NCBI GenBank assembly: GCA_964036295.1
Contig: OZ038465.1
Coordinates: forward strand, 20,456,331-20,520,330
DNA length: 64,000 nucleotides
DNA from: Plumapathes pennacea
Lineage: Eukaryota; Cnidaria; Anthozoa; Antipatharia; Myriopathidae
Reading direction: 5' to 3'
Part shown: piece by piece, positions 1 to 64,000 of the stretch
Numbering within the stretch: the stretch's first letter is position 1
How the letters are laid out: the number at the start of each line of letters is the position of its first letter
Notes under the pieces: model-generated
Databases searched by the model: none
What the model was told of the DNA's origin: nothing
What the model saw: the letters and a program-made list of their open reading frames with translations, nothing else
Program-made: the position numbers and the translations under genes

Positions 1-161
1 TGTGTGAGCCAACTTTGTCTAGCTGTCTTGAGTTATTTTAAGAAATGCCTTTGATTTATAGAGGGGACCTGAGCAGGGATTATGAGGGTTCCTGGTTTGG
101 TCAACGCTATGTGGTACTGTGTATGGTCTGAGCTGGCATTCCCTGTAAATTTTTTTGACAG

Positions 162-1368
162 GGTACGGATGTCTTCTCCTCAACGAACCGTGAGAACCTT
201 GTCTCCTTTTCCAGGAAGATGCTGAGACTGTTCCCAGAAAAGACCCTAACTATAGTCGTCATTGGAGTAGAGAAGTATTTTCGGTACGTTCATGTACTGG
301 GTACAGTCAAACCTCTAGAAGCGGCCACCTTCTGGGATAGCCAAATGACCGCGTTTAATAGAGGTTGACCGTTTAATAGTAGTCTGCTAACAGGTAATTT
401 TAAATTATTAATTACACTGTGGAGGCTGGGAGCTGGTAAAAGAGGAATTTGACGTGTGCTGCCTAAAAGTGCCATTTTTACACTGATTACGTGTTCTGTT
501 TGATCAGCTGCTAAAAGAAACTTAACATGCCTGGGTTATCGTCTTGTCATTGCATTGTTATCTAACTAGGTGACCGTTTAATAGAGGTGATATAAAATAG
601 AAATTACCAATTGGGGAATCTAAACGGTGACCGCATCCGCTTAATAGAGGTGTCCGCTAAATAGAGATCAAGTTTACAGTAATTAAGTGGAGCAAATCCG
701 GGACTTTGATAAATGACCGCTTAATAGAGGGTGAGCCTATGTCGTTTTTGTAGACATTTATATTGATCGACTACGACATGTTTATATTTGTGGTGATGGA
801 AGGGGGTCGCTGTTTCTTACGCATTTGTGCTTCTCATCTTTGGCAGCAACGTGAAGGCAAAACAGCAGCGTCAGTTTAGGGAGCAGGTCCGCGGATCCAG
901 CAGTTCGGATGGCGAAAAGTCAACAAGCAAACGCAAGAAGAAGGCCCCGAAATGCACTGGGGCGAGTGTGGCTGTTTGGCGCGTGGATGTCGAGGATGCT
1001 CTGGTGGATTTACAGTTAAATGTCGGATGCAATGTGCGCATGTGCGAAACACACCAAGATCTTGCATCGTACATTACAATGATGACGAAGGCCGTAGCAG
1101 AGTCGCCACACAAGTAAGGCTGTGTCCACGGACACCTTTTTGTGGGTTTTTGCTTTTCGTCCGCACTATAATAACCAATAACTTATAAACGGGGTTTTCA
1201 AAAATGGTTCCCAAAGTGGACGCTTTCGACAATGGATGCATTTTCAAATGAGAACGAATCAGTGTGGATGGGCTACTCGGAAACGGAGGATTAGAACTGT
1301 GGCCGGACAAAAAACGAACTTACTCAATTGAGTCTCGTACGGATCTCCATTGTAAAGTACAAATGCAC

Positions 1369-1403
<35 letters not shown>

Positions 1404-4042
1404 TCTCGGATTGCGTTAACACTACTTGCCCGGGCATCGTCTGACGACAGCTGGCGGGCACAGCTATGAATGGTGACTACAGCAATTTGACACGAGAACT
1501 GTCGAAAAGCCTGGTGCCTGAGAGCAGTGCCCGGGCACGTTGTGTAAACGTGGCCTTTTTGCCCAGACGTCAATAAAGTCGCTCGTTAGGCCCTGTTAAC
1601 ATGGAAGACCCTGCCTCAAGAACCAGAAAATAGCCCCCCCCCCCCCCCCCCCCCCCCCCTTACATGCCAAGCGCTATCCCAAGGGCTATCTCGCCGAAAG
1701 TCTGAAAGGCATTGCGCGGTCGCGAGATTTGTAACCTGGCACTGTTAAACTTAGCTCCCTGGGAGGGTAACACTACCTCGAGCGTTTACATGGCCAAAAG
1801 TTGTCCCTGCTGGGAGAGTTACCCTAGCAAGAAGATAGGTGAACCCTCCTCCTAGGGTGACCCTAACTATCATGTAAACGGAACAAGGAATTTCAATAGA
1901 GATGGGTGACCCTTCTAGGAGGGTCACCCTCCTTTCATGTAAACAGGGCCATATTTTAGGTTTCGTTTAAAGTGCACATAAGCCCAAAAATGATATCTTC
2001 ACAATCGATTCTACATAAAGTAAATAGTTGACTATTAGATTATTTCTGTGTTTCAACATTGCGCCTATAAGTTATAGAGGTTTATATTTCGAATATGGTA
2101 ATGACGTGACGTCAAAGGAGTAATTCCATATTATTTCTTTCTCTTCGTGATTGGAACTGTTTTCAGATTCATACAAAATATTTGGTAAAATCATTTACAC
2201 AAAATTTAAGTATAAAATGGACGTTGATAAAATGTCATTTATCTCTACCAACAAGATTTTGTATAATGAATTGTTCCTTCTTTGACGTCACGTCATTACC
2301 ATATTCAAAATATAAACCTTGATAACTCAAAGGCGCAGCGTTAAAACGCAAACTTATTCTAATAGTCAACATATTTCCGTCATGTAGATTCGATTGTAAA
2401 GATATCATTTTGGGGCTTATGTGCACTTTAACTGGCTATTTGAGTTTATCGCTTTCCCACAGGAGAACACAGCCAGATGCTTTTAGTTTCTGCGTAGAAG
2501 GGTCAGCAAAGGGATCAGTAAAGGTGAGTTGAAGTTTACCAACCCATTTCTGAGCATGAAGTGTAAGAAATATTATGTGTAAACAGTGCTATCGACCTGA
2601 AAACACACAGGGCCCCAAGTGGCAACTCCTACTCACAAATATCTTAGACACTTACCCCATATTTTTTTTCTATTAATGTTTTAGATTTCTAAAGACGGTG
2701 AAGGTTTGATGAAAGCCTGGCAACAGCAGCTGCAGCAGTTTAGGAATGTGTCAGCTGGCGTCGCCGCCGCTATCGTGGCCGAGTATCCTTCGCTACAATC
2801 TCTCGTGCGGGTAACTACAGAAAACATGTGCGCCCTTCATGCAAGTGTAATTTTGTTTTGAGACTGTGGGACATACATAAACCCTCTGCAATGAATAAGG
2901 CCAAGTTTAAACGCCGAACTTTTATTGAGACGAGCTCGGTGCGAATTAGCTAAAAGAAATCATTTGCACTGAGTTCAGTTCTTGAAAAGTTCGGAATCTC
3001 AAAGTGGCCGAGCGTTCTGGAATGGTAGGCCAGAGTCCGAGACGAAGTTCTTATTTTTGATGCACACGGCCAGCAGTAGCAGGAAGGCTTTTGTACCAGA
3101 GAATGAAACTCCAACGTGTTTTCCCCTACGAACCTGCCTGCAGTTATTATAAATTTTCCACCACACGGCTCCACAAGCTGCATTCTTTACTTTACCCTTA
3201 ATAGTACATAAGCCCATATTTCAACAGAAATGAATTGAGAGTCAGTCTGTTCCTGACTGGATAATACAGACGAGACTTGTTAGTTCAATAAGGTTGGGAG
3301 GAACTCTGATTTTTTTTTTTTTCTTTTTGTGCTGTATTTCAGGCCTATGGGAATTGTCAGACAGATGATCAGGCTGCAAAGTTACTGCAGGATATATTGG
3401 TAAGGTGTCCCTCGGCATTTAGCATGTTTTGCCCAGCAGCTGAAAACTTTACTAAATTACTTTGACCTTAAGAGTGCACGATTGCTCTACGAAATGAAAA
3501 TCAATAGCATATTTGAGTCTATAAGGCTCGTGTAAAATCGTACAGTTTACATGAAACGACAATTCACAAGCACTAGAAAACAATATGTTCCTTTGATAAA
3601 TTTAGTTTATTTGCGCTTAGTTTCTGACACAAGTTGTATTGCACGTCACAATTTGCACAGTTTGACTTAATCTAGGGGGTGAGTTTGTTTGTTTTCTTGT
3701 TTGTTTGTTCGCCCCAAGCGCACAAAAAGCTGAAGTTACCTTATGTGATGGCTTGGTTTGACACATAGGCTGAAAATGTGATGTACTGTAAAGGAGGCTG
3801 AAAGGATGTAAATAGAGAGGAAAATGTGGAACATGCATTGAGCAGTCATTATAAGAACTATTTAGTAAATATTTACTCCTTGGACTAAATCTTCGTATTA
3901 ATCTGCCCCTCGCCCTATTTTGCATCTGTAGGTCCGTCGAGGCACAGGAGTGTTAGCATCGACAAGAAGAATCGGCCCAGAACTCTCGCGACGAGTTTAC
4001 ATGCTGTTCAATTCCCAAGACGGTGAACTATCCTTAAAGTAG
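162..4042 (+). CDS. EME1: EME1 crossover-junction endonuclease subunit, 3' part (six exons)
   Basis: Exons 162-283, 847-1113, 2463-2523, 2685-2810, 3343-3399 and 3932-4042 (stop TAG) all have GT-AG borders and compatible phases (2,2,0,0,0). The 5' exons lie left of the window. EME1 is the non-catalytic partner of MUS81; the heterodimer cuts branched DNA such as replication forks and recombination intermediates in the nucleus. The first exon reads TDVFSSTNRENLVSF and LTIVVIGVEKYF, part of the ERCC4-type nuclease fold. The second holds a lysine-rich linker followed by EDALVDLQL and MMTKAVAESP. The last exons carry the tandem helix-hairpin-helix region: AIVAEYPSLQSLV, then VRRGTGVLASTRRIGPELSR, matching the family's conserved RRG..ST.RRIGPELSRR segment. 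It ends soon after that motif, as known EME1 proteins do. Intron 2 (1114-2462) contains two short transposon-like elements. Identification is by motif recall, not alignment, but the match is strong. Confidence 0.93.
1589..1950. mobile_element. PIF/Harbinger-like MITE in EME1 intron 2
   Basis: Ends are inverted (GGCCCTGTTAACATG at the left, CATGTAAACAGGGCC at the right). Flanks are TTA and ATA, an imperfect TWA-type target duplication. A run of about 34 C lies inside near 1627-1660. The same end sequence recurs at 39484, 48174 and 52179, so this is a non-autonomous family. Class assignment rests on end sequence and target size only. Confidence 0.75.
1965..2432. repeat. Large imperfect inverted repeat in EME1 intron 2
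   Basis: The arm beginning near 1965 (GTTTAAAGTGCACATAAGCC) is repeated in reverse complement ending near 2432. The arms run about 165 bp to roughly 2135 and 2268, diverged but continuous, around a loop of about 130 bp. The core GGTAATGACGTGACGTCAAA is in both arms. It lies directly beside the preceding MITE. It is probably an old foldback or MITE copy; the exact ends are uncertain. Confidence 0.75.
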
Positions 4043-4204
4043 GCGTAATTGAACTGTAGTCGTTCTCGATTGTGTTATGATTATCATACTGAATTCATTA
4101 TAAGCCCACATTTTTTTGTTTAACCACGAAATTTCCACCACAGCTGCAGAAATCATGAAATGGGCACCAATGGCAGTACATTTGCAAGATCAGGTTGTAG
4201 ATCA

Positions 4205-5345
4205 GATTAAGATGCGATTCTGATGTAAGGCCGAGTCTCTACTTCGATTTTAAGATTGGGCCAAAAATGGCCGTTTTTCGAAAAAAATGTTCTGGCGGGC
4301 CACCTGACGATAAAACTTGGCGGGCAGAGTGGAGACCTTTTTTTGTCAAAAATAGCCGATTTTGACGAAAAATATTAAATCTATTGTATTATTTTTCTTC
4401 GGCCGTTGACGAGATATAACAATAAAAGCGCGCATTTTTATAGTTTTTTTAATTTTGCTTCTATTAATCGCAATCCGTTTTATGTATCATATTTATTATG
4501 CAATATTTATTATCATACACTGCACACCAAAACCTTCGTTATACATCCAGGAACAATCCCTGAAAGTTCCATGCGATTCTGAGATTAGGCCGAGACTGTA
4601 CTTCGATTTTGAGATTTGGCCAAGAATGGCCATTTTTCGGGGGAAAAAAATGGCAAGGCTATATAGCCCATGCTTTTTGTCAAAAATAGGCGATTTTGAC
4701 GAAAATTTTACAGCTCTTCAAACTTTCAGGAAACCTTCCTGGGGCTATAACCAGACTTTTCCTAATACATTTGTCTTATATTTCTTTGGCCGTTGACGAG
4801 ATATAGCAAGAAAACTACGCAACATTTGATTGAAAAGGTAAAGTGTTAGGCGAGGATTTGTCCTTCTTAGTCGCGACCCGTAAACATATGTTATATCGTA
4901 AATTGCATCCCTGAAGGTTTCATGCGATTCTGGGATTAGGCCGAGACTGTACTTCGATTTTGAGAATGTGCCAAGTGGCCATTTTTCTGAAAATATGGTA
5001 TAGCTATATAGGCGATTTTGACCAAAAAATTAAAACTCTTCAAACTTTCAGGAAACGTTCCTGGAATTATAAAGATACTTTTCGCAATACATTTGTCTGA
5101 TACTCCTTCGGCCGTTGACGAGATATAGCAAGAAAACTACGCAAAATGTTATGCTCTTTTGATTGAGAAGTGTGAAGAGTTAGGCGAAGGTTTGCTCCTA
5201 TCACTCACAACCCGCAACATATATAGTCATAAATTGTATATCGAAACCTTTGTTAAACATGCAGGAACATTCCCTGAAAGTTTCATGCAATTCTGAGGTT
5301 AGGCCGATATTGTACTTTGATTTTGAGTTTGGGCCAAAAATGCCA
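4205..5345. repeat. Satellite, about 3 units of roughly 355 bp
   Basis: The phrase starting ATGCGATTCTGA followed by AGGCCGAG recurs near 4212, 4571, 4921 and 5285. Each is followed by a diverged TTGGCCAAAAATGGCC segment and CGTTGACGAGATATA. Units are clearly diverged, so the array is old. No convincing open frame was found. Confidence 0.8.
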
Positions 5346-5734
5346 CCGAGCAAATGACCTCGTTCGGCTGTTTTGAGTCTGCATGTACTGGGTTTTATGA
5401 AACTGAAAACATAATTTTTCTCAACATTCATTTGCCTTGACAGCTACCGAGAACGCTTTGCTAACATGGTCTGAGTTTCGCTCAAACAGATTTGATACAC
5501 AAACCTTGTATGCCTTTACAAATCGTTCCACACAATCCTCTAAAAATTAAAGGAGATAAACATTGACTCTACCATGCTTCTTCAGTCAGGGAGAGCAGGA
5601 GATATAATCATCCAGACGTCCGACAATTGAGCTGCAGCCTCCTTCTTTGGCAGCAACTTCTGAACCAAATTTTTTTTTCTCTTGCGGTGACAAGTCGAAT
5701 CGGCTTGTGACGAGTTCGTTGGTCTTTTGCGATC

Positions 5735-5845
5735 AGTGTCAATTTTGTTATTACGAGAGCGGTCATTGTTATTGTGGTCATTATTATTACCATGGTCACC
5801 ATTGTTATTGTGGTCATTATTGTTATCACGGTCATCATTGCAAAT
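5735..5845. repeat. GTCATT/GTTATT-rich simple sequence
   Basis: Degenerate six-base repeats of the type GTCATT, TGTTATTGTG and GTCACC. The same composition reappears at 6060-6230, where the other strand would encode an Asp/Asn/His-rich tail of the recombinase-like pseudogene. The two blocks lie on either side of the palindrome and are probably derived from each other. Confidence 0.6.
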
Positions 5846-5870
5846 GGTTTGAACCCAGGAGTGTGAACAG

Positions 5871-6058
5871 TAGGTTGGTTGTGATCGTCCGGGTTAGAGT
5901 AGTCTCCAGAAAGACTGTTGTTGGTGACTGACGTTTCGACTACCTGAGCGGAAGTCATCTTCAGAGTAGTCTGACTTCCGCTCAGGTAGTCGAAACGTCA
6001 GTCACCAACAACAGTCTTTCTGGAGACTACTCTAACCCGGACGATCACAACCAACCTA
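5871..6058. repeat. 87-bp perfect-arm palindrome
   Basis: Left arm 5871-5957 and right arm 5972-6058 are reverse complements with a 14-bp spacer. The arms contain CTTCCGCTCAGGTAGTCG and GTCACCAACAACAGTC. I recall this motif as a dispersed repeat in coral genomes, which is memory and not checked. It sits at the 3' end of the recombinase-like pseudogene and may be a terminus of that element or a separate insertion. Confidence 0.85.
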
Positions 6059-6059
6059 C

Positions 6060-7615
6060 GGTCATCATTATCGTTATGGTCATTAGTCTCATTATGGTTA
6101 TTACCTTTGTCGCCACTGTCATTATCGCGATCACCATTGTCGTTATCATCCACTTCGTCATCACCACGGCCATCATCATCATCGTCGTCGTCAACACTGT
6201 CAGTGCTACAAGTCGGGTGATCACTATCACTGTCACTGGCCCTGCTCTCATGATTGTCCACGTCGTTGTGCAAGTCCAAACACTTTTGCACCTCTCGCCC
6301 TGCTCTACATATCTCCTCTCCTCGCAGTTTTTGCATGCACGCTTGGGCTCTCGTAGCTACGTCTCTCGACTTTCGCTTGATAGTGTAGTTTTGCGACATG
6401 AGAGCTGTGCTTTTGGTCTTCGCTGATCGCCTTCCGTCTCGATGATTTGCCTGTAACGAGTCGGGTGAATATGCTTGCCTATAGCTTCAAACACTTGCTT
6501 CGACAGCAGGTCGCAAAGCTTGCTGTACTGCGTACCGTTGCGCGTCACCAAACGATAATCGCACTTGGGTTTCAGCATTGGTCTCACGTGTTGCTGGTAC
6601 TGTTCGATCAACTCTAGATCGGTTGGTTCCAAGAGGAGAGAGTCGAACGAATACGTTTGTGCGGTCTTGAACATCTTCTGGTCTATGAAACCTCCATTGT
6701 TTCTAGCCTTCTCTAACATCTCGAGAGTCAAGTGCTGGTAAGTCATCGGACGAGAACCCTTCACCTTCACAAATAGGTACGTGGCCAAGAAGCGTGTCGC
6801 AAATGACAGGTCGGTCGGAGAGACGCTCTTCGGTTCAATTTTACAACGGTCCAGCACTTCAGTCGTGGCAGATGATAGGGTATCACCTTTGCCAGGTCTT
6901 CCAGTGATGCCCAGCAGCCCTTCGCTTCCAGATTCTCGATGTCAAGATCCCTAGCCCACTTGATTTTCCTCTTTTTGGCGATAGTCTTTCGCGCCCGCTT
7001 TATGTACACTTCGGTCATGGCAAAACTGCTGATGACGTTCGTTGACAGACCACTGACCTTCCGGTAATCCATAAGTTCGGACATGGCTTTGAGATACGTC
7101 AGTTGTGCGGAGTAGCCTATCTTTAGCTCGTCCTGCATGGCGTCGACGAATCTACACACGAGAGCAGGAGAACCAAGGCAAAAGTCGATAGTCTGCCGTC
7201 AATTCGTCGTCGTCATCTGCACAGCAAAATCTCAGATATCGCACAACTCTGTTTGCAGTTTGTTGTGCGTGCTTTTGGGGCTTTTCTCCACCAGTGCTAC
7301 CACAAAGCCACTTCACAAAAATAATGTTCCCCTGCGATTGTAGAACAGAAATTTGATGGTGAATAGAACGCTTGCAGGTCGCGTCATTTTCCTCAACAAT
7401 TTCGAGGGTTTCGTATCAAAGTAACTGTACCAGGAATGTCTGCTGCGTACATGTTTTCTGCAACCTCTGCGCGATAAAAATCCGTCGTGATCACAGTGTG
7501 GCACAGGGCACTGGAACACGCCATCTTCGTCTTCTTCCAAGTGGAGTCTTCGTTTGCAGTCTCTTGCGCCTTCTACATTAGCCCAGTCGATTTTTCTCTT
7601 CACTTTAGACATCAC
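6060..7615 (-). pseudogene. Zinc-finger/tyrosine-recombinase-like transposase (Crypton-type?), frameshifted
   Basis: Reading leftward from ATG at 7615, the first frame (to 7313) starts MMSKVKRKIDWANV and holds a C2H2-like finger CPVPHCDHDG..HVRSRH. A second frame near 7320-7170 reads WLCGSTGGEKPQKHAQQTAN. A third (7159-6850) reads YSAQLTYLKAMSELMDYR. A fourth (6857-6430) ends in the motif HPTRYRQIIETE. A fifth fragment (about 6420-6375) reads EDQKHSSHVAKLHY, and a further frame continues KRKSRDVATRAQACMQKLRG. The R...H...HY arrangement fits the catalytic end of a tyrosine recombinase, with the final Y as candidate nucleophile. At least four frame changes make it dead. An Asp/Asn-rich tail follows to the palindrome. 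Crypton membership is inferred; it could be another cnidarian tyrosine-recombinase family. Confidence 0.7.
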
Positions 7616-7702
7616 TCTTGCAGACCGACTTGGAACATAATGATCCTAATACTGCTTCACTCCGTTAAATATCTACTACCACATAATCATTTCATTTATA
7701 AC

Positions 7703-8240
7703 CTGACCAATAAAGAACGTCAGTGTCGAACAAGTCTGAACAAGGTGGCCGGACACGAGTGATCTTGCCTTGTTCTTGCCCGAACAAGAACCTGCACTGC
7801 CTCGCACACTATTGATTCAATCAATTATAAACTGACCAATAAAGAACGTCAGTGTCGAACAAGTCTGAACAAGTGAGCAAAGCCTTTGTGTTAAAGACTC
7901 CCAGGCGGCCGGACACGAGTGACCTTGCCTTGTTCTTGCCCGAACAAGAACCTGCACTGCCTCGCACACTATTGATTCAATCAATTATAAACTGACCAAT
8001 AAAGAACGTCAGTGTCGAACAAGTCTGAACAAGTGAGCAAAGCCTTTGTGTTAAAGACTCCCAGGCGGCCGGACACGAGTGACCTTGCCTTGTTCTTGCC
8101 CGAACAAGAGCCTGCACTGCCTCGCACACTATTGATTCAATCAATTATAAACTGACCAATAAAGAACGTCAGTGTCGAACAAGTCTGAACAAGTGAGCAA
8201 AACCTTTGTGTTAAAGAATCCCAGTTGACCAGGCATGCGT
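7703..8240. repeat. 160-bp tandem repeat, about 3.3 units
   Basis: CTGACCAATAAAGAACGTC starts at 7703, 7832, 7992 and 8152. Full units are 160 bp; the first is 129 bp because it lacks a segment of about 31 bp. Each unit contains a self-complementary CTTGTTCTTG..CGAACAAGAA stretch. The units are nearly identical, so amplification is recent. Confidence 0.9.
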
Positions 8241-8689
8241 GATCTTGTCTGGACAAGAAAGTTTCAAAACGCACTTCATACACTGTCTGAAACCGCGCAG
8301 AATAGCACTCATCAATCGGATGTTCGATGAAGTTGGCTTTCTCCGAGTTTTCGCATCTGAGGGATTTCACGAAGGACCGACCACACGTTGACTATGTGGC
8401 CATAAATAATTGGCACATAGGCAACCATATCCGCTATATCCGTCTTATCCATCTTAACCGCTATGTAGCCTAAGAGAGTGAAGCGAAGTAGTGACCAGCT
8501 CTTAATCGATAAAGCAATGAAACTCTAAGAAGCTGTAATCACTGCTCTAATTCACTTTCACTGACTATTTATACTTTAGACGCACAGCTTCAGTGAAAGT
8601 AAGTTTAAACGTTCTGAATTCTCTGCCTAATAAAGTATCTATCTGAAAGTGTAAAGCAATAGTTTTACTGTGCGAGCAACAAGAACTAC

Positions 8690-9735
8690 CCAGACTTACC
8701 GAAGACATTCCGTGATTTCGAGCAGTATATAACCTGACTCATTCGAGTTTTCAAAATCTGATGTATTTAGGCCCGGTTCTATGTCCTGATCGATTCATTC
8801 CGTGATTTCAGGCAGTATATAACCTGACGCATTCCAGTTTTCAAAATATGATAAATTTAGAACCGTTTCTATGGCCTGATCGATTCATTCGTGATTTCTA
8901 CTAGTATATAACCTGGCCTTTTCCAGTTTTGAAAATATTACGAATTTAGGACCTTTTCAAGGCTTGATTGATTCATTCCGTGATTTCAGGCAGTATAACC
9001 TGACTCACTCCAGTTTTTAAAATATGGACGAATTTAGGCCCGGTTCTATGGCCTGATAGATAACTTCCGTGATTTCGAGCAGTAAATAACCTGACTTCCA
9101 GTTTTCAAAATCTGATTAATTTAGGCTCGGTTCTATGACCTGATTGATTCATTCCGTGATTTCGAGCTGTATATAACCTGACCTATTCACAGGTTTGAAA
9201 ATATGACGAATTTAGGACCTTTTCAAGGCCTGATTGATTCATTCCGTGATTTCAGGCAGTATATATTCTGCCGCATTCCAGTTTTCAAAATATGATAAAT
9301 TTAGAACCGTTTCTATGGCCTGATCGATTCATTCGTGATTTCTAGCAGTATGTAACCTGACCTATTCACAGGTTTGAAAATATGACGAATTGAGGACCTT
9401 TTCAAGGCCTGATTGATTCATTCCGTGATTTCAGGCGGTATATAACCTGACTCATTCCAGTTTTCAAAAACAGTTGACGGTTTTATGACACCATTGATAC
9501 ATTCCGTGATTTCGAGCAGTATATAACCTGACTCATTCCAGTTGTCAAAATCTGATGAATTTAGGCCCGGTTCTATGTCCTGATCGATTCATTCCGTGAT
9601 TTCAGGCAGTATATATTCTGACGCATTCCAGTTTTCAAAATATGATAAATTTAGAACCGTTTCTATGGCCTGATCGATTCATTCGTGATTTCTAGCAGTA
9701 TATAACCTGACCTATTCACAAGTTTTCCTTCACTA
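8690..9735. repeat. Satellite of about 88 bp, roughly 12 units
   Basis: Units begin CATTCCGTGATTTC, continue GCAGTATATAACCTGAC, and end TTCTATGGCCTGATCGATT. Starts are near 8707, 8796, 8886 and 8974 and so on to 9730. Several variant unit types alternate, for example TTTCAAGGCCTGATTG units, which suggests higher-order structure. Confidence 0.9.
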
Positions 9736-10640
9736 AACATTTTAAAATTGGCACTGCGAAAGATGTGAAATAACATAACCAAGCTAAGTCGCAGATCAAC
9801 TTCATTTCGTGTTCCAGTTCCACTAACATGGCGGCCGCATACAAACTCTTAATCAAATCTCCAAAAAACGGATTGCTGCTGCTTGCCCAAAATTGGCATC
9901 TGGACTAATTCAGGCATGCTCTTGTTAGTTCTGGAGTCAAAAAGGTACAGTCTGTTATTTTGAAGGTTGCTGCGGTCGCGTGACCTGTGAAAACTGCCGC
10001 GTTGTTGCAAACGAAGAATATTCCCACGGGGCCTTCGGTAATTGTTCTCTCCTAATTATTATAAAACACTTTTTCGCGAATTTATGTTTGACCGAAATTA
10101 GAACAAAAGAGGGCAAGAAAAATAAAGGGAGCTCTTGAATCCGCCATGTGCAAAAACTGACTCGGCTTTAATATCTTTTGCATATAAACGCACGACAAAA
10201 GTTCCTCTCTCGGGACCCCGCGTGTCTTTATTCATTGTACTAATGACGCCACAAGCGCACTGACCACGGGCCTGTCTTGTTAAACTCTAAATTATCATTA
10301 CAACACTCATACACTTGCTTCTTAAAGGTTGAGCAACTCTGCATTTTGAGCTTAGGAGCAAAAGAGTCAGCCAGCAAGAAAAGCTGAGTAATGCGTGACA
10401 TATCTTTTTATGCATAAACAATTTTGGCAGTTTGACTTCAAACTCTTAATTCTAATCAGAGGCCACGATTAATCCAGCCTTCTCTTCAGTACTTATCGGT
10501 TTCTTTTATTAACTGAATGCGTTTTTTTCTATCAGGCTTTTGAGTATTCGTGCTCTGTAACAACAGCTTATTTCTCATTACTGCATTACATACAGGAGGG
10601 ATTAGCCAGGTTTCTGTGAATTAAAGAGTGCCTTTCTTTT
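9736..10640. other. No gene recognised
   Basis: AT-rich sequence without a supportable exon. Positions 10318-10400 hold a partial, diverged copy of the CTCCCA-ended MITE family (CTGCATTTTGAGCTTAGG). From about 10566 the sequence joins the CHD1-exon duplication. Confidence 0.5.
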
Positions 10641-10645
10641 TACAG

Positions 10646-10800
10646 GTTGCAAGAAGACATAACAGAATCAGCGTCTATAGAAGAGGAAACCTGGACAGAC
10701 ATCATCCCATGAAGTGCGACAGAAGGTGCAAGAAGAAGAGGAGCAGAAGAAGCAACTGGAGCTGTACCTGCCAACCAGAAACAGGAAAAGTGTGAAGAAG
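10646..10800 (+). pseudogene. CHD1/CHD2-like exon fragment, copy Y0
   Basis: This follows a TTTTTACAG acceptor and ends at AAG|GTAAAA. One frame reads EETWTDIIP and then stops at TGA. A shift of one base restores VRQKVQEEEEQKKQLELYLP and RNRKSVKK. This matches the segment after the helicase of CHD1/CHD2 remodellers (NWEEIIP followed by a Glu/Arg-rich helix and YMLPR). The codons for the MDDEED part present in the other copies are missing at its start. It is a broken copy, and the most diverged of the four. Confidence 0.75.
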
Positions 10801-11962
10801 GTAAAAAACATCTAGACAGATTTAAGGCCTGGTAAAACGAGGATTATGAGCTTTATTGGTCAGGGAAGGGCTAGATTCGGAATTTGGAATAGATGGACAA
10901 AAAGCAAGGCAAACAGAAGCAGAGGTGCAGACAAATGACAGTTAATAAGCAGAAAATGCAAACAGTAAAAAAGGAAGAGGGCAGTCATAAAGAAAGTGTT
11001 TAGACAGATATCATATAGTACAGTTAGGAAAACTTGGCCTTTGAAAGCTTGCTAAGCTGATTAAACTATCAAATCTTACTTCATACTGTAATCTTTTTTT
11101 TTTTGAGCAGGGTATTGAATGAATTTTAAAGCAGGGAAGTGTGAGGAATACAGGCTTACAGCATGTCAAAACTCCTACGCCATTACTAGCATATTTTCTC
11201 CAAAATACTGGCTGCCTAAAAAGGCATATGAACCTTAATTAATTTTGTAGAGCAACCATGGGAAAAGTGGCTGTTCAAACACAACCATACAACAAGAAAA
11301 GACAGACTTTGGATGGTTTCATGTAGACATGAAAGCAGCAAGTACTGGGCAAGTCTACAGTGAGGTTGGTGATATTTGATGTCCTAAAATAACTATGTTT
11401 CACAAGTTGTAGGGGTTGACTAGACTCATTTGTTGAGAATAATCTTGTTTTTTTTTGTTTGTTTTGTTTTTCGTTTTTTTTTTTGTTTTTTTGTTTTTTT
11501 TTTTTTGTTTTTTTTTCAAAAAAAAAAATCAGGTTTAGCTTGGGCTTGGTGATACTCTATAAACAACATTTTCTGAGGTACAGTATATTGATACGAAAAG
11601 TTGAATTTGCATAAACTTCCTGTTTCTATAAAGATTGGCTCCCAACTGGTGTGCTTCCGATCAGTTCAGCCCTGTGTGTTTTGATGAAAAAATCAAAATC
11701 CAGGATGGGGGGTCACTGGTGGCCATAGGGGCTTTCAAACGTTCAGGGGAGGAAGTCAATGCAATTTATTGTAAATGTGCAATTCAGTGCATCATTTACT
11801 GTATCACTTGTGACAAATAAGCGATCTCTCTCCCAATAGCTATACATGGACTCCAAAGGTACCATAAATTTTATACAGTATAATATCATTATCTTCATCA
11901 ATCGTGTTTGTTTGTTTGTTTATTGGTCCAGCTAAACCTGTCTTTTCGTTGTTGTTTCACAG

Positions 11963-12058
11963 GAAATGGACATTGATGAGATTCTTTGTGGCGCGGAAAC
12001 TCGAGTGTCAGATGATCAGCCCCAGACCATTGGCGAGGAAGTTCTGTCACAGTTTAAG
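11963..12058 (+). pseudogene. CHD1/CHD2-like exon X, copy 1 (open)
   Basis: A 96-bp exon between TTTCACAG and GTCAGA, in phase 0. It encodes 32 residues, including EMDIDEILCGAETR and TIGEEVLSQFK. CHD1-type proteins carry VDEIL.RAETR...TVGDELLSQFKVANF just after the helicase C-lobe, so this is the matching exon. By itself it is intact, but the downstream exon Y at 12584 is frameshifted relative to the family. I see no ATPase, chromodomain or DNA-binding exons nearby, so the whole is best called a fragment. Expression as a short transcript cannot be excluded. Confidence 0.8.
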
Positions 12059-12583
12059 GTCAGACAACAAAAACGAAACTAAGTGAAACCCCGATAACGT
12101 AAACATGCAAGAAGATCAGAAATTTGAACTGTAAAGCTGTGATGTTGTGCCCTTGTTTGTCAACACATGTGTTTGTTGGTTTTGGGTGTACAACATTTAC
12201 TCCCAAGCTCAAAATACAGATTCTCCCATGTTAGGGTTCGTTCGATTGATCGTATTCCAGAATAGGAATAGCTAAAATGATCTAAAGTTTTGCTTTTTTT
12301 ATTTTGAAAACTTTTTTCGACATTGTTTTCAAAACCTTTAAGCTGACGTTTCAAACAGCTTTGGACATAATTCAGCTCCAAAGCAAAGTATCTTATCAAT
12401 CAGTGTCGGTTTAATTTCCTAATGCGCCCTTAGAAGAGAAATTTACGATTGATTCAATAAGAGATTATGGTTTAATCAGCTTTTGTCTGGGCAAGGTATC
12501 AGCAGCTATTTCTCATGACTGCATTACGCACACCAGAGATTGTCCGGGTTTCTCTGAATTCAAGAGTGCCTTTCTTTGTACAG

Positions 12584-12743
12584 TTTGCTAGGATTGCTAT
12601 GGATGATGAAGAAGACATAACAGAAGCGAAAAACTGGACAGACATCATCCCACAGACAGAAGGCGCGGGAAGAAGAGGAGCAGAAGAAGCAACTGGAGCT
12701 GTACCTGCCACCCAGGAACAGGAAAAGGAAAAGCGTGAAGAAG
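12584..12743 (+). pseudogene. CHD1/CHD2-like exon Y, copy 1 (frameshifted)
   Basis: It follows TTTGTACAG and ends at AAG|GTAAAA. Joined in phase 0 to exon X it reads FARIAMDDEEDITEAKNWTD and IIP, as in CHD1 (ANFSNMDEDD...NWEEIIP). It then leaves frame. The ancestral frame, REEEEQKKQLELYLPPRNRK, is one base away, so the current frame gives a meaningless Gly/Ala/Glu-rich stretch. The same frameshift is present in copies 2 and 3, so it predates the 4.4-kb duplication. Confidence 0.8.
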
Positions 12744-12860
12744 GTAAAAAAACATCTAGACAGATTTAAGACCTGGTAAAACAAGGATTATAAGCTGTGA
12801 AGAAGGTATGGCGCAAAAACATCTAGACAGATTTAAGGCCTGGTAAAACGAGGACGTAGT

Positions 12861-13049
12861 GTGGCGGCAACATTACTCACGTGCGCATGTCTTCCAAATG
12901 TTGCCCCGTTTTGTGTCCGCACTGAACGCAAAAACATTGCTGCTACACGTTTAGCAATTCTGGAAACATTGGAGGACATAATGTATGCGCCAGATTGTCC
13001 TCGTTTTGCCAGGCTATTACAGAATAAAGGACAGCTTCTTTTCGGCTAA
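12861..13049 (+). other. Short open frame in block D, copy 1, unrecognised
   Basis: The frame reads RTERKNIAATRLAILETLED and ...CPRFARLLQNKGQLLFG, then TAA. The same frame is open in the second copy (17267-17452) despite an insertion of T-rich sequence upstream. I do not recognise the family. The stop codon TAA is also the target site of the MITE that follows at 13050. Confidence 0.35.
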
Positions 13050-13448
13050 AGCCCTGGCCAAACGAGATGCAAGTCGATGCAAGTTCGACATGACAAAAAA
13101 AATTGCATCGACTTGCAAAAGGTGGCCAAACGAGACGCAAGTTTTGTAAAAACTTTTTCTTTTTTAGACTGAGTCAGAAACCGAGTAAAAAGTCTCTCTT
13201 GAGCTGGAACTTAATGAGGAGGCTTTTACTTTTGATTTTCTTGATTTAGACTTGCCTTTGCTTTAACGCGCTCTTCGCTGTTTTAGGTGAAAAACTTGCG
13301 TCGACTTGCATGAAAATTTGAACATGTTCAAATTCCATGCAAGTCACTGCAAGTCGATGCAAGTCCGAGCAAGTTGGTGGCCAAACGAAACGCAAGTCCG
13401 CGCAAGTTTGAAAACTTGCATCGACTTGCACCTCGTTTGGCCAGGGCT
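13050..13448. mobile_element. PIF/Harbinger-like MITE with TAA target duplication
   Basis: Terminal inverted repeats start AGCCCTGGCCAAACGAG and end CTCGTTTGGCCAGGGCT. TAA at 13047-13049 and 13449-13451 flanks the element. The other duplication copy has the single empty site CGGCTAAGTATT at 17446-17457. The interior repeats GCAAGTCGATGCAAGT in both orientations. The filled/empty pair gives exact borders. Confidence 0.93.
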
Positions 13449-13619
13449 TAAGTATTTGCGTGTATATTTAATCATTGTTTGTATTCGGCGCCGTTGTTGT
13501 TGTCACTGTTTCTTTTCCTTGTTCTAGTTTTATTTTTGTTTCTCTTTTTTTTTTTATGTTTGTTGAAAGCGTCGCTCGTTATAGTTGTTTTTGTTGTCGA
13601 TTCTGTTGCATATTAGTAC

Positions 13620-13740
13620 TGTAGCTGTCGAAATAGGGTCGAAAATCGCAAATTTGGGTCTACAAATAGGGTAAGGGTTTTCAGTCCCCACCCAAAATTT
13701 TGAGGAGAACCCCCCCCCCCCCCCCCCCCCGGGTTTGGAC
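13620..13740. repeat. Fragment of 'AATAGGGT' repeat family with poly-C tract
   Basis: The segment GTCGAAAATCGCAAATTTGG, then CAGTCCCCACCCAAAATTTT and a C run of about 20. Related copies are at 17530-17640, 27268-27650 and 53770-54115. Confidence 0.6.
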
Positions 13741-15099
13741 ACTATGTCGGTTCTTTTGTGTTTGCATCTGAACAATAGGACCTCTGATTAAACCCGTGTT
13801 ATTGCATTTTTCACGCATTTCATGCCACGATTTACATATTTTTTTGTCACCTTAGGCCATTTGTCGTGGACCTACAAGATGGGAAGACGTGTGGAAAAGG
13901 CTCCGAAGTTTAGGTAGGTTTACCGCGCGAATACAGGAGGAACGAACCAGTTTTTGAAGAACAGATAAGCGCTAGGTTTGGTAACACTGCATATTAAGAA
14001 AGTTTCCTCTCCTGCAGTGAAATGAAAGACAATTGAAGCGAAGCTGGGAAGACTTCATGGCGAAGCAAGCGAAAATCACAGTTCTCAAAAGTGAGTATTC
14101 TTTGCCAGTAGAAGTTGCGACCAGAAAACAAACACATGCGATTTGGTTTCATACTTGTTTGCCGCAGAGCTGGTCCGGAGTGTTCGTGACAAGACAGCTT
14201 CGCACATAATATGGAACATTTCTTGTGGCTGATGGTGAAGCTGTGATGGCGACCTCGTTCACGGCGCACGAAGGATGAACATGGACTATGGTATGTATGA
14301 ACGCCGTTCTACATGTTTATTTTGGTTTTGTAATTAAGGAATTACATCGGTCGAGTTTAAATTTTTTTCGGAAGTCGACTATTTGCGAACCAGTTTTTAC
14401 GGACGCGATAACAACGGGATGGTACTTGTTAGACAACAGGAGCGAAGCTTTCTTATATCTGCGGAAAGATGTGCTTCATAAATTCTTTCCGTTCAAATCC
14501 TTGTGTGTCGTGTTTATCGTGAATTTTTTTTGGAAGTGGAACCTGATAAACAGAATAAGAGCGTGAACCACGGATTGGTTACTGGTATATCGATTTTTTT
14601 TTTTTTTTTTTTTTTTATCAGCGATAATGTGTACTGCACTTCGATTTACTTGCGTAGTTCCTTTTAAATGCTAGTCGTTGACGTTAGAAATTTTTTTTTG
14701 GGGGGGGGGGGTTTAAGAGAGAAGCCTATGTACTTTTTTTTAGTCGATTCCATTTAGTTTGTAAGTTTTAAAAAAATAGTACTAAGTTTTGTAAGTACTA
14801 AAGTTTTGCTTTTTTTATTTTGAATACTTTTTTCGACGTTGTTTTCAAAACCTTTAAGCTGACGTTTCAAACAGCTTTGGACATAATTCAGCTCCAAAGC
14901 AAAGTATCTTATCAATCAGTGTCGGTTTAATTTCCTAATGCGCCCTTAGAAGAGAAATTTACGATTGATTCAATAAGAGATTATGGTTTAATCAGCTTTT
15001 GTCTGGGCAAGGTATCAGCAGCTATTTCTCATGACTGCATTACGCACACCAGAGATTGTCCGGGTTTCTCTGAATTAAAGAGTGCCTTTCTTTGTACAG

Positions 15100-15259
15100 T
15101 TTGCTAGGATTGCTATGGATGATGAAGAAGACATAACAGAAGCGAAAAACTGGACAGACATCATCCCACAGACAGAAGGCGCGGGAAGAAGAGGAGCAGA
15201 AGAAGCAACTGGAGCTGTACCTGCCACCCAGGAACAGGAAAAGGAAAAGCGTGAAGAAG
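15100..15259 (+). pseudogene. CHD1/CHD2-like exon Y, copy 2 (frameshifted)
   Basis: Same borders and frameshift as the copy at 12584, and the exon appears identical to it. In cycle II it is preceded only by the tail of block C, so exon X is missing upstream. Confidence 0.78.
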
Positions 15260-16007
15260 GTAAAAAAACATCTAGACAGATTTAAGGCCTGGTAAAACGA
15301 GGATTATGAACTTTATTGGTCAGGGAAGGGCTAGATTCGGAATTTGGAATAGATGGACAGAAAGCAAGGCAAACAGAAGCAGAGGTGCAGACAAATGACA
15401 GTTAATAAGCAGAAAATGCAAACAGTAAAAAAGGAAGAGGGCAGTCATAAAGAAAGTGTTTAGACAGATATCAGATATTAGGAAAACTTGGCCTTTGAAA
15501 GCTTGCTAAGCTGATTAAACTATCAAATCTTACTTCATACTGTAATCTTTTTTTTTTTTAGCAGGGTAGTGTGAGGAATACAGGCTTACAGCATGTCAAA
15601 ACTCTTACGCCATTACTAGCATATTTTCTCCAAAATACTGGCTGCCTAAAAAGACATATGAACCTTAATTAATTTTGTAGAGCAACCATGGGAAAAGTGG
15701 CTGTTCAAACACAACCATACAACAGAGTATGGGGTTTTGGTGTGGACCATGGAATTAAGAACAAGAAAAGACAGACTTTGGATGGTTTCATGTAGACATG
15801 AAAGCAGCAAGTACTGAGCAAGTCTACAGTGAGGTTGGTAATGTTTGATGTCCTAAAATAACTATGTTTGACAAGTTGTAGGGGTTGACTAGACTCATTT
15901 GTTGAGAATAATCTTGTTTTTTTTTTTTTCCAAAAAAAAAAAAAATCAATTTTAGCTTGGGCTTGGTGATACTCTATAAACAACATTTTCTGAGGTACAG
16001 TATACTT

Positions 16008-16150
16008 GCTGTCCGCCTTAGAGAGAGTTCAGTTACAGAGAAACAAGTGAAATTCGGCAAAGACCAAATTTGCTGTCCGCCTTAGAGAGAGTTCAGTTAC
16101 AGAGAAACAAGTGAAATTCGGCAAAGACCAAATTTACTGTCCGCCTTAGA
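16008..16150. repeat. 64-bp tandem repeat, 2.2 units, related to an 'AAGGCGGAC' MITE
   Basis: CTGTCCGCCTTAGAGAGAGTT starts at 16009 and 16073, with a third start at 16137. It is absent at the equivalent place in cycle I (about 11585), so it was inserted or expanded after duplication. The motif recurs at 63745-63896. Confidence 0.75.
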
Positions 16151-16391
16151 GATACGAAAAGTTGAATTTGCAATGTGCAATTGCAATTGTGAAAGTGCAA
16201 TTCAGTGCATCATTTACTGTATCACTTGTGACAAATAAGCGATCTCTCTCCTAATTGCTATACATGGACTCCAAAGATACCATAAATTTTATACAGTATA
16301 ATATCATTATCTTCATCTTTGCTTCTCCTTTTCTTCATCAACCGTGTTTGTTTATTGGTCCAGCTAAACCTGTCTTTTCGTTGTTTCACAG

Positions 16392-16489
16392 GAAATGGAC
16401 ACTGATGAGATTCTTTGTCGCGCGGAAACTTGATGAAATCAGATGAGCAGCCCCAGACCATTGGCGAGGAAGTTCTGTCACAGTTTAAG
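16392..16489 (+). pseudogene. CHD1/CHD2-like exon X, copy 2 (premature stop)
   Basis: Acceptor and donor are kept, but the frame reads EMDTDEILCRAET and then TGA at codon 14. A small net insertion also shifts the rest, so this copy is disabled while copy 1 is still open. Confidence 0.8.
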
Positions 16490-17030
16490 GTCAGACAACA
16501 AAAACGAAACTGAGTGAAACCCCGATAACGTAAACATGCAAGAAGATCAGCAATTTAAAACTGTAAAGCTGTGATGTTGTGCCCTTGTTTGTCAACACAT
16601 GTGTTTGTTGGTTTTGGGTGTACAACATTTACTCCCAAGCTCAAAATACAGATTCTCCCATGTTAGAGTGCATTCGATTGATCGTATTCCAGAATAGGAA
16701 TAGCTAAAATGATCTAAAGTTTTGCTTTTTTTATTGAAAACCTCTTTCGACATTGTTTTCAAAACCTTTAAGCTGACATTTCAAACAGCTTTGGACATAA
16801 TTCAGCTCCAAAGCAAAGTATCTTATCAATCAGTGTCGGTTTAATTTCCTATTCCAGAATAGACTCAAATGCGCCCTTAGAAGAGAAATTTACGATTGAT
16901 TCAATAAGAGATTATGGTTTAATCAGCTTTTGTCTGGGCAAGGTATCAGCAGCTATTTCTCATTACTGCATTACGCACACTAGGGATTGGCCGGGTTTCT
17001 CTGAATTAAAGAGTGCCTTTCTTTGTACAG

Positions 17031-17190
17031 TTTGCTAGGATTGCTATGGATGATGAAGAAGACATAACAGAAGCGAAAAACTGGACAGACATCATCCCAC
17101 AGACAGAAGGCGCGGGAAGAAGAGGAGCAGAAGAAGCAACTGGAGCTGTACGTGCCACCCAGGAACAGGAAAAGGAAAAGCGTGAAGAAG
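17031..17190 (+). pseudogene. CHD1/CHD2-like exon Y, copy 3 (frameshifted)
   Basis: Same acceptor, the same MDDEEDITEAKNWTDIIP start and the same shared frameshift as copies 1 and 2, with a few substitutions (GAVRATQEQ, GKKKSRQI). Confidence 0.78.
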
Positions 17191-17266
17191 GTAAAAAAAA
17201 ATCTAGACAGATTTAAGGCGTGGTAAAACGAGGACGCAGTGTGGAGGCAACAGTGCTCACGCGCGC

Positions 17267-17452
17267 ATGTCTTCCAAATGTTGCCCCGTTTTTCCACGCG
17301 CAAAACTCTTTTTTTGTGTCCGCACTGAACGCAAAAACATTGCTGCTACACGTTTAGCAATTCTGGAAACATTGAAGGACATAATGTATGCGCTAGATTG
17401 TCCTCGTTTTGCCAGGCTATTACAGAATAAAGGACAGCTTCTTTTCGGCTAA
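17267..17452 (+). other. Short open frame in block D, copy 2, unrecognised
   Basis: Counterpart of the frame at 12861-13049 (RTERKNIAATRLAILETLKD... QLLFG). It is still open and carries K for E and L for P changes. No family recognised. Confidence 0.35.
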
Positions 17453-18699
17453 GTATTTGCGTGTATAATTAATCATTGTTTGTAGTCGGCGCTGCTGTTG
17501 TTGTCACTGTTTTTGTTGTATATTCTGTTGGATATTAGTAGCTGTCGAAATAGGGTCGAAAATCGCAAATTTGGGTCTGCAAATAGGGTAAGGGTTTTCA
17601 GTCCCCACCCAAAATTTTGAGGAGTACCCCGCCCCGGGTTTGGACACTGTCGGTTCTTTTGTGTTTGCATCTGAACAATAGGACCTCTGATTAAACCCGT
17701 GTTATTGCATTTTTCACGCATTTCGTGCCACGATTTACATTTTTTTTTGTCACGTCAGGCCATTTGTCGTGGACCTGCAAGATGGGAAGACGTGTGGAAA
17801 AGGCTCCGAAGTTTAGGTAGGTTTACCGCGCGAATACAGGAGGAACGAACCAGTTTTTGAAGAACAGATAAGCGCTAGGTTTGGTAACACTGCATATTAA
17901 GAAAGTTTCCTCTCCTGCAGTGAGATGAAAGACAATTGAAGCGAAGCTGGGAAGACTTCATGGCGAAGCAAGCAAAAATCACAGTTCTCAAAAGTGAGTA
18001 TTCTTTGCCAGTAGAAGTTGCGACCAGAAAACAAACACGTGCGATTTGGTTTCATACTTGTTTGCCGCAGAGCTGGTCCGGAGTGTTCGTGACAAGACAG
18101 CTTCGCACATAATATGGAACATTTCTTGTGGCTGATGGTGAAGCTGTGATGGCGACCTGGTTCACGGCGCACGAAGGATGGTATGTATGAACGCCGTTCT
18201 ACATGTTTATTTTGGTTTTGTAATTAAGGAATTATACCGGTCGAGTTTAAATTTTCTTCGGAAGTCGACTATTTGCGAACCAGTTTTTACGGACGCGATA
18301 ACAATGGGATGGTACTTGTTAGACAACAGGAGCGAAGCTTTCTTATATCTGCAGAAAGATGTGCTTCATAATTTCTTTCCGTTCAAATCCCTGTGTCGTG
18401 TTTATCGTGAATTTTTTTGGAAGTGGAACCTGATAAACAGAATAAGAGCGTGAACCACGGATTGGTTACTTATATATCGATTTTTTTTTTTTTTTTTTTT
18501 TTTTTATCAGCGATAATGTGTACTGCACTTCGATTTACTTGCGTAGTTCCTTTTAAATGCTAGTCGTTGACGTTAGATATATATTTTTTTGGGGGGGGGG
18601 GGGGGTTAAGAGTGAAGCCTATTTACTTTTTTTTAGTACAATTGTTATTTTACGATTTTTTTAGTCGATTCCATTTAGTTTGTAAGTTTAAAAAAAAAG

Positions 18700-19030
18700 T
18701 ACTAAGTTTTCCTGGAGTTGCGATATAGGTTTGATGAATAATTAGGATGTGAGTGTATGCAAAAATTATGGCGTTATCAAACAATAGGTCGAATACTTTA
18801 GTGGTTCATGTGACCCCGGATTAACTACAATTGGCCAATCACTTATTCATCGCAGTTGCTTTATTTTTTCGCAGGAACACGTGCGAGATGAAAGCTTGCT
18901 CCACATTTGAGTTGGCGATTTGAAGCAGAAAGGATAGCGTTGTGGCGGATTTTGAAGCAAACGAAAGGTACTTTGACTTGTTGTTTTGCACAGCAGTTCA
19001 AAGACGTGTTAATTTAGTGATTCAGGAAGA
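18700..19030. other. No gene recognised
   Basis: Unique-looking sequence after the duplication. It has a CG-containing stretch near 18880-18970 ending in an AAAG|GTACTT donor-like site, but no coding frame I can support. Confidence 0.4.
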
Positions 19031-19750
19031 AGCTGCTCTCGGATGAAATGTTTAACTCGGATTGACATTGCTCGGTAGTTTTTGTTTATTTTAGGTTGAA
19101 TGTTGTCTTGATTTGCATCGTCTTATTTAGAAGAAAAAGCTCTATTAAGCACACGTGTTAATAAAAGCTTTAACACACTTCCACGGCAACCTTTCAGGTT
19201 GAATGTTGTCTTGATTTGCTTCGTCTTATCGTCTTTGCGTACAAATTTTCCTGCAATTTATTTGCTTGAACGGTTGAAATGTTTAACTCGGATTGACATT
19301 GCTCGGTAGTTTTTGTTTATTTTAGGTTGAATGTTGTCTTGGTTTGCATCGCCTTTTTGTGACTTGTTTTCTTTTTTTCGCGTACGAATTTTCCTGCAAT
19401 TTATTTGAGAGGCCAAAGCGTATTTATTTGCTTGAACGGTTGAAGTGTTCAACTAGGAATGACATTGCTCGGTAGTTTCTGTTTATTTTAGGTTGAATGT
19501 TGTCTTGGTTTGCATCGCCTTTTCGTGACTTTTTTTTTTTTTTTCGCGTACGAATTTTCTTGCAATTTATTTGAGAGGCCAAAGTGTATTTATTTGCTGG
19601 AAATGTTTACCTCGAATTGACATTCCTCGGTGATTTCTGTATATTTTAAGTTGAATGTTGTCTTGGTTTGCATCGTCTTTTCGTGACTTGGTTTCTTTTT
19701 TTTGTGTACGAAGTTTCCTGCAATTTATTTGAGAAACCAAGGTTCGCACA
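19030..19750. repeat. Diverged tandem repeats of about 170 bp
   Basis: GACATTGCTCGGTAGTTT followed by TTAGGTTGAATGTTGTCTTG and GCAATTTATTTGAGAGGCC recurs near 19070, 19295, 19465 and 19620, with partial copies between. Spacing is irregular. Confidence 0.8.
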
Positions 19751-19854
19751 GTGTTCTCTGTAGTTGAGTTATAAATTCTTAATCGCAGGAAGACGAAACA
19801 CTTTGAAGATACAGCGGAGCAAAGGAGGAGATATTTTGCTGGCTGACTGAGCAA

Positions 19855-20325
19855 GAAGAAACAGACTTTGAGCGCGAAGGCTTTCTAAAGATGGTCGACA
19901 CATCAAACAACCCACACACATGCGCCATGTCTTGTTATTTAGAAGACTGGCGCGACACTTGCACAAAATAAAGATGAGTGAAGCCCAAGAAAACACTTCA
20001 CCCAACCCTAAAAGACTTTAAGCACGAAGGCTCTCCAAAGATGGTTAAAATAAAAATGACCGAAACACCAAACAACCCACACACGCGCGCCATGTCTTGT
20101 TATTTAGAAGACTGGCGTGATACTTACACAAAATAAAGATGAGTGAAGCCCAAGAAAACACTTCACCCAACCCTAAAAGACTTTAAGCACGAAGGCTCTT
20201 CAAAGATGGTTAAAATAAAAATGACCGAAACTCCAAACAACCCACACACGTGCGCCATGTCTTGTTATTTAGAAGACTGGCGTGACACTTACACAAAATA
20301 AAGGTGAAGCCCGAGAAAACACTTC
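19855..20325. repeat. 165-bp tandem repeat, 3 units
   Basis: CATGTCTTGTTATTTAGAAG and GAAAACACTTCACCCAACCC recur. Unit starts are near 19860, 20010 and 20175. Each unit keeps CAAACAACCCACACAC and AAAATAAAG. Confidence 0.85.
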
Positions 20326-20580
20326 ACCTCGCTCCCAGCTCCTGAAGATTTCACCATACCCCACCCCCCTAAGACTTCACCTCGCTCCCACCCCTCCCCC
20401 TAAGATTTCATCACACCCCACCCCTCTCCCAGCCCCTGAAGACTTCACCATACCCCACCCCCCTAAGATTTCATCACACCCCACCCCTCAAGACTTCACC
20501 TCGCTCCCAGCCCCTAAAGATCTCACCTAGCCCCCACCCCCCCCCCGATTTTATCACACCCCACCTCTCCCCCCCACTTT
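20325..20580. repeat. C-rich interspersed tandem repeat
   Basis: Short degenerate units such as CACCCCTCAAGACTTCACC, CTCGCTCCCAGCCCCT and ATTTCATCACACCCCACCCC. The strand is strongly pyrimidine/A biased. The Pro-rich open frame here (20282-20530) follows from the repeat and is not a gene. Confidence 0.8.
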
Positions 20581-20726
20581 GGAAACAAAGTTAATAAAGA
20601 ATTTTATACCAGTATTTCGTGTCATTTTATTGAGCTGTACAAGGTTTACAAAAATTTTACGTGTACGGCCACACCTGCGTTTTGCACATATAGCGCCACA
20701 GCCGGCGTTCCGGAGCGCCGCTGTAG

Positions 20727-21388
20727 TCTATAAAAGTCTATAAAAGTCTATAAAAGTCTATAAAAGTCTATAAAAGTCTATAAAAGTCTATAAAAGTCTA
20801 TAAAAGTCTATAAAAGTCTATATAAGTCTATATAAGTCTATAAAAGTCTATATAAGTCTATATAAGTCTATATAAGTCTATATAAGTCTATAAAAGTCTA
20901 TAAAAGTCTATAAAAGTCTATAAAAGTCTATAAAAGTCTATATAAGTCTATATAAGTCTATAAAAGTCTATATAAGTCTATATAAGTCTATATAAGTCTA
21001 TATAAGTCTATAAAAGTCTATATAAGTCTATATAAGTCTATATAAGTCTATAAAAGTCTATATAAGTCTATAAAAGTCTATAAAAGTCTATAAAAGTCTA
21101 TAAAAGTCTATAAAAGTCTATATAAGTCTATATAAGTCTATATAAGTCTATATAAGTCTATATAAGTCTATATAAGTCTATATAAGTCTATATAAGTCTA
21201 TATAAGTCTATATAAGTCTATATAAGTCTATATAAGTCTATATAAGTCTATATAAGTCTATATAAGTCTATATAAGTCTATATAAGTCTATATAAGTCTA
21301 TATAAGTCTATATAAGTCTATATAAGTCTATATAAGTCTATATAAGCCTATATAAGCCTATATAAGCCTATATAAGTCTATATAAGTC
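20727..21388. repeat. 10-bp minisatellite TCTATAWAAG, about 66 units
   Basis: Uninterrupted 10-bp units, TCTATAAAAG or TCTATATAAG, with a few TCTATATAAGC variants near 21345-21365. The first part mixes the A and T variants in blocks; after about 21120 it is nearly pure TATATAAG. Every unit contains a TATA-box-like TATAWAAG. Confidence 0.97.
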
Positions 21389-21795
21389 TAAGTGTTTAGT
21401 CTAAGTGTTTAGTCTAAGTGTTTAGTCTAAGTGTTTAGTCTAAGTGTTTAGTCTAAGTGTTTAGTCTAAGTGTTTAGTCTAAGTGTTTAGTCTAAGTGTT
21501 TAGTCTAAGTGTTTAGTCTAAGTGTTTAGTCTAAGTGTTTAGTCTAAGTGTTTAGTCTAAGTGTTTAGTCTAAGTGTTTAGTCTAAGTGTTTAGTCTAAG
21601 TGTTTAGTCTAAGTGTTTATTCTAAGTGCCAAGTCTAAGTGTTTAGTCTAAGTGCCAAGTCTAAGTGCCAAGTCTAAGTGTTTAGTCTAAGTGCTAAGTC
21701 CAAGTGTTTAGTCCAAGTGTTTAGTCTAAGTGTTTAGTCTAAGTGTTTAGTCTAAGTGCTAAGTCTAAGTGCTAAGGCTAAGTATAAGTCTACAT
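21389..21795. repeat. 13-bp minisatellite TCTAAGTGTTTAG, about 31 units
   Basis: It abuts the 10-bp array directly; the last 10-bp unit changes to TCTAAGTGTTTAG. Variants TCTAAGTGCCAAG and TCTAAGTGCTAAG accumulate toward the right end, the usual edge-decay pattern. Confidence 0.95.
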
Positions 21796-22050
21796 AAAAT
21801 TCCTTACCTTTTTCTTCTTCCTCTTCTTCTTGGAGATTGGGTTTAGGGGAGTGGGGAAAAATACGCAAGACAACAGGTTTCTTTCTTTATTCTTGTGAAG
21901 ATAAGGTGTAGTGTGTGCAAAGGTTGCCATGGAAGTGTGTTAAAGCTTTTAGTAACATGTGTAAAAGGTCGATGTGTGCTTAATAGAGCTTTTATTAATG
22001 GGACAAAATACAATACTAAACTGGCAAACAAAAAAGAAAAAAAGCAAAAA
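21796..22050. other. No gene recognised
   Basis: Spacer between minisatellite and satellite, containing CTTCTTCCTCTTCTTCTTGG. No supportable exon. Confidence 0.4.
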
Positions 22051-23840
22051 AAGAAAATGAATGACTAACTGAACGTTAATGACTAACATTGAAAACGAAC
22101 TATGCAAAAACATCCGAGGGAAAAACATCAAAGCGCAAAAAAAAAGAAAGAAAAAAAATGAACGACTAACTGAACGTTAAAAACCAACATTGAAAACAAA
22201 CTATGCAGAAACATCCAAGGGAAAAAACATCAAAACGCAAAAAAAAAAAAAAAAAAATGAACAACTAACTAAACGTTAAAAACTAACATTGAAAATGAAC
22301 TACGCAAAAACATCCGAGGAAAAAACATCGAAGCGCAAAAAAAAAAAAAAATTAAAACGATGAACTGAACGTTAAAAACCAACATTGAAAACGAATTACG
22401 CAGAAACATCCGAGGGAAAAACATCGAAGCGCAAAAAAAAAAAAAAAAAAAAATGAAAACGATGAACTGAACATTAAAAATCAACATTGAAAACGAACTA
22501 TGCAGAAACATCCGAGGGAAAAACATCGAAGCGCAAAAAAAAAAAAAATGAAAACGATGAACTGAACGTTAAAAACCAACATTGAAAACGAACTATGCAG
22601 AAACATCCGAGGGAAAAACATCGAAGCGCAAAAAAAAAAAAAAAAAAATGAAAACGATGAACTGAACGTTAAAAACCAACATTGAAAACGAACTATGCAG
22701 AAACATCCGAGGGAAAAACATCGAAGCGCAGAAAAAAAAAAAAAAATGAAAACGATGAACTGAACGTTAAAAACCAACATTGAAAACGAACTATGCAGAA
22801 ACATCCGAGGGAAAAACATCAAAGCGCAAAAAAAAAAAAAAAAAAAATGAAAACGATGAACTGAACGTTAAAAACCAACATTGAAAACGAACTATGCAGA
22901 AACATCCGAGGGAAAAACATCGAAGCACAAAAAAAAAAAAAAAAAATGAAAACGATGAACTGAACGTTAAAAACCAACATTGAAAACGAACTATGCAGAA
23001 ACATCCGAGGGAAAAACATCGAAGCACAAAAAAAAAAAAAAAAAAAAATGAAAACGATGAACTGAACGTTAAAAACCAACATTGAAAACGAACTATGCAG
23101 AAACATCCGTAGGAAAAACATCGAAGTGCAAAAAAAAAAAAAAAAAAAAAAAAAATGAAAACGATGAACTGAACGTTAAAAACCAACATTGAAAACGAAC
23201 TATGCAGAAATATCCGTAGGAAAAACATCGAAGCGCAAAAAAAAAAAAAAAAAAAAAAAAAATGAAAACGATGAACTGAACGTTAAAAACCAACATTGAA
23301 AACGAACTATGCAGAAACATCCGAGGGAAAAACATCGAAGCGCAAAAAAAAAAAAAAAAATGAAAACGATGAACTGAACGTTAAAAACCAACATTGAAAA
23401 CGAACTATGCAGAAACATCCGAGGGAAAAACATCGAAGCACAAAAAAAAAAAAAAAAAAATGAAAACGATGAACTGAACGTTAAAAACCAACACTGAAAA
23501 CGAACTATGCAGAAACATCCGTAGGAAAAACATCGAAGCGCAAAAAAAAAAAAAAAAAATGAAAACGATGAACTGAACGTTAAAAACCAACATTGAAAAC
23601 GAACTATGCAGAAACATCCGAAGGAAAAAGATCGAAGCACAAAAAAAAAAAAAAAAATGAAAACGATGAACTGAACGTTAAAAACCAACATTGAAAACGA
23701 ACTATGCAGAAACATCCGAGGGAAAAACATCGAAGCGCAAAAAAAAAAAAAAAAAAAAAAATGAAAACGATGAACTGAACGTTAAAAACCAACATTGAAA
23801 ACGAATTACGCAGAAACATCCGAGGGAAAAACATCTATTT
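22050..23840. repeat. A-tract satellite of about 100 bp, 18 units
   Basis: Each unit reads GAACTGAACGTTAAAAACC, AACATTGAAAACGAAC, GCAGAAACATCCGAGGG and AAAACATCGAAGCGC, then an A run of about 12-27. ACATCCG-type marks lie at 22108, 22208, 22310 and then about every 100 bp to 23815. The outer units are most diverged and the inner ones nearly identical. The Phe-rich open frames on the minus strand are products of this repeat. Confidence 0.95.
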
Positions 23841-23847
23841 GCGCACG

Positions 23848-24440
23848 CGCAAAAAGTTCTGAAGCTTCGTTTCTCCTCTTTATGCACGATAAATATAAAC
23901 CAGACAGCAAATACAAACAAGGTTTACCTTTACTTCGAGTTGGAACTCCGGTAAAGCCTTCGACTTTCGACTGCCCTGCGAGGAAAGAGAGAAAAGTCTT
24001 CATTAAACGAAAATTTTGCAAACGCGAGCTCTTCAGCAGTTTACAAAGCCGATATGTCTGCAGCGGTTCGAAACTTCACTGACTGCTTCCTTTCCCTTCA
24101 TTTCACGTAGAAATTTGACAGAACTTACCTCAAGTTTAGAGTCCGCACGGGTCCGTACGTCTGTCCTGCTTGAAGTTCGGGAAGCAACTGACTGAAATGA
24201 CGAGAAGCAGATGTAATATATAGAGGACATGTGCACGGGAAATGTGCACGGCAGCAAAAACACGTGCAATATGCAAGTAAAACACAATAGCCTTTCATTA
24301 GTCAAAGGCTAATCATTGCAGATGCAAGACCAATATTCCACGAGAATGCACGCATTTGGCAAAATATGTGTGAAATATGCAGTAAAACCGGTTTACAACA
24401 GCCTGTTCATTGGTCAAAGGCTAATCATTGGAGATGCAAG
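23848..24440. repeat. 0.6-kb direct duplication, left copy
   Basis: It begins GCGCAAAAAGTTCTGAAGC and ends ATTGGAGATGCAAGGC. The right copy is at 25147-25739 and is about 95% alike by eye. It contains a shorter internal repeat, ATTGGTCAAAGGCTAATCAT, twice. No intact gene is evident, although parts stay open (23795-24082). Confidence 0.85.
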
Positions 24441-24785
24441 GCAAAAAAAATGAAACCGATGAACTGAACGTTGACCACCAACACTGAAAACGAACCACGC
24501 AAAAACATCCGAGGAAAAAACATCGAAGCGCAAAAAAAAGGAACGAGTAACTGAACGTTAAAAACCAACATTGAAAACGAACTACGCAGAAACATCCGAG
24601 GGAAAAACATCTAGGCGCAAAAAAAAATTGAACGACTAACTGAACGTTAACAACCAACATTGAAAATGAACTGCGCAAAAACATCTGAGCGCAAAAATAA
24701 AAAAATTAAAAAAATAAAGGAACGACTAACTGAACGTCAACGACCAACATTGAAAAGGAACTACACAAAAACATCCGAGGGACCA
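24440..24785. repeat. Second block of the A-tract satellite, 4 units
   Basis: Four more diverged units (ACATCCGAGG at 24505, 24593 and 24771, and a shorter form near 24683) follow the left copy of the 0.6-kb duplication. The duplication is thus interleaved with the satellite. Confidence 0.85.
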
Positions 24786-25147
24786 GATTCGCATCCTTTT
24801 CGAAAAAAAAAACTAGAAACCAAAGAAAACCCCAAAACCGAATTCAGTTTTAATCACAAGAAAGAAATAACACAATTCCTAGGTTGATGTCACGTTAGTA
24901 CATTCGAAACCATATTAACATTTTGCGCCACATTCAAACCAAGAAATATTCGCCTATTTACTCGATGTGAAATTGATCTATTTTGACCGTAGGTCTGAAC
25001 TACATTCGGCCTTGTGGCCACTTCCCGAGGAACTAGTAACAAACAAGAAAGAAACACTCCCTCTTCGACAAGTAATTAAAGTACAGAAAGGGCCCGCTGC
25101 CCTGCTAACAAGAGACAAAACGTCCTTATTAATCGAAAATTTCGCAA
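24785..25147. other. No gene recognised
   Basis: Unique-looking spacer between the satellite remnant and the right copy of the duplication. It has a short open frame continuous with the duplicated block (24967-25371, ELHSALWPLPEELVTNK) but no recognisable domain. Confidence 0.35.
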
Positions 25148-25860
25148 GCGCAAAAAGTTCTGAAGCTTCGTTTCTCCTCTTTATGCACGATAAATATAAA
25201 TCAGACAGCAAATACAAACAAGGTTTACCTTTACTTCGAGGTAGAACTCCGGTAAAGCCTTCGACTTTCGACTGCCCTGCAAACAAGAGAGAAACGTCTT
25301 TATTAAACGAAAATTTTACAAACGCGAGCTCTCCAGCAGTTTACAAAGCCGATACGTCTGCAGCGTTTTGAAACTTCACTGACTGCTTCCTTTCCCTTCA
25401 TTTCACGTAGAAATTTGACAGAACTTACCTCAAGTTTAGAGTCCGAACGGGTCCGTACGACTGTCCTGCTTGAAGTTCGGGAAACAACTGACTGAAATGA
25501 CGAGAAGCAGATGCAATATATAGGACATGTGCACGGGGAATGTGCACGGCAGCAAAAACACGTGCAATACGCAAGTAAAACACAATAGCCTTCATTAGTC
25601 AAAGGCTAATCATTGCAGATGCAAGACCAATATTCCACGAGAATGCACGCATTTGGCAAAATATGTGTGAAATATGCAGTAAAACCGGTTTACAACAGCC
25701 TGTTCATTGGTCAAAAGCTAATCATTGGAGATGCAAGGCCAATACACCATGCATGCATTGTATGCACGGATTTGGCAAAATATGTGTGAAATATGTAAAA
25801 CCGGTTTACAACAGCCTTTCATTGGTCAAAGGCTAATTATTCATGCAGGGCCCACGAGAC
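25147..25860. repeat. 0.6-kb direct duplication, right copy, plus extra internal repeat
   Basis: Copy of 23848-24440. After 25739 it continues with a third copy of the internal unit (GGATTTGGCAAAATATGTG ... TTCATTGGTCAAAGGCTAAT). The latter unit is about 110-125 bp. Confidence 0.85.
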
Positions 25861-26600
25861 ACGCACACAAAAAAATCGCGCACGGGTGTTTCACAATATC
25901 TTATTTTCCAATAAACAAGTCTTCGTTTGGAGTTTGTGGATAATTCTTGATGTTTTACAACAAGCGTTGCACGAACAACAAAACCTGCACTTGTATATGC
26001 ACGTTTCCACTGTTTGTCCGTAGTCTTTTCTCCCGCCCCCGCCCCCCTCCTTGTAATTTTGTCACTCGCCCTCAGTCTCCCTTCTGCCACCAGAAAAAAA
26101 TGGCGCCCGTAAACACTCTTCAAACGCATGGAATGAGACGGCCAGCAACGCAGGCTATTTTGTCCAATGAGCGCTGATTCAAGCATAATGCGATCGCATG
26201 GTAGAAAAACGTACTTTCCGCGGTAGAATAGAAAACTAACTGGGACTCCTACATACCTCTTAAATGACCATATCCCAAACGAAATGTGAGTCTTGCAACG
26301 GCTTCCTTTACGATCCTCACGCCGCTTATGATGCCGGTTGTACAGTGATGGCGACGGCTTCTATTACTCATTCTTTTGCCGCTCCACGGCTTCCCGTCTC
26401 TAAACCTCTCCCAGTTAATTCTGTTGGTCATGCAGGGACGAATGCAAAGACCGGCGATGGCTTCGGGGGGGGTGGGGGGGGGGGGGGGTGGGCTCAATCC
26501 TCTCAGGGAGGGGACGCTCAAAACATGACAGGCAGCATACGTCATTTTCTGCAACAACAACAAAACATAGGTCCGCAAAGCGTACGTGAAGCTATTTGCT
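25860..26600. other. Unassigned, GC-richer segment
   Basis: This holds CCCGCCCCCGCCCCCC near 26033, an AAAATGGCGCCC start-like context at 26098 and CCAATGAGCG at 26163, all promoter-like, but I cannot connect them to exons. A G-run sits near 26465-26490. Open frames on both strands (26264-26602 plus, 26249-26578 minus) overlap each other and match nothing I know. Confidence 0.3.
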
Positions 26601-26854
26601 AGTTGATGATAGTCTATGATAGGTAGTTCGTGTTACAACGGGGGTGGGAGTTCGAACTATCATCGAATATTTATATCATAGTTTGACCGGGGTTTTACAC
26701 TATGTTCTACTATGCCAGCTACGTACTATGCATGACCAAACACAAATGCACAAACATGACAGTTTATTATATGATTATTTTAAGCTGATCGACATAAAAG
26801 GAGCAAAGTATAGCTTGCCAAAATATTTCAAGTCGTTTGGTAAATTTCTGTGAG

Positions 26855-27210
26855 GTAAGCCAGGTTTTGACTCGTTATAATAGCCAAACAAACCTGTTTC
26901 TCGTGCTCTTCGAACGGTGGTGAAATAGATTCACAGTAAAATTTCCTGTCGACTTTTAAGTCAATTTTTTATTAGCAACAAAACCCGCTCGAGACAATTT
27001 TTATAAACAAACAACTCAGACATACCACAGTCGATTTGGTCATGAAATCATGTGTCAACAAACATATCATGCGAGGTAAACCAGACCGACTCATTATAAT
27101 AGTTTCGTAATGTAACACACTCCAGCCGAACAAACCTGTTTCTCGTGCTATTCGAACGGTGGTGAAAAGGATTCACAGTGAAATTTCCTGTCGATTTTTA
27201 AGGTCGCCCA
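26855..27210. repeat. Pair of direct repeats of about 120 bp
   Basis: GTGAGGTAAGCCAGGTTTTG / GCGAGGTAAACCAGACCG, then ACTCRTTATAATAG, AAACCTGTTTCTCGTGCT, TTCGAACGGTGGTGAA and ATTTCCTGTCGA occur at about 26852-26965 and 27072-27205. Confidence 0.7.
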
Positions 27211-27267
27211 CGTGCGAGAGAGCCAATTATATTTAGAAAACCGGCGTGCCTATTCTGCTTTGAAACC

Positions 27268-27650
27268 AGGGGGGCCCGGGGGTACTCCTCAAAATTGTGG
27301 GTGGGAGTGACACCAAAATTTGCAATTTTTGACCTTATTTCGGACCAAAATGTGCCATTCTCGACCCTATTTCAGACCAAAATGTGCAATTTTCAACCCT
27401 ATTTCAGACCAAAATGTGCAATTTTCAACCCTATTTCAGACCAAAATGTGCAATTTTCAACCCTATTTCAGACCAAAATGTGCAATATCAACCCTATTTC
27501 AGATCAAAATGCTCAATTTTCGACCCTACTACACACCAAAGGTTAAAATTAATACCCTATTTCAGACTAAAGTGCTGAAAATGATACCCTTTGGGGGTGG
27601 CACATACCTATATGGCTCATATATGGGAGTATCCCTCCCCCTTCTGAGGT
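27268..27650. mobile_element. MITE-like repeat with 32-bp internal tandem array
   Basis: Outer sequence GGGGGTACTCCTCAAAATT and GGGAGTATCCCTCCCCC form weak inverted ends. Inside, ACCAAAATGTGCAATTTTC plus AACCCTATTTCAG (32 bp) is repeated about seven times at 27318-27545. Same family as 13620, 17530 and 53770-54115. Confidence 0.7.
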
Positions 27651-29900
27651 GCATTGCAAAATCATCTCAACCGAAATGATATCAAACTACTACTCTATCA
27701 GTGTGTGCAATCACACCTGCACCCGGTATCCAAGTAAACATGACTTTTTTCCCACAATTTGTAAAGAGGCAGTATGGGTGACAAAAAGAATATTCATAGT
27801 TAGTATATACCACACAAGTGAATAGTGCTTTTCTCAGAATATCAAGTACTATTCACCTCCCGGTGGCTTCCGATAAAACAAAATGGCACGTGAACCAAAT
27901 TTTTGCCCACTTTCGTCGGAAATAAAATAGCTACTTGGGAGTGGCTATTAAACTTGTGTGGTATATACTAAAACAATTATTGGCTTGGTAAATATCTACC
28001 GCTATTCACCTCCACTTCGGCAAATAATTGTTAAAAATCACAGCTACCCACTGTGCAAGTAATCAGATGCTAGGTAGTCAACACAATACTGCATAAATTA
28101 TTACTGTTTTGATAGAAAGGAGAATATTTTGAGAATTGCTAGGACTGAAAAAGTTTAAAGAAAATAAACCGAACATAGAAAATAAACTATATCATTATAT
28201 CTGACCTCTTCACTGAGCATCTTCCATCCAAACCGACAGAACTTGGTGCAAAATGTCCATGTTTGCCCATCACCACTTGTTCAAGACACATATTTCAGAC
28301 TATGCAGACAAATATTTAGTTGAGTTAGACTGCAACACACATGTATTGTCTGATAACCAGGAAGGCTCTGAGGAACTTCTTGTTCTCTAAAACCAATATT
28401 AATTTGTTTTTTGTTTAAATGTGTTACCAAGTTCAATTTTGAAACCTTTATGGACATTTTGCTATCTGATAAAGTTTGACAGAGCCTCCCAAACACATGT
28501 TTTGTTTCTTTATACTGTCGAACCCATATTTAGTGGCCTGAAACTAATGTCAGAGTATAATACTAAAATTAAAACCCCTATTGAGCGGCCACAATCACCT
28601 TTTGGCTGTCCCAATAAGGCTTCTACTGTTTTAACCCAATTATTAAAGTAGCCACCAATAATTTAATACATGCGGTTTGGCTTTGTTTTGAAAAGATAAG
28701 AGTCCAAAACAGAAGGTGATGACCAATAAGAGCACTCAAACACAAGTTCTCATCAAAGGATGAAGAAAAATGAGACAAAATGTATAGCAAAGAGTCTTGT
28801 AATAGTCCCAGGACAGACCACTACTTCATTATCAAGGACTAAATTTCAACTATCCACTTACAGCTTGGGTCACCCCAGACAGGCATCAGCTTTCTTTGCT
28901 TAACTATTACACACTTCGCAGCACTCACAATCAGAAGACGCCTTCACTGAAAACGAAGGGGAGAATAATGAACACTGGTGTGAATACTTGTTGGTATGCA
29001 AATTTCAATTCTAAAAACTAAGTTCAAATTCTCCCAAAGATCCAAAAATAAAATAACTGAGTGTATAAGTTGGATGAGTATCATATGTAAGTATGTAGTT
29101 GTTTAAATTTTGGCAAAAAAGCATGGGCTATAGCCTTCCCATTTTTTGGCCTAATCTGGGCTGCTATTTATTCTCAAAACTTTCAATTTCCTCTGTGCCT
29201 AATCTCTGTATATTTCTGGTCTGACTTGCAAAAAGAAGTGATAATACCCTTGCAATAATGAACAATTTGGCTGAAACAGTCAGTACTCCTAAGAACTTAC
29301 TTGGGCTAACTGAATAACCATTTAAAACTTCACTTTTCCTAAAAAAAAAAAAAAAAGAATTGAAACACATCCCAAAATGAATCAAAAGTCAGTGGAATTG
29401 ACCAGCCTATTTAAAATTGTGCACCAAATCGATGTAAAATGTTGTTTTAATTTTGGGTGTGCTTCAATATTTTCACAGCTGAAATACTGTATGATATTTC
29501 ATCTAGGAATACATATTTTCCTGTGAAACTCTTGTGCTAAAATAGTCAATACTGTACTCTAAGAACTTATTCTTACTAATAATTACTAGACAATATTATT
29601 ATGTGCCTTGTGTGTTGTACAAATCTAACCAAGTAATACTTCCCTGCAGATTTTAAGCTACAACAATCTAATTTCTCAAGATTTCTAATTTTGGGGTGTG
29701 CTTCCAATGCATACAGTACCAATATTTTCTTGATACAGGAAAGCATGCTATATGATTAAAGATTATGTACAAAAAAAATAAACACCAAAAGGTTAAAATG
29801 AAGTTAGGATAAAATGCTTACTAGCATTATTTATGTACCCGTAGGTGTTGATATGAATTCTTAATTTCAACCACAAACAAGTGACCACATCTTTAAGCTC
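27650..29900. other. No gene recognised, except a small MITE
   Basis: AT-rich, with no long frame I can support. A 170-bp element lies at 27801-27970 with inverted ends TAGTATATACCACACAAGT and ACTTGTGTGGTATATACTA (the right end has a one-base change), consistent with a TA target site. A possible terminal exon for the putative gene at 29905-32243 lies near 28270-28320, but it rests on a weak acceptor. Confidence 0.45.
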
Positions 29901-29904
29901 TCAC

Positions 29905-32243
29905 CTTGCCACACATGTTGACAACATCAACTATACAAGACTCTTCAGCAATTTGATACCTGTCCAGCCCAATCATAACCAGGATCCTTGAGGGGACTGT
30001 AGAGTGAAGAAGGCTTAAATGCCCAGCACTACCCACTGATGTGGATGTCTCTCCTGTTGGAAGCCTAGCAGTGAAAATAACAGATTATGAAACAGATAAT
30101 AAATAGTTTCTTGAATTCCCAAGGGCAATGTGTACAAATATTTAGTGCAGAAATGTGTTGAATCTTGACTGTGTAAATGTTTCAATATGCATCTATAGGC
30201 ATATATATGCAAAGGACCCTAGTATATTAGAGATGACTAGGGTTAAGAGAGTCATCATGGTCTACTTTACTCGAAGCAGACGGTTCACTTTAATTTCTTG
30301 TTTAAGCTGAAAAAGTACATGTACAGAGGATATTGAATATAATAAACGGGCAAAGCTTTGTGTCTGCTAGACCACCATTACAACCTTGTGTGTCAGTGTT
30401 TGGTGTGGGATACTCAATAATGTGGATTTAAAAGGACAAGATACTATTTCCCTGGCAGATGAACAATAACATGCACACATGTCAAATATTGTGAACTTTT
30501 TGGGGACCAGCATGAGCACTAGTACAAGTGTGTTAATGCTTCAGTGCTAAAAAAAAATATATCCAACAAATAATAGATAGTTCATACATCCATTGGCCCA
30601 TCAGACAACAATTCAGAGGCCTGGGCAGCCCAGTAGTTCATCAAAGTTTGATTTAGCTAGGATTACCAAATCTTTCTTTCTCTCAACATTGAAGCTTATT
30701 GATCAAACTAACTAAAACTCTAACTTGTTCAAGTTTGACACAAATTGGCACAATCACGTTGTGAGCAAAAGGTGTCAGAACATGTGTATATTTTTCCATC
30801 AGACTCAGATGTAAACATAATCCATGACATGACATGTCACTAGGCCAAGGTATTCACAAGAAATCCTTTCAATGTACTGGTTGTTTATCAGAAAGTTGTG
30901 TTCATGAGTAACAATTATTACTACCATCTATTTGCTGGTAATGTCAACTCAACAAAATGACCAAAAGATACAAATACGAGTGAAAACATTCTATGTATAT
31001 TTGTCTACAAGCCTCCATAGTGTTTAATGACTATGTCTGGGGAATGTTATATAAACTGATGTCTGTCAAAGATTATCTTTAGAATGAAGCAACACAACTT
31101 TTTAAGTGTCCATACAGGCTGCACCGATAAACCAATGGTCAAACTGAATTTCTGACTTGACTGTCTGACCAGACGGGGTGTTGTACATGTCTGTGCAGCA
31201 GATTGAAGTGGTTTCGATAAAGTCGCCCTTATAATGTCGAAATGACTTCACCGTATTCGATCCTTCACCCATTGCTCAAAGTGATCAAGTCCCGTTATTA
31301 CAGAAACCCTGAATATCACACAGATGCAGAAAATTTGCCAGGTAGCTTTCGGGTGTAACGAAAACGAAGACCCCGAAAACGAAGACCTAAGACCCAGAAA
31401 ACGAAGACCCCAAAATAAATTAACATAAATTTACAGGGTCTTCGTTTTCTGGGTCTTCATTTTCGGTTTTCGGTGGTGGGTGTATCGAAAACGAAGACCC
31501 CAACCCAAGAGCTGTATCCTTAGCTATTTTTTCATGCATACATGAAAAGGAAGATACAAACTCTTCGCTCAAGGAAATGTAATCCAGATACCCTTGAAGT
31601 GAAGTAACACGTCCTTCCAGACCAAAAGGTGTGAAGTCAAAGTAGACATATTCCAGCATCATTGCCACAGGAGTTTGGCAAATAGCCTCTATCTTGACGA
31701 TATGCCTGTTCTCTAAACAGTTTAGGATGTCCGCCTCCTTGAAAAACAGACGTACATGACGTTCGCGTTGATTTAGCAGCTTCTTAACCAGCACGACCTT
31801 GCCATTTTTCAGCCATTTTGCTGTTGATACCGAACCAAAGCTTGAAAGGTAAAGTCGTAAAGCTTGAACAAGCAGTATGAAAGAGAGTGCCACTTAGTGA
31901 AGCTGTTGGCTATTATTGTTGGGGTCTTCGTTTTCGATACACCCACCACCGAAAACCGAAAACGAAGACCTAGAAAACGAAGACCCCGCAGATTTATGTT
32001 AATTTATTTTGGGGTCTTCGTTTTCTGGGTCTTAGGTCTTCGTTTTCGGGGTCTTCGTTTTCGTTACACCCGGTAGCTTTCTCAGATTGCTCATTAAACG
32101 ATTATCAGTGGCAGGAAAATATGTACACATGTTCGGTAAAACAACTACAGCACAAAACGCCTTCATACCTGCATTTTCTGCTCCTCAGTCTTGAGAAACT
32201 TGGCCGAAACATCGGTCAACCAACGCTGTGGACTGAAATACAG
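29905..32243 (-). CDS. Putative minus-strand gene, three candidate exons, unrecognised
   Basis: Three segments look exonic. 32169-32243 is open for 25 codons (LYFSPQRWLTDVSAKFLKTE) between TTTTCAG and CAG|GTATGA. 31102-31272 starts ATG and reads MGEGSNTVKSFRHYKGDFIE...GQTVKSEIQFDHWFIGAA before a T|GTATGG donor-like site. 29905-30064 reads SAGHLSLLHSTVPSRILVMI, GLDRYQIAEESCIVDVVNMC, GK, then |GTGAGA. The first may be 5' UTR, since no frame crosses to the ATG. The join between the second and third is uncertain: a TCAG acceptor inside the third would give an in-frame join. Composition and splice sites suggest a real gene, but I do not recognise the product. The Mutator-like element 31351-32071 lies in the first intron. 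Confidence 0.35.
31351..32071. mobile_element. Pack-MULE-like transposon carrying a kinase fragment
   Basis: 721 bp. The terminal inverted repeats 31351-31503 and 31919-32071 (153 bp) differ at about five positions and begin GGGTGTAACGAAAACGAAG. Each is built of GAAAACGAAGACC-type subrepeats. The 10-bp sequence GGTAGCTTTC occurs immediately outside both ends (31341-31350 and 32072-32081); depending on where the border is set, the target duplication is 8-10 bp. Long inverted repeats plus a 9-10 bp duplication are Mutator-like features. There is no transposase, so it is non-autonomous. The 415-bp centre is foreign coding sequence. Confidence 0.88.
31504..31918 (-). pseudogene. Captured protein-kinase domain fragment
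   Basis: Minus-strand frame inside the Mutator-like element. It starts at the glycine-rich loop (FGSVSTAKWLKNG) and contains the ATP-binding Lys (VVLVKKLL), a helix-C Glu (FKEADILNCLE), the hinge (AMMLEYVYFDFTPFG) and the start of helix E (HEKIAKDTALGLG). The catalytic loop HRD, the DFG motif and the C-lobe are all missing, so it cannot be an active kinase. The frame runs on into the inverted repeat to a stop near 31420. The hinge wording resembles a cnidarian-expanded kinase family I know only loosely. The parent gene is not in the window. Confidence 0.85.
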
Positions 32244-32339
32244 CTGAAAACATGGCCGTCTAATTACAAACGGATGATCTAGCGGCCGCTGTCAAGCATG
32301 CCAGCGGTTCACTCTCGTTCCCAGTAACTCACGATCATA

Positions 32340-33340
32340 ACCTAACAAAGAATGAACACCTAGACTGGGCATATACTTTAGTCTGGGAGAAAAATACAGA
32401 CATTAGCACATGAGAAAAACATTGGTCCAAATATTTGGTGGACTACATTGTGTACGTACTTTTCTTGTAACGGAACTCGTTAGTTTTGTCGCTGAGTCCC
32501 CGTTTCATTTTCAAATTTATACTTGGAATCAAGAATAAAAATGCTTTAACTTACGTTCAAGAACTGAATGCGCAGGAGTCAGAAAACCCTCACAAAAATA
32601 ATGCCCAAATGCTGCCCAGTGTTTCCAATGCTCTATGCTCCGGAATGGCTTCTCTTTTTTCTCTTGCTTTTTTTCTGGTAGGGCATAATTTGAATCATAC
32701 GTGAAAACACGGACTGTTTTTCCCTTTATACAGAGGTCGTAAAAAAAGGTAAGTGTTCACTTGGCAGAAGGAAAATTGAATTCCAACTACTGAACCGTCT
32801 AATGATAATATTCAACTTAAATCCCTCGCAGGGTATCAAATAAGAACGAGAAACTTCCGTCAGAATTTAAAAATATTTCAGCTCAGTCGTCTCGCTTGTG
32901 TCTACAGTACTTTTCGATATACCTTTCCCTCAAATAGCCACTACAGGTGTAACGGCGGGAGCATATACTGCAGATATACGTCCCTTCATCCGGAAAATAT
33001 CTTTAAGTGCCTCCAGTGTCTGTATTATGACGCTCCAAGTGATTACTGCGTTCTTGAAGTACTGAATTTGAAATATACTTTGCCTGAAAGTATGAGTTGG
33101 GAGCAGAGAAGGTTATTGATCCTTTCCGCAGCAAATTCTCCCAGCCATTCAAGAAGGAATTATATGAATTATATTATTGATATTTCAATCAGCTTTCATC
33201 TAAGTCAGTAAAGGCCGAGTCCCCCTACATGATACGTCTCTGGTGAAAGAAACTGACATCTAAATTCTTGTCCTAAAAAAAGGATGGGCAATTGCCAAAG
33301 TGAGGTTAGTCAGATATTTGCTTCTTTGTATCTTTGTTTT
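32340..33340. other. No gene assigned
   Basis: A plus-strand frame stays open from about 32890 to 33211 (CNGGSIYCRYTSLHP, FKCLQCLYYDAPSDYCVLEV). It has no in-frame ATG near its start, no recognised domain and no clear splice sites. Coding status unresolved. Confidence 0.3.
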
Positions 33341-33544
33341 AACCCTTTCACTCCCAAGAGTGATCAGGTTCAATTTTCTCCTTCTGTGTCTCACCAGAGA
33401 TTGTATCATACAGTGAGGAGAACTTGGCTTTCGATATCTTGATCAGACAGGTGATTAAACTATCAGTTCTCTCTACGTCACCCACACATTTCCTTCATAA
33501 AAAGTTTAGAGGGTCTGCATTTTGAGCCTGGGAGTCAAAGGGCT
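33341..33544. mobile_element. MITE, 'CTTTCACTCCCA' family
   Basis: Inverted ends AACCCTTTCACTCCCA and TGGGAGTCAAAGGGCT. The same family occurs at 42195-42411, 46578-46798 and 56502-56704, with partial copies at 10318, 34137 and 46399. The right end overlaps the stop codon of the guanylate-cyclase-like exon. Confidence 0.8.
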
Positions 33545-33821
33545 AAACAGGTGACATATGGATCAGAGGTATGCTGTCCATATCTTCGTCAATCCCGTTG
33601 GACGCAAGAGGACACGGCTTCCTCGTGGTTGATGGTGTTATTTTTCCCCTGATTGAACGACGCAGAGATGAGTTGCGAGGAAGGCCTCCTGTTGTGGCGG
33701 TGTTCACGTGACCAAAGCCCAGCAGGTGTTGTTTTTGAGGTACGTGAAGCGGTTTCCGTTTATGGTTTGGATTTTTCTCCTCCGTGTCCGTCAGCCAGTA
33801 CGTCTTCACATCTCCTTTGCC
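33543..33821 (-). CDS. Orphan guanylate-cyclase C-terminal exon
   Basis: 92 codons plus TAG, after a CGGACAG acceptor. It starts GKGDVKTYWLTD, the segment that closes the catalytic domain of receptor-type guanylate cyclases (usually KGKG...TYWL). A basic, Ser/Thr-rich tail of about 80 residues follows, ending DSIPLIHMSPV. I find no cyclase catalytic, kinase-homology or receptor exons between 33821 and 42800 on this strand. The next upstream gene (34474-38107) ends with its own stop. So it is either a relic, an exon of a gene with a very long last intron that encloses the neighbour, or part of a small chimeric gene. The frame is intact and codon-like. The stop codon lies on the border of a MITE. 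Confidence 0.55.
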   Translation of the reverse strand, partial: GKGDVKTYWLTDTEEKNPNHKRKPLHVPQKQHLLGFGHVNTATTGGLPRNSSLRRSIRGKITPSTTRKPCPLASNGIDEDMDSIPLIHMSPV

Positions 33822-34136
33822 CTGTCCGTGAATCAGACAATGGTTGGGAAATACGTGCAGTGCGAAATACGCGTATGGTGTTTGCGTGTGAAGAGAGAAA
33901 TGGTCACGTGGCAGTAGATATGTCACGTGGACAGAGTGTCGTTTCATCAGCCAATCAGCGCCCAAAATATGAAATCAGGAATAAAAAATCCACAAGTCTT
34001 TTCGCGCGCCTCGCAGCTTGATCGTTAACACGTGGTCATGTTCTATTAAATGGTTTTCGCTACTGTCCCCAATGCGCAAAACAGTGGACTCGGAAAACAG
34101 ATAACTCGTCTTGGTTGAGAAAATACGATGGTATAA

Positions 34137-34262
34137 GGAAAACTGAAAGTCTGTAAGCTCAAAATGCAGATTCTCCAAACCCTTTAAAAAATATTTATGA
34201 GGGATGTAGTGAGAATTGACAGATTAACAAGCTGTCAAAAGCCAAGTTGTATGACATATACT
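34137..34262. mobile_element. Partial MITE, 'CTTTCACTCCCA' family, inverted
   Basis: CTCAAAATGCAGATTCTCC, then TTATGAGGGATGTAGTGAG and AGCCAAGTTGTATGA match the inside of the family in reverse orientation. Both termini are missing or degraded. Confidence 0.6.
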
Positions 34263-34473
34263 GTATGATGCACATTCGAAAACCATGCCACATTTCCATC
34301 CATAAATGAAACGTTTAATACATGGGTTTACCGAATTGCTAGTCATGAGATTATACTTCTAGTTCGGTTATCCTTCTCCAAGAAAGTACAACTCACTGAA
34401 TAAACTTCAGGCATGTAATTGAACCAACACTGTGACACGACTAACCAGGTTGAGAAATTCAGGTCCCAGTTTG

Positions 34474-37400
34474 TCACAGCTCCTGGTGCTTGACCTGAGC
34501 TGCGGCTAGTCGCATAATTCCTTCAATTCGTTTACTGAGCGTCTGCTCCATGTCATGCAGGGAGGAACCTGGGGTGAGTAGTCCTTCATTAAGTTTGGAA
34601 ATGTGTTGCAGATCCGTGGAAGGGCAGGCTTTGTACGCATCAACATAGCACTTGTAATAGTCTTGGATGGTTATCACTCGTTTGACTGAACGGATGTACA
34701 TCACGTTACAATCATGTTCCCACTCACGAGTGCATCCATCGTATTGGTCGTCTCCTGAATTGATTTTAAAAAGGAATATTTAGAATTAAGACAAGTCTTC
34801 TGATTTCTTGCAAAGTTTTAAGGGGAAAGAATAGCTGAGTTGAGATATATGTATGATATGTATGTGCAAGCTCTGCGAGTATTGGTCACCTAAAACTTCA
34901 ACAAGTACTACCTGTATGTGTCTGGTAATGTTAACGTTTTCTACTTCACGATACCCATTTTTTCACAAGGGTTTTTGCAGTTTCAGAAGAGTGACAACTA
35001 AAACTTAAAAAAAAAAAGAAATTCCAATTCAAAGGTGCGGTTCAGTAGATAACTCGTCGTGATTTATATGACAGTAAATGGTTCCCCGTCAAACCTGGTT
35101 TGAAACCCACCAAAAGAAGAACGTTTTTGAAACAGAGCCAGAATTAAAACATGTTATTGTGTAACAATTCTCAACTGGGCTTGATTCAGTTGATGCAAAA
35201 TGAAGTAAGAAAACAAAACATAAACAAGGAACAAACAAAATCACAACACAGATGCTTTTGAACTGTTGGGGGAGGGGGGGGGGGGGGTGGGGGATGGGGG
35301 TTGTCAACTTCGCTCCTGTTCAAGGTTTCACTGTAACTTAATCATTAGAAACCTGGCTGTCCCTTCATTTATTACCAAGCAATTATCCGGCTTCTGGTAT
35401 AATACTATAGTCTGATGCATCTAAACATAGGATAGGAAGATAGGTCATGAGTCATATGTTATTATGCAGTGTGTCTGCAGCGACTGAATGTTTAATTTCT
35501 TTATTATACCTCACATACCTTCATTGTTAACCATAGCCTCACTCATGTAAGCTTTCACAATATCTATAAAAAAAAGAGAAATTAAACGCGGAATCAATAA
35601 TTTTACGACCGACTTTTGTCACAGTTCAAATATTTTAACTATCGAGGTTTTGTAAACCGCACACGCAAAGATGGAGACAAGTAAAACTCGGGATTTCAAA
35701 GACAGAGATGAAAATTACCATACGAGCCGTATTTCAACGTAATGTCTTTAGTTATTTATAATTATAGAAAGAGAGTCGAGGCAAAAAAAGGACCAAACGC
35801 ACGTGCGTATATGCGTTAATGAAGGCACGCCCCTGAATTGGGCATTGGGTGGAGTTCTCATTTAGAATCAGCGAATGGCAATTTACATGCGTGTTTCGAC
35901 TACATATAATCACGGTATTTTCTAATTGATGGCAAAATTATTGACGTTACGTTTCCTCTCAACCACAGTCCTTTGCGTGCCGAAATCCTTGGTTCCGCCA
36001 TTTTTGGGGCCCCGAAAGTCGAAAGATAAGTAGCAATCCACTTCCATCCGACTCGCTTGAGGAGACAATTAGTTTCCTGTAACCTAAATGTGTTACTAAC
36101 ATACTTTTCTTTTGATTAATTATGTTCTTTCGTGTTGGGAACCAAATTCAGCCTTGGATTTTCTAGATGTAAGGCAAAAGCATTGAAAAGGCCAAGAGGC
36201 TCCCTTTTATTGCCAGGTCTAAAGTGTGTCCCCTTCCTTTGCCAATTTCTCTCCAGGATCATCCTTTTGCTGTGTTCAATGAAAAGTAAAACCAAATCTT
36301 CTTTACTACGTTCCACCTGCTTCTTTCATAGTTTCCGTTTCTTATAACCCGTCCCTTCCCAGGGATCCTTCTCGCTTCTCACTGTTCCTTACCTGTGTCT
36401 TTGATGACATTTCCGAGTGCGTCGCACGCCAGACCTCCAGGACATAAAAACTTTGAATCGAGTGCACAGATTTGCCAGTTGATGAAACGGTTTGCATCAA
36501 CCACAAAGCTGGAAGGAACATCCAGTCCAGCCATGCAATCTGCCATAAGCTGAAAAAGCGATGTGATATGTCGTGATAACATACTTCCTCGAATAAGCGC
36601 CCTAGGCGCTTATTTCAAATGTTGTGGCCAAAGGGGGCGCTTAATTTAAAGAACGTGATTTGAAATATTTTCATTGTGCGAGATAACTACCGTAAAAACC
36701 CGCGTATAAGAACCTAAAATTTAAGATTGGAACCTGTTAGGCTAAAATTTTCAATAGGTTCTTATTTTACAAAAATGAACTTTCTGCAGATACACAGCTT
36801 TTCAAAAAGCTCTTTCAGAAAACTGGATGTCTGATTACAGCGCGGGACGGATCAGATGATGATCACATCAAGCCTCAAGCGCTTGAGGGCTATAAAATTT
36901 AAGACCTTCCTGATTTGACTTTTACTTCCTGTTCATCACAAAAATGCAACACATCATTTTATGGACACTGCAGCATGAAAGACATGCATGCTAGTACTTT
37001 GGAAAGATAAATTTACTGTATGGTTATCATCTAAACTGTATTCTAGATAATTATTTAATACACCACTATACCTATTCAATATCACATATACCCTGTAGTG
37101 GTTATCTGTGCTGATCGCTAGTGCCCCTATCAAATTAAGAACCTATTTAAGAAGTAGCCTAAAATCCCACTAAATACCATTTCTATAAGAACCTATTTAG
37201 GCTAAGTTGGAAAAATCTAGGTTCTTATACGCGGGTTTTTACTGTATTCAAAATGGAAAAAAAAAAATCGAAGTAAAAAAGCATTTCAGTAACGTTACAG
37301 CTTGCATTGCTACAGTAACTATTTCATGTGTTGTTAACAGTATATAACTCGTTCCCTTTAGAGCCGTTTTCGGATGACTGTCGAAAGTAATCATGTCATT

Positions 37401-37680
37401 GTTTTGGTTTTGCGTTTGCTACGCTTTCGGATTGGTCCACACAAGTTTGGCAGCAAGCTTATCACGCAAGCGATGGCGTGTACTCTCATTGCTGATTGGA
37501 AAGTAAAACCAAACGCAAGACCAAAGATGAATTACTTTAACTTCTGATTGGCTGAACTGTTTTCTCTCAGTCTCTGTGTGGTTACTTTGGTTTTGGTTTT
37601 CGACAGTAATCCGAAAACGGCTCTATCGGCCAAAACTTATAAGTATGTAGTTAATCTCGTACAGTACGTATTATTATAAT

Positions 37681-37711
<31 letters not shown>

Positions 37712-38107
37712 GGAAGGGGGCGCTTATATGAGGGTGGGCGCTCAATTGAGGGAATGCGATATTAACCATTTTTAATAAGAATCCTTATAGGGCTTAGTAT
37801 TGGGGGACTTTTGCGTGTGAGAAAAGACAGTGAGTCTAATCAAAGGTGTAAATCTGAAAATGAACAACCAAATAAAACTCAGACTCACTTGCATGGCGGG
37901 ACACGTAACATTGTAGTTTAACCTGCCATCGCTTGTCAGCGGATCCTCGGTACCAGAAAGAAGAAATTTGAACATTTTGATGTAGCACATGGCTGTAGCA
38001 TATTCTCCTTGTTCGACTCCATCCATTCCACCAGCAGTACCATCCTTCGCTAAAACACCAGAGGTTATGCATACGAGCATACAAAAAATCTTCCCAAAGC
38101 CGGCCAT
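34474..38107 (-). CDS. Secretory-pathway cysteine-rich protein with C-terminal HQEL
   Basis: Exons 37889-38107, 36393-36549, 35519-35563 and 34474-34754, all GT-AG, phases 0,1,1. They give 233 residues. The start MAGFGKIFCMLVCITSGVLA is a signal peptide, probably cut before KDGTAGG; an in-frame upstream ATG at 38167 would bury it and is less likely. The mature part has about ten cysteines (MCYIKMF, VTCPAM, ADCMAG, QICALD, FLCPGGLACDA, DGCTREWEHDCNV, YYKCYVDAYKACPS), consistent with disulfides, and no membrane segment. The last four residues HQEL fit the PROSITE ER-retention pattern [KRHQSA]-[DENQ]-E-L, so residence in the ER is possible. I do not recognise the family. Intron 1 holds three nested or adjacent MITEs. 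Confidence 0.78.
36688..37246. mobile_element. MITE with ends TACCGTAAAAACCCGCG
   Basis: Inverted ends ACCCGCGTATAAGAACCT (left) and AGGTTCTTATACGCGGGT (right), closing in ACTGTA. The form suggests a TA target site, as in Tc1/mariner MITEs. Internal shorter copies of 'AAGAACCTATTTA' occur near 37140 and 37190. Confidence 0.8.
37360..37625. mobile_element. MITE with ends TAGAGCCGTTTTCGGA
   Basis: Left TAGAGCCGTTTTCGGATGAC and right GTAATCCGAAAACGGCTCTA are inverted; CGAAAGTAATCA and TTTTCGACAGTAAT extend the match. It probably uses a TA target site. Confidence 0.8.
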
Positions 38108-38159
38108 GTTGCGTTGTTTACCCCTGAAAGTGACGTATATAGACAACGCCATGTAAAGG

Positions 38160-39480
38160 AGTCCCATATATCCAGTCTCACTTGATCTCTAAATGGATTT
38201 TGATATCTTGATATATGGCAAAAGCAAACTTCACTGCATCACCACGACCTTCTAACTAAAATCCCGATTGGTTCGTCAGACAAATTTGTCAAGGGACAAT
38301 TCGAAACAATTTGGAGGTTTATTATAAAGAATAATATTTCGGCTATCCTGGAGCGAACTTGTATTTGCAAACGGAAGGACTCAAATTTGACCTTCGGACT
38401 TAGGTTCACAATAGCCCTTTAGGAGCATAGTTCATAAATGAGGTCAGCGAAGCATTTGCGTGTGCAGCACAAACCGCAGGTAAGGCATGGCGCCAGGTTC
38501 GCTACGAATGTGCCTGTCGGTAAGCTTTACCTGCACGATTTGAGCTAAGCTGCGAAGTGGTTGCACGGCATCGTGATGCACAGACACCTTTGGAGTCTTT
38601 GTAGTTGCCTATGCCGTGGAAATTCCGTTCATTCCTTTCCGGTCTAATCTCATTGTGGTTTTGCTATCCAATTTAGTTGTCTACTCAAACGGAAGTTTGT
38701 AATCGCTGTACGTGCTCCCTGAGCATACTTAACGGCTAGTTTGTAGTGTAGAATTCAGTTGAGTCAGAGTTAGAGTTGTGACTTGGAGCCCGAGCTCTCT
38801 GTTAGTCTCGAAGCTCTAGAGCTCAGCCGTGATTCACGAATAAAGAAGTCAACGAGTCCAGAAGCGAGTCCCCTAAAATCTGCTCCGTAACAAATTGGAA
38901 TTAGTGAAACCTCTCTCATTAGCGACTCTTCGTTGGAACTTTTTATGCTTTTAACTTTCCCTGAGCGACCATCTGTGTTGTCAAACAGCGACTTTCTGTG
39001 TTGCCGAAACTCTTTCCGAGTAAATCTCGGCTGCCATACGTGTGACGAAAGCAAAAAGTTCATTACATACAGGTGTTTTTTCAGTCACACAGAAACCGTA
39101 CAGACAAAAACCTTTACTAAGCGGCTCTCTATTGAACAATCACTTGCAAAATCCGAAAAATATTCTTAGTCATCTATTGTAGATTGTCCTTTGTTGCCCT
39201 AGAGTGCGGCAGGAGTTAATGAGCCAAAGCTATTGTTTCAGCTAATTTACTGTTTTTGTACTTCGACTCATGTGCAGTTCAACGTTTGAAATAGGCCTTT
39301 ATTAAAGTGCGCCTTACAGTAGCACTAAACAGGCGCAGAAGAAAATTAGTTTTTCTGCACTATTTTTTGCATTTGACGGAGTGATATTTGACTGAACAGT
39401 CAAATATCATCCGCGCCTTGAGGTTATTGTTGTTAATTGACTAATGTAAATAAGCATCAGTCGAGCAAAACGACGGATAC
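38160..39480. other. No gene recognised
   Basis: Upstream of the HQEL gene. A short dyad AGCTCTCTGTTAG/CTCTAGAGCTC lies near 38790-38825. Weak open frames on both strands overlap between 38770 and 39169 and have no recognisable domain. Confidence 0.4.
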
Positions 39481-39483
39481 TAA

Positions 39484-39892
39484 GGCCAGCTGTTTATATG
39501 AGAAACTGTTGTCTTCTCCGAGCGTTTATATGGAAAAAAGTTGTCCCGGGTAACCGGGTCAAAACTGGCCCTCTTGGTTTGGAGACTGGGAAGAATTTTT
39601 AAAACTCAGTTTATAAGTTCACGGATGACAGACCGAAGAAAGATTACCTTAGCGTTCAGGAGTTGTCCCTCCTTCCCGAGCCAAAGTGTTTACATGGAGA
39701 AAAGTTGTCCCGCCACCCAGGGTAAACCTATCTTATCAATCTAGTGTCCCTGACCCCAGGGTCACCCTGTCCCCCGAGGCCGCCTTGTAATTTGTCATGC
39801 AGATGCTCACTTCGATTTATAAAGAAATGTATGCATAGTTGGCGTGCCCAGGGTGACTCGGGCGGGCTAACTTTTCTCATATAAACAGGGCC
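39484..39892. mobile_element. PIF/Harbinger-like MITE
   Basis: GGCC...CTGTTTATATGAGAAA at the left, CTCATATAAACAGGGCC at the right; flanks TAA and TTA. It is closely related internally to 52179-52694 (both have GACTGGGAAGAATTTTTAAA). Confidence 0.8.
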
Positions 39893-40054
39893 TTAGAAGT
39901 TGGTAGCTAAGGCCCAGTTCAGACACCGATCTTTACATAAGCCAAACTTAATTCGCTTGACCCAAATTAATGATAAATTTCGCCTTGTTGATTTGGACGC
40001 CGTACTGCTTGACAAATACATTAAAATACATTATAATAGTTAATGCTAGTGCCT

Positions 40055-41900
40055 TCTTCACACTTGAAAAGTTGACATTATTCAAGTCAAAGGTGCGAAA
40101 GTGAGACGGAAGCTATGAGAGAAGTCAGTAGTACGTGCAAGTCACGATATTGGAAAGCTTCGATCCGCTGCATTAGGTCCCTTTCCGCTTTAAAATACAG
40201 TATGTTACAGCTGATGCGGCTAATTAGCGGTCCACTTCGATACAGGCCAATCGTGACAAGGCTCTGCTGATTCACAGTTATGTTTGTGACCGTATATTGT
40301 GCCGAACCGCGCTACATCAGCAGTATCATGTTGTATTCGAGTCGAAGCTTTGGTGTCAACTTTAAGTTTCGCCTAAGGTATAAGAGTCACATATTGGCGA
40401 GACCTAAACACTGTATCAAAACGAATATCATACTCACCACGAAGGCAACCGTCGAGAGTTTGAAGTGTACGTGCGCACAAGTGAACACCAGTCTCTTTCA
40501 CACTATGACGTCATGCACGCAATCTACAGTGAGTGCGTCATTTCCGGTTTGGTGCCATGCGATTAGTAAAGGTACTCGCATGATTTTGAGTGATACTGGC
40601 GTTACCGTGAAGCATGGTGTGAATTGTTATTCATCCTCGTCTTCGGTCAACCTCTTGATCATTTGATCAAGTGGAATTTATGCCTTTCAATTTGCGTTAT
40701 TATTGGCGGCGAAATTGCGTATTTTTCCCCAAAGAGGCCAGGGATGAGAATTGAGAAAAACTCGAGCTGTTCGGCTCGTCGAGAAAGAAGGTGGTCGTGT
40801 CGACAGCGTTCGGCCTTTTGGCACAGTAGTTGAAGAAGAAGTTGCAGACAATTTCTTCCGTTCTAAAGGTTTCCGCTGCTATGAGGGAGCAAGTCAACTA
40901 CATAGTGTAGATCTCGAAGCGGGAAGAGTTGACTATGTTGGCGCGCTTTTGGAAAGAACTCCGCAAATTCCAGTGGCAATTTCCACATATACGGCCCACG
41001 GCACTCCGAAAATCGCCCAGGTTATCATTTGTAAAAAATATGTCTGCTCGGATCAAGGGCGCTTGAGTAGGATCTTTAGTTTTCATAGATTAATTGATTT
41101 GAAGATTTTCACCAAAAAAAAAAAAAAAAAAAAAGTCTGACTCACGCCTAGATTACATTTGATGCTCTAACCAACAATAAAAGAATGCATCCTACATTAT
41201 TAAAGGTCACCTTTCTTCTAAGTGGATCTTGTGTTTTCAAGATTGGAATGCTTTTAAATCCACAAATGTAGGTAATTGCAACCAATCAGCGTGTGCCATT
41301 TCTCGACCCCAAAACAAAAAAAAAAAAAAAAAAAAGAGAGGCCATTTCTAGACTTGGCTATAGGCCAAGTAATGAGCACGAGTAAATTTTCAAAGACCAC
41401 AAAATTGCACGAGCGCCGCGCAAGTGCAATTTGTGGTCTTTGAAAACTTTACGAGTGCTTATTTATTCCATAATTGCACGAGAAATCATGTGCTTAAGTG
41501 TCTCAAGAACTTTGTTTTCTCGAAACAGAATCGGAATCGTCCTGAGGAATGAAAACGCTTTCTGTTTTGTTTGGTTTTGCCGTGAATATGCGCGCCGACT
41601 ATCGGCAATCTTCAATTTCAAAGTTCTGCACTCTTAATTTCACATTTCTGGACTGTTAATTGCACATTTTTGCAGTTTGGGATAAATTGACGCGCGCTCT
41701 CCCAATCAGAATGCAGAAATTATTGTATGAATGTTATTATAAAAATTAATGCTAGCGCAGTTTTACACTTGAAAAGTTGACATTATTCAAGTCAAAAGTG
41801 CGTTTGCACAAATAAAACTGTGAATCAGCAGAGCCTTGTCACGAATAGTCTGTATCGAAGTGGACCGCTAATTAGCCGCAGTTATCCTGATAATAATCTT
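40055..41900. repeat. Inverted copies of a 75-bp segment about 1.5 kb apart
   Basis: GCGGCTAATTAGCGGTCCAC ... GCTCTGCTGATTCACAGTT at about 40215-40280 is reversed at about 41817-41880. A second segment, GTTGACATTATTCAAGTCAAA, occurs in direct orientation at 40071 and 41775. The enclosed frames at 40280-40666 and 40751-41140 are unrecognised and have no introns or domains I can support. Confidence 0.65.
41371..41462. repeat. Short palindrome around AATTGCAC
   Basis: Arms GAGCACGAGTAAATTTTCAA / TTGAAAACTTTACGAGTGCT and AGACCACAAAATTGCAC / GTGCAATTTGTGGTCT, around GAGCGCCGCGCAA. Confidence 0.75.
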
Positions 41901-42194
41901 ATCGGAGTTAATCTGACCGGTTTCCAAGGCGCGACTTTAGATCGGGCTCACCAAAACGCCGTTTTCTGAGGCCCAAGAACTAAATTTCAAAAATTTCATT
42001 TCATTCTCTCACTATGTATTAAAATAAAGCATGGAGTAGCTATAGCTTGCTGAGACGACGGTTTATTGAACCCTGATTTTCACTACATCACACATGCAAT
42101 TTCTTGTTAATTATAGTTAGCAAAATTTGTAAAAAAGTTTTAATACACATTTTCAGTTTCAGGTGCATATCAAAGTACATTCAACCCTGGCCTA

Positions 42195-42411
42195 AACTTT
42201 CACTCCCAATAGTGATCAACTCCAATATTCTCCTTTAGTTTCTGACTAAAGGAAAAAAACATCACATACATTATTATGGAGAACCTGAAGTTTAATGTTT
42301 GCTCAGATTTACAGCCAATTGAACTGTCAATTCTCACTACATCACTCAATATATTTTCTTCTTGAATAGTTGGGAGAATCTCAATTATGAACATGAGAGT
42401 GAAATGGCTAA
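42195..42411. mobile_element. MITE, 'CTTTCACTCCCA' family
   Basis: Starts AACTTTCACTCCCAATAGTG and ends ATGAGAGTGAAATGGCT. It is diverged from the 33341 copy but collinear. Confidence 0.75.
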
Positions 42412-42895
42412 ATCCCTGAAATCAACTTCAACTTTACCCTTTGTTATCTCATTGAAAACACTTTGAATTCTCGCTTTGTCCCTCATACATTGTTTTTTTT
42501 TTTTGCGACTGGCTGGAAGACTGCTTGATCAAAGCAGGGCTGGAACAAAATGTGTACCAATTAAATCTAATATTTGTTTTCAATTTCTGTGCCTGACCTT
42601 TTGCAAACAAAACAACTTTCTCACTATGTTTTGAGCTGAAGATAACGTCTTGGTAAGTCTTTGGTCAAAACTCTGCACTTTGTTTGCCAAATCATGAGAG
42701 ACAGAATTTAGTTAACCATGGGTTAGCTAACCGAGCTTTTAATCAGAGGGCCCAGAACTTGTTTACTGTGTAAGATAAACACAGCAGCCCCATATCCACT
42801 TGCACATAAGCCAATATCATTGACACTTGCCACAGTATCTACACAAGTGAATAGAGTACCGTGCAGAATTACCAATACCCTAAAATATGACAACA
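42412..42895. other. No gene recognised; 3' flank of RSL1D1
   Basis: It contains TTAACCATGGGTTAGCTAACC near 42711, a short dyad, but no exon or repeat family I can name. Confidence 0.4.
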
Positions 42896-45578
42896 TCATT
42901 TTAAAACATCAACTTTCCCAGATTTCTCTGCAGTTTTTTTCCTCTTCTTTGTGGGTGGTTCTGAAGGTATTTCTGATGATTTATCTGGGAGTGAGGTGTA
43001 GATCGGTAAAGATACTGATTCTGATGTTTTAAGGTTGAGAGACTGAATGTTTTTCCAACCTCTTGGGGTTGTCTTGGCAATGCCACCAACTGCACTCATG
43101 ACATTCTCCACAGCTTGGTCCACTGTCTGTCCTGTGTGGGCCACTTTTACTGCCCTGTTGTTGTCAAAAGGAAAATATAAACAAACATTATGGTTTCAGA
43201 TGTTCTGTACAAACGTTGACTAATACATTTTTTTTCTAAACCCTTTCCATAATTTTTCCAAAACTACATATGCGAACCCTGTACAAAACAACAGCAAAAT
43301 AATGTAATCATCATTATCTGAACTCGCTGTGTGTACTGTGTTACTGCTGTAGTTCTTGTATTTACAGTGTGGCACCATAAAGAGGTTATTACACGGGAAG
43401 GAGTGCAATACGGCGGAGTATTTTTACGAGTAGGTTTTATTTTTTCGAGCCTGCTTCAGGCGAGAAAAAATAAAACCTACTCGTAAAAATACAGCCGTAT
43501 TGCACGACTTTTCGTGTAATAAATTGTTTATTACACGACAAACGAAGCAGGGCAAACATTCTCGCCGCGTGCAAAATGGAACAAAAAAATGACGCGTTCA
43601 TAAACTTTGCTTGCGAAAACTGATCACGTAAGCTAATAAACCAGTTGATCTGGTTCCTGACGAGTGCAATACGCTCCCATCTTTGCACTCATTTTGGCCC
43701 GTATTTGCACTCAAAAATGTGAAGTCATGTAATAAACATAACTTACACAAAATATTTCCTCTTGAATGGTTGGAAGAATTTGTATGAATTATGAGGCCTA
43801 GAGTGAAACAGCAAAATATTGTTCAAAGTTACAGTAAAACTGCTAAAAGTTGCAACACTTACGAGCAAGGTCCATGTCCCAAACTGACATATGTGCTCTG
43901 CAGAATTTTTCGAATTTCTCCAGCTGAGTTTGTTTTGCGCAAGTCAACAGGAACAGGGAACCTGACAAGACAATAAGAGTTTGCCTAAAACTACTGTACC
44001 ATAAAGACACACTCATTGACTCTTGACAACTTAATGTACAGCAGAGCCATGGTTCCAGCAGTATAGATAAATATTTAGTTTGTGTCTTAAAACTTCACTT
44101 ACTTTTTCTTGGCAAAGAATGCTTTCCCTAACAACTTTGGCAGCAAATGATAGATCCTGTCATCACAAATGAACACATCATAAAGAGTACACAGCTGCCG
44201 CTTGGCTTCATATGACTTGTAATTCTTACGTAACTTGGTCAGACTTATCACCTGAAATAAACAAACAAACAAACAAACAAACAAAGGCAAACTTAGGTTT
44301 GGAACATTCAAACAATGAAGCATGAATCAACATGCAAATACAACGACAAAATTTTGATTTTAACTTGCATGAAATAATTCTTGGAAAACCAGCTCTAAAG
44401 AGAACTAGCTTGACTGCATTGACATGGAGAAATACGTACAGTTTAACTTGGATTGACTTAGGGTCCGATGTGCGAAAGCTGGACGCTGTGAAAGAATTTG
44501 AAGCTGACGTTTCGAGCGCGAGTCCTTTGTCTGAGCAAATAGGGAGTTATGGGTTAGGAGAAGGTTTACAAAGGATGAGGTGCACTTCATCCTTTATAAA
44601 CCTTGAAATAAATCTTGTCTCCTTGCCTACTTGCACTATCATTAGTAAGGATAAGTTTTCTCCTAAACTTGTCAGATTTTTTTCTTTTGAATGTTGAAGC
44701 TTCAATTTGATTGTATAATATAAGTAAAATATATACTACAAAGCAAAAAATATATATACAAACCTTGTTTACTGAAGTCACATTTCTGGACTTGAGCAAG
44801 TCTTTGACTTTTGTACTCTCATCCTTACTAATCAAGCAGACTTCAACATCACCTGTGTGCAATGAATGTTTAATGGGTCTGGAACAGGAACCGGAAAACA
44901 CAAAAAGTATGCGGTGAATAATAGGAAACCAGACATAGATTTCCAAGGCACTTGTATAGCAAGCAGCAGATTTAATTATACCTGCAGTTTTACCTGGCAC
45001 ATAAATATCTCCAAGCATAGTGTAAACTGTTTTCAGGAGTATCATATTAAAGATAAAGCACAAATACAGTACACTGTAGTCACAAAATAACCAAAAAACA
45101 CTAGTGACATTATTATTCAGAAATGTTACTCTGCATCTCGTTTAACTGTACTGAAAATCATTAACAAGCGAATTGCGGACCGAACATGCAATGCAAGAAC
45201 CCAAAGAAAACATCAAGAAACACACTTAAATGATCAGCTGAACATTTCTGGACAATACATTCCTACGCGTGAACATGAGTGACTGAAGCAGATCCCGTGC
45301 ACACTTACAATTTACGTGGCTTCTTGTCGGGCTGTGGAATCTTTTTCAAACCTAAAATCAGCCAGATTATCGCGCTCTCGTTCAGTAACCGAAGCTGTTT
45401 CCCTTTCTGCTCGGTGACGTGTTTCATCAGAGCTGGAATAGCAAGTCTTACCTGGAGAACAGCATAAAACAATCCACACTTAGAATCCAACGACAGCACC
45501 CCATTAAACAAATCACGGCGGGCTTACCTGCTTTTCGTCTAACTGGCTCTCTCGTTCAACCTTTCTCTTCTCCGCCAT
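42896..45578 (-). CDS. RSL1D1: Ribosomal L1 domain-containing protein 1 (RSL1D1/Utp30 type)
   Basis: Six exons: 45528-45578, 45309-45451, 44764-44878, 44103-44251, 43863-43961 and 42896-43154. All junctions are GT-AG with phases 0,2,0,2,2, giving 271 residues. The N-terminus MAEKRKVERESQLDEKQ is followed by the L1 fold: LLNESAIIWLILGLKKIP, KHSLHTGDVEVCLISKDE, TKLRKNYKSYEAKRQL, YDVFICDDRIYHLLPKLLG, TNSAGEIRKIL and VAHTGQTVDQAVENVM. The tail is basic (PPTKKRKKTAEKSGK), a likely nuclear or nucleolar signal. Family members bind pre-ribosomes in the nucleolus. The length is close to yeast Utp30 and much shorter than human RSL1D1, which has a long charged C-terminus. Introns contain two palindromic or MITE-like repeats. 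Confidence 0.93.
43386..43522. repeat. Palindromic element in RSL1D1 intron 5
   Basis: Arms TTATTACACG...GTGCAATACGG and CCGTATTGCAC...CGTGTAATAA, with GAGTAGGTTTTATTTTTTCG / CGAGAAAAAATAAAACCTAC inside, around a loop of about 10 bp. A third TTATTACACG follows near 43529. Confidence 0.8.
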
Positions 45579-46388
45579 TTTGTGCACGTGGAACAGAAGA
45601 GACTTTATGTTACACAAATCATATGTCTCAATTTACGGGGGAAACCGCTGACGCATTTTTACAGGCAGGTTCTTTCGCATCCTCATTCCCAGGCTCTTCT
45701 TATGGCATTTCAACCGTTTTAGATTATTTACAGTCCTACTTTTTCTATCGTGCGCATACAATGGAACTACAGATCAGGCTAAATCGGAACATGATGCAGT
45801 CAGCAGCTGCCTTCTTTTGTGATACGCAGTGTAACCCCCCCGGTTGGCGGACCCCCACCCCCTTCGTCCACAGGATCACTTAGCGAAGTATAGTCTGTGG
45901 GGGTAGGTGGCATGATCTTCAGATTAGTTTTGAGATCGTTGGAAAATCGTAAAGTAATTTCCGCAAACATTACCAGTAATACGGAAAGCAAACGATAACA
46001 TCGATGAAATAGTCACACAGGAAGCAGCTGCAGCAGAAAATAGTTAGATCAACTTTTTGCTGTGTCAGTTATTCTCATCATAAAAGAGTGTTTACGACAG
46101 AGTACAGACGACTGGTGGAACAGTATTTTTTAAAAAAACAACAAGTGCTGCAAAAGATGAGCCGGGTTGCATCAGAATAAACTTAAATAACTGACTTGAC
46201 TTCTTCGTGATTTAATTCGTTGAGATTAATATCAAACACTGGCAGCGAATTTACAAATCAACTTCATGTAAGGCTGCGTTCTACACGGATAAGTAAAGAA
46301 ATGAAAGTGAGGGAGGAGGATGGGGGGGGGGGGGGAATCGAAAAACTGTGTTAACTGAATATATATAGAGAATTGGCTTTTAATTGGT
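45579..46388. other. No gene recognised; 5' flank of RSL1D1
   Basis: Probable RSL1D1 promoter region just right of the ATG (the context TCCGCCATTTT on the plus strand). The plus-strand open frame 45419-45883 runs over RSL1D1 exons 1-2 and is a shadow. A G run lies near 46323. Confidence 0.4.
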
Positions 46389-46398
46389 ACTTTGTTCT

Positions 46399-46503
46399 CG
46401 TGAAAGCTGATTAAACTATCGTTTCTCACTACATTGCTCATACAATTTCTTCTGAAAAGGTTAGAAGAATCTGTATTTTGAGCTTGGGAATGAAAGGTTA
46501 ATA
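46399..46503. mobile_element. Partial MITE, 'CTTTCACTCCCA' family
   Basis: Only the right part is left (GAAAGCTGATTAAACTATCG ... GAGCTTGGGAATGAAAGG). It lies 75 bp from a complete copy in the same orientation. Confidence 0.65.
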
Positions 46504-46577
46504 GATTGAAAGGCAAGCCGTAGCCCTCAAAGCGTAAAGTTGGTCTGCAACACCCTGGGATTGGAGTAGTAATGGCG

Positions 46578-46798
46578 ATTTCGCCCCTTTCATTCCCATG
46601 ATTGATCAGTTTGAATTTTCTCCTTCAGTTTTTCGCTAGATATATCATAGTCAGAAAAAGAACTTGGCTTTTGAGAGCCTGCATACTGATGACAACTTAT
46701 GTAACTATCAGTTGTCACTGCATCACTCATACATTTTCTTCTTAAAGGTTGGGAGAATCTGCATTTTGAGCTTGGGAGTGATAGGGTTAAACTTGTTT
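46578..46798. mobile_element. MITE, 'CTTTCACTCCCA' family
   Basis: CCCTTTCATTCCCATGATTG at the left, GCTTGGGAGTGATAGGGTTA at the right. It sits just downstream of the ZZEF1 stop. Confidence 0.78.
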
Positions 46799-47012
46799 CT
46801 GATTCAAGATAAACCACCGTTCACATCACAGCGAAGCTTGCCCAAGTAAACATAACCACAAGGTTGCGCAGGCCTTGTTCACAGCTGATACTGTCCGAAA
46901 ATGATACGTCTGGATTTGTTCATTGCAATTTTCAGTTGAACTCTTTCACAAGCGATATGGCTCCACTGGCATCGCTCGGGCTGTAATAGGGATGTGGTCC
47001 CCGTGAGTATGC

Positions 47013-50000
47013 TCACAAGTAGAAACGCGACGAAGATGACGACTCTTCACTTGAATCTTCGTCGGCTGTCGTATCGTCTTCGTTATCATCATCGTCGTCG
47101 TCGTCGTCGTCATCATCATCGTCATCGTCGTGTAGAGGAATAACGATTGGTATCAATACTGTTTCATCACTAAAAGAAAAGTAAAGAACGTAAAGTTACT
47201 TAAGCGTGTGTAAGATAGCTATTCGGCAGATACAGGGAATAGATTTCTAGCTACACGACAGAGACACTTAGGCTCGGGACAAACACCGAACTATTCGAGA
47301 ATCGAAATAAATTGCAAATGGAGTCGACCCAAACTAATCAACGTCGTCTGTAGGGTAAAACATCGAACTTAATTCAGACGAAATACTTCAGGTGTTTCAG
47401 AAGTCGAAAAGGTACCTTCGCTTTGGTGAAGTCGGTTTTGGCTTGCCCTGGTCCAAAACAAAAGCACAAAAGCACAAGTAAGATAAAGTAGATTTCAGAT
47501 ACAGTATTATGCTCCGAGGCGGAAGAGAGAGTAAAAATGTCGAACCCATGAAGCTACTACAACAGACTGATCTATTACTGGAACCCCGTTAATACGGCCA
47601 TCGGTACATAAAAATCTGGCCGTATTAACGGGGTTTTCAGATAAGGAAATGACTGGGCGTTTGTTCCCGCGGGACAAACAAGTAAGAATGACGGTTAAAC
47701 ATAATCGACAACAGCAAGCAGACGACGACGACGACGACGACAACAAGAACACAATCATAAAGCGTAGAAATACCACGGAAATATGGAAATCTCTTGGAAG
47801 TATATATCTGATAGTTCGAACGTTGCTAGAATTTTTTATAATTCAATGATAAGGAAGAGATTTCCGGAACAAAATTGCTACCTAAGATAACCAAGTATCT
47901 GCCGTACGAGTGATAGTGTCAGTGCGTACCTCTTTGTAGGTCCGTGGGGGGAGGGCTGGGGGGCCTGACGCGGCCGCCCGCACGAGCGCATCGGACGCCT
48001 TGTTTGGTACTCCGATGGCCAGGCCAATCAAACCAACTCTCTGTACTACCTGCAGCAAAACCAGACACACTGCTAGTTACAGATCTGTACAAACCGTAGT
48101 TTTCTACAAAAGTTATTGCGTTGTGCCTCCTCGCAGTAATTTGGTTTTTTTTTTTGTTTAGTTCTTTTTCTAAGGCCCTGTTTACCTGGAAGGAGACTCT
48201 TCTTGAAGGGTCAAAAGATAGCTCCCCTTTACATGCCAAGCATCCTTTTTAAGATCCCTAGGGCTATCTCGCCAAGAGCAAAGCCATTACAAAACATGGC
48301 GGGATTTGAGATACTAACCTAGCACTGCTAAACTTAGCTCCCCCCCCGTTGAGTATTTACATGGCCAAAAGTTGTCCCTGCTGGAAGGGTTACCCTGGCA
48401 ACCCTCCTCTTAGGGTGACCCTATCTATCACGTAAATGGAACAAGGAATTTCAATAAAGATGGGTGACCCTTCTAGAGGGTGTCCCTCCTTGCATGTAAA
48501 CAGGGCCTAAGTTCTCCTGCTGTATACTTGTACACTGCCCTCAGCGGTGTGTTGGGACAACTAAAACATGATCCCCGACCTCATTATTGGTTGGCTGTGT
48601 CTCCCTCCAGCTATTCCAGCACAAATATCCAATATCTAATTCGGGGGGTAGGGGGTAGGGGCTGGGAGATTGGGATGGGGGCCGGGCTGGACGAAACACG
48701 GACGAAACTACTCTGCCTGCGTTCTAAGGACGTTTCACACCTGTGAGAAGCACCGCTTTAGACTCTCTGTTGTCGTGAAACCCACGACAAGGTCTTCGGC
48801 CATGCCCCATTCCTGGAATAGCAATGTGTAAGTGAGTGAGTAACAGGCTACGTTTTCTCTCGAGGTTGAATAAAATAGTCTGGTCGTACGCCGAATGGAC
48901 AGACCGCATGCTCGTTTAGCGTGACGTCACGTACCTGGGCGAGGTTCTCAACCACAAGGAAGAGCTCAGTGAAGCCTCTCAGCACAGGAGGGACCAGGGT
49001 AGGAGACGCTCCTGAAGCTAAACATAACATCGGCTGCTGTTGGAGCTTACGTTCAGGCTCACGTCAATTTTTAGATCGAATTTAGCAGCATTTGAAGTTC
49101 AGAAATATTAACGACATTTGCATGGGAAGAGTTGCTGGGACGCATGCTGTTAGTCTGAATTTTTTCATTCCTATATAGTTTTTCACGCACTTTCCATTTC
49201 TGGTACTTAAAAAGGATTTCAGTCACGTGGTAAAGTTTGGTCATGTGACCAGCCTGATGCAAAGGGACTATTCTGAAAGTGTTTAGAATTTTTGAAGTAT
49301 TTGTTCATAAAAGCTGTTGCGTTTAAAAGAGTAAGTTTGATAGTTTCTCACATTCTTTCTCCAGCATCTTGGTGTACAGGACCCAGAGCGGCTTCAAGAG
49401 GCCGAGGTCTGGCCGCTCCGCTGCCTCTAAAGGTTCATTGCGACTGCCATCTCGATCCACTGCTTGCCTGGAAAGACAAAAACAGTTTGATAATCCCGTA
49501 GATGATATATATCGTCACAAAATTCAATTATCAGAAACTTAAAGACAGATATCAGTGGCCAACTTACCCAGACACAACCAGTAGCAGCCGCAGCAATAAG
49601 CCTGCAGCCATGAGTCTCTGTTGACCAGTTTGACAGCAGGCTACCGACACCAGACTCTTCCACAAGTCCTTCAGGGGCAGCGTCCTGCGGCACACAGAAA
49701 GCACACGTTAGTCGTGAGATAAATAAAAGGTGACAATAATGGGGAAGAAGGGGGAGGGGGGTACTCACCGTGCCACGTTTTTGTCTAAGGACAGTAGCAC
49801 GTTCAACACCAGGAATCCTGTCTTAAACCTACGAGAAAAAATATATTTTCACAAATTTGCTCAACAGCAACACACATAAGGAGATAAGAAGCTCGAAATA
49901 ATCCTAAGTAGTAAGAGTACTGATCATTTAAATAAATACACACATGTTATTTCATTTCTTTTGAGGAATTTTTTTGAGATTTCTTAAACAAGCTTTGGAT

Positions 50001-53000
50001 CGCGGTTAACAAAGTCCTGGTCTAAACAATACCCATGCTTGTTGGCCCACAGCTAAACGTGGTCTTTGTAAACCGACGCTAACCCACAGGTTAACCCTGG
50101 TCTACGGAGTCCGTCAAAACCAGGTCTAAGTTAGGCTTTGTTTAAAGATCGGCCCAAAGTATTTTTTGAGTAGCAGAGTAGTCAGTCGGTACTGCAGCAG
50201 GTAAGGAGCTAACCTTCCAAATTGGCCTCCAGATACCACAAACTTCCAGCCCCAGTCATTGTTACTGCTGTCGGACGTAAAGCGGTAGTAGAGCGTGTCC
50301 CCTGGAATGACAATATCAAAATTACATAAATCAAAAAAATCAGAACAAAAATCAAAACTGCAGCAATACTGCTGCTCAGTACAAAACCAAAGTCTACATA
50401 AAAGAAGAGTTCTCCCATAGATGCTGACTCAAAAACACTTCAAGGGGGATGGAAAGAGGGCATTGAGCTCTGACCTGTATCGACGAGGGGGGGGAGGGGG
50501 GAGGTACAATGATGAAAAGAAAGCTGAAAAACAAACCCAAGAGTTTGTAACAAAATGGAGTCTTTCCTACTCACAATGCATTGCCTAATCTAGAATTTGT
50601 TGAAACTAGTCAGAGAAAGAACAACAATATTATCGACAGCAATCATGGAGAAAAAGCTGATATGGACTTTTATGATATGGAGTGTTGGCAACCTTGTAAT
50701 GTGGATATTTCGAGTGAAGGGGCATTTCGAGTTCCCGCCCAACGCTGTTTGGGTAAGAATGTTCTAAACTCACCAGGCATTTCTAGATCACTCCACTGAT
50801 CATGTGATCCACTGAACACGTGCCTGTTCTGTTGGAAGTCTGGTGATGTTGATAGAACCAACTCATCGCAACCACCTTCAGTCGAACATCTGAAATTAAA
50901 AACAAACAAAAACAAACAAAAAAACAAACAATCAGTTTCAGTCTGCTGCCCCAAGCTTAAACCCTGGCCAAACGAACTCTAGTCCGAAGTCGAGGCAACT
51001 CAACAACAGTTTTCGACTTGAGCTTAACTTGAGTATCGTTCGGCTACCCAATTGGCTCGAATTGGCTTACATTGATCGAGCTCAAAATTCTACCCAAGTC
51101 GACCCAGGTTTTTCCACCATTTGACCACCTAAAGCCAAGCCAAGTTAAGGTCATCACAAGGTGATTGCATTAGCTTTTGTTATGGCAATTGGATGATCCC
51201 ATTGCGACTTGACTCGACTTGGGAGCATCGTATGACCAAACGCCCGCTAAATGAGCCAAACCCACTAGGAGGGGCAAAACGACCTGAGCCCAGTTTTTCA
51301 AAGCACGATTAGGCTAATCCTGGATTAGGTCTAAACTTTCTTGTCATTTTTTAGCCTGAATACGTGAAAGTTTCGTCCACAACGACTTTCTTGATAACGT
51401 TTTAAGCTGGAACAAGCTTTCTAATCCATCTTCGAACAAAACCTAGCAGTTTATTGGCAGAGAGGTCGAGAGAAAGAATTTCGTTAATTCTGGATTAGCT
51501 TAATCGACTTTCGAAAAACCGGGCCCTGAGTAATAATAAGCAAGGGACTTACTTTGGATCAAACTTGACAAAAAGTGTTGAAGCACCCGGAATATGAGCT
51601 TTTCCCTGTAAATTAAATACAATTGACAGCCAAACAATAAACGACATCGGCAAATATTTGATGAAACAAAAAATGTATATAAGGAGGGAGGTACGAGCAA
51701 AATGCATGAAAACACGAAGAGTAAGGTGCTGTGGGGAAACGGAGAACAGAAAAATAGAACGGAAGAACGGAGAGAGAACAGAGAGAACAGAAAGGTAAAA
51801 GAAAGGGAGACGAAAGGAAGGAAGCAGCGAATTAGCCATGCCAACCTCTTCTTTGGTATCATTTTTGTACTTGTGGTCAGACTCCCTTGTTTCAAACGTC
51901 ATGGTCATCTCCGCCATGCAGTGGACTGCAGCCAAGGATACCGGGTCAATCAACTTCGCTTCTCCAAATCGCACAACATTTGCCACCACCTGGAATTCAA
52001 AATGAAACAGGGACTCGTTTGAACGGTCAGGGGAGAGAAAAGGGTCAACACTAAGCCCTGTGCCAACCAATTACTGCGCTTCACTTTGCACTGTCCAAAG
52101 AAGAATTATCTAAAGACGGTATCCGTTAGAAAACCCCGTGAGCTGACGAACCAGGAAGGCGCAAGTACAAGAAACTTAGGCCCTGTTTATATGAAAAAAA
52201 AGTTGCCCGGGGACCCGAGTCACCCTCCCAGCTGAGGCAACTTTAGCGAGCATTTATATGGAAAGATGTTGTCTGGGTAAACCTGGTAAAAGCTGGCCCT
52301 TTCGGTTTGAAGACTGGGAAGAATTTTTAAAATTCAGTTTATAAAGCCCACGGATGACGAAACGAAGGAAGATCGTCTTATCGTTGATTTCTGTACTCTT
52401 GCGTTTTCGGTTTTGTTTTTAACAGGCTTCCGTAAATTCGAGTTGTCCCACAACCCCCGAGCCAAAGTGTTTACATGGACAAAAGTTGTCTCGCCACCCA
52501 GGGCCACCCTATCTCATCAACCGAGTGGGGGACAGGGTGACTCTGGGGGTAGGGACAAGGCAAGTTGTGATTTTTCATGTAAACAATCGCTTTGATATAT
52601 AAAGAAATGTATGAATAGTTGGCGCGCACAGGGTGACTCGGGCAGGAGGGTGACTCGAGTCCCCGGGCCAACTTTTTGTCATATAAACAGGGTCTAAGCC
52701 CGATCACCTTCAAATGGGTCCCTTTCTGAGCCTCTGGTATTGAAAGGGGTATAGAAAAACTAAGCCAACCTGTCATGCATATTGAATTTCGTTTAAAAAT
52801 TTAACCCCAGCCCACTTTACGGTAATAAACATTTGAAGCATCTTAATGTTACATGTTTCATTAGTTAGGACCACTAAGTAATACCTTCTCCACTAGTTCC
52901 TTATCTTCCAGTCTCTGTAGAATATCCAGAATTCCAATAAGCTGTACTTCATCACAGTTGTCCAGCAGTTCACTGGTTATCACCTGGTCCTCAGGCCACT

Positions 53001-56000
53001 CAGAAAGCATCGCGGCCAAGACATGTCGTCCATACATCACAGCAAGAGCCACGTTCACCTAGGAGAGTAAGCATTTGCGTTTATACAAAAATATTATACA
53101 TGTTGTGGCAAAGACGAAAAGTAAAGCTGAACATCACTCAAGGAACAAAGTCAAGCTTCAAGCCTCTGGCTATCACAGTTAACGTGTACCAAGTATACTT
53201 GGGGAAAAAGGTAACGATTTAGTGATCCGTTATTTACAGTCGAACCCCGCTATTTCGAAGTCCCACGGGACTTGAAAAAATAGTTCGAAATAGTGGGGTT
53301 TCGAAATAACCAAGTTGGTCAAGCTAATCCAAGGGGATTTGGCTTGACTTGACTTCGAAGTAATGGGGACTTCGAATTAACCGAGTTCGAAATAGCGGGA
53401 TTCAACTGTATTTCCTTTTTTTTTTTTTCCTTCTTCTCTCTTTTTTTTTTTTTTTTTTTTTTTTTTGATTGGAGATTGGATGATCAAGATCAATGGATAT
53501 TCAAATAGACGAGAAACGAATTAAAGTTGGCATCCGAACATTGAACGAAAATTAAAGCTTTGGTGTTTCACAGGCACCAACAGCCGATGTAATACCTTGC
53601 GGAGGTACTCTGTGCAGTCTAAATCCCGCTCTCTCTGCAACTCTGCTTTGAGCAGTTCCGCAGATTTGGTACGGGCTTGCTTGTTACGCGTCTGTAGAGA
53701 ACAAAGAGAAGAAATACAGTATAACGAAAGCACAACAACGGACAGTTTGACATGAAACTTTCGATAGGCAACAGCCTATTCTCCTATAAGTCATATGGGT
53801 ATATGCCGCCCCAAAGGGTATCATTTTCAGCATTTTGTCTGAAAAAGGGTATCGATTTTGAGCCTTTGGTCTAGAATAAGGGCAGTGTTCTCCCATAAGT
53901 CATATGGGTATATGCCGCCCCAAAGGGTATCATTTTCGGCATTTTGTCTGAAATGAGGTATCGATTTTGAGCCTTTGGTCTAGAAAAGGGTAGGAGATTT
54001 TGATATTTGGTCTGAAATAGGGTCGAAAATCGCTAAAATTTGGTCTGAAATAGGGTAAGGGTTTTCAGTCCCGGGCGGCACACTTCCACCCAAAATTTTG
54101 AGAAGAACCCCCTCCCGATCCTATTCTTTTACCTCTGCGATCTCGTTCTCGCTGATGGTAGGCATGAGTTTCTGTCCAATGTCATCGTGTTCAGGTTTGG
54201 CTTCTATCACTTGGCTCAGGTTGACTTTTGGAGCGCAACGCACTACACCAACGTCCAATGTATCGTTCTCGTTTACTGCTGCCTTTATTTCTGTTTTCAC
54301 AGGTGAAGGCTCCCTGCAAACGAAGTGCAAGATATACTTGTTGGAGCATTGGCTGGAGCATCCGAGCGGCTTTATGCTAAAAGCCCTTGTAAGCGACCAG
54401 CCTCTATTGTTTCAGTGTGTGGTCGCCTACGAGAGTTCATTCTCGTAAGCAACCAGTTCTAGTTACCACCACTTTTTCGAATTCCCGATGTGGCCGCCTG
54501 CTAGAGCTTCGACCGTAATTACACACCACACAGTTTAACGCCTCCTCGCATCTCTTGTTATAGAACACAGAAAAACCGACAACCCTCGTTAGGTACGCAC
54601 CATTTCTCGGCCATTTCCTTGATTGCGTCTTCTGTCCGAAAGCACGAGCCGTCGTACCGTCTCTGAACCTCAACCAGAAGTTTTGTCCTGTCCTGCTCAA
54701 CGTGCTCATAAATCGCTCTGAGTATCGACAGAGGAGCCCGCACTGCTTCATGTATTGTCTTCAATCCAAAATAAGGAAACAAAACCAAGAAAAAATTACA
54801 AAAAATAAAAAATAAAATAAACAATAAAAAATAATAATAACAACAATAATAACAATAACAACAATAATAATATTAATATTAATAATAATAATAATAACAA
54901 TAATAATAATAATAATAATAAAAATAATAATAACAACAATAATAATAATAATAATAATAATAATAATTAGGAAGCTACACTAACATCAGTTACGCTGACA
55001 AACTTTGCCCAACCCCCCTCCCCTCCTTCTTTTTCCCACCTTGATACATTCCCGTGTCTCGTCGTCAAGATCTTGATATGGATCTTGTGTTGTGACGCCT
55101 GAGGCCGACGCCTCCTCCTCTTTCTTGAGTGGTTGAGCTGCTTCCTTTTCTTTCTCTTTTATCGTGGTAGTTGATTTTGTTTTGTCTTGCTTGTTGAGTT
55201 TGTACAGCTTGAGAGAAAGCACCTAAGCGAGAACAAGCGTTAAAATCAGCAAGGAAACACTCTATCATTGCATTAAACAGTAAAAATGAAGCTGACTTTG
55301 CAGCCAATAGGCCTTTATAGATTGTCATGTGGTATTTTTCCCACAGCAACCTGCCAACTGTGTTCTATATTTCGACAAATCTAACTGCAAGACTGTTGAG
55401 TGCTATTGCGCCTTTTAAGGCATCCCGGCGAGCTCCAAATATGGTGAGTGGCCTCATACCACCGAATAGAAGGCACTCGAGTAAGCTGTTGTTTACAGGA
55501 ATACGACAAATTTATAAAACGCTTACAAGTTGGATCAATTTCCCTGCACTTTAAAACAAGCTTTGATCAAATATCATAGCCAAATGCTGCAGTGCGTTTC
55601 AGCTTTACAGACTTTCGTCAGATTAAAGCTTGACTAGTGGTGTTTGAATAATGGTCCAACTTATAAAATGCACGTGTATAAGTTCATTGAATTGGCACCA
55701 TGACTGTGGGTCTGTGAACGATAACACACTGACCTCTAGATCCCTGAGCAGCCACTGGGTACTGAATGAAGTTCCTCTGGAAGAGAGATTGGCCAGCAGG
55801 GGCAGGACACCAGTGGAAAGCAACTCTCTCATCAAACTTGCACTGCCGCTTGACTGTCAAGATCAACGGGGTAACAAAGTAGAAATTAGAGAACGTTGCC
55901 TAGTCTATAATCCTGGAAGATATAAGTCACTAACATAAATGTCTTATAAGGGATCTGCGGCTGCATAGGTAAAGATTTGGGGCTTTGGATGTCTTTATTC

Positions 56001-59000
56001 TCTTGTTATGCTGCAACTTGTAAAGTTCATATAAAATGTGACACTTTTTTTGTCAAAAAAAAAAAGAACCTTAGATGCAAACGTCTTTTTCGTCATCGCT
56101 ATAAATAGTCTTACAAATACCTTTCCATAAATAAGTCAGTACAAGATATCCTGTATACTGTTCCCTGTCTGCTAATTTCTTAAAGTATGTAGGAACAAGA
56201 CTGGTTCTAAATAAGACTTGGATCTGAAGGTTTTGGTAGAATATCAAGGCTTACCTTCAAGAAAAGGCTTACCTTGAAGTATCCCAAAAGTGCTTTAAGT
56301 GAAAGGTACGACACCCACAACCTCTCCACTTGCACAGCATCACCTGAAGAAACAATCAAACAAAAAGAAACTTGTACCAAGGAAGAGCTAATGCAGTTTG
56401 CGAATCACTAGTAATCATTAGTAAGGGTACAGCCAGAACACAATACAAATATCAGGACAAATACTGCAAATAAAAAATACAATTTGTCCTTCCAGGAAAT
56501 GTCTAACCCTTTAACTCAAAGTACAAATTCTCCCAACCCTTTAAGAGTACAATGTATGAGTAATGTAGTGAGAATTGATAGATTAATCAGCTTTCATCTT
56601 AGCAAACTATTAAAAGCCAAGTTCTCCCTACTGTATCATATGCTTCTGATGAGAAACTGAAGGAGAAAATCAAAGTGGATCACTCTTGGAAGTGAAAGGG
56701 TTAAGGGAGTACAGTCCGATTTCCATTAAACGGATCACACGTGCTAAGGGTTAGGAGCGCAATCTGTAGAACTGAGCGTTTGGATAAGGGGGGAGGGGGG
56801 GGGGGGACACATAGCATAGTACCTTCTTTCAGCCGTCTCAAAGCGTCTTGGACAATTCCAAGCAGGACCTCGCAGCGCGAGGACATGAAAGTGTCACTGA
56901 ATGTTAGTACACTTTCCAGTAGATGCTCTTTAAGCTGTAAACAATGAACAAATCAAACAAATGCATAAACTAGAAATATGATATTCGCACATGTTCCCAC
57001 GCCCAAGTTTGATTAATGTCCAAACACTCGTTCGACAAACATACAATCGTTCAAAGTGGAGTGTTGACCCGAGTCAATCGTACAGTATGCAGACCGAGGT
57101 GCGGGGAGGTCGCCCTATAAACGACTGAAAGACAGGGAAAAGCCACAAACAAAAATATAATGATCGCGATTGTTACCCTCGCAGACATCGGGGATAAACT
57201 AATCTCTGAAACGAAGGTTAAAGGAAAGAAACAATGGACATTTATTACCATTTCTAGTCAACCAGGAATGGCTTGGTTACCAACGGGGGGCGGAGAGGGT
57301 TCCCTAGTATCTTGTGGATTCCGAACACTCGCCTAACTAACTCAACTGTATACCGCATTGACAAAGAAGAGAATAAAAAACACGACAATATTCAACTGCT
57401 CACCGTCTGTTTCTTGCGAGACTTAACCTCCACAACCAAGACGGTTCCTTTCTCTGAGTACCACTTCATCACAACAGCCTTTCGTCTTTCTCCGGCAAAG
57501 TCCTTAATTTCTACGACAGAACCCATGCGGACCACCTAAAAATCAAAGAACAGGGTTAAGTGCGACACGATAAACAAAAGACTGACGACGTGCGGCATGT
57601 ATAATCGAAGGTCGATCTATCGTGACCTACCGCGTTTGTCTCTAGCCAAAAGAACTATGTACCAGGGCAGTTTTAGGTTCAATGGTACGCGCGCCCTTCG
57701 CTAATCTTATGTTAAGGACATAAAATTGGCGAATAAACTCAAGGGGCCGATTTTTTAAACAAAGTCTAACTTAGACCTGGTTTATTGCTAAATTGAAGTT
57801 CAGAAGGACTCCGTAAATCAGGCTTAGCCAAAAGTTAAATTGCATTTTTAGGATAGGCGTCAGTTTATAGAGACCACGTTTGGCCGTGGTCTGATAAGTA
57901 TGGCTGTCACTGAAACATTGTTTAGACCAGGACTTTCTTAACCATGGCCCAAACCTTGTTTAAATATCGGCCCAAGGAGTTCAAGATCTAGGCGAAACGT
58001 CACCTCAAACTCTATTCACCATCTTAGCAATAAGTGTACTCTAGTATGCTTTTTTTTAAGTTGGTAATATTTGTATTTTCTGTTATTCAGTTGTTTTTTG
58101 TTTTTGTTTTTTTTTTTTTGGTAACGTAGTATGTGTGCTAAATCAGATGTTCCTGTATAAATATCAATTGAAAAATATAGAAGCACATCAAATATAGTTG
58201 TTCTGGCTCTATTATGTTCTATATTTATATATGGCCGCCTTTCATGCATGTAACGGTGATAAAGAAAACACGCCTCGAATTCAAACTCTAAAATGCAAAG
58301 AAATCATTATATCGAGAGAAGAGAAGAAGCCCTCTAGTTTACTCCACAAGTGTTTTACGTGATATTTCAAACAGCAAAAAAAAAAGGTTGTGCCCGTTCG
58401 CACGGGCCTCAACCCCCACTGCATCATGGGAAGACCGCTGACCAGCAATTGTCTGGAGTCTAACCTTTGCCTAAATTGCATTTAGCCTCAACAGTAATGG
58501 GGCTCTGCTCGAGGTGAAAACAAAACCTTAAAGGAAAACTTACGTCTGGAAATCCGGCAAAGACGAGCAAACCAAAAACAGCGCTCAGGTCCACCGACTG
58601 CAAGAAAAATCAGGCAAATTAACACAACATTATATATATTTATGACCCATCAAATATTTCCCCCCGCGCGTGATTGGTAGAATCGTAACACGTGACCGAA
58701 TAACCCCCGCCTGGCGAACAAACGCTGTTTATTGACAATATCCGAACACGGTTCTATTTATTTAGTCACAAAAATCATTACAAGACGACTACTGACGAGG
58801 ACATCAATTCATTGGTCGAAAAAGCAGTTCCGGAAAGCACTAAAAAGCTTCACAGTTTCCGCGCCGTTATCTGCGCTGCGAGAGGAAATATTTGAAGGAT
58901 AATAAAGACAATAAACTACTTTTGGCTTCGGAAATATGCACGGATAATTGTCCTTGGACATTATCTGTTCCGAGAAGCGAACAGTTGCCCGAGAGCGAAG

Positions 59001-61530
59001 CTCTCGGGCAACTGTTCGCTTCTCGGAACAGATAATATCCTCGGACAATTATCCGTGCATATTTCCGAAGCCAAAAGTAGTTTATTGTTTATATATTTTA
59101 CTGATTTCATTTCTGCCTGTCATTTTAACTAAACATTAACATACGTCTGAAGGCTGAGCCAAGGTCTGTAAGCACTCTTCTAAATGCTCTGCAACACTGG
59201 GTTGCCACTGAGCAACACTGGCGAGCTGCTGTAGTGTGGACGCCATGCCTGAAGACGCGTCCATGTCCGACCTAAAAAGAAACAGTTTATCAAACGGTTA
59301 TCATAATCATACAGAAAACCTGCTACAATGTATCTGCTTGGTTGAGAGTGAACGAACAAAGTCGTCATTTTTTACCGGGTAAGGCTTAGTCAAGTCATGA
59401 ACGATTTTATTTCTGAGCTCACTCACCTCGCTAAGTATTCTGCACCCAGTTGAAAGAGGAACTTGACAGTTTTCTGCCCATGGGGCGATTCATTATTCGA
59501 CTCACTTTGAGCGACTTCCGCGTCATTACAGGACAGACTGACACCAAGATCAGACAGCTGCAGAGTAAAGGGACAAAACGTCAAATCTTACAAGTTTTAC
59601 TACTTTGTTTGCCAGTGTTTTGTATTATTTTTTGTTTTCACCTGTTGCTGTTATGATGGTCAGGTATCATAGTCACGTATGATCGTCACGTACAGTATGA
59701 CGGACGTGCAGTTTTTTTATGGTATCTTTATGTTTTTTTATCCTCTTCTTTAGGCTCTCAACTTACCGCTGGAGTGGTGCACTGCAGAAACTTCGCCAGA
59801 ATTCCAAGGGACAAACTTTTGGTTTCCACTTCGCTAGCGTCATTTCTAGGACGCAAAATCACACAAATTATAATTGTGGACACAAACTGCAACAAGCAAA
59901 ATAGGTCATTAGTTGAGATCACTGTGGAATGCAGAAGTGACGTAACTGTTAAGTCAGGCTGACGTCATATTCGTAATTTGCGGTGGCCCAGCGAGATGAG
60001 TCGTACTAGTAATTACTGTCTCAATTTCAAAGCTGGAGTCTTGGAGAATGTTTAATCTATTAAAATGTTTCCATAAAACTTGAAGTAGACAAGGAACGCA
60101 AAGGGAAATACAAATACACGAGGATATATGCAACTGTTGCGGTTGATAATTGCTCAAGTTACCTCACAATTTTAAACAGTGCTGGCAGGAACTTCTCGGC
60201 CAGAAATTCCTCTATGCCAGCACAACATCTCGTCCAGTGTTCAAGCTGGAAAGCAACACCAGAGAACAAGTTAGCGTAGGGAGAATCTGGTCTGTTTTTT
60301 ATCTACGGTCGAACCCCGCTATTTCGGAGTCCCTCGGGTAATTTTCGTATCGTCTTCGTATCGAGAGAAAACGCTTGCTACGCAGGCTTATCCAAGGGGA
60401 ATCTGGCCTGTTTTTTTATCTACAGTCGAACCCCGCTATTTCGGAGTCCCTCAGGTAATTTTCGTATCCTCTTCGTATCGAGAGAAAACGCTTGCTACGC
60501 AGGCTTATCCAAGGGGAATCTGGTCTGTTTTTTTATCTACGGTCGAACCCCGCTATTTCGGAGTCCCTCGGGTAATTTTCGTATCCTCTTCGTATCGAGA
60601 GGAAACGCTTGCTACGTAGGCTTATCCAAGGGGATTCGGCTTGACTTCGAAATAAAGGGGACTTCGAATTAACCGAGTTCGAAATAGAGGGGTTCGACCG
60701 TATTTCGAGCACTGCTTTAGCAGGAGGCTCACATACCTTTGAGTCGTGTGGCAAAATGGCCCCAAGAAGTCCAATAACTCTCTCTTGAACTGCTCTGGTG
60801 AACATCTTCTCCTGCTCTTCAGGGCTGAGTTTCTTCTTCGCCTTCTCGGGCTTGGGGTCCTCACTCTTGTTTACTGAGCCGGTTTCTTCCGTTTCTGAAG
60901 TCTCCTTGCTTTCTTCTGCTGCTGCTGTTGTTGTCTTTTCTTTGTCTGACGTCTGTTGCTCTGCACGTGGTCAGAAGCACGCAACACAATACAGTGAAAA
61001 ATACTAATATTTTTGGCAGTGTTCCATGTTTCATATCCGAGGCCTAAAGATCCTTGCACTTCACCGACAACATATCCTACACCTTACTAGAATGACAGCG
61101 CTATTTTTGTTATTTTATTAATGGAAAAGTAAGGCACTGCACCCCAAGGGGAAGGGGGTACTCAGTAAAATTCTATATGGGGAGGCTCCGCCCCAAAGTC
61201 CAAACGCTTACCCTTTCATATACCATTTCTGAAAGAAAAGGTACCCTTCCACACACCTTTCATAAAAAATGGTATTCCTTTCATATACCTTTCCGTAAAT
61301 GATACCCCTTTCATATATCTGCAGTACAAACGCTCCATCCCTTTTCTGTACCCTTAGAATTAGCTTTGCGAACATCAAGAATATCAAGCTTTACCGATAG
61401 AGGTGTTGAAGCAAAACAATATCATTTATTCAATTCAAATTATGGCGGGGATGCCCCTTTCATATACATTTAGCCTGACAAAGGTACCCATTTCGTGCGG
61501 AGCCTCCCCGTATAGTCCACTAGAGGGAGT

Positions 61531-61568
<38 letters not shown>

Positions 61569-63506
61569 CCGGGCACTGCGTATGGTAATATTTAAAAGCA
61601 GTCTGCATTTTTATAAAGGTTCGGCCGTCCTGTATGAGGCTCTCACATCAAGTTTAGTTATGTCAATATGTTTGCGACCACGGCCCAATTCAATCAGATA
61701 TTTAAAAGTGTAAAGCCAAACAAATTTTACTACACCCGTACTAATACAACGGTCAAATATTGTTACAACCTCGCATTTGAGATCTTTATCCGACACTCTC
61801 CACCTCCCTCCATTTATATTCCATTTAGTGGTGAAACATTGTCTGTACAAACCTGTTTCAGCCTTTGGTGTGACTTCGTCTAATCCTTCTGACAGTGGAA
61901 GAGTTTCTTTAGAGGGACCAGATTTATCAGCAGTCTCTGCTGATTCTTTTGTTTCTTCTGCCACATCTCCACCAGTACATGACGCTGCTTCCTCGGAAAT
62001 AGTCGCGTTGCTTGACGAGGATTCTGCAGTGAAATTGAATACACACAAATATAGTACATTCACATCCACGCGAGTGAGCATGTCATGTCAGGAATGTTCT
62101 AGGTGTTGGGAAAGATGATTGGGCATAGCCTTGTGCAAGGAGGGCCTGGCTTTCCATATCTAGCCCCAGAGGTCTACTCATATTTGGCTACTGGAAACCT
62201 TTAGGCAGCTCTGCTGAATGTCACTGTTGATGTTGATGTTTGTGATCCAGGCCTACTGTCCGTCACCGAACAGGTACATGTACAGTATAGCAATTACTTG
62301 TTAAAGCATTAACAGTCATCGATAATGACCAGTTGACTGCACCTTAGATTTTACTAAAGCTGAAATAGCAGGTGAGCTTTTGTCATAAGAATAGTAAAAA
62401 TAATATTTTTCACACTGACATTCAACACTTTATCAGTGTTTGGCAATCCAATGCCATATCGGATGGACCGCTCAGTTGAAATTTGATGCATCAGATATTC
62501 AAATACCGAGTTGAATGACAAGGACAATATCTTCGTTATTTTATGTTAGTATAGAGCGACTGATGTCAAATTTTAATGCAAAAGCACTTTGGGCTTTCTA
62601 AATTCCTGCTACCACGTCATGAAATAATTCCCGATATGATATAGCTCACGAGTTTTATTATTTACTGTACCTTTTGCAGCTTTACTGACGACAGGGGTGA
62701 GGCATTTTGTTGCCAGGTCAATACAGTCCATGTGAAGAAGGCCCGCATTGCGAAGATAGTCTGCGTTCAGCACTGTACGAAGAAGAAACCCGCAAGTAAT
62801 GGCGTAAATTAGACGTCCAAACATTGAACACGAGATCTGGAAAAATATACCACGCTGTCACGTGGTAATCGCCCCTAACATGACAATCAACCACAAAAGT
62901 ATGTTCAGAAATAAAAAGGGCGACATTTGCAATATTTTAGGTTTTTACGTTAAATACATTCATGAAAGGTGAACATTTTCAAACCATAGTTTTTAAGACT
63001 GAACAGCAGGCGTTGTTCCAGCAACTTTTTTCTCGCTCAAATCCTTTGGACATTTCTTTGACTACAGACCTGAAAACCTGGCGTTCTATCGAAGTATTCC
63101 TATTCTTCCCATTCTGGGTAAAAGAACGAACTTTGTGGCGGTAGGTCTTGCGACCTCCAGCTGCAAAGAGCCGGCTTTCCGCCCTGCCCTACGTCTTTAG
63201 CAAACGACAATTTGAAAAATGAAATCTCAATAAAAGCATGATTGCTTCGTAACCGACGGTCACAATTCTACTACATAACAACACACCACACACACAAAAA
63301 CAAACAAACAAACAAACAAAAAACATACACAGAAAAACAAAAACAAAAAGCCATGATGATTGCAACCAAGACTGCACCACAATTACCGGAATTGTTTGGT
63401 TCATTGAGTGTGCCGGCCAAGGATAACGCCAGGGCTGAGAACTGCAGCCATGCGTGATGGTGTGTGTAGATCTGAGCGAGGCTGCTGGGATGGTTGACAG
63501 TCGGAT
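47013..63506 (-). CDS. ZZEF1: ZZEF1 ortholog, C-terminal 1.1 thousand residues (29 exons)
   Basis: Exons, 5' to 3': 63506-63387, 62772-62671, 62023-61853, 60960-60737, 60245-60163, 59845-59767, 59557-59427, 59271-59145, 58597-58544, 57535-57404, 56934-56823, 56343-56273, 55853-55734, 55222-55040, 54758-54601, 54313-54133, 53691-53596, 53058-52885, 51989-51846, 51605-51553, 50889-50774, 50301-50214, 49828-49769, 49684-49568, 49467-49352, 49017-48935, 48049-47930, 47447-47416, 47169-47013. All junctions are GT-AG with agreeing phases: 1,134 codons including stop. The 5' half (EF-hand, DOC, ZZ fingers) lies beyond 64000. It matches ZZEF1 after the ZZ fingers: HAWLQFSALAL, a CUB-like beta region (AHIPGASTLFVKFDP, CSTEGGCDEL, DTLYYRFTSDSSNNDWGWKF), LLKPLWVLYTKM and GLAIGVPNKAS. 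The last exon adds an acidic tail with 15 consecutive Asp, which I do not recall in the human protein. Function is poorly defined; ZZ fingers of this protein bind histone H3 tails. Confidence 0.95.
47578..47638. repeat. Small hairpin, AACCCCGTTAATACGGCCA
   Basis: Inverted 19-bp arms (AACCCCGTTAATACGGCCA / TGGCCGTATTAACGGGGTT) around about 21 bp, in a ZZEF1 intron. It looks like the terminus or full remnant of a short element. Confidence 0.7.
48174..48507. mobile_element. PIF/Harbinger-like MITE with perfect TAA duplication
   Basis: GGCCCTGTTTACCTGGAAGG to GCATGTAAACAGGGCC, with TAA at 48171-48173 and 48508-48510. It is internally collinear with 1589-1950 (CATGGCCAAAAGTTGTCCC). It lies in a ZZEF1 intron. 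Confidence 0.88.
49985..50160. mobile_element. MITE, 'GGGCCGAT' family, partial
   Basis: AACCAGGTCTAAGTTAGGC and TTTGTTTAAAGATCGGCCC match the element at 57742-57974 in the opposite orientation; the left end is degraded. Confidence 0.65.
50955..51275. mobile_element. MITE related to the 13050 element
   Basis: It starts TTAAACCCTGGCCAAACGAA and has degenerate CAAGTCGACCCAGG, ATTGCGACTTGACTCGAC and GACCAAACGCCC. The shared CCCTGGCCAAACGA end links it to the element in the CHD1 array. The right border is unclear. Confidence 0.55.
51288..51531. mobile_element. MITE with ends GAGCCCAGTTTTTC / GAAAAACCGGGCCC
   Basis: Left GCACGATTAGGCTAATCC and TGGATTAGG; right TTCTGGATTAGCTTAATCG and AAAAACCGGGCCCTGA, inverted. 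In a ZZEF1 intron. Confidence 0.75.
52179..52694. mobile_element. PIF/Harbinger-like MITE, long form
   Basis: GGCCCTGTTTATATGAAAAA to CATATAAACAGGGTC; flanks TTA and TAA. It shares its interior with 39484-39892. The middle holds two internal copies of the subterminal ACATGGACAAAAGTTGTC motif. Confidence 0.82.
53236..53410. mobile_element. MITE, 'CAGTCGAACCCCGC' family
   Basis: TACAGTCGAACCCCGCTATT at the left, AATAGCGGGATTCAACTGTA at the right; ends in TA, Tc1/mariner-like. Related to 60301-60705. Confidence 0.85.
53770..54118. mobile_element. 'AATAGGGT' repeat with a 113-bp internal duplication
   Basis: TCATATGGGTATATGCCGCC and CCCAAAGGGTATCATTTTC are tandemly repeated with a shift of 113 bp (about 53788 and 53901). 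It ends CACCCAAAATTTTGAGAAG and a C-rich stretch. Confidence 0.75.
54780..54968. repeat. AAT/AAC microsatellite
   Basis: Roughly 60 AAT or AAC triplets in a ZZEF1 intron, next to the exon starting at 54758. Confidence 0.95.
56502..56704. mobile_element. MITE, 'CTTTCACTCCCA' family, reverse
   Basis: Left AACCCTTTAACTCAAAG, right TTGGAAGTGAAAGGGTTAA, in a ZZEF1 intron. It ends where the next ORF-poor sequence with a G run begins. Confidence 0.78.
57742..57974. mobile_element. MITE, 'GGGCCGAT' family
   Basis: GGGGCCGATTTTTTAAACAA at the left and TTGTTTAAATATCGGCCC at the right. Subterminal CTTAGACCTGGTTT and GTTTAGACCAGGAC are also inverted. Confidence 0.82.
58908..59088. repeat. 89-bp near-perfect hairpin with 3-bp loop
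   Basis: Arms 58908-58996 and 59000-59088 differ at only a few positions around the loop GAA. The stem contains TTCGGAAATATGCACGGATA and GAACAGTTGCCCGAGAGC. It lies in the ZZEF1 intron between exons 59271-59145 and 58597-58544. Both strands therefore show the same false open frame. Confidence 0.9.
60301..60705. mobile_element. 'GTCGAACCCCGC' MITE with triplicated 118-bp end
   Basis: TACRGTCGAACCCCGCTATT starts at 60303, 60421 and 60539. Only one inverted right end is present (AGGGGTTCGACCGTA, ending near 60703). The unit contains TTCGTATCGAGAG and CTTGCTACGYAGGC. Confidence 0.85.
61143..61572. mobile_element. MITE with GGCTCCGCCCC ends and poly-C tract
   Basis: Left AAGGGGGTACTCAGT and ATGGGGAGGCTCCGCCCC; right CGGAGCCTCCCCGTAT and GAGGGAGTACCCCCC, inverted. 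The C run of about 35 at 61531-61565 is part of the right end. The interior repeats CCTTTCATATACC. Confidence 0.78.
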
Positions 63507-64000
63507 CTGAGACAAGGAAACACCCTGAGTAAATAATAAGAACCTTGCTAATCTGACCAGTTTGGATAGTGACACATGCCCATATTAAGCAAATAATACG
63601 AACCTTGCTAAAAAAAAGACATGATCACTTTAGATAGTGACACATGCCCATATTGAGCAAATAATACGAACCTTACTAAAAAAAAAGACGACATGATCAG
63701 TTTAGATAGTGACACATGCCCATATTGAGCTTGCGACTGTCAACTTAGAGTATACAATCAACTCTCTCTAAGGCGGACAACATGCAGATTTGGTCCTTGC
63801 TGATTTACACTTGTTTCTCTATGTGACAGAGCTCTCTCTAACGCGGACAGTACTCCTGAGGGTGTCCGCCTTAGAAGAGAGTTCACTGTACGAGGCAATC
63901 CCAACGTTTGTTTGATGATAGGGTTTCCAAATTGACTGAGGGGCACATAAAACATGAAAAAGCACGAAAAACAGGTTTGCACGCAATTTGAAATTTACTA
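63507..64000. repeat. ZZEF1 intron with short tandem repeats and a MITE remnant
   Basis: 63535-63730: GACACATGCCCATATTGAGC and ATAATACGAACCTTGCTAA are repeated about 65-70 bp apart, three times. 63745-63896: AACTCTCTCTAAGGCGGAC and GTCCGCCTTAGAAGAGAGTT are inverted, a MITE of the family seen at 16008. No ZZEF1 exon was found here, so the next upstream exon is off the window. Confidence 0.7.

Follow-up and report, generated by a model that had tools for sequence, protein, structure and literature searches.

A kinase-carrying inverted-repeat element of Plumapathes pennacea, read as a probable internally deleted copy of a foldback-type MULE with a kinase-deubiquitinase gene

Already known are animal gene-carrying elements with terminal inverted repeats (TIRs), animal Mutator-like elements (MULEs) of the foldback type, extra open reading frames (ORFs) in MULEs, Ulp1-like genes in plant MULEs (the Ulp1 domain is a cysteine protease of the ubiquitin-like pathway) and viral-tegument-like deubiquitinase domains (VTDs) in transposons. 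Animal Pack-TIRs include Drosophila Ssk-FB4, for which its authors use the name Pack-MULEs; like the element described here they are TIR elements with a gene-derived interior, and FB4 shares with it long inverted ends and duplications of 9-10 bp that differ between its several loci, whereas in the passages drawn on the parental copy is not linked to a transposable element (TE) and here the kinase relatives lie in transposase-bearing MULEs (PMC8277862). The Tm1 foldback/Phantom MULE of root-knot nematodes resembles our element in having composite inverted ends in which motifs recur, duplications mostly of 9 bp, a MULE transposase and short non-autonomous derivatives; its transposase has 496 aa with FLYWCH, whereas the one described here has ~900 aa with a SWIM-type C-x-C...C-x-H pattern, and the available passages on Tm1, in which kinase was not a search term, mention no kinase (PMC3169594).

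Accessory genes beside a MULE transposase are represented by mudrB, mutB and vanB/vanC (PMC6446971) and by the Kaonashi Ulp1-like genes of plants (PMC13317346), but in the portions of these two papers used here none is a protein kinase, and 'kinase' occurs 0 times in their main texts, as it does in that of PMC13359780, likewise used in part. VTDs have been described in Helentrons and, in Cnidaria, fused to transposon-associated domains, with most non-viral members in Helitrons; its main text contains 'Mutator' and 'MULE' 0 times, as well as, by the search listing, 'kinase', whereas here a VTD-like domain appears fused to a kinase in a MULE, and some of those cnidarian fusions may belong to the same family (PMC9741609). 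In the literature searched we found no MULE with a resident kinase-VTD gene.

The window analysed here is a 64,000-nucleotide stretch of P. pennacea contig OZ038465.1; positions without a prefix refer to it, and those with a C prefix are chromosomal. The element under study is laid out as follows.

31341..31350, no strand: left copy of the target-site duplication, GGTAGCTTTC, a perfect 10-mer
31351..31504, plus strand: left TIR, 154 bp, starting GGGTGTAACGAAAACGAAGACC and made of GAAAACGAAGACC sub-repeats
31505..31842, minus strand: kinase N-lobe fragment, FGSVSTAKW to KIAKDTALG in reading direction
31843..31853, no strand: ~11 bp between the kinase fragment and the sub-terminal block, which we infer to be junction sequence
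31854..31917, no strand: sub-terminal block, 64 bp, common to many family members
31918..32071, minus strand: right TIR, 154 bp, end letters CGTTACACCC
32072..32081, no strand: right copy of the target-site duplication, GGTAGCTTTC

The element thus spans 31351-32071 (721 bp), and its two arms are 96.75% identical in inverted orientation, with 5 differences; the repeat search extends them to 31344-31504 and 31918-32078, at 96%, if flank letters that pair by chance are counted. Between the arms lie 413 bp, in which the kinase fragment directly abuts the left arm (31842-31505, read leftwards) and the ~11-bp stretch recurs in a copy on C5. An earlier sequence-only reading had described 153-bp inverted ends with about five differences, built of sub-repeats, an identical 10-mer directly outside both, and a 415-bp interior with a minus-strand kinase frame stopping just before the HRD loop, and these measurements agree with that description. 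Against Pfam, the open frame on the minus strand (31423-31893) scores 29.8 bits for PK_Tyr_Ser-Thr, over the cut-off of 23.1, and 23.2 bits for Pkinase, under the cut-off of 31.7; in the PDB it finds kinases such as JAK2 at E 3e-7. The fragment runs from the glycine-loop region to ~10 residues before the HRD of its relatives. Among the open frames and profile matches of the 721 bp there is no transposase, the kinase fragment being the sole coding piece seen, and the element is therefore non-autonomous.

In the 290-Mb genome, sequences within 2 mismatches of the 22-base terminus number 228 forward and 189 reverse (417 in total, several being possible per element); the reversed control gives 1 and 0, indicating that the ends are not a chance feature. 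A search of this kind had been proposed as a check in the sequence-only reading, and many copies turned up, some with other interiors; 18 of the listed matches are a GGTTGTAAC variant, mostly single ends, and may be another family. A second copy of the window type, at C5:14096573, has a different duplication, CTTTCTCGCT, and a kinase fragment 97% identical to the window's. The same piece is found in other lengths at C8:13035228, C9:2986325, C2:5685844 and C5:4171336, and several further members hold little or none of it.

For the duplications, 25 family loci were considered, of which 2 are single-ended and 3 were left out for flanks already counted (L056 and L006 are one locus; L043 and L060 lie elsewhere, with both flanks identical to L005). 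Target-site duplications are present at 14 of the 20 loci with two facing outer ends and their own flanks, or at 14 of 22 if L043 and L060 are included: nine perfect over 10 bp, three perfect over 9 bp and two of 10 bp with one mismatch. Left and right flanks paired across loci as a control gave none in 380. At four of the six remaining loci (L044, L047, L048 and L049) the right-hand match is an internal repeat, so that the true outer end was not found there; at L005 and L042 no duplication is present. Together, the target duplications and the spread of copies show transposition at the DNA level. We also observed that L047 and L048 (C1:30808791 and C1:30817361), ~8.6 kb apart, have an identical left flank and probably arose by segmental duplication, not by two insertions. 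L005, L043 and L060 (C11:2083660, C1:6649847 and C5:8897606) lie on different chromosomes with both flanks in common and no duplication, which suggests that they sit within a larger repeated unit.

Next we looked at elements in which the kinase relatives are accompanied by a transposase.

C1, 10262204-10271876, both ORFs on the plus strand: 9673-bp element, GGGTGTC...GACACCC, with a 9-bp duplication, ATAATATTG
C9, 12313342-12323232, ORFs all on the minus strand: 9891-bp element with a 9-bp duplication, TTACAACTC
C8, 8208087-8212026: 3940-bp element with ends GGGTGTCTCGAAAACTAAGACCC... and a 10-bp duplication, ATGCTCGTTA
C3, 7566787-7569486: third intact transposase ORF (900 aa), in an element with a kinase gene in broken frames upstream of it

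Two of these, on C1 and C9, are complete foldback elements of 9.7-9.9 kb in which the coding sequence of a kinase-protease protein precedes that of a MULE/SWIM-type transposase. On C1 the kinase ORF has 610 aa and the transposase 899 aa, and the terminal arrays, whose repeats are similar to the window's, show 94.6% inverted identity over 614 bp. On C9 the first protein is divided into ORFs of 423 aa (kinase) and 285 aa (the rest of the kinase-protease protein), followed by a transposase of 945 aa; the ends of this element are unlike in their last bases, and its right end was set where the duplication fits. The C8 element holds a 60%-identical kinase (C8:8208594) and a partial MULE transposase; of the C3 element the right end was seen and the left end was not found. 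Long inverted ends of repeated motifs are common to the window, C1 and C9 elements, and a terminal GGGTGT to those of the window, C1 and C8. With duplications of 10 bp in the window, 9 bp on C1 and C9 and 10 bp on C8, all fall within the 8-11 bp of MULEs, and the assignment to this class proposed from the sequence alone is upheld. The full element with a MULE transposase that was then sought exists in the two complete copies on C1 and C9; a full-length parent with window-type ends, belonging to the window's own subfamily, was not found in this assembly. We also noted in the left flank of the C9 element (L073) an open frame resembling an integrase, and the element seems to lie inside a retroelement-like coding region.

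The class of the transposase was assigned through its relatives, as the C1 protein alone scores under the Pfam cut-offs (MULE 13.4 against 27.6 bits, SWIM 16.6 against 19.6). Of 21 aligned transposases, one of which (L066) was picked by its MULE domain, 18 match PF10551 (MULE) at E <=0.1, the best at 3.6e-8, and 10 match SWIM at the same threshold. In the alignment D298, D365 and H389 are invariant and C386 nearly so, which we take to be the MULE DDE and C2H signature, and C697, C699, C708 and H710 follow the pattern of SWIM fingers; by this alignment the autonomous elements carry a transposase with the MULE DDE domain. In Rehavkus, according to the part of PMC6446971 drawn on, the transposase has a PHD finger and a minisatellite precedes the 3' end; PHD is not among the Pfam matches listed for the C1 transposase in an untargeted search.

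The C-terminal half of the accessory protein has a predicted fold like that of viral tegument-type deubiquitinases, at middling model confidence (mean pLDDT 79.3, pTM 0.73). Among 35 aligned proteins the candidate VTD-like catalytic Cys is present in 29 of 29 and the DTH His in 20 of 22 with a letter there. What we take to be the catalytic Lys of the kinase is found in 30 of 30 with a letter, the HRD Asp in 33 of 34, the Asn in 34 of 34 and the DFG Asp in 33 of 33, the C1 copy having NFG instead of DFG. The protein shows the motifs of a protein kinase and, as modelled, the fold and catalytic Cys/His of a VTD; any enzyme activity, ubiquitin cleavage included, is putative. Between lineages the kinase shows signs of selection; among less diverged copies dN/dS is weaker (0.3-0.55), and kinase-carrying copies within this one genome diverge down to ~40% protein identity. 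We hypothesize, at roughly even odds, that the putative two-enzyme protein promotes transposition through the host's signalling or ubiquitin pathways, for example by shielding the transposase from degradation or opposing silencing. In the relevant passages of PMC9741609 the authors suggest that Helitron-borne VTD relatives may keep proteins required for transposition from being degraded.

The association of kinase and transposase extends beyond these elements. Searching the genome with the window frame as protein matched 53 places, and past the subfamily copies and an orphan copy on C10 the nearest kinase is that at C8:8208594. Within 1.5 kb of the 26 kinase loci L013-L038, GAAAACGAAGACC-like motifs occur twice or more at 16 (L020 and L022 of the window's own subfamily among them), once at 6 and not at all at 4, nor at any of five loci belonging to other MULE lineages (L064-L068). 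After merging of matches there are at least 65 kinase loci, which may include ordinary kinases, and at least 41 transposase loci, forming 7 pairs within 5 kb. Random placement gave a mean of 0.12 pairs and a maximum of 3 in 2000 trials, some chromosome lengths being approximate. In each of the seven pairs both genes lie on one strand and the kinase comes upstream. A partner within 5 kb is absent for 58 of the 65 kinase and 34 of the 41 transposase loci, as expected if most copies have been deleted or have decayed.

The kinase family also stands apart in other species. Across two protein searches, both of which scored only the candidates sharing most words, the E-value drops from 6e-39 to 3e-9 and from 1e-28 to 6e-10 between the family and other kinases. 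Named members come from Porites evermanni, Actinostola sp., Paramuricea clavata, Oculina patagonica, Acropora millepora, Acropora cervicornis and Holothuria leucospilota; named transposase relatives include those of Porites lobata, Paramuricea clavata, Holothuria leucospilota and Apostichopus japonicus. Both proteins have relatives in a sea cucumber; the linkage is seen in coral models. Of 266 retrieved proteins, 5 contain parts of both genes, with the kinase-gene part first: P0044 (Oculina patagonica), P0158 (Porites lobata), P0228 (Paramuricea clavata), P0156 and P0217, the last two of which could even come from P. pennacea itself. P0156 and P0158 have the protease half of the first gene only. 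These five may be merged gene models, yet they show that the two genes are adjacent. Long relatives of the window's kinase lineage are P0028 (66% over 112 aa) and P0014 (64% over 81 aa).

With the kinase relatives residing in transposase-bearing MULEs, we read the window element as a derivative by internal deletion, and consider it very probable that it is a non-autonomous copy of a foldback-type MULE DNA transposon. Full-length members carry long inverted arrays of GAAAACGAAGACC-like repeats at both ends. Their first gene reads into the element from one end and encodes a kinase with a fused viral-tegument-like deubiquitinase domain; their second encodes a MULE/SWIM-type transposase. An internal deletion would have brought the kinase N-lobe up against the far end. 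The transposase, presumably supplied in trans, would bind the repeat-built ends and move the short copy by cut-and-paste, leaving 9-10 bp duplications.

A sister copy of the C1 type, at C11:2148150-2149800 (L077), contributes to this reading, as its left array and kinase start are joined directly to the right end. It is 91-94% identical to C1, the two alignments overlap by 7 bases at the junction, and ~205 bp between array and kinase are missing from C1; the comparison covered sequence up to, not including, the left outer end. Judged by these alignments, it is an internal deletion of a C1-type transposon. Its cut falls ~4 residues before HRD, that of the window ~10, so that the two lie within ~6 residues, and the same route for the window's own subfamily, like mobilisation in trans, is what we infer. 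Two members of that subfamily also fit a kinase-plus-transposase ancestor: C4:8764778 has inside it a fragment related to the transposase C-terminus, and at C8:13035228 the kinase, an intact 127-aa ORF with a start codon, reads inward from the element end as in full-length elements.

We also observed a second set of short copies, with kinase residues 3-5 to ~182 and similar stops (2 TGA, 2-3 TAA), at C11:2148817, C1:36016769, C2:35879517, C10:7084447, C5:12852340, C1:18316966, C5:14296059, C10:12128273 and C4:15173844; the similar stop numbers suggest that this set was probably already dead before it spread.

Against the deletion reading stand the 60% protein identity of the nearest kinase in a transposase-bearing element, the missing full-length parent of the subfamily and an end-less fragment at C10:4138513-4138929 (L039), the nearest DNA relative outside such ends (93-96%; 93% over the 31505..31842 fragment). 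The kinase and transposase loci that have no partner, the C1 transposase scores under the Pfam cut-offs, the unlike ends on C9, the missing left end on C3, the extra ~205 bp of L077 and the weaker dN/dS among less diverged copies also weigh against it. In the 9.9 kb fetched around this fragment there is no end motif or inverted ends, and no kinase C-lobe was seen among the open frames. It has an in-frame stop and runs slightly beyond the element's breakpoint into HRD, where the kinase frame is lost, and for these reasons it looks like a remnant.

This end-less copy, together with window ends that differ in detail from those of C1 and C9, would also be compatible with a separate MITE family having taken the kinase piece of another MULE. 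We regard this as improbable, as the ends share the terminal GGGTGT with C1 and C8, have similar sub-repeats and make the same 9-10 bp duplications, the kinase has the same place and orientation with respect to the end, and a member of the same subfamily (C4:8764778) contains transposase-related sequence.

A similarly improbable proposal, which is compatible with the other readings, is that the truncated kinase has been kept for a function, for example as a shortened regulator protein or as hairpin RNA. The kinase piece breaks off shortly before HRD in two derivative families, C8:13035228 retains its ORF and start codon, and between the window and that copy dN is 0.016 and dS 0.070 (ratio 0.22, few changes). 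On the other side, pN = pS = 0.028 over 107 codons between the window and the C5 copy (again few changes), the C11 copy (L077) has 2 TGA and 2 TAA in its kinase, and kinase lengths vary among the other members of the window's subfamily. The sequence-only reading had foreseen a kinase-like product if this copy were transcribed; the element has no ATG upstream of the kinase-like part, and with the equal rates just given such a product is not supported.

Direct capture of a piece of a host kinase exon by the window family, as in a Pack-MULE, is least probable of all: the 93% identical end-less stretch on C10 that reaches past the breakpoint, and the host pieces that animal TIR elements including FB4 are known to carry in the passages drawn on (PMC8277862), speak for it, but that stretch is broken and remnant-like, the nearest intact kinase relatives are TE-borne, the family is tied here to transposon ends and transposases, and among the candidates scored the E-value drop separates it from other kinases. 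The intact parent gene looked for on the earlier proposal of a captured host exon has as its nearest intact counterparts genes inside complete MULEs, so of the suggested animal counterpart of Pack-MULEs what stands is a non-autonomous animal MULE, and host-exon capture is unsupported. Host capture of the kinase, if any, would be old, in the ancestor of the whole lineage.

If the internal-deletion reading is true, a MULE lineage would be a long-term carrier of a kinase-deubiquitinase gene with signs of selection, and a testable case of a eukaryotic cut-and-paste transposon with its own signalling enzyme. It would also be a second DNA-transposon class hosting a herpesvirus-type deubiquitinase domain, which would bear on the proposal, as worded in the sections of PMC9741609 used here, that herpesviruses got their VTD from a transposon. 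Furthermore, kinase 'exons' between inverted repeats can be transposon genes, not captured or host genes, a caution that also concerns some gene models annotated as kinases in corals.

Elsewhere in the 64-kb window the GAAAACGAAGACC-like motif has three single matches and 14 in one minisatellite. Three neighbouring minisatellites occupy 20725-21783 and 22037-23835: the first has a 10-bp unit (AGTCTATATA) in 66.6 copies, the second a 13-bp unit in 30.7 copies, and the third an A-rich 98-bp unit in 17.9 copies, to which the 14 weak motif matches belong. On the minus strand at 6360-7198, two open frames of 194 and 143 aa overlap and may represent a single protein in pieces. Finally, at 60278-60634 a 117-bp tandem repeat in 3.1 copies is open in one frame (GRTPLFRSPSGNF...).
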